Source of the DNA: Struthio camelus
Taxonomy: Eukaryota > Chordata > Aves > Struthioniformes > Struthionidae
Assembly (NCBI RefSeq): GCF_040807025.1
Contig: NC_090954.1
Coordinates: 13,099,501 to 13,163,500 of the forward strand
Reading direction: 5' to 3'
DNA length: 64,000 nucleotides
Each line of letters begins with the position of its first letter. Position 1 is the stretch's first letter. The translations under genes were made by a program, and so were the position numbers. Positions 1 through 64,000 of this stretch are shown piece after piece. The notes beneath the pieces were generated by a model. That model did not search any database. It was not told where the DNA came from and saw only the letters and a program-made list of their open reading frames with translations.

Positions 1-3000
1 GAAGAAGTAGAAGTACTGTTTCTCGGCAAAGTTCCATTTTAAGCCCGCAAATTTCAGACTGACACTACCCTGTAGGATGAACAAAGTTTGTTTACTGACT
101 GTTTTTTTCTTACCCTCCCAAACTTAGCTTTATGCCTGTACTACTCTCCAAATCGCTTAACTCTAAAGAAAAATAGTTACTTAGACCCTATGACTCCACC
201 ACTAGAACAGGTTTTGTTTTGACATCCAAGAGCTACTCTAACAACTCAAAGTTGGCAGCAGGTCCAGTCATCTTCTCTTATGCCTACAATTTTTCCTTTT
301 GGCTCCACTGCAGATTCTTGAAGTAAAAAGCAAAAAGTTTATCCATAAGCAGTCATAAACTAGAACACCTAGCTGCACAGATGTTATAGCTGAATTCAAG
401 TCTGCTCCCACTTGGATTAAAATCACGAGGACTAAGACTTTACAAAATACTTTCTGCATGCCAAGTTGACTCTAAAGAGTCAACCATTTCACCTCTCTCC
501 TCACCTTCAGAGACATGACTTTAGCACAGAAAGTTCTTTACCCTCAAATACAGAGATCCTAACAGTTAAGACTGATTCATCATGCCATTCTTATTTGTTT
601 AAAAAAAAAAGTAGCATAACATCAGCCATAAGTTAAACTGAAAACAGTACAGGGCAACAGAGAAGAAAACAGAAGATGGTTATCAACATGAAAAGACTTT
701 AGAATTCAGTTTTTCACGCTTGCCTCAGTAAGCAATGAGGCTCCTAAGGCTCCTAACATTATTTGTACGCAACTGACAGCTTACAAACTTCTAGCTATCA
801 ATGTTGCACTCCCCCAGCTATGTCTTTCTGGAAGAGGTCCAGACTTAATATAGCAAAACTAGGACCTCTGACAAGTATAATGTTCACTGCCTAAAAAATT
901 AGTAGACAGTCTTTAAAAATAATTTGAGTTTTTTTTTTTTTTTTTTATTACCCCAATGAAGTAGCTAAAGACTATCAAGTCTACTAGTAGTTCTGGCAAG
1001 GAGAAGTTATGTATTACTTCAAATCAACTTTGAAGACTTTAGGTAGTCAGCTGTAACAAGCACCAGTCTTCTAGGAAAAAAAAACTTTCACCTTTTGTTC
1101 AGTACAATAGACTAAAGCCAGCATAACAGCTAGCACCACCCTAAGAACTGCTCTACTTGGTTTCTTCTCTTTCATTTTCCATTCATTATATAAAGTAAAA
1201 AAAAAAAAGCTCAGGTTCTAATATTAAAAACTGCAATAATCTATTTTCTAATTTGTCCAACAGGTCATTTCTGTTAACTTTGTGAATGCTGTCTCAGAAG
1301 TATCTACTGCATGAGCAACAATACCTGTGTACATGCAGTAACACTATCTTTGTTTTCATTAATGCACTTCCATTAAAAAGCGTTGCTCTGTATGTGATTG
1401 TAAAAATTCGCAAGGAGAAACAGAGTTTGATTTTTCTGAACCAATCTTCCAATAGATATATGCTCAGCCACTTCAGAACATGAGCGGTATATCAAAGCTA
1501 AGATGCATCTTGTCAAAAACGTAAACACACTTTAGCTCTTACAGGAGTGACTTTATAAGAAGTGTGAAATGCAATAACAAGTCTACAAATCTTTGGAGCA
1601 CATTCCAGAAAGATTGTATGCAAGCACACAAAAATTAAGACTGCAAGGAGGAGCTTGCTGTCTGGTCAAGTGCCTAAAGATCTCATGTTTAAAATCAAGA
1701 GCTTCTGATCTGGAATATCATCAGTTGTATGATGAACTCAAATCGATGCTATTGTGACAGTGACAAATGAACAGAAGAGCAGAAGAATAACGTTTTATAG
1801 TCACAGTTAGGAAAAAAGTTTTCGCACTACATACTTATTGTATGTTCCTATTTCTGAGCCTGCCGTGCCACCAAAAAAAAAGAAGTAAACACTTTCTTGT
1901 ATGTTCTAAGCTGTACGTTCAACTAAACCGTCCTTTAGCAAGAACAGCTCCACTACATTGAGCTGAAATACCTCTGGAAAAGGTGAATTCACTTCACAAG
2001 ATGCGACCATTTTACCACCAAGTATTATAGAACTACCTTTTAGGAAACTCATTAGGTTTATTCTTGACAGAGGAGGAATAAGAAAATAGAAAACTTGGTC
2101 AAAAGAAAGATTCAGAAAAGAACTGAAGTGTGGTTTGTGTGTCAACTTCTGCACTCGCTTTTCTTTGGAATGCCATTCTAAAAAGTCTTGGTAGTTGAAA
2201 ACAATCCAGCATGCACACCAAGTTTGATTTACGGCACCTGGAAGTGTTAGCTTTCAGAGCTTGATAGCAGCGTCCACATTTCCTAAAGCTGTCACTTCTG
2301 CTTGTGAGAGCACGGGCTAGACAAAAATAGCATACGCTGGAAACATGGCGGCTTGCTGCAAATGCTGCTTTTAACCCATTGTGAAAAAATCATTTTCTTT
2401 GGAAGGAATACTTACTATGTGCAACCCTTAACATAAAAGGCCACCAGGTACTAATAACACCTTATATCACACACATTCAGACTAAAACGTACCTGAAACA
2501 CATACATGAAAACCTTTTCCTTCTCCTGACAAACATATCTAGGGCCTTACAAAAAGCTGGAAAGTCTTCATAGATGGACTACTTTGCATTTAAACGTTGG
2601 CTTAATCCCAGATCCAGCCAAGGTCACGAAGTATATCAGGAATAAGTTACATGCTCATCTTATGCTTGAGTTATGACCCCCCGTCCCCCACGCGTAAAGT
2701 TGCGGCAAGAGAGACACACACCTACAATCTAACCTACTGGCACACTTGTGTAAATACCAAGTATTATTCCTCAACCTACCGCCAACCCACTGCGGAAAGG
2801 GCCTACCCCAGCTCAGCGGCAGGTCTGGGGGCTCCCCCCAACCCAGCGGAGGGGCAGAGCAGACTCCGCAAAGCCGCAGACAAAGCTCGCGGCTCTACAC
2901 CTCCGCTCGCACAATGAAGCCCCCTCGCTCGGGTGGGTGCCTCCCCGGGACCCCCCCCCTCCGAAAATTAGCACTCTTTTTTCCCCAATATCTACTTTCC

Positions 3001-3402
3001 GAGCGGGCGCACCATTGCATCCCGCTGCCGCCAGGACTCTGTTGTGGCGCGGCCGCCTGGGGTGGGGGGACTCCCCGCTCCGGGACACCCCCAAGGACGC
3101 TGCCGAAGCCCGTCTGCGGGGCAGGCGGGAAGGGCGCCCGCCGCACAGCGCCGCCGGGCCAGGCCCGGGACGGCCCCTGCGCGCGGGGCCGGGACCGGCG
3201 GGGCGCGGGGGCAGCCGGGAGAACGAGGGGTGGGGGTGGGGGGAGACCCCTCCGCTCCCCTCCCCCCCCCCCAAGCGCGCGGCCTACCGCCGAGCCGCGC
3301 GGCTCGAGCCAGGCCCAGCCGTTCGCAACCGTCTCCGGAAGCAGTCGACCCCGCCGCTGCCCTCTCCCCGGCGCGGCCGCGGACCCTCGCTCTCCTCCTC
3401 AC
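1..3402 (-). other. G3BP1: Probable intron 1 of G3BP1 (minus strand)
   Basis: This AT-richer stretch has no recognisable coding exon on either strand. In vertebrates G3BP1, the stress-granule RNA-binding protein, lies next to ATOX1 and is transcribed away from it. That would put its first intron here, running leftwards from the CpG-island exon near 3403-3480. A reverse-strand search by eye for the expected N-terminal coding exon found nothing, so that exon should lie beyond position 1. The stretch contains an 18-base T run at 929-946. The assignment is inference from synteny, not from protein sequence. Confidence 0.45.
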
Positions 3403-4290
3403 CTGCGGGCGGAGCGGGACGGGACGAGAACGGGAGGCGTCGCTTCACCGCAGCCCTGCCCGGCGGACGAGAAGCACCTCACGCAACGGCGTGCTCAGCG
3501 GCCGGCTACATATATCCGGCGCGCAGCCTAGCCCGGTGGCAGGCGGCGCAGCCAATCAAAGAGCGGCGCTCACTCTCACTCGGATGCTGGTTGGCCCATG
3601 GTGGGGAAAGAAGGCGGGCGGGCCGTTGAGCGGCAGCACGCTTCACAAACCACGCGGCCCAGCTCCGCAGGGCGGTAAGAGTGACCGACACCGAGATGAG
3701 CCAATGGAAGGTGGAGCGCCCGCTGCTAGGGTGGGGCGGGAGCTGATGGATTTCCCTAGAAGCCAATAGAACGACGCTCCTCGCGCTGATAAGCGCGAGG
3801 GGCGGCACTGGCCTGACGCGGTAGTGTGGTTGAGGCGCAGAGCGGCGCCCTTGAGAAGGTGCTGGTAAACCCCGTTATAGGTAGGGGCGGCACCCCATGC
3901 GGCACGGAGCGCGGCGGCCAATGGAAGAGCGCAGCGGGCCCTGACGGACAGGCCGGCTCCTGGCCATTCTTAAAGGGGCAGGCAGCCCGCGCGAGTGCGG
4001 AACCACCACCCCCTGCTGGAGGGACGGGGCCGGCACTCAAGATGGCGGCGGCGGGGAGGGCCAAAGGTGTCCAAGCTCACCCCGCCCCGCCTCGCCTCCC
4101 CCGGCACCTGCCCGGCCCCCCAGCTCGGCCTCCCCCACACCACCAGCCCCATCACCCCGGCAGCCCCGAGGCCCCCCCAGCACAGCCAGCCATCAGGGTC
4201 GCCCCACGGCCAGTGCAGGCCGTGCCGTGCCGCCCACCTCAGTCCCCGCGCTCAGCATTGCGGCCTTGTGGCGCCATTAGCCTCAGTAGC
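2780..4290. promoter_or_regulatory. CpG island with CCAAT-box array (probable G3BP1 promoter)
   Basis: GC content and CpG density rise sharply here compared with both flanks. Four CCAAT boxes are visible on the plus strand at 3552, 3701, 3763 and 3918. Two of them (3701 and 3918) share the longer word CCAATGGAAG. On the minus strand a TATA-like GATATATGTAG lies at 3507-3517. A YY1-type AAGATGGCGGC is at 4039-4049. This arrangement suits a housekeeping promoter firing leftwards into G3BP1, bound by NF-Y and YY1. Rightward transcription from the same island is possible but no clear plus-strand exon was found. Confidence 0.7.
3403..3480 (-). other. G3BP1: Putative non-coding exon 1 of G3BP1
   Basis: On the minus strand a strong splice donor, CAG|GTGAGG, ends an exon at 3403. 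A TATA-like sequence at 3507-3517 lies upstream on that strand and would place the start near 3480. The exon contains no obvious initiating frame, which fits a 5' UTR exon. The start is approximate. The gene name comes from conserved gene order only. Confidence 0.4.
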
Positions 4291-7090
4291 GCTATACGGA
4301 CTTAGAGCTCTGAGGACAGCCCTCGGCGACAGTCCCTGTAGAACTAACCCACTTAGAAACCACCAGCAGGGTCAGGTAAAAGGAGCTTTTCTCCAGCTTT
4401 CTGCACAGGACTACAACTGAGGTCACCAGAAACAGGTTCCCAAACAGCACGTCCACTCGCACAACAAAGGAGAAGACAGCAATCACCATCTCCAAGCTAG
4501 GAAAACATGGGCTTACTTCTTCTGCTCACCCTCAAGGGACCCCAGAGCAGAGGAATTCATTCAGCTGCTCCTCCTTCACAAGTTTTGACCAAAGTAGACA
4601 GGTCATCTGTCCCAGAAGAACAAGTCAAGTTGGGAATTTTCCAACCCACTATGCAAGGCCCAAGAAATCCTGCAAAGGAGGAGTGAGCTCTTAAAGTTCA
4701 CAGCTCCTTTGTCACTCCCAGGAGCTATGCTTGGGGACTAGCAGATGCTGGTCCAGGGAGCCAGAGGAGATAAGGATGGAAAGGGAGCAGACACTCAACC
4801 TGAGCAAGCCAAATCACGGAAGGCCAATTTTTTCCTCTTTGTTTATATCATCTCCTATCCCTACTATACCTATGACATGAAGCAATCAGATATACTTGAC
4901 CCTGTAATAATGACTCCTCTCCCTCCACCATATCCGTGAACATTGCCTAAACCCTTCCTGCCATGCCTTGCAGAGATGTAGCCAGTGGACTGGCACTGGG
5001 CCATGTTCAGCATTAATATCCTTCCCCCCCACACACATACACCCCTGCTATTTATAGACTAAGCCATGTTGCAATCTGCCAGTTCATAAATCAGTAGCAG
5101 AGATTTTTGGAAAGCTTAACATGAGACCAATGACCCAGCACAACAGCCATCCAAAATAAAACCTCTCTGCCAGTCAGACCCCAGATGTCTCTCTGGAAAC
5201 AGCAGCAATATAACAGGGGGACAGGCTCTCAGATAATTCCATTTCTCATGTAAGAAGGTTGGTGCAACAACAGGGTCCTGCACACATTAGAAATGAGTAC
5301 CCTCTTTCCTCTAATGCAACTGAAGCTTGCTAAGAAAGACCATTCACATCCCCTTCTGCCCAGTCTTCCTGGCAGGGGCACAGCATATTCACTATAAATT
5401 CATTGCAAGGGGAAGAGTTAGCCAGGGCCAGCTGAAGTCCCAAGATGCAGCTACAGTTGTTATCCTAACAGATAACCAGATACACTCCCTACCCCAGTTA
5501 TTTTTCCAGTTACAAGTTAGGCCTCTTAATAGGCAGATATTGAAGCCCAGCACACAGTTAGCAAGTGTTACACCTCCCTACACAGCTCTACCAGCTTTTC
5601 TCAGCTCTGACCTACTGCACGGTCTCCTTTCTTGGCAATCTACAGCCTGCCAACACACCTTAACTGCAATAACCCTGATCCCAGCCTCTGTGTCCCACCA
5701 CAGGTTTCCCCTCACTTCCTCGAGTTCCAGCCTCTTCTACCTCGACTCAGATTTTTAACAAAAAACCCCATTCTCCTTGAAAGGGCCAAGTAGACACACA
5801 GACCCCCCACCCCCAGGGGACAGCTTCCTTTCACTCAACCTACTTTGAAGCAGAGACCCCCCCAAACCCCTAATCTTATTCAATAATCCAGTCTACCAGA
5901 GCTCTTCTATTCCAGTGCATCTCAAAACCTCAAAGACAGTTCTGTGAAGCAACCAAGCCAACCTTCACCTCTATTGCTCCACCTTTATGACTCTTCCCAT
6001 CTCTCTCCTGCAGCCACTTTGTCTCTGCGCTGATCATTAGCCTTTGATCACAAAGAGGCATACCACTATGCTAAGAGTGGTGAAATTCCCCAGCAGCTGT
6101 TACGGATCCCTATTGACTACAAACTTTCTCAGCTGCTTTCTCTTTAACCCTTTCGAGCATCTCATGCCTTCAGTTTACCTCAGTTTTACTTCCACCTCAG
6201 GCAAACTGAGCCAGTTTGTTCAGCTGAGAGACGTTCTGCTTCAGCATGACCCCGAGCAGAGTTCATCCAACATCATCTCCAATGCATCTCCTAAGAAGGA
6301 GGGAAAATATTTTAGTGCAAGAAAAACAGAAAGAAAAACATAACTGCAGGAGCAGGGCTGTAGTTAAGCTGTAGTGCTGTCAGAGAAAAACAATTCTGCT
6401 AAGAATTACATAGGTGTCCCTAAAATACTACTAAAAGCAGTTTGTGGTCAGTATAAGAACAGGCCCAATGGCATACAAACACCCGCATCAAATACAGTTT
6501 GGGTAAGGCTTGTGATAAACAGGGCCTAAACTAATTCATGCCAGTACAAAAAAAGGCATTAGCTCTGATACTCCTGTTTTGCTGTAACCCCTTCTCAGCA
6601 CAGTAGCAATCTCTCTTTAATTACACTACTATCCCTGTGTTTCTGTTTAGTTAACCCCAGTTACTGGCCCCTGGATGACTTTGCAAAATCTTTTGAAAAC
6701 CACTTTTTGTGGAGCTATGCCAGGAACTGGGAGGTTACTAGCTAGAAATGAATGCAATGGGAATGATTTTGCTGGTGCAACATTAACATTAAGCTAACAT
6801 TGAGCTACCCCACGGTGAGGCCCGGGTCGTCCCTGCTTGGGGGATATAAGCCTGGGTTTATACCAGTGCTGCTCCACAGACCAACCCAGAGTCCATCTGG
6901 TCCCTAGTAACAGCCCAACTGCCATGTAACAGGGGGAAGCAACCCTGACTCCCAGCCCGCCTGCTGCTTGGGAGAGGAGGGGGCAGGCCCAGGGCAGGGG
7001 AGGCTGGGATATCAATTATATATATATATTTTATATATACCTATATGCGTGCGTGTGTATATTACCCTGATATATATTACCATAGAGGGG
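4291..7090. other. Intergenic spacer between the two divergent promoters
   Basis: No gene, RNA gene or clear exon was recognised in this stretch. Base composition returns to ordinary intergenic levels after the CpG island. The short open frames present have no recognisable domain and no splice context. Just before the ATOX1 promoter lies the AT-rich simple repeat described separately. Confidence 0.55.
7013..7081. repeat. AT-rich dinucleotide tract
   Basis: A (TA)n/(TATATAT) tract is interrupted by a short (GCGTGCGTGTG) alternating purine-pyrimidine stretch. It sits about 400 bases upstream of the ATOX1 start codon, directly next to very GC-rich promoter sequence. Confidence 0.8.
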
Positions 7091-7099
7091 GTGAGGGGT

Positions 7100-7485
7100 T
7101 TGTGTGAGGCTGGGAGGCCTGTACGGAGCAGGGGCTCTTTGGGGGGCTGGGGGAGGCCCGTGCGGGGCCACGGTCTGCGTGGGGCTGTGAGGCCTGTAGG
7201 GAGGGAGAGGGATGGGGGGACCCATGGGGGGCTGGCGGGCGACGTGGGCCGTTCAGGGCGGCCGTCCTGTGGGCTGGGGCAGGGCTGTGCGAGGTCGGAG
7301 GGCTGTGCGGGCCTGGGGGAGGCCGGGCGGGGGCTGGAGGGCGGCGCGGGGCGGTGGGAGGCCCTGCGAGGCCGCCGGGAAGGGCCGGCCCCGGCCCGGC
7401 CGAGCGGCGCGGGGCGGAGCGGCGCGGAGCGCGGCCCGCCCCTTCCTCCGCCCCAGCCGCCCCGGAGCCGCCGCCGCGCTCGGCC
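7100..7485 (+). promoter_or_regulatory. ATOX1: ATOX1 promoter and 5' UTR (CpG-rich)
   Basis: This very GC-rich, CpG-dense sequence leads directly into the ATOX1 start codon at 7486. No TATA box is seen near the expected start. The last 100 bases are C-rich with repeated CCGCC words, typical of a housekeeping promoter. The exact transcription start cannot be read from sequence. Confidence 0.65.
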
Positions 7486-7491
7486 ATGCCG
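7486..7491 (+). CDS. ATOX1: ATOX1 coding exon 1 (two codons)
   Basis: Only the codons for Met and Pro lie in this exon before the donor G|GTGGGT at 7492. The start was chosen because it joins in frame to KHEFFVDMTC in exon 2 and regenerates the family N-terminus MPKHEF. The ATG lies in a strong GC-rich context (CGGCC before the ATG). Confidence 0.88.
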
Positions 7492-10400
7492 GTGGGTGCC
7501 GGGCCGCGCCCCCGGGGGGGCCCCGCCGTGGGCCTGGGCCTGGGCCTGGGCCTGGGCCTGGCTGGGATCGGGCATCGGGGCTGGGGCGGTGCGGGGCGAA
7601 GGGTAGTGGGGGACTGGGAGAGCCGTGTGGGGCCCAGGGGGGATCCGTGTGGGTGGGGGGGGTATGGGGCGAGGTGGATCTGTGTGGGGTCGGAGGGGAT
7701 CCGTGTGGGTGGGGGGGGTATGGGGCGAGGTGGATCTGTGTGGGGTCGGAGGGGATCCGTGTGGGCGGGGGGGGTATGGGGCGAGGTGGGATCTGTGTGG
7801 GGTCGGAGGGGATCCGTGTGGGTGGGGGGGGTATGGGGCCAGGTGGATCTGTGTGGGGTCGGAGGGGATCCGTGTGGGTGGGGGGGGTATGGGGCCAGGT
7901 GGATCTGTGTGGGGTCGGAGGGGATCCGTGTGGGTGGGGGGGGTATGGGGCGAGGTGGATCTGTGTGGGGTCGGAGGGGATCCGTGTGGGTGGGGGGGGT
8001 ATGGGGCGAGGTGGATCTGTGTGGGGTTGGAGGGGATCCGTGTGGGCAGGGGGGGTTGGGGCAAGGGGGGATCTGTGTGGGCTGAGATCCGTGTGGGCTG
8101 AGGGGTGTGTGGGCAAAGTGGATCTGTGTGGGGCCAGGGGGCATCTATGTGGGTGGGGGGGTGTGAGGCAAGGGGGGATCTGTGTGGGGGGAGATCCCTG
8201 TGGGGCAAGGGGAGGATCCATGCAGGCAGGGGGGTGTGTTGGGCAAGGGGAGATCTGTGTGGGTGGGGGGGGTGGGGGGGCAAGGAGGGATCCGTGTGGG
8301 CTGGGATCCGTGTGGGGCAAGGGGGGGATCCGTGTGGGCTGAGGGCTGTGTGGGGACAAGGTCTTTGTGCTGGCTGGGCCCTGCCCCAGCAGAGATGCCA
8401 GGGCCAGGAAGGTGCTGCCAGTCCCCATGGCGGAAGAGCTGGTCAGTCGGACTCACTCCATAGCGCCAGGGATTTGGCCGCATCCACTGATCTTCCCCCT
8501 CCTCGGTGGGGATGGCTGCAGTTTGGGGTCCAGCTGCGTTGGGTCCCCTCCTGCCCCATGGCCACGTTGCAGGATGGAGGGCTGCCTGGCTACAGGGCTC
8601 TTGTCCCACTTGGCTTTGGCAGTCATTTGCACCCTGAAAACACTTCCCTCCTGTAGTGTTCCCTGTCTGGCTCCAGGAAGGTCCCCTCCTTCCACACACC
8701 CTCCCCCAAAGTGTTCAATTATGACGAAATCAATAAAATGCTAATTACACTTGAAAATGCTAATAGGAACTGCTGTCCCTTAATCCCTTTCCATTTTGAA
8801 TTGTCTGTGAGGAGTTTAGCTGAAAACTTGACAAGGCCCTGAGAAGCTGGAGCTAGCCTTGAAGTTGGTGCTGCTGTGAGGAGGGAGTTGGACCAGATGG
8901 TCTCGAAGGTCCCTCACAGGTATTCTGTGAGGGACACCCCAAGGACATCATACAGAGGGGTACCGAGAGCTCTAGGTTTTGCTGAGGATCTCTTTGTGGC
9001 ATGTGTTGACCTTTTGGTTGGGGAGAATATGAACCCACATCTTTGGGGCCAAAATGCAAGTGTGGTGCATGAGTGCTCACAAAACCGATGGTATGCTGCC
9101 AGCTGCACCATCCCTCATTGGTCATCTGCCTCTTTTCAGAAACACGAGTTCTTTGTGGACATGACCTGTGAAGGCTGCTCCAATGCAGTCACCCGTGTCC
9201 TGCACAAGCTGGGAGGTGAGTTGAGCTATCAGTGCTGGGTATATGGCAGCCAGCTTACTGGAGGGACAGCCAGCTCTAGGCCTGGATATCACTCCCCTGG
9301 GGTCCCGTGTTTTGCAAGGTTGGCGTTGTGGGTAAAAGCTGAAAGCAGCTAATTGGAAACCTCTTCTCCCTGCCCTCACCACTCTGCTCCGAGCATGCTG
9401 ATTAGTCAGCAACAAATCACTGATTATTAGCAGGACTCTTGTGACCCCTGGAGAAATGGCGAGGGAGGGAGGAGCTGCCCCGGTGGCTGCAGGAGGCTCC
9501 AGTCACAGGTATCTCTGTGAATCACCAAGGCCTTATCCTGAACCCACTGGGAGCTGCACTGGTAGAGCCCTGCTCAGACCGTCTTGTCAGAAGGAAGGCA
9601 GGTGGATGACCTACCAGGCATTGTCCCCAAGGAGGCCCGAGATGTCTATGCTCAGGAAGCCCCCAGCTTCCAAGTAGAGTAGTCTCTCTGAAAAGCTGCT
9701 GAGCAGAGAGCTCAGGGATTCCCTCCACAGCCTGTGTTTTATACCACAAAGAAAATTATAATCTATGCTTCCTTTGTGGTGAGAATACCAAGAGGGAAGG
9801 ATCAGGCCTACACTCATCAGTCATAAGGACTTGTCATCCCACTCCCCTGCACCACCAAGGGAGAACGGCTTTCAGTCACCAAGCCAAAGGCTCTGGGACT
9901 TCTCCAGGACCCCATTACCTGGCAGTAGCAATTCCACTTTCCCTGTATGTGTTTGCCAGCTCTTCCCTCCTCCCCTCAGTCTTGAACATGCTGACCAATT
10001 TCTGCCCAATGTGATGATGTGGCAGAGCTCTCAAAGCTGGTACGCTCCTGCAAGTTTTATGAAAATAAGTGATTGGATACAGATTTCATGTGCAGTTCTT
10101 CTCGCTGGGTTGAAAGTGGCTCACCTTTATTAGCCACTGAGAGTTCTACATGGAAAAGTGCCTGGTGTTTCTTCCTACTTGCAGCTGCTAGCTGGCACTG
10201 CCACTGAAAGAACCTGTCCCCTGACCCTGTCCCAACCCTTACGCCAGTCACTCCTTAGTGCCCATCACACACTGAACCACAGCACAGACTGGGCTGGCTG
10301 GAGATTATAATGGCTGGTTTGAACTCAGCTCATTCTAGTTATTGCATGAGTGATTGTGCTGGTGTAAGGGGGAGCGAGCAGACTGAAGCAGTTGAGAAAA

Positions 10401-10769
10401 TCTGGTGCCAAGCGCAGACCTGTAGGAAGCCTGCCTTCCTTCACACCAGTGCTAGCAGGACACTGGTTTGGTTTTGCTGGCTGGTGGCAGTATCAGGATT
10501 TCCTGGGAGGAAGCACATGTGCATTTGACTGACAGTCAGCCTTGGGGGCTCAGATGAGTGTAAGGTGAGCTTTCTCTCGCTCTCAGACCATTTGGCCGGT
10601 CTCAGCTGTGGAGCACGTTTTTCCTCTCCTCATAGGTGTCCAGTTTGATATTGACCTGCCCAACAAGAAGGTATGCATCGACTCAGAGCACAACGTTGAT
10701 ACCCTGTTGGAAACCCTGAAGAAGACTGGAAAGAACGCATCCTACCTGGGGGAGAAGTCTGCTCAATAG
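7486..10769 (+). CDS. ATOX1: ATOX1 copper chaperone (three coding exons)
   Basis: Coding segments are 7486-7491, 9140-9215 and 10636-10769, giving 216 nt or 71 residues. ATOX1 carries Cu(I) in the cytosol to the N-terminal domains of the copper ATPases ATP7A and ATP7B in the secretory pathway. The product has the single heavy-metal-associated fold. The metal site MTCEGC is at residues 10-15, with Cys12 and Cys15 as ligands, and KKTGK near the C-terminus supplies the conserved lysine beside the copper site. All four intron ends obey GT-AG, and intron phases are 0 and 1. The protein ends in YLGEKSAQ, three residues longer than the 68-residue human form. The split after the second codon matches the mammalian gene layout as I recall it. 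SPARC follows downstream on the same strand, as in mammals. Confidence 0.93.
7531..7560 (+). repeat. GGCCTG hexanucleotide repeat, 5 perfect copies
   Basis: Five perfect GGCCTG units start 39 bases into ATOX1 intron 1, inside the CpG-rich first-intron segment. A partial unit follows. The motif is the same hexanucleotide that, when expanded in human NOP56 intron 1, causes SCA36. Here the run is short and no expansion is implied. Confidence 0.95.
7641..8345 (+). repeat. 56-bp G-rich minisatellite in ATOX1 intron 1
   Basis: GGATCC recurs at 7641, 7697, 7753, 7810, 7866, 7922, 7978 and 8034. Spacing is 56 bases except one 57-base step caused by an extra G. Each unit has two related halves, one starting GGATCCGTGTGGG and one GGATCTGTGTGGGG, so the unit looks like a diverged dimer of about 28 bases. 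After about 8090 the copies become irregular but keep the GGATCYGTGTGGG word up to about 8345. The plus strand is extremely G-rich, with runs of 5-9 G. Confidence 0.95.
8840..8932 (+). mobile_element. Degenerate CR1 3' end fragment
   Basis: The stretch around GGAGTTGGACCAGATGG, followed by TCTCGAAGGTCCCTCAC and ATTCTGTGA, matches in order the 3' end of the intact CR1 at 63880-63973 (GGTTGGACTAGATGATCTCC, then AGGTCCCTTCCAACC, then ATTCTGTG). It is a 5'-truncated, diverged copy in the sense orientation within ATOX1 intron 1. The upstream boundary is approximate. Confidence 0.75.
9140..9215 (+). CDS. ATOX1: ATOX1 coding exon 2 (metal-binding site)
   Basis: This exon encodes residues 3-27 and the first base of Gly28. 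It begins KHEFFVDMTCEGC and ends HKLG. It contains the whole CxxC copper-binding loop. The donor G|GTGAGT at 9216 is a consensus site. Confidence 0.94.
9216..10635 (+). other. ATOX1: ATOX1 intron 2
   Basis: GT-AG intron of 1420 bases in phase 1. I found no coding segment, structured RNA or well-preserved repeat inside it. The acceptor CTCCTCATAG is pyrimidine-rich. Confidence 0.85.
10636..10769 (+). CDS. ATOX1: ATOX1 coding exon 3 (C-terminal part)
   Basis: This exon encodes Gly28 (split codon) to Gln71, including VQFDIDLPNKK and the KKTGK lysine motif, and ends in TAG. Inside the exon the sequence AAG|GTATGC (donor at 10671) resembles a splice donor, but the frame and the family sequence continue through it, so it is treated as coding. 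Confidence 0.92.
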
Positions 10770-11970
10770 ACTTCCCTGGCATGAGGAGGTTAGGCATACA
10801 TACTGGGTATATGAAACACTGAAGAGAGAGATCTGAGCTTGTTCCGGCTTTCCCAGTACACCAGGCTTCTTCCTGGGTAGTACAGAGGAGGAAAGACTTG
10901 CTGGTCCACCTTCAGCAAGTCCCTCATGTTGGAGAAGTGTCTGGACCATATGCAGGCAGCTCCCTTGCTGTTTGGGTCCCCTTAGTTATTCTACAAAGCC
11001 TGTATGACCATGGTTGTAGTGTCTGCAGCCAAAGGAGGCTTGAATCTGATAGTTTGGGAGGTTTTGACTGATATTTTTTATTAGCTGGTCTGATTGCATG
11101 CAGAAGTAGAAGAACACAGCCTGTATGCCATTCCCAGGGGAACCTAGAGTTCTGCTAGAGCACGTCACCCATGAAAACAAATCCCAAAGACGTTCACCAG
11201 CTGTGCAGAAGGAATGGTGGCCCCCAGCATTATCGGGAGGGCAAAGGGGCACAGGGACCCACGTGAGTGGAGGTGCAAGGGGTTGTTCATTAGCGAAGGG
11301 ACCTCCAGCTTCAACTTCTGGTGCTGTTGCTGTTACATCCTCCACTAAACATGGAAAGGAGCTGCCCTCACGGACATAAAGTGGTGGCTTTCAGATTAGT
11401 GCCCAGTGCCTTGAGCCCCCAGTCAACCGGACATCTGTCCCACAGACAACCTGATTGTTGCAGCCTGTGGATTTCCCAAGAGACCCAGCACGAAGTTGAC
11501 TTACCAAACTCTCACCTAACTGTGAAATGTTTTTGCAGACAGGGTTCAGTTTCAGTGGAAAAGAATGAAGTGGGAGGAGAGGGTTGCCCACTCATTGCAT
11601 GTACTGTTCTTTTTGCCCAAGATTATTATATAGCATCTCTTAAGAGCTTGCTTCTGTCAATGTAACTTTCCAGTCTAGTGACACTTTTAAAACGATCTAG
11701 TTTGATCACCACAGATGCCCAGCATGGATGCACTGAAACCATGCTGATTTCACGCTGATTTAATTCCCAGTTGATAACCATAGCTTAAACTGGTAATTTA
11801 CACCAGCAGGAATTAAAGTGATAGGAAAAAGGGTTGAACTGATACTGGTGTGCCTAGGCAAGCACACTAGATTTAAAATCTGCGTAATTTATCTCAGGAA
11901 CAAGTTCGCAGTACTTCCGATAAGTTCTTTAAAATCCTAATTCTAATAAAATATAATTGGTATTTAAAAC
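10770..11970 (+). other. ATOX1: Probable ATOX1 3' UTR and polyadenylation region
   Basis: The first canonical AATAAA on this strand after the stop codon is at 11945-11950. A weaker ATTAAA is at 11812. A 3' UTR of about 1.2 kb would be long for this gene. The strong acceptor-like TTTTTGCAG ending at 11539 leaves open a 3' UTR intron. No protein-coding content was seen. Confidence 0.4.
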
Positions 11971-14900
11971 AGGGAGAGAAACATACTCTGGACTGAGTAG
12001 GACCTGAATGATTTTCAGCTCCTAGTCAGTACTGGCGACAAGAGCTGTTTTCCACTTCCAGGGACTGTGGACTATGTCTCGAAGGTCTGCAAAAGTTAAT
12101 CAAGGCTGCCGTTTCCCATTACAGCTGCTAAGCCAGTCTTGAGTAATGTTGAGGTGTCTCTTTTTCCCATCCCTGTGTCACTGGCCGTGTCTTCTCACCA
12201 CTTGCCTTATATTAGATCAAGGCAGCTAGGAGAGTCAGGTCAGCTGGCTGGCCTGGAAGAAAACTAAATGCTTTTTTTTCCCATTGGAGTTTAATTTATG
12301 CTAATTGATACCCAATGATCATTGAATCCAAAACAAAGGAAAGAGGAGGCTCGGTTGCTCCTTCTAGTCGTTTGCTGTTAGATTATATTAACTGTCATGG
12401 GAAAAGCCACTCAATTTAAGTTTTACAGCATGCTTGCTTCCATAGGAAATATTTTTAGGGGTTCACCTGTAAGGGAGGCATAGCGGGGGAGTTGCAAATC
12501 ACTTGACACAGAGCTTGGGTCAGTGGCTTTCCTTTGAGTTGTGACCGGCAGAGGGCATCTTTGTATAACTTTTATCACCTCTGTGCCTTGTTTTTTCTTC
12601 CCTTTATTTATTTAAATTTTTTTGCAGGAACTCAGATATGACCTCAGCAAAAAGACGGCTTAACTGTTTACATATCTCCCAGCTTGCTCCGTCATTTAAC
12701 CTTTGCTACCCTGCCACATGTCAGAAAGCAGAGAGCTGGCAGGAGGAGACAGCTGCATCCTGTCTTTAGAAGTGGAGAAATCTAGAGAAGAAGGTTACAT
12801 ATATGGTTTCTGGTCCCTCAGTAAATCAAGGCGCTGCTTCTATATTTCAATGCATGTCTGTGTGTCTGGTGTGTCTTTGTACTGTTTTAGGTGGCTTTCC
12901 GTAAAAGAGATTGTTCTTAGGGGTGAGATACTACCCATGACTTGTAAGACAGGTCTCAGAGGAAGTTGAACCTATCTTTAGAAGCTGGCTGCAGCCTCTG
13001 CCTGAGGGACATGTCTCAGGAGAACTGGGTTTGAATATTGCTTAGATTGAGGGAATCAGTGTCACAGTGGATGTTTGTTTTCATCACAGAATAGGCAAAC
13101 TTTCCATTTGAGTTGCAAATGCTGGGAAGGAGGGACTTCTGCAGAGTGGATGCTGTAGATCAGGGATAAACCAATGTTCTTTAGGGTCAGATGAGTCCCT
13201 CTAAGCAGAATTTGCTCGTCTCCAGCAACACGGTTCAGCCGACAGCCTAACCAAATTGCAGGTAGGAGCAGGAAACACCAAGTAAGCTTAGGTTTAGTAC
13301 AGTGCTTTCTAAAGCACTGCATAACCATATGAATGTGAGGTATCATTCTGGATTCTGGCCCCAGCTCAGGGCATCTGGATCAGTCCCTTCCCCTAGCAAG
13401 CGTTCCGCTTGCTGCCTTTGCAGCCCACTTATAAAACTTTTTCAGCCCACTGAAAAAACTTCAGCTAAATAGGTAACAGCATCATGGGGCCATGATCCCA
13501 GGAGGAATCCCCAAGTGCTGTGTGTGCACACCAGCACAGTAGGAGAATGCCTGTGCTGGTAAGAAATACAGAAGGGACGGAGGAAGCAGAGGGATGTAGG
13601 AATCTCTCCAAGGTCTCTTAATTCTCAGCCTAGCGTTCATTCCAAAGGACTATACTGTTGCTTAGCTCAGCTCCCATCCATTTAATTCAGGTTTCTCAGG
13701 CCAGCAGAAGGTCCATGCGTGTGTCCATCCCAGCATGTTGTCTCTCGTTCCACCTGGATGATAAATCTCCCATGCCTACAAGTTGCACGTAGCTTGTTCT
13801 GTGTCTTCTCTCCAGAAAGAAAAATCAACTAAAGTTTGAAAGAAATGGTTACTTAAATTTAGGAGATTTTTCACACTTGCACATTGAAATCACTTTTGAC
13901 ATTGTAACTTATTCCTTCCTAGAGAGGTTTAACAATTCCCAGTCCTTTTTTACTGCTGATGTAAAGCACAATGAACTGCTGTAGATGCACTTGCAGGGGC
14001 TGGAGACACTTCAAGGAACATGTTACATTTTTCTATTACTCTTTAAGTTAAGGGAAGCCAAATGATAAAAGCCTAACATTACTCCATTACTTTCTTGCAT
14101 TAAAATCTCCCAGCAGCAGAAAGTTTCCTGAGCCAAGGCCTAGAACCATGACCTATTTCTGCTTCGTGCCAGTGCAGTCAGATGCAAGGCATGACATCTC
14201 TGGGGTCCTGGGTGAGTGAAAGTGCCCCCACGTGACTCCTGCAGCCTTGATCCTCTCCACTGTTGGTTTGAGCTGATGTCCGCCAACGTTTATTATTGCT
14301 TTCAGCTTCCTCCCAGGCACAGCCAGTGCATCCACCGGCAGCCGGCTGCCCAGTGGCTCTGTTTTCCTGGTGGCAGTGGGCCCTGGGGGAGAAGCATGCT
14401 GTCAGTTTGGCATGGAGGTGAATGGCACGCTGTGGCACAGCTGGCCGGCTCTGGCCCGGTGGCAGCTGAGTGGAGCCAGCAGTGCTTTTGGGACTTGCTC
14501 TCTGCCAAACCAGCAGGCGGGAGCTGCAATGTTGTGCCCGCACAGGAATAACACCCAGTCTGGCTTGCTGTAAATCAGGCTGCTCGTCCTTGATGTCTGA
14601 GTTGCAGCTTGTGTTGTCCACACTCCCGTCTCTTTTGTTCCCCTCTCCCCACTCTGCTGAACTGGCTGTTTTGGTTAAAGCATGCTTATCTCTGAGCGGA
14701 CAAGCAGTGGTGTCTACCTACAAGCAGCCCAGGAGGGTCATAGAGATTCCTAAAGTTTCAGCACCCATCCGCAGGGTTGCTGTCTCCCAGACCTTCCCTC
14801 AGCCGTTTGCCTTCAGTGCAGATGAAAGGGGCAGACGCTACATTAAGCTCTTGCCCGCTGCAAAAAGGATATTGCAGCTGTGGGTGGAAAGCAGCTGCTG

Positions 14901-17548
14901 AGGAGAGCGATGGTCACCCGAGCTGGCTGCAGAGCAGCAGCGGGAATACATGCTGCCTGCAGCGCCTCGGTGGGGAGAGCACTACCTCCTTCCAAAGCCT
15001 GCCTGGAGTAGGTCTCCATCCACTGGAGCAGAGAGATGGCCAGGCCTGAGGCTCTTCCCCTCACGCCCTCTGCCCTGGGGTTTCATAAATGCCTCTAACT
15101 GTCGCTAGCAGCAGGCACGTTGTATGAGGCTGATGTGCTCTTTCCCTGCCATTAGTTCTTAATGACAACAAACTCATGTCATTTACAGGCTCTGTAATTT
15201 CCCTGTGTGCTCAGCATGGCAGGGTCCAGCCACAGCCGCTTGCCTGTGGTGTCTCTGCCACCTTTCTCATGGAGACTGGGTGAGTGCAGGGTTTGTGGGC
15301 TTTCATAGCCGATGACTCGCAATGCTGATGTCCCTGCTACACTGGGCCTGGCCGTCCTGCTCCTCACTTCCCCTCAGACAGTGTCCCAGAGCGGAGGGGA
15401 CAGATGGGTGATAAGTCTGCAGGCTACCTCTGCAGTGCTGTGCCCTGAAGATGCTGATGAGGGAGAATAGTTGGGAAAGCACCAGGGGCTCTCGTGAGCC
15501 CTGCTCCCCTTGTCCCTCAGTGGCCCCCAGTGCTCTGACCCTCCCCTCCTGTCCCTGTTCCTCCCTTTCCCCTAACCCTGTGGGAAAGGGAAGGGAGCTG
15601 CTAGGGTTTCTTCTCCAGCTGTGAAGCACAGAGGGCTGTGATGGTTGTTAATCCCAGCACTCCAGGCATATTAGTGAAAATATCAAGGAGCCAGAAGGAT
15701 TCACTTTAGACCGGAGCTGATGGATGAGGTCCTAGATGCTGCTTATTTTCTCACCAAAAGCCCAGCAGGACAGCATCATGCCTGCTCCCCAGATCAGCCT
15801 TGCAGGCTTATCGAGGGAACAGGGCGTTTCAACCAGGCCGTGCAATCTGCAGAACGCTGTCTTTCTCCCTGCCTCCCTTTCCTCAGGATAAGATAAGCTG
15901 TTTGTGGGAAGATGAGCTGCTGGCATCCTGCACCAGGACACGCTGCATGCAGCAGGGTATACACCAGCACTCCTAACGCAATGGCTCTGTAGTGGTCCAG
16001 CATGTGTCCCAAAAGGAACACGCAGGGCTGAGTAATGATACCCTGTGACTGTCCTTGCTTTGGTGTGTGGGCTGGATTTGGGCTGGCTGCAACTGGGCTA
16101 AGCAAGTTAAAGAAGGATGGTTAAGTCTAAACAGAACAACATCAGACTGTGAGCCAGCTCCCTGCGATGCTTATGGGAAGGCTTTAGAAGAAGATTTTAC
16201 AGAGTCTAAAAAGACAAGAGAGTATCTAAGCAGAGTTTCTTTCATCTGCTGTTGCCCAACTTCAAGCTCTTTGAAATCTTTTTTCACCAGATTGGTCTGA
16301 AATTGGCCTCCAGGTTGCATGTCATGGACAGAGAGAACCCAACAGGCATGCACAGAATATGTGATTGCAATAATTCCCTCAGGAGACAGGGCTCACTATG
16401 CCAGGCGGTGAGGCTGTGAGGCCATTTTCAGGCGAGGAAATGCTCCATATGCAATGCAAACAGGAAGGGGTGGCACTTGGAGAAGGAGCTTTCCTGTACC
16501 ATAGATATCCTGATGCTGCAGGACCTCTCAGGCGGCCTGCTGAAAGAGTGCGGGGTCAGCCCGGCGAGCTGCAGCATGAGTGTTTGGTGAGGTGCAGTTT
16601 AGTGCCTTTCCCTCTGTGAAAGACGGAGCAGTTCAGTTTAGGTTTCCTTTAAATGTCCTCAGCACCAGCTCCAGTTGCAAGCCCTGTTTCTGCACCCAAA
16701 TGGAAATAGGTCGCTCCAGGCAGGGCTGTGAGAGAGCTGCAGGAGGGTTGTCCACAACCTTTCTCCAGCTGAGGCACCAGTAAGAACTGGGCAGCCCCAG
16801 AGAGAAAGGCTTTACAAATTATTTTGTTTTCCTGCCTCAAAATTATCTTTCCTTCCCCCCTCACCCCACCTCGCACTCTGGTGTTTCCAACAGAAAGCAT
16901 TTGCTTTGCTTGCCCGTTGGAAATGTTGCTGTTGGGTTTCCAGTGTTCCCAATCCTGTGCTGCTGTGCTCCTGGGAGTCATTTTTCACCCAGGGCTACCT
17001 TCCCCCCCCCCCTCCCCTTTTTAAACCAAAAAGTGATTTCAGAGGAAATGTCTACAGCTCCATCCTTTTTCAGCAAAAGAAAAAGCTGCGTTGGTTATGC
17101 CAGAGCTGCCTTAAGCACCACTGGCTTTTCGGCACTTTATAATTACCAGATGACAGGCAAGGTATGATTTTAGCCGAAGGAGCACTTGGACTCAGCTGAA
17201 CCGCCCAGTAAATGAGAGAATTTCCAAAATAGCACCACAGGCTGCAGAAAGCAGACGTGGGCTGGGAGATCCCCCTCAGTGCCTGAAAGTGATGATCCCT
17301 GATCATCACTTAGAGAGATAAACTGCAGTGAAATTTCAGGGTGGGAGAAAAGGGTTCAATTGGCAACAATCTCAGGATTTCCACAGGCATGTTTTGTCTA
17401 GGGTGTGAAGATTTTTCCAGCAGGGGATTCATTACTCAGAGGAGGGTTTCTAGTCTTTGGTTGCTCAATTCTGCTTTTAAATGTGAGAAAAAAAAAATCT
17501 GCCTGAGGCTTCCTCGCCTCCCTGCTCCCAGCCCAGGTGCTGCCATAG

Positions 17549-17660
17549 CAGCAGAATCATGGGCTGGAAAAAGCTCCATGACTGATGTTCAACTTGCAGA
17601 CAGGCCCGTGCCCTCACGCGCTCTGGTTCATGTACAATGTTGCCCCCTGACCAGCTGCTC
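17549..17660 (-). mobile_element. Degenerate antisense CR1 3' end
   Basis: CAGAATCATGGGCTGGAAAAAG followed by a GTTCAACTTGCAG stretch follows the reverse complement of a CR1 3' end (CAGAATCAC..., GGTTGGAAGGGACCTC..., AGTCCAACC). Divergence is high, so the boundaries and the call are tentative. Confidence 0.45.
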
Positions 17661-18004
17661 TCTGAACTAGAGCCATCCGGCTGGGCCTGGGAGCTACCAC
17701 ATGGGGCTGGGTATCTGCAGCTATGAACATCACCGTAGGTGGTCGTACATCTCCATCCAGTAGAGGCCACATGTGATGAGACAGGCAGGTGTCACAGTCC
17801 CTCTGAGGTAGCTCAGGCTCACAGACTGGCTGGAAAAAGCTTGAGTGCCTCTCTGAACTAAACGTGCTGGTCTTAGAAGATTGTTTTTTTTCCTACAAAG
17901 TCCACAAGGACCCAGCCTTCTAGCGCACTGATCTGTCCCCATGCTTTCTTGCACTGAGGTACAGACTGACCCCAAAGGCCCTTGGCGGTTCCCGCTCCCC
18001 GATG

Positions 18005-18029
18005 ATGCACATAGATGCTCTATGTGCAT
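18005..18029. repeat. Short perfect inverted repeat
   Basis: Arms ATGCACATAGA (18005-18015) and TCTATGTGCAT (18019-18029) are perfectly complementary around a 3-base loop. Function unknown. Confidence 0.85.
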
Positions 18030-18117
18030 TGCAGGCAGCTTTTCACATTGCGGTTTCCAGAACAGCAAAACCTGATAGACCCCCTTCCCCCACCCAAGAC
18101 TGTGGCAGCATAAGTAG

Positions 18118-18143
18118 AAAACAAACAAACAAACAAACAAACA
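18118..18143 (+). repeat. (AAAC)n microsatellite
   Basis: About six perfect AAAC units in a row. Confidence 0.95.
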
Positions 18144-20747
18144 GGCTTAATTGAGGGCGTCAAGAGCAGGAAATGTGCACGTGTGTGCTGGCCAGAATGC
18201 AAATATTTTCTTTCAAAGCTGCTTTCTAAAAGGGTTCAGCAAGGTAGTCTAGGCTGGATGAAAAAGAGAGGGTAGCAAGCATTTCCCGGTCCCTCCGGAA
18301 GGCAGAGCAGCCACAGGGCACTGCTGTTGTGCAGCATCTTTCTCTGGTGCTCCAGCCTTTGGCTTTAGGCTCCCACAGTATATACTGAAGCTATTCAACC
18401 ATTTGGCTAAAAGCAGATGGGCAGGGAGAGAAAACAAAGTCAAGTGAGCGGCAGAAAGGCAGCTTTTGTGCTGCATGTGTTTGCAAAAGTCAGCCCAAGC
18501 CCTATGTGCCGTTGCTCCCTGGATGAGGGTATGATTTATCTAACTCCAGAGAGCTGGGCTTTCACAACCCCACAGCTGCTGTAGGCTGTGGCGTTTTGGG
18601 GCAGTGGTGGGGAAGAGGCTGGGAGCCACCTCTCACAAGCAATCCATGTGAGCAGCATTGCTGGGATGCTTAGCCAACAGTCTGACCCTTTCTCATTTGC
18701 AGACCCTTTCTCTTCAGCTCCATCTGAGGTGCTGTGGGACACATTAAGCATGGTGCAAGGTCCCTGGCTGCTCTGGGGACAGCAGATCTCTGAGACCGTT
18801 CTGCTACATGGACCTGTCCCAGGCTACCTGGAAGGGACAAGGGGAACTGGTCTGCATAGGCAAGAGCCTTCAGCCCATCCCTTCTTGTCATTGTCCCTCC
18901 ACCTATCATGCCTATTTCTGGAGTACCTCCCAAAATGCTGCTGAGGGCTACATAGCTGAGTTTAGGGTTTTCTTCTACCAATCTGAGCCAGTGGGATTGC
19001 TGTGGTGTCACTGGGCAGAGCACAGCCAGAAGAGAGATGCTGCAGGATTTCACTTTCGCACAGTATCCAGTTCCCAGCTGCTGTGAAACCCCTGGGGCAG
19101 GACCGTCTCTCTGAGCCCATCTGAGACCTGCTCACTCATTTTCAGCAGATAGATGAGAAAATATTGAAACAACAAATGCAGCTCATTCCCCCGTGAGCGT
19201 AAGGAGATGCTTGAATGCAGCAGGAATCTGTTGTGTCTGAGTACGTTCCTGCTCTGTTTGAGCCGAATCACATCCCTCCCCCTCATCCCCACGCCAGAAG
19301 GAAGCTCCTGCTTGGCCGTGCGCAGGCATCCGAGGGCAGGGCTTGGCCCACAGAGCCCAGCGTCAGCATGGTGCACAATGCCCAGCAATCATAACAGGGG
19401 TTGCTGGCTTAATCTGGCATGCATAGCTTTAAAAAAATCCCATGCAGCTATTGTCAGAATGATCCCACCGACCGCATCAGAAATGTGCATGGGAAGCGAA
19501 GCTGCCTCGAGGGCAGGCAGCACCCAGAAGGTGGGTGCCTGGAACACAGGATGCTCAGGACAGTGTTGTAGGGACCATCCAGGAGCTCTGAAAAACACCA
19601 GCCTCTTGCTGGTGTCCACCTTTCAAAGAAAACTAGTCTTCATTAGGGAAGTGTGGAAGCATCTGTGGTCCCCGTGACCCCTTGAAAACCCAGCATATGC
19701 ACGTCAGGCCTGGCCTCTGCCTGCACCATGCTGAGTGAGGAGAGCTCTGTGCCTTCAGCACTCCACTTCTACTGGAGCAGGCTGAGGCAGTTTTTGGGTG
19801 CAGCTTGCTGGAAGCGTTGTCCTGCCTGGATCCTGGTAAGGCTGGGTTGAACCGCTGGCCTGGATGCTTGATGGTAGGGATGCTGTGGCATCTCTTCTGC
19901 CCCTTTCTCTTCTAGGTGAGCAGTAGGATGACCCCAATCTTGTAACAGCCGCTGACCCTGAAACTGTGCCTTTGGCAGCCTTCTAGGGCTTTTAGGCTTT
20001 TGGCCCTTTTAGGGTGACTTTTCTGATGGTGCTAGCAGTGAACCAGCCCAGAGTCTTCCCCAGACCTTCCCTGTGCAGCTGAAGTCATTAGCGCTCAATC
20101 TAGTTTTCATCAGCACTATGTCTCAGTTGGATCCTGTGTGTGGCAAAACAGCAGAGACAGCGCCCCGCGGTGTCCCTTGAGCTGGTCTCCTGGGCTTCGC
20201 AGATGAGCCATGCTATGGGCTCGTGTGTGCTGCCAACCTCCAGAGAGAGCCTGAGGTCCTCTGTCTCACTCCTCGCTTTTGTGTGCTTCACTGAGCTGGT
20301 GGGAGGTTCTCATGTTGTATCCGTAAAGGCATAGGACAAAGAGCTTGGGGTTTCCCTTTGATGGAGAAAAGCCTGATGCTGAGATGTGCATTCATATTTC
20401 CCTCATTTTTCCTCTCCCTCTTCTCCCTGGCTATGACCAGTGCCAAACGCCTGTGCCCTCCCAAGAGCAGCCAGAGGCTGACAAAGCAGGCGGCTCGGTG
20501 CGAACAATCCGATTTCCAGGGCAACCGGGACATGACTGAGTCCAGAGCTGTCTTTGACTCATAGTGCCACTGTTATTTCTCCACAGTTTCCTCTGCATTT
20601 ACTTTCTTAATTCACCTTGTCTTTTGCCAGGAGAGAAGGCAAAAAAGCAGATATGTGGCACATACAGGGTCCTTCCTGTGGGCTCTACAGCTGCCAGGGG
20701 ATTCTTAGCTTTACAGTCTCAAGAGCAGCCCTCCAAGCTTGCCTGGC

Positions 20748-20793
20748 CCTGAGGTCAAAATAAGTCAAAGCATGGTCAAAATAAGACCTCAGG
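20748..20793. repeat. Inverted repeat enclosing a direct repeat
   Basis: CCTGAGGTC at 20748-20756 is complementary to GACCTCAGG at 20785-20793. Between and overlapping the arms, GGTCAAAATAAG occurs twice, at 20753 and 20774. A small compound repeat with no family recognised. Confidence 0.8.
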
Positions 20794-21354
20794 AAGCCAA
20801 GAGGCCATCTCTGACCCTTCAAAGACTCTACGCTGAGCCTCTGGCTGCCCTCCAAGAGTGCATGCACTGAAGACAGGGGTATGTGTCCCAGGTAAGGACC
20901 ACCGTCCTTTGCCACCACCATTGCTGACAACCTAGGAACATCTGCACCATGAACCTGCTGGGCATAGCTGGACCTACAGTTCCTGGTGCGTACAGATGAA
21001 AACTAGATAGGTGGCAAACCCTAGCATTGCCCCACTACCCCCATCCCAGTGGAGTGTTTCCAAAGCCCTCCTGTGTCCTCTTGCTTCCCTCCTCCCTGGC
21101 AGAGCGAGTCCGGCCAAGACTCCTCTAAGCAGAGGCTCCGAATGCCAACGGAGCAGTGAATGCTCAGTCCAACTGCAAGCCAGGCAGCTCAGCAGAGAGG
21201 GTGCATTAGCGAGAGGCCAGCAAGCCTTCCCCACGAGCCACCAAGAGAGCCACTAAACAGCAGGAAGTGCAGTTGGGACAGATGCTGGAAGAGCGGCTTT
21301 CGGACAAAGGGAGCTGGGCACAAACCAGCACCGTTCTCTGCCCTGGGAAAAAAT

Positions 21355-21384
21355 GGGCAACCCAACCCAACCCAACCCAACCCA
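21355..21384 (+). repeat. (CCCAA)n microsatellite
   Basis: Four perfect CCCAA units plus a partial one. This is not the vertebrate telomere unit, which is CCCTAA. Confidence 0.9.
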
Positions 21385-21529
21385 GCAGGGTATTCAAATC
21401 TATCCCTAGCAGGGGATAACGCAGAAAGCCTCCAGCTGTTCTTCCCAGACTGACAATCCCAACAGAGGAGTTAACAGTTTCTAACAAAGAATGAAATCTG
21501 TTTGTGGGTGTGTGTAAAAATGGAAGCCA

Positions 21530-22540
21530 GACGTTCCTCCCCAGGCCTGGCACTGTCTCGCCGGCGCCCAGCTGGGCCGCAGCTCAGTGCCGCATTGCGG
21601 GAGTGGGAGCCGGGCAGGGAAAGCTTCCACTGAAATACGCCCTCAAAAACTTGCAGAGCAGAGCTTGCTCTCGGGGCTGGAGGGACAAGGGGCCGGGAGC
21701 CAGCTCCTGGACACATAGGCTCAGGACCACGCTGCAGACGCGGTTTATCAGTAAATCTAATCCGGTCGGGGAAGGGGGCTGGGAGAGGAAACCTCTCTCC
21801 CAGTTAGTCCCTCCCTTCCTTTCTTCCACCGGGAGCTACAGCAAAGTGAGGGGGAGGGAGGTACTTTCTAACGCCGCTGAAATACTTTGAACAGGGAGGG
21901 ATTTAGGGAGGCGACAGAGAAAGAGATGTCCGTTCCCATCCAGCCTCCTCTCACACAGGTTTTCCAGCCAGAAGCCACACAGATTCCCTTAGTAACACTC
22001 TCTATTTTTAATTCCTTGGAAGAAGAAAAGCATAAGTGGCAAAACCTTGAGCAAGAGCACATCAGTGTCAACCCAGACACACGGCAGGAAGCGAGGACCT
22101 TTGCTCTTTGGCCTTGACGCGTGGAAGAGGAGCAGGGCAAGAGCCCTGGGGCGCGTGCGGGAGCCGGGGCGCGCAGCCACCCTTGCCCACTGCAGGGACT
22201 TCCTCGCCCGCTGCGGCTGCACGTGCCTTAGGGAAGGGGAGAGGTGACAGCCCCGCGGCGGGCTCGGGCTTGGGCTCGGGCGCGAGCTGCCTGGCTCCCG
22301 CCTGCTGTGCGCTCCCGCCTGGCGTGCTGCCCGGTACCTCCGGACGGGCCCAGACAATCCCCTGCACTGTCCCACTTGGCAAAAACGTTGGCATTTCCCT
22401 CATTTCCCAGTTCCCACCTTTTTCCCCCAAGTGACTGAACAATGGAGTTATTTGGGAATTTCATTCCATTTAAAAAACACTCCATTAATCCCATTAATAA
22501 ATCCCGGGCGAGCGCTCTCCCTGGAGTGGTGTGGGCAGGT
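21530..22540. promoter_or_regulatory. Isolated CpG-rich patch in intergenic DNA
   Basis: Two CpG-dense blocks (about 21540-21790 and 22080-22350) stand out from CpG-poor surroundings, with words such as GGCGCGTGCGGG. The patch ends with a good plus-strand splice donor, CAG|GTAGGT, at 22539. It lies between ATOX1 and SPARC, where mammals have no protein-coding gene that I know of. It could be an enhancer, the promoter of a non-coding transcript or an alternative SPARC 5' start. No reading frame supports a protein. Confidence 0.4.
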
Positions 22541-25500
22541 AGGTTAGTGCAGGGGAGAGGAGGTGGTGGGTACCTTTGGGTAAATCTGAAATCAAGGGGC
22601 CCAGGGGGGTGGTGGTGTGTGTGTGAGACATCACCAATGCTCACATCTCCCCTCCCTAATTTTCTGATTACTCTCTGCAGTTACCTGATGCAGTTAATGT
22701 TCATTAACAGCTGTAGCATCACACACACACGAGTCCAGGGCTCCCCTTGCAGGGAAGGATTTTTTTCCATGAGTTTTTCCCATAAAAAATAAGTTTAAAA
22801 CGGTGTTCCCCAAATCTGACATTTTTTAAACTGTTCTTAGGCTCCCCTTCTCCTTAAAGAGCTGCAGATACAGATAGACACAGAGCTTACGGCATGGGGA
22901 AACACTGCTAACTTTAGTAGTAGGTCCCAGGGGAAGGAACAACTCTGGGCCAGGCACAGGGTGGAAAGTCACAGCACTCGCTCAGGGCCCTGCATGACCT
23001 TGCTATTTTGGAGCTGGCCACATCCCACCTTGCCTCAAGCATGCAAACACCGTACAGCCCAGACCTCGGACCCTCCTGCGGCCCGGCTGTTCCTGCCCTG
23101 TGCCTCTCCCGCCCACAACGCTGGCTCCTGCCAATCCCTAGCCATAAAGGACAGTGGTTTTTGAAGGAAAGTAAACAAGTTTCAGGGCCTACAGTGAGAT
23201 CCTCAGAACTCATCACACTGAAGAAGTACGACTGCTGAGGCTTTTTCTGCATATGCCATCTTATGACAGCAAGATGCTGCATTTTTCATCCAGCTGAGAT
23301 TTGGGAGATTCTGTCCTTCTATCAGTGAAATCCTATTAAATCAAATATAGACAGGTGAAACAAATGATTTCTCCACTGATGAGACCTTGCAAGGAATAGA
23401 ATATTTACAAAGACCTGCATTGCTCAAGGTAGGAAGATTTTAAAGGATCTGAACTCCCCAGAGTAAAATCTAGTCTGGGCACAGAAGTCTATCGCAGCTG
23501 AGCAGTGCATTGGAGACAGTTTGGAGGGAGCCGACAAACAGACATGACAGAGCACTTGGCGCTTTCGCTGCTGGTTTTGGCCTGCTCGTAAGAGCTGCTC
23601 CAAACCCTTGGCTCAATAACAGCAGTGAAAGCACAGAGCTGGCTGCACCCATCCTGCTGCTTTCTCCTTTGGAGAAAACTGCTGCCAGCCAGGCATTCGC
23701 TGGCTTTCCACATACACTTAATCTTAGCCATTCCCAGGACTACCTTGGAGTATGTTTGTAGATCACAGAGCATTTGGAAGCTAAAGACCTTGAGAGACTG
23801 TCAGCTCTGTCCCTATGCCATCTCAACAGCCATTTGCATCCCTGTTTCACAGCAGAGATCGCTCGGCCTCCCCAGACCAAAGCTTAGCTGTTAGAAAGCG
23901 TTACCTACTGTCTCCCCTGTATCTTCTTTGCTTACTTCTGGACCTACCTATTACTGGCTTTTTCTTCTGTATGGGATCCTCCCAAATACGTTTTGCCAAA
24001 ATCAATCCCATTTTGTCTTCTCTTTTAGGGGGCACCCTGTTTATAGAGCCTGCTGCACCTGGCAGCCTGGCTTGTTTGTCTGGTACATCTCAAGCCAGGG
24101 CTTGTTCTGAACAACTTCAGCTCAAGCAGAAAATGTCAGACGATAGTTTGAAAAATGCAGATTTCTTGGAGCCCTCTACAGGGTTACGTATATGCACAGC
24201 CCCGGGGGTAACCTGCACACACCATGCACCCCAGCACCCCTATGCTGCTGCCCCGACCACGGCAGCAGTGCTGCAGAGCTGCTGCAGCCGCTGCTCTGGT
24301 GCAGCCTGCTCCCACTCAGGGATGCAGTACTTGTTCGGTGTGAGCAGTGCTAGCGGTGATGTGGCCTCTTGGGATCCCTCTGCTCGGAGCAAAACTGCGT
24401 TTTCCTGACTTACGCAATGGCCTGGCACCCCCGCCGGGGCTTCTGGCCATGCCGCAGCGGCAGGACAGCAAGTCGCTGCACAGCTGGCAGGAGCCGAGAA
24501 TGACGCTCAGAGCCCCGAGCCGTATACAGACTGAATCACTATGGGACAGGGCTGCCCAGGAGAGGGGAGGAATATTTTGATAGGGTTTTGCCAGCTGTGA
24601 TGGTCAACAGGAGGACAATAAAGTCCTGTTCTTCAGCCTCCATAAGGAACTGCTAAACTTTCCAGGCTTCCTTTTCATCTAATGAACGGCGCAGCCTCCC
24701 TGTCACCAGCCTGCCTTGCCCTCCCCCAGGCCATCTTTCCCTGCTCCTCTTTGCCTCCAGCAGTGCACAAGCCTGGTGTGAAAAAAAGCTGTCGTGTAAA
24801 GCCTGCGTTCGCTGCTGCTGGGCTCCTGAGGCCAGCAAATTATGCCAGGTGACAAAATGTAGCCCTACTGCTTGCTTTGCCTCAGCTGCAATCCTGATCC
24901 ATGCCAGCTCTGCCCCATCCCCACTTGGCACCACTGTGTGTTTCCCAATCAGTCTGTGGTATCGTGTCCCTGGTTATTAGCACAGGCCACTCCTGAAACC
25001 TGGTTCCAGTGTTTCCTGTGGTGCTTTCAGACACAGGCTTTTCTGCTCAGACTTCATTCAGACAAATCTTAATTTTTCTATTGCCCATCTCCACACGGGC
25101 AGAGATCTCTGCCTACATAAGGTTCAATCTTTCTGTGCATGTGGGGGAACCATTTGAATCAGCTTCCAGTAAATTACTGAAGGATTCCCAGGAAAAGTGA
25201 CAGGGAAGATAAGGTCAAGTAAAACTGCTGTTTTGACTCCAAAGATGTGTGGGGTGGATCTAACTAAACTAAAGCAGGTCTGATTATCAGCAGTTGTGGA
25301 GTAAGTAGTCAGCTCGTCTGTGAATCAGGCTTTTCTCAAAGGATCTCACACGTATGACCCAAAAGAGCAAAGGCAGGGCCCCAGAAACCCTCCCCAAGGC
25401 CACTGCCTTTCTGGAAGTCAACAGCCCAGGGATGCTGCAATGAACTGCAGGAAACTTGGTCCTGCTAAATGAATGTGGAGGCCCTTCTGGCTTTCTTGAG

Positions 25501-28500
25501 GCAAGGCAGCAACCCTTCCTTAAGGGCATTCTGCAGAAAGTACAGCTTCCATCAGCTGCTAATTTTCCCCCTTGTGCTGACAACCGTCTGGATGCCTGCG
25601 GGGAGGCAGCAGGAGGCCAGGACATCTGTGCATTGGTTCTTCGAGGAGCCTCACCCCCATCAGCAATGGGGTGGGCTCAGACCCTGACAAACCCCACATC
25701 TCTCAGGCTCAGGCCCGTGCTGTCCCTTCCTTGTCTGTGGTTGCCGCTGCTCTTCCTGAGGAGGCCAGTGTTTGGACATCCTAGAGGAGACAGCCCCACC
25801 CAGGCCCTTCCATCAAGGCTGCCTTTTAGGAGAGCCAGGCTGTGGTTATTCATGCAAAGGAGCTGCCACTGCAGCCCTGTGCAGCCAGAGCGCTTCCCTC
25901 TCCTTACACGTCCCAGGGGCTAGAAGGTGAATTCCTGTTTATTTCCTTAGGCAGTGCTATTCATAGTCTTCAAAAACTGCCAAGCCGCATCTATCTGGCC
26001 CAAGAGGACTGGAAAATGCATGTTAGGTAAACAGCGGAAGCACGAGGGGACTGCCCAGAGTTAGCAGTGTTTGTTGCATTTCTCCCTCAGGAGCTTCAGT
26101 GCATGTTCTGCAAGTCATAGGCACGCTTCCATCACAGGGTGCCGAGCAAAGGAGAAGGCAAGCTGAGATGCTAAGCCCCATACCTAGGCACTTTCAGACC
26201 CTAGTGCTGGATTTGACGTAGCGATTGCATGCCTGTAACTCAGGCACACAACGTGCCCCATGATCAGAAAGAAATACACAACAGTCCCTGCTGCAAGGAA
26301 GAAGTCCTTTTAGTAACATCAACAAGGCCTTTGGGATATTGGACAGGATCAAGCACAGTGAGGTTCAGCCGGCCTTGATATGCCCAGACTGTGCAAGGAA
26401 ACCTGGCTGGGCCCAGGGTGATGCCCTGAGCCAGGGAACAGACAGGGAAACAGGCTGTCACTCTTGGTCCCCTCCACCAGCTGAAGACCTGTCCCATCTC
26501 TTGGTGTGATCACGCCAGGCAGTGCATTGGGGAAATCTGCCACAGGCATCTGGTGGGGACCTGTGGTGGGAGGCAAGTGTATCCACCACCCAGCTCCGGA
26601 CATAACAGAGAGGTAGGAACAGCTGAGATGTACAGGCATGATGTCCTTAGAGATCCAGCCTGCGTCCAGGGCGGTACAGCCGGTAGCTGCAGCACACAGA
26701 GCTCCCTGTTCTCACGGCAGCTGCCTCCAGCCCAGCTGAGGAAGGCAACAGGTTTTTTTTCTCCTGCTGCTTTGGGCTCGCTTTGTTTCAGGGAGAATAC
26801 ATACACTCAGCCTGCAGCCCCACAGGTGTCCAAGCAAACCAGTGCACGTTGCAGGGGTAGTCTAAAGGAGAGAGAGCCCTCCCCAAAAGGCTTGGGAAGT
26901 GCCTTCCACTGGAGATCCCAGGGGATGGCTCTGAGATCCTGTGAACACCATGGAAACAGCGAGCCATCCCATAGCAGTGCATGTCCTGCCTCTAGGCTCC
27001 AGAGCAAAGCCTGCTCCCAGGTTGTGACTCACAGCACAGCCATGCACAGCTGGCTTCCCTCCCTCCTGCCCTGCAGGCCTCCGGTTTGCAGCTGAAAATT
27101 AACAATGACATCCCCTCCTCTTTCTCCTTCTGCTTCTCACAGAGCCAGAAGCCCATTCGCCTGCACTACCCTGTTGAGCCAGCTCGCCCCAATCCCATTT
27201 GAGGAGTTCACTCAGGCTCCCCGGGCCAAGCACTCAAAGACACCCTGCAGGGGCAGAGGCCTGGGGAAATGATGGTGTGTCAGTCTGCTCCATCTGTACA
27301 GGCAATCAACCCTACCACTGAGCCTGGAGGGACAGCCCTATCCCACTACAGAGAAGTCCCTGCCCCATTTAGGACCAAGATAGCCAGCCTGGGGCAAGTT
27401 CCTGGCATGGCTGAGGTTCACCCTACCCTGTGCAGAAGGCGCTTCCAGTCCTGAATGGTGGCTATGCATCTGCTTTAATGTAAATGCAGAGGCCACAGTC
27501 CTTTGCCCAGTCCTCTGATCCCCTTCTGAAACGGAAAAAAGCGAGAAACCTTCCCCTAATACCTGATGACACACTCCTGGGTTTTGGAGATAGTTGGAGA
27601 GCTGGAACATTCCTAGGATAAGCAAGATGCCTGTCTGTTCTGCACTTACTCATTTCAATTGCCTTTTCCTGAGCAGGATGCTGGGCTGCCTTACCGACTG
27701 CCCTTGCTTTTCCCACACTGCAGTAAAGGCATCCTGCTCACACAGCAGCCTGTGTGTGTGAGGAGTACAGCCTTCAGCCACACGCTAATCTACAAAGACT
27801 TATTTAATGACATTCCTACAGTGATTCCAGGGCATTCTGTTTATTTATATGCACTTTGGGTTCATTGTTTCACTGTAGCATCCACCAGTGATTAATGCAG
27901 GAACATCATCCTTTCCAGAAAAACTCATTAGAAAATCCCTCCCACGGCATAAAGGAGGAAGGGCTGCTTAGACTGAAGGATCTGAGTGTAGGATACAGCA
28001 GGATTATTAATCCCCACTTGTATCACTTCCATCAAGTGGCTCACTTGTATTTCTGTCCTTCTCTTACAGCAGAATTGCTCCCATCTTGGAGAGTACCAGG
28101 GTTTTCTTAACTGTGCCAGCCCAGATCTGTCAAACTAGGCTTAAAAGAGGATGAAGGAATTTGGATTTTGCATTGAGGTTAGCTTGAGTTCAAACCTCAG
28201 CCTTGCAAATGTCTTGGCTTTGCTATACACTCAGTTCAAGTCTCAAGGGGTCTGGTCCTATTTGCTTTTTCCATCTGCGTTTGTGAGGTCACTTGAGCTG
28301 GAAGTAAGTGAAAGGCAGCTTGGGGTTCAGGAGCTGTGTATGAAACACATATTGGCACTGCTTATAGAGATCGCAATCTCGACCTGCGAGGCAGGCTCGC
28401 ACGGCAAAGCACAGCCCCCCTTGTGTAGGGTCTCAGGGCTGACAAGGCCCTCTTGGGCCGTCTTTTGCCTGCCCAGTTCCCTGAGCTTTAGATGCCATAA

Positions 28501-31500
28501 GAGAAACCTCTAGCATGTGTAAGGTTCAGTTTTTCTCCTGGCAGCCTGACATCAAAGTCTCTTCTTTGATGTCTAAGCCTTATAAGCGTGGGGAGGACTT
28601 TCCAGGACTTTTTTGCAAGCTCTCAGTCATCTCAGAAGCTTCTTAAAGCTGCTGAGATTAGAGAGACTGCCAGTTGCTCCAGGCTCTTGTTTCTCTTTCC
28701 GTGCAATCCCCCTTCATCCCACAGCTGGCAACACAAAACCAAGCCTGGCAACGTGCCTGTTGCACAGGGAGCTGTAGGACCTGGGCTCTCCCCCGTGATG
28801 TGCGCAGCAGCTTAAGGCCTCTTTCCTATTTGGGTTAACCCCCCACGTGCAGGAGGTCTGTGAGGACCCCTCACTCTGCACATTCCCGGGGCTGATAGCC
28901 GAGAGCTCAGGGGCCATCTCCAAACGTGACTGCACCACTGCAGCAGGCTGCTTTTTGCTTTCACTCAAGACCAAGGTTTAAGCCGCCACGTATATAAAGA
29001 AAACCCTGTTATAATTATCTTCCTGGCACTGTCATTTGCTTCTTCTTAGAAAAGGGCTTAGCGTCAGGCTAGACTAAAGAGCACTGAGCAATTGCCACGT
29101 TGTCAGTTAGAAAAGACGTGGTTTCTTTTCTCTTTTTTTTCCCCCTTAAAATTTTTTCCAGATGTCTTTTTTTTTTTTCTCTCTCTCTTAGGAGAAGTAC
29201 CAGCAGCTGTATGATTTCAATGCGAGCCGTGACTAATCCAGTGCAGAAAGCATTCAACTCCTCGGGGTGTGCACCAAGCGAATGAAACGCAAACCTAGGG
29301 GATAGGTGACCTCTGCAGCTGAAAAGGACCTACATGTAAGCTACACATGGGGGCTGTGGACACCCATGGGGGGAAGAGAAGACATCCAGACGCCACAAGT
29401 GACCAGCTGAGTTAACAAGACAGACATGGTCTTATCAACCATCACAAAGTTGACCTTCAGACAGACCCTAGACCGGTGGGGTGTCTGTATAAGGAATATC
29501 AACATCCACACATCAGAACTCAGGGATGGCTTTTGAACAGTGTGTAAAAAAACAGCCAGGTTCCTCGTGGCTCTTCAGTGGGAGCAAGATGCTTTTCACG
29601 CATCCTCTTGGGCATCTCCAGGCAGCCTGAGGCTCCTAAGCCCTTTGACAACATGACTCCAGCTCCTCATCCCCAGTTCTCAAAGCAAACAGAGAAATCT
29701 CACTGCTCCTCTGTGCCTGGATGGTGTCATGAGTGACAGAGTGATACACAGCAGCATAACCACTCCCACCGCAAACTACGACCCAGGTGCCACATCAGGA
29801 GCAACCCATGGAGTGGAGAATGGGGGGACACAGCCCCACAGGGTCCCACCTCCTGGTATGTTCGCTACTGCCTTCTGCCTAAAACGCTTCAGGACCCAGG
29901 ATTTAAAACAGTGACCTGACAAGACTTTTTCTTCTCTTGCTCTTCACCACCAGCGTCCTGGCCTGCCTGATCATAGACATCCACAGTCCCATTGGAAAGT
30001 GATGATGGGTTCTTCATGGCCCCCTCTACTATCTTTTTCTTCCCTCTCCCCTTTCTATTTTGATCTTGTTTATTTTTTGTTTCTTTTTGGCCCTATTGAT
30101 GTTTATTCTTACATCTGTCTCTTTCACATGCAGCAGCAGGACAAGACGTGTGCTGATGAGGAATTCTAAATCACAAATAGGCCTCCACCAGAGCAAAGAG
30201 CCAACAGAGCTCAGCAAATCCTGGCAGGCCTGTTCCTGTGATGACATCTAAATCCCCAGTAACTTCAGTATGAGGAGTTAAGTGTCCACCTCCCTCTTGA
30301 AGGCAGCGTGTAATCACCCAGAGGAATGACCCCAGAACCTAGGCAGACGAGACAAACACATGGCGTTACATCTTATTATGAGTCTTGTGTCCTCTTCACC
30401 CAGCACCCAGGATCACAGTCCTAGTGCCCAGACAACTTGTCCTCAGCCCTGCCTGCAATGTGAGCCACTGTCCCTCCAGCAGCCCCAGGGAGAGCAACCT
30501 CGCTTTGCCTGGCCAGGTGACCCCACTAGAGCCACTCAGGCTCAGCAAGGGATGGATGCTGCCATGGGCAGACAATGAGCTGCAAAAAGCTGCTAATGAA
30601 CTGGACTGTCTGCAGCACTCAGGAAAGCCCTACAGGTTATAGAGTCAGGTCCCTTAGGGATACCCTAATTCCAGTAACTTAACAACCTCACTTCTTGCCT
30701 GCTGCTTTTTCCCTACAATGTGGCACCATGGCCATGCTGCCATGCATAAGGACACGTTGTCTGGTTCTGCCGGGGGTCAGATGAACTTTAAGTTGCCTCT
30801 GCCGTGATGAAATGCAAGGAAATGGGAGCTAGGTTTTCATCCTTAGCGTGCAGAGGAACAGATGGGAAAAGTCAACCCCAAACGGCTTTGCTGTTTGGCT
30901 GCTCTGACTGGGTTATAATCTATAAGGTCAAAATACTGAACCATATCTGAAGAGAACCTCAGATTCAATGGACCAGCAATTTCCAGGCCACCAGTTTTAC
31001 TCAGTCAGTGCCAGCTGATCAGATCTGTTGGACAATAACCACTAACCACAGCAGAAAGATCAGCGTGCTGGGGGTTACTTCTCCCCGCTGAGCATTTCCC
31101 TGGCTCTTTAGAGCATATTTCAGACATGTAATAACTCTCCACAGGCTGGAAAAAGGGGATCATTTTTTCCTCTCCCTCTTCACAAGGCAGTCTCAGATGG
31201 CAACAGTGTCAGGAGAAAGGATGGAGGAGTGAGGACGCTTCTCCTAGCTTCCTCCGTATCCCCCAAGGATGGAAAACACCAGCCCAGGAACTGAACTGGT
31301 CTGTTGTGAAATGACAGTTTTTATTGTGCTGGATGAAGGTGCTAGGAGCTGTGCAAAGAAAGCATTCCTCCCCGCTCCCCTGATACTGTTAGTCCGAGAG
31401 AGATCCAGAGAACCAAAAAACTAGTCACAGCAGTACAAGCAGCTACTGTGACAAAGCCTCAGTTACAAAAGTGCTCTGGGAACTGATTTCTCCCTGCGAG

Positions 31501-31550
31501 AGACCCTGTTTATCTCCAGCACCTCTTGATTTCTCTAGTCTAGAGCTGAA
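22541..31550. other. Intergenic region upstream of SPARC
   Basis: No gene or exon was recognised in these 9 kb. Composition is ordinary with low CpG. Short T runs occur near 29130 and 29170. Regulatory elements for SPARC may be present but none can be named from sequence alone. Confidence 0.5.
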
Positions 31551-31559
31551 GCTGTGCCT

Positions 31560-31690
31560 CACTCTTTTTCGGGACCAGGGCAGTGAGAGGGGGTGGGACA
31601 GCCCACTGGGGAGTGGGGCAGAGGAAGAGACAGATTTGGAAAGATAGCGAGGAGGAGGAGAGGCAGCAGGAAACCCAGCCCACAGTTTGG
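31560..31690 (+). promoter_or_regulatory. SPARC: SPARC promoter with purine-rich GGA box
   Basis: The plus strand is strongly purine-rich, with a GAGAGGGGGTGGGA block and GCGAGGAGGAGGAGAGG at about 31648-31663. SPARC promoters in mammals are known for TATA-less purine GGA boxes directly before the start site. No TATA box is seen here. The position directly before the putative exon 1 fits this description. Confidence 0.65.
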
Positions 31691-31779
31691 CTTCCTGCTG
31701 CCTCCTTCTAAAACCTGCAGATTCCCCCAGCCCTTCCAAGAGCCTGAAGTTTCCTCAGCCCTGCTGCCGGCACTGTCAG
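31690..31779 (+). other. SPARC: SPARC non-coding exon 1 (5' UTR)
   Basis: The sequence from about 31672 follows, with small changes, the human SPARC 5' UTR as I remember it: ACCCAGCCCA, TTCCTG-TGCCT, TCTAAA-CC, ATTCCC and an ending close to CTGCC-GCACTG-AG. The exon ends with CAG|GTATGG at 31779/31780. It would splice to exon 2 at 39064, which begins GGTTTGCTG, comparable to GGTTCCCAG in human. The transcription start is approximate, and the resemblance is from memory without an alignment. Confidence 0.65.
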
Positions 31780-32739
31780 GTATGGCCCGAAACCTTCTTC
31801 TTTTCCTTCCTGATGCTCTTTCTCCTGGCGTGGTGGCTCCCCAGCCCACTCGCGCAGGCCCCCCACATGAGCACCCAGCTCTGCACCTCACCAGCCCACC
31901 ACTCACCCAAGGACCTTGCTGAGCTTCTTCTCTTTCTCCTCTTCCCAGCTGCATCTGTTACTGCATTTCATTGCCACATTACCAGCGTTAGCATTTTGGT
32001 GACAGCTGACTTTAAGGCTTTAAAACCTGACCTAATTTTTCCCTCTTCTCCCTTCTTCCTCTCCGGGTTTTACATTGTGGGGTATTGCCCTTGGGAGAGG
32101 TGCTAGACCAACGTCTGGGCACGTCAAACCACCCTGCACAGCAAATCAGATTTAGTTGTAAACCAGCGCGCATTATGCACAGAGTCTGAGGTGTTTTGGC
32201 ATTTGATATTTTACTCACCAGAATATCTAGAGAAAGAACAAAAACGTTGTTGACTTTATCTCCTAGAGGTTTTGTTGCTGTTGTTGTTTTTTTTTTAAGT
32301 ACAGCCATTCTTATTTCTCCTGCAGAGAAAGACACCAGGCTTTTTGTTCCAGGCAGACTCTGAAATCATTTCAGGTCCTCCTGCCTTATTTTGCATAAAT
32401 CCAGCTGATCAGCTGCTTGAGAGAGAGATGAAGGTTGCGGGAGAAAAAAGTGAAGAACCAAGCTCTTCTTTTGTCTGTTTAAAGAGACTGAAAATAAGGA
32501 TCAGTCAGACACAATTTTAGGTCCATGCAAAAAAGCCAAGGGCTTGTTTCCTTTAAAGGCAGCAGCTGTCTTTTCCCTGTCCTGACGTGCATAGCAGCCT
32601 AACTCTGCTCTTTGTATCCCTCTTCTAAAAAAGCTCCACTATGTTGCGTACAGCCAAGAAAAGGAAACTTAATAGGATGGTGGCTTAATTCCCACCCAAA
32701 CTGACCAGCAACAGTTGTAAGTTGGAGTGAAATCGGGGA

Positions 32740-33270
32740 CACCGCGAAGGTCGCCTGCACTCCGACCGCTCGGTTACCACCGACTTGAAACAGCCCCACA
32801 ACAGCCCCCATCGAAAGGACAAAGCAGCTCGCAGCGGCTTGGTAGGCTGCACCAGCCGAGTGTTAAGTGGGAACCAAAGGCTGCGGCGTTCTGCGAAGCG
32901 GCTAAGCCCGAGCTATTGTCTGCCACATAGGCAGGAGCAGGGATGCGGGCGGTGTCGGGAGGGGGAGCGGAGAAAAACTTTTCAAACTTTTTTCAAGCCC
33001 CTCCTTCCCCAGCCCTTTGCTCTGCCATGACTCAGCCGCGGAGGAATGTCGGCTCCCATGGAAACCCCTTCTGGGTCCTCTGGGCGAGGGATGTTGGGGC
33101 TGTTATCGCTGGAGCTGCTGTGGCTGCTGTGGCGTTCAGGGAACGCTTTGAAGATGATTCGCGTTTTTGCAGGATGTTTAGCCGCCGGTTTCTTCTCTTT
33201 GTTTTCTTGCGGGGCTGTGCATCAGTGAGAGATCAGCTTTCTAACACCTCCGGGAGCCGGAGGGACCCGC
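32740..33270. promoter_or_regulatory. CpG-rich patch in SPARC intron 1
   Basis: CpG density is raised compared with the surrounding intron. The patch contains a consensus AP-1 site, ATGACTCAG, near 33027. It may be an intronic enhancer or an alternative promoter. No exon with a credible donor and coding content was found in it. Confidence 0.35.
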
Positions 33271-33816
33271 TTGCACCTGGCACAGCAGGGTCCTTACTTA
33301 CAGCACTTCACAGAGGAGCAAGGCTACTTTTGGCGTGACCCCCATGTCCACATGTCCAGGCCAAGCCAAAAAAAAAAAAAAGAACAAAAAAAACCTTAGG
33401 CAGACAGCGTAATGCTGTATCGCTTCCCCTTCTGACTGAAGTCTGTGAAGAGCTAAGTCATTCTCTGGTGTTTGTAGCTCCGATCTCATACATGCACTTT
33501 TCTTGCTACTGATTTAATTGTTTCTCTTTATGAACGCAATGTACAGCCTAGAGAGTTAAATTCTGATAGCACCAAGCCAGCATATAACTGTACTGGTAAT
33601 GGGGCACTTATCCTGTCCTCTCTGAGTACAGTAAAGACCCGGCACACTCACAAGCACAATCACGGCTGCTCTACCAACTCCCTGCAAGGGCAATGGATTA
33701 ATACAGCACAGTGTTGTGCAGACATGTCTTTAGCTACTCTGAATGGAAAGATACGGTGGATAGATTTTTTTTCTTGTGTTTTAATGGGTATGTGTAAGTG
33801 GGTATGTGTAAGGTAT

Positions 33817-33852
33817 GTGAAATTCCCTTTTGCATGTAAAAGGGAATTTCAC
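33817..33852. repeat. Perfect 15-bp inverted repeat (hairpin)
   Basis: GTGAAATTCCCTTTT at 33817-33831 is exactly complementary to 33838-33852 around the 6-base loop GCATGT. It lies in SPARC intron 1, just after an imperfect GGTATGTGTAAG direct repeat (33787-33815). Confidence 0.92.
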
Positions 33853-36800
33853 TTCCATCTAATACTTTCTTGGATACGTAAGCCTATAAGCTGTGCCTGA
33901 GCTCTGGGGGGCTGCACAGGTGGCAGGAGCTAGGCTGGCTTCTGCCCAATCCTGATTTCCTGCCCTGCTCTCTTGACACCCGGTGCAATGAAGTGGCTGT
34001 ACAGCTGCAGAGCGACGGGGTGCTCTGACATCCCCAGGAACATGGCTGGACAAGCAGGAACCTGTTCAGCAGAGAGCTCTATGGGGGCTCACACAAATAG
34101 CTTTGTCTTCAAACTGAATTTTAGACCAGGAGGGATTGGCTAAATACAGCTCAACGGGGTCTTGTTTGCATAGCTATGTTGGGGCCAGCCAGCTGGTTGC
34201 GCTGGGTTTCTGTAATGGCTAATTTCTTCACCTGTCTGCACCTTGAAAACTTGGCCCGTGGTGGGATTTCTAGGCAATAGCCTCTTCTGGACCTGTGCTG
34301 CCTTTTCATTGAGTCTGAGGTGCTGGGATATATTTCAGGCTCTGCAGAGTCTTGCAATAGGAATGAGCAACTTGCTGGTGAATACACGTGGCCCTGCTGC
34401 TGCCTGCACCCTGCGTGGCAGTGGAAGGGTGCTGTGACAGCCATAGTGCAGGTGGGGAGCTGAGACACAGGGAGGGTGTTTGCCCCGCAGTTACCCACTC
34501 CTGCACCTTGGCTGCCAGGAGATGGGAGATCACAGCTCAGGATAGCAAAGCCTCTCGCCTGGGTTAGCAGTGGAGGCAGCTGCGGGTTATCCTGTGTCTG
34601 GCAGCGGCCTTGGGGAGGAGCTGTCAAATGGGCCAGGCGGAGACTCCTCCCCGCGCTAACGTGGCATCCCTTCGGGCTTATGCAACCCTGGCCAGGGCTA
34701 GTGCCACATGGACCACGCTCCCGCCATCTGAGGACCCTCCTCCAGAGATCCTGCGCTGTCTGGTCCTCCTGTTCCTCCCCACAGCCCACAGAGGCACCCA
34801 GGCTGGAGAGGGAGACAAAGAGATCGAGCAGACCCAAGTGGCACAAACTCTCCTCTGTGTGTCACTACAGGGTGTTTTCCCCAGCAGCAGAAGCTTATAA
34901 CAGTGATGCAGAATGGGGGGAAGGTGGTAAAGAGTTTGTCAGCGTGGCCTGCTTTGACTTTATGGAAGAGCTGGGGTGGAGGATCAAATCTCTCTGCTCT
35001 CCACGGCTCTCTTGTTAGGCCCCTGTCTGTAAAACGCAACAAGTGGCAGGTCAGGGCCAGCGCTGGCGGCTCTGGTGGAAGGGTGAACCGCTGAGAGGGA
35101 TTTATGGGAGCCATGAGACTGTGTTTACACAGCAACCGAGAGCTGAAGTCCCTACTTAGGACACAAGTGGAGTCAAGTGTTGCCTGGGCCGCAGGGTCAG
35201 CTCTCTCCCCATGGGGGCCACAGAATCACTCTGCAGGGGGGTGTGCAGAGCACTTCACCTGCTGGCAACTGGGACAGCTTCAGGAGGGAAGTGGTCCCCA
35301 GGGTGAGTGGTGGCAGCATGTGAGCTCCCGCAGCCAAGAGCCCAGCACTGCAGGGCTTGGCTGAGGAGATGCACCGCTGTCAGTGCTCCCCCTCCTCTGG
35401 CCAGCAGGTCCAGACACTCTCAGCTTCAGCAACACGTGGGATCTCTCCCAGGACAATGCGGGTGGCCAGGGACCAGAGGGAACGTGGGACTGTTTGGGGG
35501 GTGGACAGAGATGTCCATGTGCATGGGAGAAAGCCCCTGAGAAGTGCAGAGAGAAGCAGCAGTGGCAGAGGAAGGCTGAAGCTGAGGCTCGTATTGGAGA
35601 TGCCACTGCATGCCAGGAAGAAGGCAGATTGCCACACCAGATGCCAAGGCACCAGCGCTCAGCAGTGCAAACAGGCAGAGGACAGGCTGCAGCACATTGT
35701 GAACTTTCACTGTCAGTGGGGCAGGCTGGGTTCCCCCACCTAAACCTCCTATCCCTTGTTTTTGGTGCATGGGGGCCTTAGCAAGGTGACCATCCCATAG
35801 GTCCTACAGCCCAGAGGACAGCTGAAGGCTAACATCTGTAAGCCAGCTGTGCAGCACTGAGCTGCACCCCTGCGAGCACCAGAAGTCACGTTCCGCTCAG
35901 TGGAGGTGCCAGGACACTCTCCTCCATCCTCAGCAGTGGGTAGGGCAGGTCTGAGGAGGGGTACTAGCAAGCAACCATAGAGGCTTCTCTCATTTTTGGC
36001 TTGGAGTTTGGCATGTGCATACCTAGACTTCCCTGAGTGCTCCCCGGGAACCTGACGAGTGCAGGAGAAACGCTGCTCCGTAGACCTGCAGACAGCTTTG
36101 AGTTTGTCATGATTGTGGCTACCAGGGAGCAGCCTGGCTCCTGCGTGACCACCACACCTGTGTTAGCCATTGGGCATCATCAGCAGTACTGTGGGCCCTC
36201 TGCCTGGTATATTCAGCAGCCTTCTCTGAGCCCAGGATGTGCTGGTTTCTGGTGTGTCTTGTTAAAGCACTGGCTTCTGTTGAGTCTTCTAGGGTATGAC
36301 AGGGTATAGAAGTCCCTGCTTACTAAGATGCCTTCCCTAGCCTTGTTTTCCTTTGTCCAAAATCACCCTCTACTGCATGGCATTGCTCTGCCCCTCGTGC
36401 TGCCCTATACATGCCACGGGGTGCCTGCAGAGCAGTGCTAGGCATGGCCAGGGCAGGGTCCTGCACAGGGATCCCTGCCCGAACCTCTCTGGCAGGAGGT
36501 CAGATGCTGAGCTCATGGCTTGTCTCAGCTTATAGCTCTAAAGAGTACCCTCTTGGGCAGCAGGAGCACAGCAGGTCCACAGGGAGGGAGACCGTCCCCA
36601 AAGTCCCATACAGTGAGCCAGGCTTACTTCTTCTGCCCGAGCAGTGCTGAATGCAGAGCGCCTGAGCCATCAGGACCTTTGGCCACCAGGCGTTCAGGAA
36701 AGACCAAGGCCTTGCAAAGCAGCCAGGGTCTTACAGATGCTGCAATGTCCTCTGTGCCCAGCCTCTACCTCCACGAGGATGTTGTTTTTCAAATAAACTT

Positions 36801-39076
36801 GTTTTCCCATCTTTGGTGAGAGACGGCTCTGCAGAGCTTGTTTGCTCAGGCTCTTTCACGCTCCTTCCTCCTCCAAACACAACACTGGCAGCTCAGAGTG
36901 TCTGCTGGCTCCTAGCAAGCATGTAATTCCCTGACCCCAGCTCACTGCATGCCCAGGCTTTGAAACTCGGGATTTTCTGGGCTTGGGGGCATGGATCCGA
37001 GAGGGCCTTGGTAAGGGATTGGGTTCTCCCTAATGCCATCTTCCACGTGTACACTCGCTGCCCTTTCCTCTGGGCTGGACTCTGCTGTGTTTCGGCGCAC
37101 TGACTATCACTGAACTTCAGAGCATCTTCCAAGGCAAACATGCCCCTTGGGAGAAGCCCAGGAGAAGCCAGGGATGGCAGAGAGGGAGGAAATGGACAGA
37201 TTCACCAGTACTTTTCCACCCTCTCCCCCACCAGAAAATGCCCCTCCAGAAAGGAAGAGCTGGTGACCTCAGTTTCAGGTCCTGGCAAACGCAGGGAGAG
37301 CTCTCGGCAGCCTCCAGAGCAAATAAAGGAGAGGGGAAGGGACAGTGTGTACGGAGTGGGAGCAGACAGCTGTGGCCAGCCAGAGGAAACGGGCTCCTCC
37401 GCCCCCACCCACAGGCCCCTCTGCGGACAGGGCCTCTGTCCCGGCACAGCAGCTGTCGCCTCCGTCCCCACGGTCCCAGCTCTCTGATGGCCCTGGGAAG
37501 CTGCCCTCCGCACCCATGCGCCTATTTCATACGGGCCCTGCCGGGCAGAGAGAAGGACATCCCGCTGCTTACAGGGTGAGCTGGGCTCCGAGTGAAGCGC
37601 TGAGGTTTGCAGGAGGATTTCAGCCTCCGTGCAGCCCCAACCATGCTAAATCAGCAAGGAGCTGGAGCTAGGCCAGCCTGCTTTGTGCCATGGCCATGCA
37701 GCGTTGTCACAGTCTTATGCCCAGAAAGAGCAACCTTGCACAGGGAGGAAGAGAAAAAAGGCACTAGCAAATGAGATATTCACCCATGTTTGCTGGAAGA
37801 ACAAGACGCGTTCTCTAACTCTGGTTAGGAAAGGCACAAGAAAAGCTTTCTGTCCCATCCGTCCGTCCATCCGTCTGTCCATTACCCGCCACAGCCTGGC
37901 TAGGAGGGACCCAGCGGGGCTCCGATGCCCCTTCCATCTCCTCACTCCCGCCCAAGGAGCTGAGGCAGGTGGAGGAGAGGAAGGCGAGTGGAAAGGCTGG
38001 GGATGTGGAAGCGTTGGCAGGTGGACAGATGCCTTCGGCAGGCATGAGACAGCCGCGGCGGGGGGGGGGTTGCAGGCGGAAGGGAGCAGAAGGAGCCCTC
38101 CTCTTGCTGTCAGGCGCGGGATGCCGCTAGCATACTAAGCGGCCAGCTGAGCTCTTCTCTCTCCTTGCACAGAGGGGCTTAATCCTGCCAAACAGGAACT
38201 AGGGGAAACAAAGGTAGGGTTATTTCACCAGCTGTGACTCCGCTTCTGGCTCAAACTGCAGCCGGTGTTTGCTGGGCTCCCCGCGCTGCCTCTCTTACTC
38301 ATCCTAGGGAGCACTTAGGCTCCTGAAACAGCCGCAGGTCTGGAAGATGCAAAGTCCCTCCTGGGGCCCATCTTCTGCGTGGTATCTCCTGGCAGGACAA
38401 CCCAGAGGCGTCCTGACTCCCTTGATGCCAGTTTGAGGGCCCTCAGGTCTGAGCAGGAAAGGAAAAAATTATAGCAGAGATGTCAACATTTAGGGGTGCT
38501 GGGGGGTGGGCAACTGGGCCCTGCTACCCCTCGCGATAGCTCTGTGTGTGACCATGTGGGCTGGGTTTTTCTGGGCACTTATTAAAGGAAAAAATTCTGA
38601 AGCGCTCTCAGTCTCTGTATTCTCTCTCTTTCCTTCCTGCACCTTATTTTTCCTTCTGATTGACAAACAAAATGGTAGAGAGCTTTATTTCCTGTACTTG
38701 ACACTGGTATCAGGAGGTTTTTAAAGTGCAAAGGACTTTTTTTTGTCCAAAATGACTTACATGCAGGAAAGGTGAATTGCTTTTTTGACTGCAATTTTTC
38801 CAGTGCGTCAAGGAATATAACCCCTCCACATTCCCATTGTGCAAAAGTAAATGAATTTGTGCTGAAGGCAATATTTGGCTTAAAGTTTTAGCTAGAAAAG
38901 TCAGCATATGGGGCTGTAATATCAAACAGACAAGGCAGGAAACAAAGAAAACGCCCTTTTCTACATGTCTCATTGCCAGCTGTGAACTCAGCCTGGAGCT
39001 GAGCAGCACACGGTGGTCTGAAGACCTCATTCCTCATCTCTCCTTTTCCTCTCCTGTATTCAGGGTTTGCTGAAAG

Positions 39077-39133
39077 ATGAGGGCCTGGATTTTCTTCCTC
39101 GTTTGCCTGGCAGGCAAAGCCCTGGCGGCTCCG
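39077..39133 (+). CDS. SPARC: SPARC coding exon 2 (signal peptide)
   Basis: Residues 1-19, beginning [14 protein letters not shown] short basic N-terminus, a hydrophobic core and small residues (ALA|AP) form a signal peptide with cleavage expected after residue 17. The exon itself starts at 39064 after an acceptor, leaving a 13-base 5' UTR part. It ends at the donor G|GTAAGT in phase 0. Confidence 0.96.
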
Positions 39134-42100
39134 GTAAGTAAGGGAGTCAACAGGACACCTCTGTGCTGTCAGCTTGCCTGTTGGGTGTTTCTGGGGATTT
39201 TCTTTTGCAATGAGTAAAATTGGGAGCCCTCGCGGGAGCCTTTCACCCTCTTGCAGGCTCCCTGAGGACAAAACGGCTGCCCTGTCCCCAAGCACTGTTA
39301 GGAATAGGGCGGGGGGTGGATGGAGGAAACCTGGCGGTGGCCTTGCCACCCCTCTCGCACCTGCGAGTTGCCCGCCTCAGGACTGTGCTTCCCACCAACC
39401 GCAGCTCATAGCCTTTTTCCCCTGCAGCAGGAGGCTCTGCCTGATGAGACGGAGGTCATTGAAGATGCCATCACAGAGGTAAGCAGCTCTGCTTCTCGCT
39501 GCCCGTCCCTCATGGGAAGAGCGAGACCACAGCAAGTCTCCCCACATCCCCACCCAGACAGTCCCTCCATCCCCAGCCAGGCCGCCCTGCATGCAAACTG
39601 ATTAAATAAACCCAAAGCGCTTGGAAGCCTTTCATTTTGATGCTCACTGCTGCGCTACAGAAAGTCCCCATGGGGGCAAATGGCCTCATTTCTTGGGTAT
39701 CTTCCTCTAAGCATCGGTGCCCGGTTGGGAACCCCCCCCTCGCCCCTACTTCCCACCAGCTCTTCCAAAGCAGCTCCAAAGTGTGGGGGAGGAGAGGAAG
39801 CACTGGGCTGCCCTGCCCCAGGGTAGGGGGCCACCGAGGCTGAGCCCCTCATGTGCCCCGCCAGACACTCTGGTCTCTCTCACAGGAGCCTGTGGGGGTG
39901 AACCCCGTCCAGGTGGAGGTGGGTGAGTTCGAGGAACCCACGGAGGACGTAGAGGAGATCGTTGCAGAGAGTGAGTCATTTCCCTCCCCCTGCACCTCTA
40001 ACTTTCACCCCTCTGGGAAGCAGAGACACTGTACCTCACTTCTGGCTGGGAGCCTTTAGCCACCCCATACAATGAGGGATCCCTCAAGAAGGGCTGCAGC
40101 ATGAGGATGATGCCAGTTTAAAAGATGGGAAGGTGCATGACCTCTTTCCTGCACTAGATTCTCCATAACCCTTTTTTGCAACAGGAAAGCTGCCGCACTG
40201 TGCAGCTACAGAAAGGAGACCAGGAATAGCCCATGGGCTACTAGGGGTTTCAGAAACCTCCACATTTTCCCAGTGCAGGGAGAGAAGCTTGAGACAGTTC
40301 CTGCTAAATATTTTCTGTCCCTATGGGTAAAGCTGGATGGTGGGAGGCGAGGACAGGGCAGGCTCTGACTGTGGTTCCTGCCCTCTCCCAGATCCCTGCC
40401 AGAACCACCACTGCAAGCACGGCAAGGTGTGCGAGGTAGATGACAACAACTCGCCCATGTGCGTGTGCCAGGACCCCTCCAGCTGCCCAGCCACCACTGG
40501 CATGTTCGAGAAGGTGAGGGGAGAGGTTGCGTGACAGGCGGGAGTGAGCGGAGACGCCCATGTGGGGCAACGCTGGCTCCAGACACAGCGGGGGAGATGG
40601 TTAGGGTCGAGGTGGCAGGTCCTCATCCGGCCTCCACCAGTGACACCCAAGGAGCCGTTGCCCACTTGGTGACAAGGACTGAGGTAGCCATCCCGTTCGG
40701 AGGCTCTCCCTCCTGACACCTAAGTGGGGCTGGGCTTTTCTCCCTCTCATGCTGCATACCTCCCTCCTGTGCAGGTCTGTGGTACTGACAATAAGACCTA
40801 CGACTCCTCCTGCCATTTCTTTGCCACCAAGTGCACCTTGGAGGGAACCAAGAAAGGACACAAACTGCACCTGGACTACATCGGGCCTTGCAAATGTAAG
40901 CAGAGCCATGGCCTGGACCTTGCCTGTGGCCTGAGGGACACCCTAAGCCTCAGCCAGGTTTTCCAGGCTGGCCTCATACCCACATTGCAAGCTAAGTGAG
41001 TCCTCAGGGAAGGCTCGGGCACACAACCGAGACTCAGACCCAAAGTCACAGAAAGGCCACAGGGTTCACTTGTTCGCAGGGAACAGGCTTTGAAGAAGGG
41101 TGAAGTGTGGTCCCAGAGCTGGCTGTTTGCTCTGGTTCCCACTGTCTGTGCCTGCCCCATGAGCAGCCCCTGGAGGCACCCCTGCCAGGCCATGGGGCCA
41201 GCTCCAAGGACTCAACCAACAGACTTGGCACCAGGGAAGGAGGGCAGTAGGTTTCAGAGGAGCCACAGAGACTTCTTATCTTGCATTTGAGCACTCAGCT
41301 TGCAGCCAATGTCCTTGTGGATGCTCCAAGTCAGCTGAGACAGAAACTCATTTCTAAGCACTTGCTTTTTGGGAGTGAGAAACAAGTAGCTCAAGATAAA
41401 GAGAGAGTGAAGGCTTAGGCAGGTTCAGGGCAGAGGTGGGAGGGTGCTGGGCCTATGCATCCACGTGCTGTGCTGACCACCATGTGCTGGCTTTAGTCAT
41501 CCCTGCCTGCCTGGACACAGAGCTGACTGAGTTCCCCCTGCGTATGCGGGACTGGCTCAAGAACGTGCTGATCACCCTGTATGAGCGCGATGAGGACAAC
41601 AACCTGCTGACTGAGAAGCAGAAGCTCAAGGTGAGTGGCTGGGGCAGGAGGGAGCCTGGAAACTCACCCTAATGGACCCCAGCACACATGGGGAGCCCAC
41701 GTCCATGCGCACTTGTGCCGCTCCTGCAGAGAGAGCCCTATGTTGCCCACAAACACCAAACCAGCCCCGTTCCTACAGGCTTCCTCCATCCTCCAGAGAC
41801 CTCTCCCTTACATCCATCCAGAACAACCCCTTGGCACCCCACGTAAAGCCCCTTCTGGGCTCCCCCATGCCCCACCTAACCCCATCTGACAAGCTCTCCT
41901 CGGCATCTTCTATGGCAGGTGAAGAAGATCCATGAGAACGAGAAGCGCCTGGAAGCGGGTGACCACACTGTGGAGCTGCTGGCCCGTGATTTTGAGAAGA
42001 ACTACAACATGTACATCTTCCCTGTGCACTGGCAGTTTGGGCAGCTGGACCAGCACCCCATTGATGGGTGAGTGTCTGCAGAGCAGGACGGGGGCACCCA

Positions 42101-43160
42101 GTGGGATCCCTTCCTGCCTGAGGACAAGGATGATTTCAGTTATGAAATAAGACAGAGGTGGTGGCTGATAGCAGAGGCACAGGCAAAGCCCTGTTGAGGG
42201 ACAACGCTTGCACACAGCTGGCCGGGGCCAGGGTGAACCTGCCTAGAGGGGGAGGCAGTTTTTAGTTCTGTGAAAAACTCTTCTGCAGAAAGAGGCGACA
42301 CTCCCAGCCCCATCTGCTCCCATCACCCTTGGGTGAAGTTCCAGTCTTCTCAGATTTACTGTCACATTTTAGTTCCCTAAAATATCTTACGCCAAAGGCA
42401 CCAGAATAACTTTGACAGCTGAAATAGCAGCTGTTGGCTTAGCCAGGCGGTAGACGTGGGTGCAGGAGTGACCACACATGCTGGCCTGCGGGGTAGGGGC
42501 AGTGGCGAGGACCTTCAGCTGCTGGCTCCATTGCCACTTGCATGGCCAGATGCAAAAGGAGACACCAGAGCCTGGCCTTCACTGCACCCAGTGGTGGACA
42601 CTGGGAGGGCACTGGGAGAGCAGCTCACACCTGAGGGAGGGATGGCATAGGCACCCCCAGCATGGGGCTGGGGCACGCGGCTTGCCCTGCATTGGCTCCT
42701 GCAACCGGCAGAGCATCTCCCACCATGGGGATGTGGTTATGGAGCATGCACTGACGGTGCCGGTCCCTGTGGCAGGTACCTGTCCCACACCGAGCTGGCC
42801 CCTCTCCGCGCCCCCCTCATCCCCATGGAGCACTGCACCACTCGCTTCTTTGAGGCCTGTGACCTGGACAACGACAAGTACATCGCCCTGGAGGAGTGGG
42901 CCAGCTGCTTCGGCATCAAGGAGCGTAAGTACCCACCAGTACCAGGGAGGGAATGGGGGTGGAGGAGACCCCCAAAACACCCCAAAGCTCCTGACCAGGC
43001 TGAAACACTGTGTTATGGCCACTCCTGGGGAGGGAAGAGCAGGGCAGACTGCGGGAACTGTGGGACCCCAGTGGAGGCAGATCCCACACTCGTGTCCAGC
43101 TCCTAACCTCATCTCTCTTTTCCTTCCACAGAGGATATAGACAAGGATCTTGTGATCTAA
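39077..43160 (+). CDS. SPARC: SPARC / osteonectin / BM-40 (nine coding exons)
   Basis: Coding segments 39077-39133, 39428-39478, 39886-39970, 40392-40513, 40775-40895, 41497-41630, 41919-42067, 42776-42924 and 43132-43160 sum to 897 nt, giving 298 residues plus stop. All introns are GT-AG and join in frame. SPARC is a secreted matricellular protein that binds Ca2+, collagen and hydroxyapatite and modulates cell adhesion and matrix assembly. Order: signal peptide (1-17), acidic low-affinity Ca2+ region (about 18-68), Cys-rich follistatin-like domain (about 69-144), and the extracellular Ca2+-binding domain with an EF-hand pair (about 150-298). An N-glycosylation sequon NKT is at 111-113 and a GHK copper-binding tripeptide at 133-135. 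The C-terminus DKDLVI matches the family. Nothing suggests a broken gene. Confidence 0.97.
39428..39478 (+). CDS. SPARC: SPARC coding exon 3 (acidic region, first part)
   Basis: Residues 20-36, [17 protein letters not shown], rich in Glu and Asp for low-affinity Ca2+ binding. The acceptor is a tandem CAGCAG, so splicing could use 39427 or 39430. The first keeps the Gln expected from the family and is chosen here. Confidence 0.93.
39886..39970 (+). CDS. SPARC: SPARC coding exon 4 (acidic region, second part)
   Basis: Residues 37-64 and the first base of Asn65. It contains [10 protein letters not shown], which is conserved in the family, and a run of acidic residues before VAE. The donor A|GTGAGT is in phase 1. 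Confidence 0.95.
40392..40513 (+). CDS. SPARC: SPARC coding exon 5 (follistatin-like domain, EGF-like part)
   Basis: Residues 65-105. [16 protein letters not shown] and [11 protein letters not shown] carry the six cysteines of the N-terminal EGF-like half of the follistatin module. Ends FEK at the donor AAG|GTGAGG. Confidence 0.96.
40775..40895 (+). CDS. SPARC: SPARC coding exon 6 (follistatin-like domain, Kazal-like part)
   Basis: Residues 106-145 plus the first base of residue 146. It holds [20 protein letters not shown], which is Kazal-like, with the NKT glycosylation sequon at Asn111. The KKGHK segment with the GHK tripeptide known to bind Cu2+ and to be released as an angiogenic peptide is at 131-135. 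Confidence 0.96.
41497..41630 (+). CDS. SPARC: SPARC coding exon 7 (start of extracellular Ca2+ domain)
   Basis: Residues 146-190. [20 protein letters not shown] begins the alpha-helical extracellular domain, helix A. Residue 146 is Phe (split T|TC), where mammals have Tyr. The acceptor TTTAG is weak in pyrimidines but the frame is unambiguous. Confidence 0.95.
41919..42067 (+). CDS. SPARC: SPARC coding exon 8 (collagen-binding helix and first EF-hand)
   Basis: Residues 191-239 and two bases of Gly240. It encodes [14 protein letters not shown], then the helix with [19 protein letters not shown], and the start of the first EF-hand loop ([12 protein letters not shown]). That loop has the one-residue insertion typical of SPARC. 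Confidence 0.96.
42776..42924 (+). CDS. SPARC: SPARC coding exon 9 (second EF-hand)
   Basis: Residues 240-289 and one base of residue 290. It completes EF-hand 1 and encodes the canonical EF-hand 2 loop [12 protein letters not shown], followed by WASCFGIKE. Two cysteines flank EF-hand 2 and form its known disulfide. Confidence 0.96.
43132..43160 (+). CDS. SPARC: SPARC coding exon 10 (C-terminus)
   Basis: Completes Gln290 and adds DIDKDLVI before TAA. The acceptor is CTTCCACAG. The exon continues into the 3' UTR. Confidence 0.95.
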
Positions 43161-43778
43161 AGCCCCAGCTTCTCTCTCTGCTGCCAACTTTGTCTTCTTT
43201 TAACCTTCCCACTTCCTATGGTTTTTAAACCTCTTTTGTTTCATTTTGTTTTTCCCTGGGAACAAGGTGCTAATATAGATCTAAATATATATAGTAACGG
43301 TGCTAAGAGAAATAACGGTCCTCCTTAATAGCCTAATCTGTTACCACTAGATTATTCACTCAGCTGTTTCCACATGCTCTTATCAGCCCTCTCTCTCCGA
43401 TGTCTTTACAATTGACTGACCCTGTTCCTGTGCTAAATATCTGTTCCATCTCCGTATCCGCTCTTGGATAGACTTCTGCTAACTTACTAACAGCACGTTC
43501 TTCGGACACTTCAGCGTAGGCGCAAACACATCGCAGCTGATTTACCGCCCTGAGTTACAAACTACAAGCAAGGGAAGGCAGGCCCTGAGGATGTTGGAAG
43601 ACTGGGCTTTTCGAGCAGAGCAGCTGCCGGTGACATTGTGGAGTGCTGGATTTCAGCGTGTGGTAGCGGGGATGGAGAAGGGGTGAGACAGGTAGAGGAG
43701 AGCCAGAGTGGCAGGATTTTGGTTTACTTTTTTTTTTTTTTTAATTCCCAGGGCTTGAATTTAACAATCATTGGGCAC

Positions 43779-43781
43779 ACA

Positions 43782-43838
<57 letters not shown>
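43779..43838 (+). repeat. (CA)n microsatellite in SPARC 3' UTR
   Basis: An almost pure CA dinucleotide run of about 26 units is interrupted once by an extra A near its start. It lies between the stop codon and the first poly(A) signal, so it would be transcribed. Confidence 0.95.
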
Positions 43839-43842
<4 letters not shown>

Positions 43843-43927
43843 CTAACCAAACAAATGAACAGGAAAACGCACAAAAATTCAAACAATTAAAATGAAACAT
43901 ATTCCATCTTGTAAAATCCCCTCTAAA

Positions 43928-43933
43928 AATAAA
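43928..43933 (+). terminator. SPARC: Proximal SPARC poly(A) signal
   Basis: Canonical AATAAA with downstream GT-rich sequence near 43980. Cleavage is expected near 43950. Confidence 0.7.
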
Positions 43934-44375
43934 GGTTTGAAAATGCTATGTGCTTTACCATTACTCAATGATTGTACTGCTGTTGTGTTTTCTGTGCTGT
44001 AAAGGGAGATTCGATGCTGACATACGTTCCTCCAGGGTGTTCATGGCTTGACTTGCTGTTGCGATTCTGCTGTAGCTGAGATAAAGCTCTTGGCTTCCTG
44101 AAATCATTTGCCCTTGAGCACTTCCCACTTCTCTCTTAGTTTCTTCTTGAATTCCAGCCCTGTTCTCCCAGGGAAGATGTGTTAGGTTTGGAAGAGGCGT
44201 TTCTGCTCTGAAAGAGGCATGCTTACAACTCACACCCTGTAATATTTCTTCCTGTTGTGGATTTGGGGGTTTAAGGGATGGGAGGGAGGGAAGGGAGAGA
44301 GTATTTGGATTTTCCTTTGTAGAGGAGGTCCTGACAGGAGCGAAGGGATGGTTACGTCTCACAGGCTGAGAACTC

Positions 44376-44395
44376 TTTTTTTTTTTTTTTTTTTT
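44376..44395 (+). repeat. Poly(T) tract
   Basis: Twenty consecutive T within the possible long SPARC 3' UTR. It may mark an old antisense retroposed insertion or be a simple repeat. Confidence 0.85.
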
Positions 44396-44468
44396 AACCT
44401 CTGAATGTTCCCAGTGCCTTATATTATTAAATTCCTGCCACAGTGTGAGCAACCTGATGAGTCTCTGT

Positions 44469-44474
44469 AATAAA
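44469..44474 (+). terminator. SPARC: Distal SPARC poly(A) signal
   Basis: Canonical AATAAA followed by TGTTCCTCTGTTTC-like U/GU-rich sequence. It may serve a longer 3' UTR. Confidence 0.5.
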
Positions 44475-47400
44475 AAATATTGATTTGAAATACTAACACT
44501 AAATGAGCTTCCAGTGTTCCTCTGTTTCTTCCCATCCCAATGAGGGGGATCACAAACGAGTCCCGCAGAGACAACGCTCCCACACATTGGACTCAAGTAT
44601 CAGGTCTGACCTCCATGACGCCACGGTCACCAAATATTTAGGGTCTTCATCAGGATTATCCATGCCTATGGCGAATGCTCAGTTCATTCAATCCAACCAT
44701 TGCCACAGGGGCATTAGTATGGAAAACACAGTTGAGAGGGAAGATGAATTCAGGGAGGTGCTTGGCACCCGAGGCCGAGCAGGGATGTGCGGAGAGGCAA
44801 GAGGCGGAGGACCCCAGGCACCCTGGTGCCTTGGGCCAACGCCGCTGTGCAAGAACTCAGGAGCCGCGTGGCTGTACCGTGCTCTCTTGCCTGGCTGCCT
44901 CGTCAGAGAAGCAGCTTTGCTGAGTATAGCAGCAGTAGAGGACATTAAGAGACGCTAAGTGAGGACATTGCTGAACAGCTTGGGTTGGAATATGCTATAC
45001 AGCCCTGCTAGCAATATATATAACGAGGGAGAAACTAAGGCAGAAGATCCTGCTGGAAATATATAGGCCATCCCGCTATACACCCTTGCAAAGTACACCC
45101 CCTTGCTACTTTGCTTGTGGCAATGTGGACATAGGTACAGGCAGGCATCTATGTGCCTGCACTGCCAACTATCACGTGTGTACTCAAGGCAGACATAGGC
45201 CTGCTAGTCCCAGGGGAAGATCTGAGGCAAGTTGTGGCATTTCCACTGGTCGCAGCCCGTCACCGCACTGCAGACGGGCTTGCTGGGGGACATCAGCTAG
45301 AGAACGCCCGGGCAGACGGGACCTCTGTGGCAGCCAGCACAGATGCTCTGCATGGCTCTAAAGCCCTTGCTTTAATGAGCAATAAAATCCCTGGGAAGGG
45401 TAAAAAGGCATAAGAGTTAAAAAACAAACACAGCCATTTGCATGGGCCAAAAATATCTGCATTGCAAGAGCTCCAGTTAAGCTGTGATGTTCCCCCTGTG
45501 CAATGTCCTCTTGCTCAATGTGCAACACTCCAGATGGATGCTGCAGGGCCAGGTCATGCAGGCAAGGTTGTTCCTGGCTGCAGAGCCCATGGCTTCAACT
45601 AACCAGTGCCTAACAACTCACCAGGCCTGAACAACCTGTTTCCTGGCTATGGCAATGTGTCCGATCTCCAGGGCCTGCAGCAGGCCTGGCCCACCTCCAT
45701 GCACTATGGGCTATTTCTAACGTGGGCAAGGAGCCCACAGCCAGCCCTGGCCATCCAGCAACACCTCGCTGGGGGTCCGTGATCATCCAACGTGGGAGAA
45801 ACCATCAATCCCACAGGCAGTCACTTTGCAGGTGCTTTACAGAGGTGGTTGTACCCTAATGGGAACACTGAGGCCGAGAGGGGCCCGATGGAGATTACTC
45901 ACCAGGTGGAGACAGCAGTGGCCCTGCCTCAAATCCCAGTGCAGGGCTCTCTGGAGGAGGGTTTCTCTTTGGAGGCACGGCAAATGCCTCCTCCATCTTG
46001 GTGGCTGCCATTGCGATTTGCCGGACCTGGCAAAGCAAGGGGGTACTGCTGGCCTGCTACTGCCACTGGGGAAAGGCTCTGCCCATACCTGCGAGACCCA
46101 GCCTGCTGTAATGCGGGGGTCAGCTGCCGTACCAGTCTTCCACCTCCCTACAAGACCCTTGCTCACTGCTGCCAGAAGGGCTCTGCTCATGAGAAGGGGT
46201 TTTCAGCAGGAGGGAGGATGGGAAGACAGGCGAAGACCAGAGCAGATTGGCCTCTCTGTGCAAACCTGCTTTCCAGTCGTTCCCTCTCAGCCAGAAACAC
46301 CAGCGCGGGCTCCTCCACCAGGATGCGGCCGCATTCCTTCCAGCTGAGTGCTGCGTGCTCCAGCCTTCCCAGCCAGCAAGCAGTGCCTGCGGGACAAACC
46401 CAGGCACTTCACCCTGCAAACTCGCCACCCGCAAGGGAAGGCTTTCAAGCCCTCCGCCCCTTTCCCTTCCCCTCTCGTGCAGGAATCAGCTTGAAATCAC
46501 AGCAAGCTCAGCAAAGGCGGCAGGCTCCACCGGGAGAGGCAGTTACTGCTGCTCAGACAGGCGAAGGGATTTGCTCTGGAGCATGCCCCATGTGAAGGGA
46601 TGTTATATGAGTCCTGACAGTCTCCCAGAGCCCAAAGGACCCAACTCAGTGTTATTACAAGTGCAGCTGCCCTGGCTTTAGCAGAGCATCAAAGCAATCC
46701 CAGTAGATTGCAGCTGGGCTTCTCTTAACCCTTAAAATGTCACGGCCTGAGAGATCAAGTTGCTGGAATTTCACTACTTTGGGGCAAATGCCATACATGG
46801 GGTTACATCAGGACTTGAGGAATAAGCTGTTCTTTTTAAGCAGTCAGACCTATACCATCAGCAAGAGTGGAACAGAACAGCCGTTTCCCTGTTACAGCCA
46901 AAATTGAGCCTTACAGTGCATGCACAGAAGTAAAAGAAACTGAACTGTACTTTCCAAGTGGAAATTCTCCCTGTGGTTACTGCTGACTGAGGACACAGTT
47001 TGCAAACTTGAAAAAAGAAGATAGAAAAATAACAGAGACATTTTGGTGCAAAACCAGCCTGACACAAGCACAATGACCTGAGCACTGCAGTGCACTTGCA
47101 GGGCTCCCGATTAGCAGAGTTGGTTAATTTTACTGCTAATTACTCCAGGCAGTTCCACCCCAGAGTAGTTCACTGAGCATTTTCCTGCCTGTACGCAGCA
47201 GAGAAAAGATGAGACTGAGAGAGTTGTGTAGAGATTAGTATTTTGCTTTCTGTGTTCCTGACCGTTATTTTTATGAAAGAAGCCAACTGTGGTATAAACG
47301 CTGCATTAAGGTTTGTGGTTTAAACATTCAAAATGCAGGTGATGCAAAAAGTAACAAGCCAGGATCAGTGTGGCTTCCCCAGTTTTGTACTCATGTGCCT

Positions 47401-47712
47401 GTACTGACTCCAAAGGCTCACAGTTTGCAAGGTTTAGCTGCACCTGGAGATGCATCTGTTTTAGCTAATGGTGCCACTGGAAATCTGCTGGTTCAAAGCC
47501 ATCTAGCAGGATGTGTGGAGGTTGATGTTTAAACCAGGCTCATCCCTCATTAGCCAAAATCAGTTCTGCAAAGGAAGCTCATGCCAATATAACCGAGGGC
47601 TTTGACTCACATTCAGTTGGCCTGTGGTTGCAGGGTTGATGGAGTTATTGTTCCCAGTGATTTGGTATCTCTCACAGCAGTTCAAGCGTAGACCCAGACT
47701 TGCTTTTGATTT

Positions 47713-47730
47713 GGGGGGGGGGGGGGGGGG
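47713..47730 (+). repeat. Poly(G) tract of 18
   Basis: Eighteen consecutive G, a potential G-quadruplex and sequencing-error hot spot. Confidence 0.9.
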
Positions 47731-50700
47731 AAGGTCTCCAGCATGAGGATGTCCCGTGGTGCTGGGGGGGAACTTGCCTGGACAGTCTCCATCCCTCTGC
47801 CATGCTCCAGCAGCCCCCGAGCTGCCTATATTCAGTAGCATCGCTGCTGTTGGATGCGCCGGGCTCGAGGTTGGGATGGTTCCCAACAGCCCAGCTGTCC
47901 CTGCAGGGGGGGCAGGAAGCACCGAGCGAGGGGCAGGAGGGAGCACGGGGACTGTCGTACGGTCAGTTGTCCTGGCTTTGGAATCAGGGCCCTTAAGGAG
48001 CACTTTTAAATTGATTTTGTTACATGCATATAGAAGGAACTTGTGAAGTCTTCTTTTAGTTGAAATCAGGCTTTATTTCAGAGTGAGATAAACTCAACGA
48101 AAATAAGAGAGCCCTGGGGAAACATTCTGGGGGATGAATTATCTCCTAGGACCTGAAGGGAGGGCAGAAAAGGGATAGACACCTAAGACCGTCCTCTGCC
48201 CTCAAAGGGATCCCCAGGTTGCGAGATCAACCTCCTCTCCCCTTTTCGTGAGAAACTCCCTCTCCTGAGGTTCTCCTGGCCCTGTGGGCTGCGTTGAAGA
48301 AGTGGTGGAGACTGTCCAGAGGGGGGAGCAACAGGCCAAGGAAAGGAGGTAAGTGGCACCGAGGCGAGGGAAAATGCCCTGGGCCACACACCACTTGGAG
48401 TGGATAGCTAGCTGCAGTAGGTGCTAAGACGGACGAGGCATGAGCATGCCTTGGGGCATCTCACCCCCATGTAGGCAGATGATAACACAGCTAGAAATCA
48501 CATTCCCGGGGCAGGATCTCTAGGTGCTGTCCAAAGCCAGGGCAAACGGATGGCTGCTCCCTTGGGCACCTCTCCAATCCTGGGGCTTTGCCCTTCATAC
48601 CTGAGTCTCTCGGTGAGGTTTACCTTTCCATTTTATCTTTCTGGGACAATAGCTTGTGGCACCTCTGTAGCACCACCTGGGAAAGCTGGTGAGACATGGC
48701 CCCCACGTAATGCAGCCCTTTTTGATTTCAGAGCTCCAGGCAGCATGTACATCCCTGCCGCGCCAGAACCTTCCAGGCCCACCCAAGGAAGACGTAGCCC
48801 TCCCAGCTTTTCTGGAGCAGTGACCACATTTTAGCCTTATAATCTAAAGGAAACGTAGCTCATATGATCATGTGCTTTGTGTTTTGCTTATCTATCTGTC
48901 TGTCTCAGCCCTATCTCCTTTAATTTTTGAACCTCCTGGCTAGTTTCAACTTGACTCGATGGGACATAATGCTTCAAAGACATTGCAAGCTCTGAGTAGC
49001 ATTCATACAGCTAGAAGAGAGGGGACCACCACACACAGACAGAAGTCCCCGCTGTTCAGTGATGCTGTGGTCTAGAAGCAGCTGGGCCAGGCCTACCTCC
49101 CAGATGCTCTAGTTCCAAGGCAACTGGATGGTAGATAATTGCCTAGGGGACTATACAGTTTCTGCAATGGCCACAGAAATATTACACTCTGAATACACAG
49201 AAATACTACTTCTCTGTTTCTTGGGACACCACAACCCATGGTTACTCTTCCAATTAACCCCGTTCCTCTGAACCTCAGTGCTGTGTATCAGTTTCTCTGA
49301 TTCCTGGGAAATGGCTTGCCTCGAGTCACATTTTTTGTGCGTTCCCTACATTTTTCTTAATTTCATATTCCTTTTGATTGCTGCTTTGTTTGGATCCAAG
49401 TGACTAGACGGGTCTCTTGTTATTTCTTGTCCAAAATCCTTACTGCGTACTTACTTACGCTTTTATTGCCTGGATCCTGGAGGCTTTACTGCCATCAGGT
49501 ACAGGACTGAAGTTCCCCATGCACAAAGCCAAAGCCTGACTGCAGCACAATGGTGGTCGTCTGTGTGACCACTTAGAAAAGCCTGAGCTGGACACTGGTT
49601 GAAAGCTAGGATAATGTTTGGGGCTAGTATCACTGCATGTTTGGCATGCTACCTCATCCTGAATCGTCTGCTGTTGGGTGCTACTAGAAGCAGGATACGG
49701 GTCAAGACAGACCTTCAGTCTGACCCAGTCCTGCTGCTTTTCTGTACTAATTGAATCTGCAATCATGCAATGGGCTTGACTAGAGGGATGCATCCTGCAG
49801 GATTCCTGTTGCTTCTCGTGGTCATGGTGTCTCTAATGAAATCCTTATCTTATCTACCCGCAGATGATCCCCCGCCACTTGGGACCACTTTCCTTTTAAA
49901 GATCTTCAAAGAGCTGTTCCCCTCCTCTGGGCACTGCCCACATGCAGTCTGTTTGGTGAGCTTTCAGTCTGCTCTGTGGGAACAATTTCCTTTTTCTTTA
50001 CAGCTTGTTCAGAGCACCTGCTGGATGCTGCAGTATTTAAGTTAATATGCCTTGTGTGCATCACTCTCCTTAGCCCAGCAGCTGGCATCTGATGAACTAC
50101 CTGCGACAGGAAGAAACTTGCTGTAATAATCAGAGGGTAAATGAGCAGCTCTCTGGTTCAGCTCCTTCTCAGAGGCAAAGATGCCCAAATCCCTAGCACA
50201 TTAACCATTACACAAGGCCTGCACATCACAGATGTTCTCAAGCCAGTGCTAGTAAACTTCAACCTCCTGCCACGGAAGCTAACTTCCTCCAGAGATCCTG
50301 CCACGCAGAGGACAGGCTAGGAGCATGAAGTTAATATTCCCCCTCTACGTGCAAAGAGCAAATGAGAAGGGGAGGAGAAGCCCATATTCCTCTCCTAGGC
50401 TGCCTCTCTGCCTAAAATCTGGCATGGATGCAAGCGCTCTGGACACGGCTCACACCTGCAAACCCCTGCCCTCCTTGCTGCCCACACGAGCAAGCCCTCT
50501 GGGGAAGCACATGCTGGCGAGTGCCAAGCAGCCTCTGCAGCCCCCAGAGCTGCTGGGCTCAGCCCTGCGCTCCCACGGCCTCTGTGCTCATCCCTTCTCC
50601 AGCTTCCTCCACCTCGTGTCTCTAGATGCCCATCGGCATCAGCCCGAGCAGTTATTGAACCCCTGAGAGCAATGAATCCTTGGCAGATCATGCCCTCATC

Positions 50701-51420
50701 CTCTGGATCCTTCACCTCAAGGATGCTCAGTTCTGGCTTGAAAAACCAAGTTTTGGACGAGGAGGAACTCCTCCAGAAAGGAGCCGGGTCGGACTGAGAG
50801 CCCCTGCTCTCAGGGGCGGTTCCTGTTCCTGTTCCCAGCTATGGGGGCAGCCCCTTCCATAGGCATCACTGGCTGCAAGCTCCAAGCTCTGGGCTGTGCT
50901 AATGGCTCCTCTTTTCCCCTGCATTAGAGCTGTGGCTGGCTTCCCCTGCTTTTCGCCTCCAGCCGTCACTTTAACATGTGTGGGCAAACCCAGGCTCTTT
51001 AATGCAATTCAGTTCAAGGCAAAGGTGTTGGGGCATGTTCCATTCGGGAGAGGAGGAATGGTTGAATTGCTGGGGAAAGGCCAGCCTTGGTCTGCCAAAG
51101 CTGGGAGAGGCCTGCCTCCCAGATCTGGCTCCATCTGGGGAGGCTTGTAAGAGGATCTAGGGAGGAGCCAGGAAGGGAAGGGATCCGCTCTGCCAGGCAG
51201 GCACAGGGGGAGGGGGAACGAGATGGCATTGAAGCAAGACTCCCTGCTGCAAAAGGCTGCTTTCACTAAAAAAAGTATCTGCAAAAGAGTGAATGACACC
51301 CCCCCGTGTCACTTGAGCTGCTGCTTTTTAAAACGTCTACTCTTTCCTCCCGGGTGTGAGAGTAAAGATCTTTCCTTTTCGGGCAGACAGAACAGACCCT
51401 GCCCTGCAGAGCAGTGCTGA

Positions 51421-51451
51421 ACACGCACACACACACACATACACACACATA
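51421..51451 (+). repeat. Interrupted (CA)n tract
   Basis: CA dinucleotide units interrupted by two AT changes. Confidence 0.85.
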
Positions 51452-54400
51452 AAGTTTCCCAAGTTATCTGACAAGTCTCCTCTCTTGTCTTTCCTTGTTC
51501 TGCTCCCTCTCTTGCTTCTCTGTGGGCTCAGCTCATCCCTGGCATAGTCCTTATCATCCCCATTACTGTTATGCCAGAGTAAAGCTGGGTCCAGGCGGCA
51601 GCAAATCTTCCTGGCTCCCATGCCAACCTCAAGGCAGTCTATGGACCCCTCTTATCCCTGCCAGCCTCACAGAACACATGAGCCAGTCTTGCTAACCCAA
51701 GCCATAACCATGTGGTGCCTCTCCCTGGAAGTCATCTGTTCAAATCCTGCTGCCAGCCAAAACCGACGCCCATTTCTGCACACCTTCTCTCCACTTCCCT
51801 GCTTGTCTGACCGCCTTCAGTTTCCTTTCCCAGCTAAGCCTGATGCAGCAAGGAACTCGAGGAGGAAGCTGCACCAGAGGGGGGGGCCCAGATCTGCTCT
51901 CTGCACAAGGCTAGAGACCTTCTCTGAGTGCCTAGGGCTTTGGGGAGTTGGACACCTATCTCTCCTGCCCATTTCCCAGCCTACCTTCTCTAGTGCCCAC
52001 ACGGCTTCCTAGGAAATGCTGCAAGGGATTTTCTGCCCTTCTCATCTCGGTTTCTGGGAGGCAGAACCACCTCCCCTGTGTCTCCAGATCTAAATCACCA
52101 GAGACGTGCCATGGCCAGTAGCCATCCCAGAACGACAGCTCTACCCCCATCTCTCTGGAGCAAAGTCAAACTTCTCCCAGAGGTAAACAGGAGGCTCTGC
52201 TTCCCACCTCTTTGGCAAGCTCTTTGCTCACCCATAGGCTAGTATCAGACTTCGTTTTCTTGGCCCTGTCAGTCTCTCCTTCTCCTCTAAGCCATAAGTG
52301 CTGTGAAGGAGAAAGCTCTGATCTCTTGGTAGGCTTTCTGCTACCAGGAGCCTGGCCATGATCTCTCTCTGTGCCCCTCTAAAGACCTGGGGAGGAGCAA
52401 GGGTATGAAGCACAAATTGAAGGCTATCAGCTGTCTGTCTGAGTCAATTTACCTGCAGGCACCCCAAGGATGGGATTAGCTGTGGGCTCAGAGCTTTCAT
52501 CTAAGCACTTTAAGTTTGATCTTGAGTTGCTTCACAAGGAAAGATAGGTGGATTTATTGTAGAATATTTATGGGATCAGAAATATTCTATGACCAAAACT
52601 TTTTCTTCCTTGCAGAACTCAGAATCAAGCCATACACTGATCAGGAAGTGGCAAAGCAAAGACCAAACAGGTGATCATTTGCAAAGAAAAAAAATTCAAA
52701 ACCTCCCACTGACTTTTACTCATTTCTAGTTTTGCTCCTGTTGCTCATTTCCAGTGTCTCCCATTTCTCTTGACCCTGGTGAAGACGAGAACCATTCCAG
52801 CGCAGGGAGGGGCTAATTAACCAAGATATTCATGCTGTTATTTACTTTCTCATCCACCCACAAGTGGTCAGGCTTTGATTCTCTGAAGAATCAGCCCCTC
52901 GGCATTCTTGGAGGCTCATCTACAGTGATAATCAGTACAGATGCCCTCAGCAGGGTTGAACTGTTTGTGGGAGGGAGCACTGATTTCTTGGTGGGAATCC
53001 AACAAATGATCTCATCCTAGAAAGGATGCCAGAAATCACCATCTCCACTGGGCAGATCATGGAATTCACAGTGCTACCAACTGCAAGGATGGCCCCTTGC
53101 TCTCTGCAGATGGCCTGTGGTCCCTCTCCACACCTCAATCCCATCAGCGCTTCCACCTCCACATTTTCCAGCTTCAATTTCTCGGCAGGAGCAGTCAGGA
53201 CTGCTGTTACCAGTGTGATTTGCTAAGTTATTATCAGAGCCACTGCACCACCAGACACGGACTGGACATCAGGCAACCTGGCCTGAGAAATAGAAGAAAA
53301 CCAGCTCAGTGCTGAAGTAACGAAACAAACTCAAAACAAACCTACTTTTTCGAAAGGGGTGGCACAAGTGATCTGACTGGATCCAAGGGCTGGATTGGCT
53401 TGTGTGATGTGGTAGCCACCACTGGGCTAAAGGCAGGACACATCTCTCTCCAAGTGTCCCATCTCCACACTCTCCCTTCCACACACTTCTGCCCTCGTGG
53501 TGGGAGGTGGCTTGGTCATCTCCCATGAAGCAGGGTGTTGATCTGATCTGCACCCCAGGCTTTGTGCCAGTCACCCCTTCTTTCCTTAGCAGTGGGACTG
53601 TGCATAGGTCTTCCTGTTGCCTGCTCAGCGTGTAGTGTATCAGTGACACTGTGCTGGGATACCCTCTCTCTTGTGAAGTCGACTGTCCTCAAAGATTCCC
53701 CTTCTCAGCCCTTTGGTAGGAGGCCAGCAATGCAATGACTGATCTTCCCTGCTCACCATGCATTGTTCTAATTTCTCACCTGAGTATCATTCTGCCCCCA
53801 AACCCACGCCTCTGCCTCACAGCTGCGTTTTCCAAAGAAGAGCTTTAATTCTGTTCTTTGAAACTTAGGAGCCACCACAGTCTTATGATGCTCTCTCACC
53901 CTCCATCACACTTCGACCTCTACTCTGCCTTAGACTGATCTCTCAATGTTTTGCTTGCTGGCACAGCCTCCTGACCTCGTCAAAGGACTGTACTGGAAGC
54001 AGTGAGTGAGAGCATCCTGCCTGGGTCACAGAGAGGGTAGGGAAGATATGCGGTTTGTACATGTCTGAAGACACTCGTTGCAATGCTGTGATTGCTAGCA
54101 GGTCAGAGGGTGAGACTGGTTGGGAAGAGATTGCTGCTCATGGTCCCTCCCTGATCAGCCGCCCGAGTGCATCCTGCAGTGGGGACACTGCACGGTGGAG
54201 TGGAGCGTTCCTGGCTCTGGCCCACCTGGCTGACTTGCAGTGTTTTAGTTTTGGCCTGTTCCCTTCATCCCTCCAGGCAACCTTTCTTGCTCCTCTCTCA
54301 CATACTAGTTCATCCTCAAACTGATTTCTGTTTCATTCTTCTGCCTCCTTCTGACATTCTCGTCTTTTTTTCCTTCTCTCTGCATCTCCATTTACTCCTC

Positions 54401-57400
54401 TGGACCTCTGGCCCTTCCTTCTAGGACGCTGTCCCACATTCTCTGTTTCTCTTCCCTGATCCACTGCCTTTTGCCACAGCCATGATTTCACATGTCCAAT
54501 CTAAATCTTTTTGCTCCAGTTCTCTCTCACTCACAGGCATATCCATCCTCTGGCTCCATTTCCATTTCCAGTTTCACTCGAAGAAATACCCCCAACTCCC
54601 TTCTGTCTGCTCTCAGCTGCACTCTCAGCTCAGCTCCACCCACAGCTTCTGACAACCCTGCCTACCTCAAAGGTGGCTTTCAAGACCCGTGTTCATCCCT
54701 CCTATCTTCCAGTGGGGCATGGAGCCACTGAAGAAGGTCTGCCCCTTCAGAGAGAGATCAGCCTGCCCAAGATCTCCTTCTCGTAACTGCAAAAGCCAGC
54801 CAGATGGGTGAGGTACTTGAGACGAGTGCCTCACTTAGGTGGGAGGAATTGGGGTCCAAAGGCAATCAATTTTTGGCTCCTGGGCTGGAAAGTCTTTTGG
54901 GACCTCCCATTCTCCCTGCCTATTAACCACTCTCTCTGGAGAGCCCAGCCTCTATCGAACGTGGTGCAGCTTGTTCTCTCTGTATTCTAACCCTTTGCAA
55001 CACCTTTTTCACTGTAGATTTCAATTTGCTAAAAGATTTATAAGACTGCAGCAAATCACAAGAAGTAACATCCAAACAAAACTTTAAGCATCATTTCAAA
55101 GGCATTAAATATCCATCTGAAAAGAGAGGGTGACTGGGTGACTACCCGTCTCTCCATGGATATAGCCCCTTTGGCATGTTTAGGTACATCTCTTCTCCCC
55201 TGCAGATTTCTATACCAGTGCATGAATTCATCTTTCAAGGCTTTACAAGAATGTGTAATTTCCTTCTTTTATGTGTTTCCACCCATATCTTAACTCATCT
55301 TGATTAGCAGGAATACTTAGCCTTAGCCGTGTTCATACTATGCTATGAAAGGCATCGGTGCACATATATGGAGACCAGCGTAAATGGGTGTTTACCAACT
55401 CAAGATACAGTTCCACAGAAATACATACTGCATGCGCTTCTGCTTGAGCACCTTGCAAAGATGTGTTGACATATGTGTGTGTGCATTTATTCTATGTACC
55501 TAAAACCACTCATTTCTTTATACGCACAACTCCAGTGCTGCTTTTTTATCATTAATGTCATACACTAAAATCAGTACTATTCCCCTGCCAACAGATAGCA
55601 GAAGTCAGAGTTTCTCTATGCCGGCTACGTAGTAGAAGAACAAACTGTGATGTGGAGTCCTATACGTTCTCAAGGCCACTTCTTTTATTTATACCACCTA
55701 CCCCAGGTTAACACAAGATGCCCAACCAGCTTTGAAGGCCATCCTGTGATCCTGAAACCACCCAAACATAAATGTTCTGGTCCTTGGAATTAGCTCTGCC
55801 TTCAAAACTGAGTCTCATCAAAGCCCCCGGAAAAAAGCAGACTTTCCCCCACCTTCAAAGTTTGCTCTATCCTGACCCTCACGCAGGTCCACGCTAGCTG
55901 TACAGCATATCTCCCTAAGATTAAAAGCTTCTTTGCACACTCAACAAATGTGGCCACTTCTGTGTAACACCACCACCTGCTGCCACTTTGCCCTTACAGT
56001 CTGTTTATATGGTCAATACACGCATAAACTCATGGGAGAAATAGACTTGGGGAATACATCCATATTAAGAGTTTACAGGATATTTGTCCATCTGGTGCTC
56101 ATGCGTTCCCTGAAAACCCATGAGCTAATTGCCTAGTGAATGCTGGTCCGTTCCTGTATAGAACAGCAAGCTGTGTTCACGCTGTCGTTGTTTCCATGTT
56201 CCCTACAGCCATTCTGTCCTCTGATAAATTTGGAGAGAAATACCTTGGAAATTACAAACCACAAGGTAATATAGAGGGCCCTTTCAGTGCTCCTGGCAGA
56301 GGCTTTCTTTTGCCTGTCCTTAATGATCTCAAGCATTCAGAGGAAGGAGATAAATCAGAGATATCAAAGCTCCTTAGGATCTACCTATTCTCCTGTTCTG
56401 ACAACAAACAAAAGAGAAGAAGAATTTCAAATCCTCTGTGTTGTGGCCGAGAAATAAACATTCCCCTGTGCACTGGGAGGGTTTGTGTGCCTGAGTGCCC
56501 GCATCCATGCGCGCACAATATATCCAGGAGTGCTGGAAACACAGAAAGTCTGACTCCCGCTATATTTATGCATACCTCTGATGCCATCTCTGCCATGAAG
56601 CTGCATTCACTTCAAATCCCTTTATATCTCCCAGTGCTCTGCTTTTGTAGAAGAAAATCCTTGGCACTGCTGAGTGCCTAACAAAGTTATGCCCCATCAT
56701 TTTCTATTCTTTGGGAATCCTTCATGTTGCTGAAATTGGTACTTCAATGAGCTGTGCTAAGGACCGGCAGGGAGCATACAGTAATGTTTAAAATGAAATT
56801 TCTTCTATAACCAGCTTAGAGAGTATTAAGAAGACAATCATAGCAATACGGGCACTATGTGAAGGTCTGTCTAAGGTCTGTTTATCTTCAGTCAGTGCTG
56901 ATCCGCATCTGAACACATCATGTAGCCAGATTACCCAGTGGCATAGAGCACCAGAGCGAAAGTGCATTGACACCATGGAGTGTCTTCTCAGCTCCATCAG
57001 TAACATTTCCCCCAGTGATTGCCAGGCACGCCTTTCTCTTCTGTCTGCCATAGCATGCAAAGGAGATAGAGCTCAGGACCTGTCCCCCGGGGCCCAGAGC
57101 AAGAAATAGCATTAAGAAGCACCATGTGCCCTGCCACATGCTCCCACTGGATTGTACTCAAGAGGGACTCTTCTCAGCTGAGCAGAGCCATGGCCAAGGC
57201 ACTGGGACACCTGAAGAATTACCCTTTCCTGGTTGTGCAGCTCCCTGCGCATTGCTTGTATCTGTGATTTGCATAACAGCAAACTATTGACCAACAATTA
57301 TATTTAGGCTACTCACAGTCATGCTATATTCATACATGCTGAATCTCTGTGTTGAATAATATGTATTCACCAATACGTATTAGAAGGTCACAACCATCCT

Positions 57401-57791
57401 TCTGCCTGCCTATATGCCTGCATTGCTTGCGTCAAAGCTAACCAGACTGCAGGATTTCCCATGATCAGTCAATGAATTGTTTATTGATTCCTGCTCCTGT
57501 CAGTGCTTGGAGTCCTCATTTACCTTTTTGATTAACTACTCAGAATGTCTGAGCTGTTTATCTGCAGCACAGACACATATTAAGTGAGGGAGATATCATC
57601 TACCTGGTTACCAAAGACAAGACAGGTTCAGACACTTGGTGAGGAATAATCTCATGCTCTGAGGACGAATGTAACCCAACAGGGTACCTGATGCATCAAG
57701 AGAGTAAACCACAGATTTTGTTCTACTTTCCTGTTCTCAGAAATTATTCTTAGCTCAGCATCTGCCCAGAATTAACTTATGTTATGTTACC

Positions 57792-57810
57792 AAAAAAAAA
57801 AAAAAAAAAA
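57792..57810 (+). repeat. Poly(A) tract of 19
   Basis: Nineteen consecutive A with no recognised retroposed sequence before it. Confidence 0.85.
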
Positions 57811-59956
57811 GCAGTTGAAAGAAATTCTCCCTAGGTACCACAGAGATCCCTTCAGAAGAGGAATGACCTCAGTCACCCACTTAGTCACCTGTTAACAGGA
57901 CTGAAGCTTGGGCGCCCACCCTGGAGCCCCACAGGTTTGTGTGGAAGCTCTTAGGTTTAACTTCTTGTGACAAAACTGCCTACTACATGGCGACCTCTCC
58001 TAAATCTCACTTGCAGATCTCCATGCTGAGATGGACTGGGGCAGAGATGGGGCATGACATTTGTTCTTTGTAGTGCATCACGGGGCTCCACGGAGCTAGA
58101 CCTTCCCTGTCCAAACACAGACAAAAAAGACCCACCAGAGACTGGAGGAGGTGGGGAAGCCATGAAGACCCCCAGGATGCTGAAAGAGAAGACAATTTAT
58201 GCCAAGGTACAGGCCACACAAGCTCCCTTAAACCTCTTCCTCCACCCCGGGACACTCCAGAGCCCAGGCAGACCAACCCTTTGCTGGTTCAGTGCCCTCT
58301 GCAAAGTCCATTTGCTGGTACGTGTCCAAGTGCAAGTCAGCCAGATGCAACCCTTCATACTAACACACCGAGCAGGGTGATGCAGGCTTTACTGTGGAGC
58401 TTTCTTCAGACAAGTCTTTAGACGTCTGAGAAATAAGACCTAGTGAAAGCTTCACTCTGGGTGGCATCCACAGGAGATAATTGCTGCTGGATTAATTGCC
58501 TGGGGATAAAGAGAAGTGCCTACAGTAGCACTGCAGAGGTACCCCCGGCTCCTTCACATCCTCACCTCCCTTCTCCAAGCTGCTCTGGGAGAAAGTCAAA
58601 AACATCTTGTGATTAATGCAAGAGTGTCCAATGGCCTCAGCACACAGTGAGATGAGTAAGGGGTTACATTTCAGTGCCAGCAATGGGAGTCTGAAGGAGC
58701 AGTCCCCCATACAACCATGCTCCCCCCTCACCTCACAGCTCCTGCCTTCTCCCGCTTCCCCTAGACGAGTCCTGGTTTGTCCTGAGGTTTGCTCTGCTAG
58801 TCTTGTTTATGCGAACAGTAATTTTGGATGTGGTAATGGCAGAACTGTAGCAACATGCCTCCCTCCCATCCCCCATCCTCTGCTGGCAGCACAGCACATG
58901 AGGCTGCACACCACTGTGGCCCGGCGAGCGGTGCCCCCACAGCATGCGCCTTGGTTGTTTCAGGTCCCCAGGAGGGCTGAGCATGCTGTGTGCCAGCTCC
59001 TCACGCACACTGCCAGCATGGATTCTTTCAGCAGCAGAGGGAAGGAGCTGGCACCTACTGTAGCCCCCACCTCTTGTGACTTGCCTCCATCCCCTTGCTC
59101 ACACCCAATCTTAATACCAGGTCCTGTCTGCGAAGTGCAGACCCCATCTGGGCTAGCACTGCAGTGTGTCCATGAAGAGCCTCCCTGAGGACTGGTATGC
59201 TCCTGCCGCCCCTCACTTAGGCAGCAGAAGTTGAGTCCAGCTCAGGGTTCAGGGTTTCACCTAATGTATTCTGTGTGTCTTCTAGTGGCCTGTCCCACAC
59301 AGGTCTCATAAATTATGAACGAGATCCTTCTCAGAATATGATTAATGGCAGTGTTTATAGTCAACAGTTTGCAGGAAATTCCCTATCCACACCTACAAAT
59401 GTCAAACCGGTCGCTTAACTTTCAGGGGGTTTGACAGCTCTGCTTTCATTAGGAAGCTTGATTCCTGTGCCAGAAAAACATGAAGTGTGGGTCCCTTGTC
59501 CTTCTCCAGAGATGAATATCTGAGATTCATCCCCTGTTATTATCCACCATGCCCTTGTCCTGGGTGAGGATGCCTTAGCACCAACTGCACGCGTGTATGT
59601 ACGTGCATTTGACAGAATGGCAAAAGTAATAACAAGGTGCTTGAAGGAGGATGTGATACAGTATGAGCGGAGATTATGGGCTCTCTTCCAGACCCCAAGA
59701 GGCAACAGCCTGCTGCCCAGTATCAAATAAAGGATGTTTGGCTGGATGGGGTAGGCCATGATGGCCCTTGACAGTGAAGGTAATGAGTTGTGTCTGATGT
59801 GACACACAACAGAGGACAGAAAGGTGATCAAATCAATGCCGTCCTTTGAGGATCTGCTTCCAAATCAGATGCAGCTTTGCTGTTGTTGTTCTGATCATTC
59901 CTTGGGCAAATATAGTCGAGCCAACAGTGAGGCCCAACTATCCTGCCACATATTCC

Positions 59957-59985
59957 CACTGAAAAAAGCAAGTCACTGAAAAAAG
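59957..59985 (+). repeat. 12-base direct repeat just upstream of CR1 ORF1
   Basis: CACTGAAAAAAG occurs at 59957-59968 and again at 59974-59985, with 5 bases between. The second copy abuts the first codon of ORF1. It may be part of the CR1 5' UTR or an insertion-junction duplication. Confidence 0.85.
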
Positions 59986-60942
59986 GTGTCAGGCTGCAGG
60001 CAGTGCCTGGGGCCTCTCCGCGAGGCCTGGGCTGACAGTCAGCTCTCCTGTGTGAGGTGTGCTGTGGTTGACCAATTGCGTCACCAGATAAAGGAGTTAC
60101 AGGAGGAGGTTAGTAGGCTGCGTAGCATCCGAGAGGATGAGCGGGAGATTGACAGGGTGTTCTCGGAGATTGTTCAGCTCCGGGAGTCCCCTGCCCCGAC
60201 TGCAGCGGAGGTGTCAGAGGGCTCAGCACCGTGTGTAAAGGTGCATCATAACGCTGTTGAAGAGGGCTGGAAGCTGGTGACCTCTCGCAGAAGGAGAAAG
60301 GCTCTTGCTCCTCCTCAAGACTTACCCTTGAAGAACAAGTTTAGCGCCCTCCAAGCCGAGGAGGAGCTGGGCATGGCTCCAAGGGAGGCAACTGGCCTGG
60401 CAGACCCTGTGCCGTGCAGGAACCCCCGGAAGAAACGGCGAGTGATTGTTGTGGGTGACTCCCTGCTGCAGGGGACAGAGGCACCTATCTGCCGACCTGA
60501 TCTCTTGTCCAGAGAGGTTTGCTGCCTGCCAGGGGCTCGAATAAGAGATGTCATGGAAAGACTGCCAAGGCTTGTCCATGCATCAGACTACTACCCTCTG
60601 CTGATCTTCCATGTGGGTGCTAATGACATGAAAGGCAAACTGGAAACCATCAAACGGGACTTCAGAGCTCTGGGAATGGTGGTGAAGGGTCTGGGAGCCC
60701 AGGTCGTTTTCTCCTCAATCTTGCCTGTGAGGGGAAAGGACAGGAGGAGGAGTAGACGAATTTTCCAAGTTAACAGCTGGCTGCGCCGCTGGTGTTGGCA
60801 ACAGGGCTTTGGTTTCTATGACCATGGGACCCTGTTTGAAGATCAACAGCTGATGGGGAGAGACGGGATCCACCTTACCAAGCGGGGCACGCGCGTCTTT
60901 GCCAACAGATTGGCCAGCCTGGTAAGGAGGGCTTTAAACTAG
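59986..60942 (+). CDS. CR1 ORF1 protein (zinc-finger-like, coiled coil, SGNH esterase-like)
   Basis: An uninterrupted frame of 318 codons from a GTG to TAG. ORF1 proteins of CR1 elements bind RNA in the retrotransposition particle and carry an esterase-like domain. A CxxC-X14-CxxC pair (Cys4, 7, 22, 25) opens the protein. A charged heptad-like coiled-coil segment follows at about 26-67, then a basic stretch RRRRK near 101-105 and KKRR at 149-152. An SGNH hydrolase domain starts near 153, with GDS at 157-159 (Ser159), GAND at 211-214 and DGIHL at 293-297 (Asp293, His296), so all catalytic blocks are present. No ATG precedes the zinc-finger part. An in-frame TGA lies at 59977 and the first in-frame Met is at residue 130. 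The GTG may be a decayed ATG. The stop is 5 bases before the ORF2 ATG. Confidence 0.88.
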
Positions 60943-60947
60943 GCAAG

Positions 60948-63881
60948 ATGGGGGAAGGGGAGTGGTATAGTGGCAGGGGAGTCAGTAAAACACCGTTCAA
61001 GTCAGGATGCCTCCAGCGGGTGCATACAACCAGGGGAGACAGCATGCAACATGGCTATGGAGGATCCTCTTGCACCTCTTCTGGGAAGCCTGTGTGCTTG
61101 ACTGGCTCTCTCAAATGCCTGTATACCAATGCACGCAGCATGGGGAATAAGCAGGAAGAGTTAGAGATCTGTGTGCGGTCGCAGGGCCATGATCTCATTG
61201 CAGTGACAGAGACATGGTGGGATAGTTCACATGACTGGGATGCTGTCATGGATGGCTATGTGCTTTTTAGGAAAGACAGGCCAGGAAGGCGAGGGGGTGG
61301 AGTTGCTCTTTATGTGAGGGAGCAACTAGAATGTATGGAGCTCTGCCTCGGGGTGGATGAAGAGCAAGTTGAGAGCCTATGGGTAAGGATTAAAGGGCAA
61401 GGTAACATGGGTGACACTGTTGTGGGGGTTTACTACAGGCCACCTGATCAGGAGGAAGTCGTCGATGAGGCCTTCTACAGACAGCTGGAAGAAGCCTCAC
61501 GATCACAGGCCCTGGTTCTCATGGGAGACTTCAACCACCCTGACATCTGTTGGGAAGACAGCACAGCTAGGCACAAACAGTCAAAGAGGTTCCTGCAGAG
61601 CATTGATGATAATTTCTTGACCCAGGTGGTGGAGACGCCAACGAGGAGAGGTGCAATGCTAGACCTTGTACTAACGAACAAAGAAGGTCTAGTTGGAGAT
61701 GTGAAGGTTGGGGGCAGCCTTGGCTGCAGTGACCATGAGATGGTGGAGTTCAGGATCCTGCGAGGAGGGAGCAGGGCAATGAGTAGGATTGCAACGCTGG
61801 ACTTCAGGAGAGCTGACTTTGGCCTCTTCGGGGACCTACTTAGGGGAATCTCCTGGGGTAGGGCCCTAGAAGGAAGAGGGGTCCAAGAGAGCTGGTTAAT
61901 ATTCAAGCGTCACTTCCTCCAGGCTCAGGATCAGTGCATCCCTCTGAGGAAGAAGTTCAGCAAAGCGGGCAGGAGACCTGCATGGATGAGCAAGGAACTC
62001 CTGGCCAAACTCCAGCAGAAGAAGGAAGTGTACAGAATGTGGAAAAGGGGACAGGCCACTTGGGAGGAATACAGGGACGTTGTCAGAGCGTGCAGGGATG
62101 CGACAAGGAAGGCTAAGGCCCAGTTGGAATTAAATCTGGCAAGGGATGTCAAGGACAACAAGAAGGCCTTCTTCAAATACATCAATAGCAAAAGGAAGAC
62201 TAGGGAAAACGTGGGCCCGCTGCTGAAAGGGGCGGGTGCCCTGGTGACAAAGGATACAGAGAAGGCAGAGTTATTGAATGCCTTCTTTGCTTCTGTCTTC
62301 ACTGCTAAGGCCAGTCCTCAGGAATTCCAGACCTTGGAGACAAGAGAGGAAGGCTGGAGAAAGGAAGACTCTCCCTTGGTTGAGGAGGATCGGGTTAGAG
62401 ATCTTTTGTCCAAACTTGACATCCACAAATCCATGGGCCCCGATGGTATGCACCCACGAGTGCTGAGGGAGCTGGCGGATGTTATCGCTAGGCCTCTCTC
62501 CATCATCTTTGAAAGGTCCTGGAGATCAGGAGAGGTGCCTGAGGACTGGAAGAAAGCCAATGTCACGCCAGTCTTCAAAAAGGGCAAGAAGGAGGAGCCA
62601 GGAAACTATAGGCCTGTCAGCCTCACCTCCATCCCGGGAAAGGTGATGGAACAGCTCATCCTGGAGGTCATCACTAAGCATCTGGAGGACAAGAAGGTGA
62701 TCAGGTGTAGTCAGCATGGATTCACCAAAGGGAAATCATGCTTGACCAATCTGATAGCCTTCTATGACAGAATGACTGGCTGGGTAGATGAGGGCAGAGC
62801 AGTGGATGTTGTCTTTCTGGACTTCAGCAAGGCTTTTGACACTGTCTCCCATCACATCCTCCTAGGTAAGCTCAGGAAGTGTGGGCTAGATGAGTGGACA
62901 GTGAGGTGGCTTGAGAACTGGCTGGATGGCCGAGCGCAGAGGGTTGTGGTGAATGGCGCAGAGTCAAGTTGGAGGCCTGTGGCTAGTGGTGTCCCCCAGG
63001 GGTCAGTCCTGGGCCCAGTCTTGTTCAATATATTCATCAATGACCTGGAGGAAGGGACAGAGTGCACCCTCAGCAAGTTTGCTGATGATACTAAACTGGG
63101 GGGAGTGGCTGACACACCAGAAGACTGTGCTGCCATTCAGAGGGACCTGGACAGGCTGGAGAGGTGGGCGGAGAGGAACCTCATGAAGTTCAACAAAGGC
63201 AAGTGCAAGGTCCTGCACCTAGGCAGGAATAATCCCATGCACCAGTACAGGCTGGGGACTGACCTGTTGGAAAGTAGCTCTGCCGAGAAGGACCTGGGAG
63301 TGCTGGTGGACACCAAGTTAAACATGAGCCAGCAGTGTGCCCTTGTGGCCAAGAAGGCCAATGGGATCCTAGGGTGCATTAGGCAGAGTGTTGCCAGCAG
63401 GTCGAGGGAGGTGATCCTGCCCCTCTATTCAGCCCTGGTGAGGCCTCACCTGGAGTACTGTGTCCAGTTCTGGGCTCCCCAGTACAAGAGAGACATGGCA
63501 CTCCTGGAGAGAGTCCAGCGGAGGGCTACCAAGATGATTAGAGGGCTGGAGCATCTCTCCTATGAAGAAAGACTGCAAGAGCTGGGCCTGTTCAGCCTGG
63601 AGAAGAGAAGATTGAGAGGGGATCTCATCAACGTGTACAAGTATCTGAAGGGGGAGTGTCAAGAGGATGAGGCCAGCCTCTTCTCCGTGGTGCCCAGCAA
63701 CAGGACAAGAGGCAATGGGCAGAAACTGAACCACAGGAAGTTCCATCTGAACCTGAGAAAAAACTTCTTCACTGTGAGGGTGACAGAGCATTGGAACAGG
63801 TTGCCCAGAGGGGTGGTGGAGTCTCCTTCGCTGGAGATATTCAAAACCCGTCTGGATGTGATCCTGGGCAATATGCTCTAG
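60948..63881 (+). CDS. CR1 ORF2 polyprotein (AP-like endonuclease and reverse transcriptase)
   Basis: An uninterrupted 977-codon frame starting with ATG. It encodes the enzyme that nicks target DNA and reverse-transcribes the element's RNA. The N-terminal apurinic-like endonuclease (about 56-275) shows the expected blocks: YTNARS at 59-64 (Asn61), TETWWD with Glu88, GVYYRPP at 160-166, GDFNHPD at 193-199 (Asp194, Asn196), LDLVLTN at 238-244 and SDHEMV at 261-266 (Asp262, His263). The reverse transcriptase follows, with NVTPVFKKG at 538-546, NYRPVSLTS at 553-561, FLDFSKAFD at 623-631, [10 protein letters not shown] at 681-690 and FADD at 711-714 (catalytic Asp713, Asp714). The C-terminal part includes a [16 protein letters not shown] segment typical of CR1. 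No stop, frameshift or missing catalytic block was seen. This looks like a recently inserted copy. Confidence 0.95.
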
Positions 63882-63973
63882 GTGACCCTGCTTGAGCAGG
63901 GAGGTTGGACTAGATGATCTCCAGAGGTCCCTTCCAACCTAAACGATTCTGTGATTCTGTGATTCTGTGATTC
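63882..63973 (+). mobile_element. CR1 3' UTR and terminal (ATTCTGTG)n repeat
   Basis: The conserved 3' UTR with GGTTGGACTAGATGATCTCC and TCCCTTCCAACC ends in ATTCTGTG units at 63946, 63954 and 63962 plus a partial ATTC. This tandem octamer is the primer-binding end of CR1 that stands in for poly(A). Confidence 0.95.
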
Positions 63974-64000
63974 AAGTCACACCCAGCCAAATACAGAGCC
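63974..64000. other. Flanking sequence after CR1
   Basis: Unique-looking sequence continues to the window end. CR1 insertions usually leave no clear target-site duplication, and none was identified. Confidence 0.6.

Follow-up and report, generated by a model that had tools for sequence, protein, structure and literature searches.

The window, by which we mean the whole 64-kb stretch of ostrich DNA analysed here (G000:C13:13099501-13163500 of the 1.45-Gb assembly that was searched), carries on its + strand a CR1 retrotransposon of 3990 bases (59984-63973). The element is bounded by a 7-bp target-site duplication, AAGTCAC, with its 5' copy at 59970..59976 and its 3' copy at 63974..63980, and is separated from the 5' copy by a 7-bp filler, TGAAAAA (59977..59983), which together with the preceding bases repeats a 10-nt stretch located 17 nt upstream in the flank. 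An earlier note on this DNA had placed the element at 59957..63973; the end is correct, but the start has to be moved to 59984, as 59957-59983 is flank with the target-site duplication and the filler. Local duplications of at least 9 nt were found at 7 of 63 CR1 5' junctions (that of the window copy included) and in 59 of 4461 control windows, and they may be a trace of second-strand synthesis.

ORF1 (59984..60942, + strand, 318 codons counted from 59986) contains a GDSL/SGNH esterase domain in residues 156-303 (60451..60894; Lipase_GDSL_2, E-value 3e-9), and its match to chain 4c1b, named ORF1-encoded protein, has an E-value of 2e-20. ORF2 (60948..63881, + strand, 977 codons) is open and exhibits matches to Exo_endo_phos (residues 76-263, 61173..61736, E-value 3e-15) and RVT_1 (residues 547-763, 62586..63236, E-value 2e-35). 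GDSLL, GAND and DGIHL are all found in ORF1, and FADD with further endonuclease and reverse transcriptase (RT) motifs in ORF2, the ORF2 motifs having catalytic roles. The open frames extend far beyond chance. The 3' UTR (63882..63944, + strand) is predicted to form two hairpins, with a fold not significantly better than that of shuffled sequences (z -1.36; 16 of 200 shuffles as good), and is followed by a clean octamer tail of 3.6 units (63945..63973, + strand), intact as had been stated. The element thus combines an AP-type endonuclease and an RT in one frame, an ORF1 bearing an esterase domain, and an octamer microsatellite that replaces poly(A) at the 3' end, as expected of CR1. No second match to it was found within the window at an E-value of 1e-5. 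Elsewhere in the window, 7639-8361 is a G-rich minisatellite whose unit lengths include 56 and 37 bp.

Truncation and youth of the window copy

ORF1 as listed opens with GTG (59986) in mid-protein, and no ATG occurs in its frame before codon 130 (base 60373). In the sister copies ORF1 has 356 aa from its ATG, against 318 in the window copy, and is preceded by a 5' leader. The window copy is 5'-truncated inside ORF1: both of its frames are uninterrupted, as the earlier note held, but it is not complete, with the 38 N-terminal residues, the ATG and the leader missing. Four short strings taken from the 5' monomers of its sisters (see below) occur on neither strand of the window.

The sisters were identified in a search with the RT region, in which 40 of 4826 candidates were scored, one of them being the window itself. 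The 39 other places among these best 40 match at 99-100% (rounded) over the whole query. We read 7 kb around 20 of them and, for the remaining 19, 1 kb at the place where the 5' end is expected; in this second group, copies with large indels would escape notice. Of the 39 loci, 11 (10 insertions) extend beyond the ORF1 start codon. In all five 5'-complete loci (four insertions) of the 7-kb set the frame continues upstream to the ATG and both frames are open, and among the 21 copies read (duplicates counted) 19 have no stop in their remaining frames, L012 and L023 having one ORF2 stop each. An open copy is therefore not exceptional here. Genome-wide exact matches number 3240 for the 32-base 3' tail, 199 for the 33-base ORF1 start and 250 for the 34-base TATA stretch, with 0 for each reversed control; the excess of tails over ORF1 starts indicates that the majority of copies have lost their 5' end, a known trait of CR1.

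In 19 independent copies (window included, without the duplicate loci L010 and L018), the 171 pairwise differences average 0.59% and range from 0.03 to 1.18%, low values that are favoured by the choice of copies by similarity. The window copy has 2 private bases out of 3990 with respect to the 18 others, shares three differences with L012 alone, and is 0.28% away from L013, a copy with a promoter array. With a rate of 2e-9 per site and year, the private differences correspond to an age of 0.25 My (Poisson range 0.03-0.9), a rough figure for copies picked by similarity. The ratios of silent to replacing differences, 24/52 for private and 12/15 for shared ones, involve too few changes to show selection. 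Recent activity of the subfamily, as proposed in the earlier note, is strongly supported by the near-identical copies on many contigs, and the subfamily is spreading in this genome now or was until very recently.

Two other readings of these data have to be weighed. Near-identity could result from segmental duplication or gene conversion instead of recent transposition; two pairs among the 20 fetched loci indeed share an insertion (L009/L010, L017/L018), and satellite families are present on C1, but the other copies differ in their truncation point, have unrelated flanks and lie on many contigs, which makes this explanation extremely improbable. We give equally little credence to the possibility that the window copy represents an undamaged source element for which GTG at 59986 is the real start: the two open frames and the clean tail would agree with it, yet in the sisters the frame goes on upstream until it reaches an ATG, with a leader before it, the bases upstream in the window are target-site duplication and filler, and the window is devoid of any monomer string. 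A complete CR1 would have an ORF1 ATG and a 5'UTR promoter, and the window copy, truncated inside ORF1, has neither. It is therefore a poor candidate for the source element it had been suggested to be, and is an ordinary young, truncated member of its subfamily. As a practical rule, an open CR1 frame tells little about activity unless the 5' end has been checked.

Contig C40 (70.4 of 1452 Mb) harbours 5 of the 40 scored copies, which is above its share, although the numbers are small. It is probably the W chromosome, since two of four CHD1-like matches, on C40 and C41, fit W and Z. The alpha-A globin exon of this genome has its highest score, among entries matched in a single stretch, with 3a59/3fs4, which are ostrich entries (146.7 bits, the next being 134.1), and would suggest a palaeognath; the beta exon gave no discrimination. 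No relatives of the element were found in viral contigs. Among other genome contigs, a single CR1-like piece (L112 3-110, 54% over 39 residues) was found in a Eubacterium MAG contig, where it is probably host contamination.

According to Galbraith et al. 2021 (PMC8665684), intact CR1s occur in many birds, and kiwis, geese and Amazon parrots have each had bursts in recent times, kiwi CR1-Y being among the recently spreading families; an open, young CR1 is thus not new. The terms UTR, ORF1 and promoter were not found in the text of PMC8665684. The ostrich element is like other avian CR1s (chicken CR1-B and CR1-F, kiwi CR1-Y) in having two frames with an esterase-type ORF1 and with endonuclease and RT in ORF2, an octamer tail, and copies that are mostly 5'-truncated. 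The very similar copies in this genome have two to three or more octamers in the tail, and do not fit the rule, given in part of the coscoroba study (PMC2612034), that the youngest CR1s have one.

Tandem 370-bp monomers at the 5' ends of complete sisters

The 5' ends of the complete sisters consist of head-to-tail 370-bp monomers that carry TATATAAG; the array period is exactly 370 bp, with TATATAAGAGCC. At its 5' end L013 has 4.1 of the 370-bp monomers, which match at 99% and each contain TATATAAGAGCC, and the counts in other copies are 9.1 (L018), 8.1 (L017), 7.1 (L033) and 4.7 (L035). A single TATA box is present in L042, L039 and L047, and none in L014, L015 and L032; overall, the copies seen range from 0 to 39 TATA boxes. 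The 100 TATA places listed, all of them on C1, were grouped by us into 32 clusters, of which one has 39 and one 15 places. In the copy with 39 TATA boxes (G000:C1:145252292-145266385; ends in L053 and L054, body L091), the 370-bp steps are followed by a leader with a short tandem repeat of its own and then by CR1 ORF1; its body is 98.2% like the window copy, with ORF1 open and an ORF2 stop after 62 codons.

In each of five arrays, monomers compared with one another are 0 or 1 base apart in 370; between arrays the distance is 0 to 2 in 370. As monomers of different arrays are also almost identical, sameness within an array does not by itself show regrowth. One variant base recurs in every third unit of L018 and a different one in every second unit of L013, a pattern that duplication of blocks would produce.

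In all 12 array loci read at the downstream end, the last unit is followed by the CR1 leader and ORF1 (four further arrays, unread at that end, lie outside this count). In L072 the monomer is immediately preceded by a piece of CR1 ORF2, either as a nested insertion or through a template jump.

Position of the 5' ends and the promoter reading

Positions of 5' ends are counted from the first T in TATATAAG, which is 0. Of 51 insertions, 31 begin 31-41 bases past a TATA box, where 1.5 would be expected from an even spread, and 20 of the 51 ends fall outside this range. The range was fixed after inspection of set A, the 10 insertions reaching past the ORF1 start (L014, L015 and L017/L018 placed by eye), and sets B and C serve as the test. 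In set A, 7 of 10 ends are within it (L015, L033 and L042 at 31-32, L014 at 33, L032 at 34, L013 at 35, L017/L018 at 41) and three outside (L047 at -16, L039 at 161, L035 at 197). Set B, in which 7 of 21 ends are within the range, derives from the 31 other TATA clusters on C1, with L088 dropped (its end is outside the piece) and satellite families of 7 and 4 loci counted once each. Its misses include L077 at 30 and L084, which was scored at 46 and realigns by eye to 32, as well as three ends grouped at 75-81 (L054, L071, L074), where the last monomer meets the leader; this group may represent a second start site or chance. Set C was drawn from the 44 exact ORF1 starts on C1, of which 36 have no exact TATA stretch beside them; L042, already seen, was left out, and the first 20 of the remaining 35 were taken. 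Here 17 of 20 ends are within the range, all at 31-37, the others being L110 at 45, L102 at 67 and L106 at 236. In ten of these 17 the start is downstream of the last TATA box and none is kept; the other seven start one monomer higher.

A TATA box sets the start of transcription about 30 bases downstream. The shared 5' end lies at this distance and is therefore best read as the start of an RNA that was copied to its end; on this reading of the sequence the shared position would be the transcription start, and the monomers would drive transcription. The stretch before the TATA box contains, by the motif names we presume, an inverted CCAAT box and TGAGTCAC. When eight set C copies, not chosen by promoter match in the 90 bases before the TATA box, were compared with L013, these 90 bases revealed a one-base difference in each of 2 of 9-10 ten-base bins. 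The TATA bin differs by 5% (a consequence of picking copies that lack the exact stretch), the leader bins by 3-15%, and the rest of the monomer mostly by 0-4%, with a peak of 9%. Low difference spans most of the monomer and not the promoter stretch alone, which counts against promoter-specific conservation.

The shared 5' end could alternatively be a place where RT stalls or where the second strand is joined, instead of a transcription start. The place recurs in every monomer, and the local duplications at some junctions (the 7 of 63 given above) suggest that joining has rules of its own. Against this, copies such as L018, L033 and L013 were copied through the place 4 to 9 times and then ended at it (a pattern that later array growth could mimic), its spacing from the TATA box is that of a start site, and the sequence preceding the box is conserved; we regard stalling or joining as unlikely. 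Still less likely, in our opinion, is that the monomers are a satellite, or an artefact of assembly, that came to adjoin CR1 fortuitously. Some arrays do lie inside other satellites, one has 39 units, and the arrays are known from one assembly; however, the invariable passage of the last unit into leader and ORF1 in the 12 loci read, and the occurrence of single-TATA copies at dispersed sites with unrelated flanks, speak for monomers that belong to the element.

Among known systems, the closest resemblance is to mouse L1Md (A, G and T monomers), which, in sections of PMC6454616, has tandem promoter monomers, a tether before ORF1, and 5' ends clustered at one monomer place from which the transcription start was read, as here. 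In the ostrich, tandem 5' monomers with a tether between them and ORF1 are found in the sister copies only and not in the window copy, and the clustering at one monomer position is that of the 31 of 51 ends. Mouse L1 belongs to another LINE clade and has AP-1 and YY1 sites at the start, a TATA box being unnamed in those sections (PMC6454616); the ostrich element has an octamer tail and an esterase ORF1, and so is not an L1-clade element with poly(A). By analogy, the sisters would work like L1Md without being L1Md, and the resemblance appears convergent. In the HeT-A telomeric element of Drosophila the promoter also lies upstream of the element's own RNA start, but it is provided by the 3' end of the upstream tandem neighbour, whereas in the CR1 sisters it would reside in their own 5' monomers.

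In sections of PMC2734521, the 5'UTR of chicken CR1-B is described as about 240 bp long and as containing E boxes, unlike the arrays of 370-bp TATA monomers in the ostrich sisters; over 90% of chicken CR1-B and CR1-F 5'UTRs are damaged, and very few chicken CR1 promoters are reported to work (PMC2734521). The same sections mention 32-bp direct repeats in the 5'UTRs of turtle and pufferfish CR1, which are likewise repeats in the 5'UTR, with a 32-bp unit instead of a 370-bp monomer with its own TATA box. No TATA-bearing or 370-bp monomers in CR1 were found in the literature searched, though Haas et al. 2001 (on CR1 5'UTRs) or Repbase may contain an earlier description, and we consider the putative tandem TATA-monomer promoter a new variant of CR1. 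The 5'-terminal monomer arrangement has been called special to mouse, and the way in which mouse L1 monomer promoters gain units has been called unclear (both in sections of PMC6454616); if the TATA reading is true, the ostrich arrays represent a second, independent origin of tandem promoters.

We propose the following cycle. The 370-bp monomers arrayed at the 5' end of complete copies would each act as a promoter of the TATA type; RNA would start about 32 bases past a TATA box, leaving the firing TATA outside the RNA, so that each new copy would have at least one promoter fewer than its parent. The lineage would survive through the spare promoters of the array and through genomic changes in array length, which would arise when nearly identical monomers exchange or slip. 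In the window copy reverse transcription would have stopped inside ORF1, making it promoterless on arrival. L014, L015, L032 and 10 of the 20 set C copies reach ORF1 from the start site and have no TATA box left; as copies made from the start site keep only the downstream TATA boxes, and some keep none, regrowth would be needed. We hold it to be highly probable that a young promoterless insertion, TATA-monomer arrays in complete sisters, and loss and regrowth of promoters together describe this family. The stronger version, in which tandem promoters of the mouse L1 style with the TATA outside the RNA arose independently, the number of promoters counts down the generations, and survival depends solely on regrowth, is drawn from sequence and seems to us evenly poised between true and false. 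The arrays may explain how a CR1 family keeps spreading.

Changes of array length are observed among copies of one insertion. L017 and L018, whose common flanks lie within a 321-bp satellite, are one monomer apart (8 vs 9), and seven loci on C1 (84.9-87.7 Mb; L056, L057, L060, L062, L064, L066, L075) share one junction in a GC-rich satellite and have 15, 4, 3, 5, 2, 3 and 1 exact TATA places. Monomer number thus varies among copies of a single insertion, and array length is not fixed once in the genome, with assembly error in such arrays a possible source of the differences. These loci, with 1-15 exact TATA boxes and with 8 vs 9 units, give a direct view of how units are gained and lost after insertion. 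A further family with a shared 5' junction (L067-L070) lies in the same region of C1 (84.9-87.7 Mb). On C20, a CR1 insertion has been amplified together with the 321-bp satellite (L017, L018, L030, L031).
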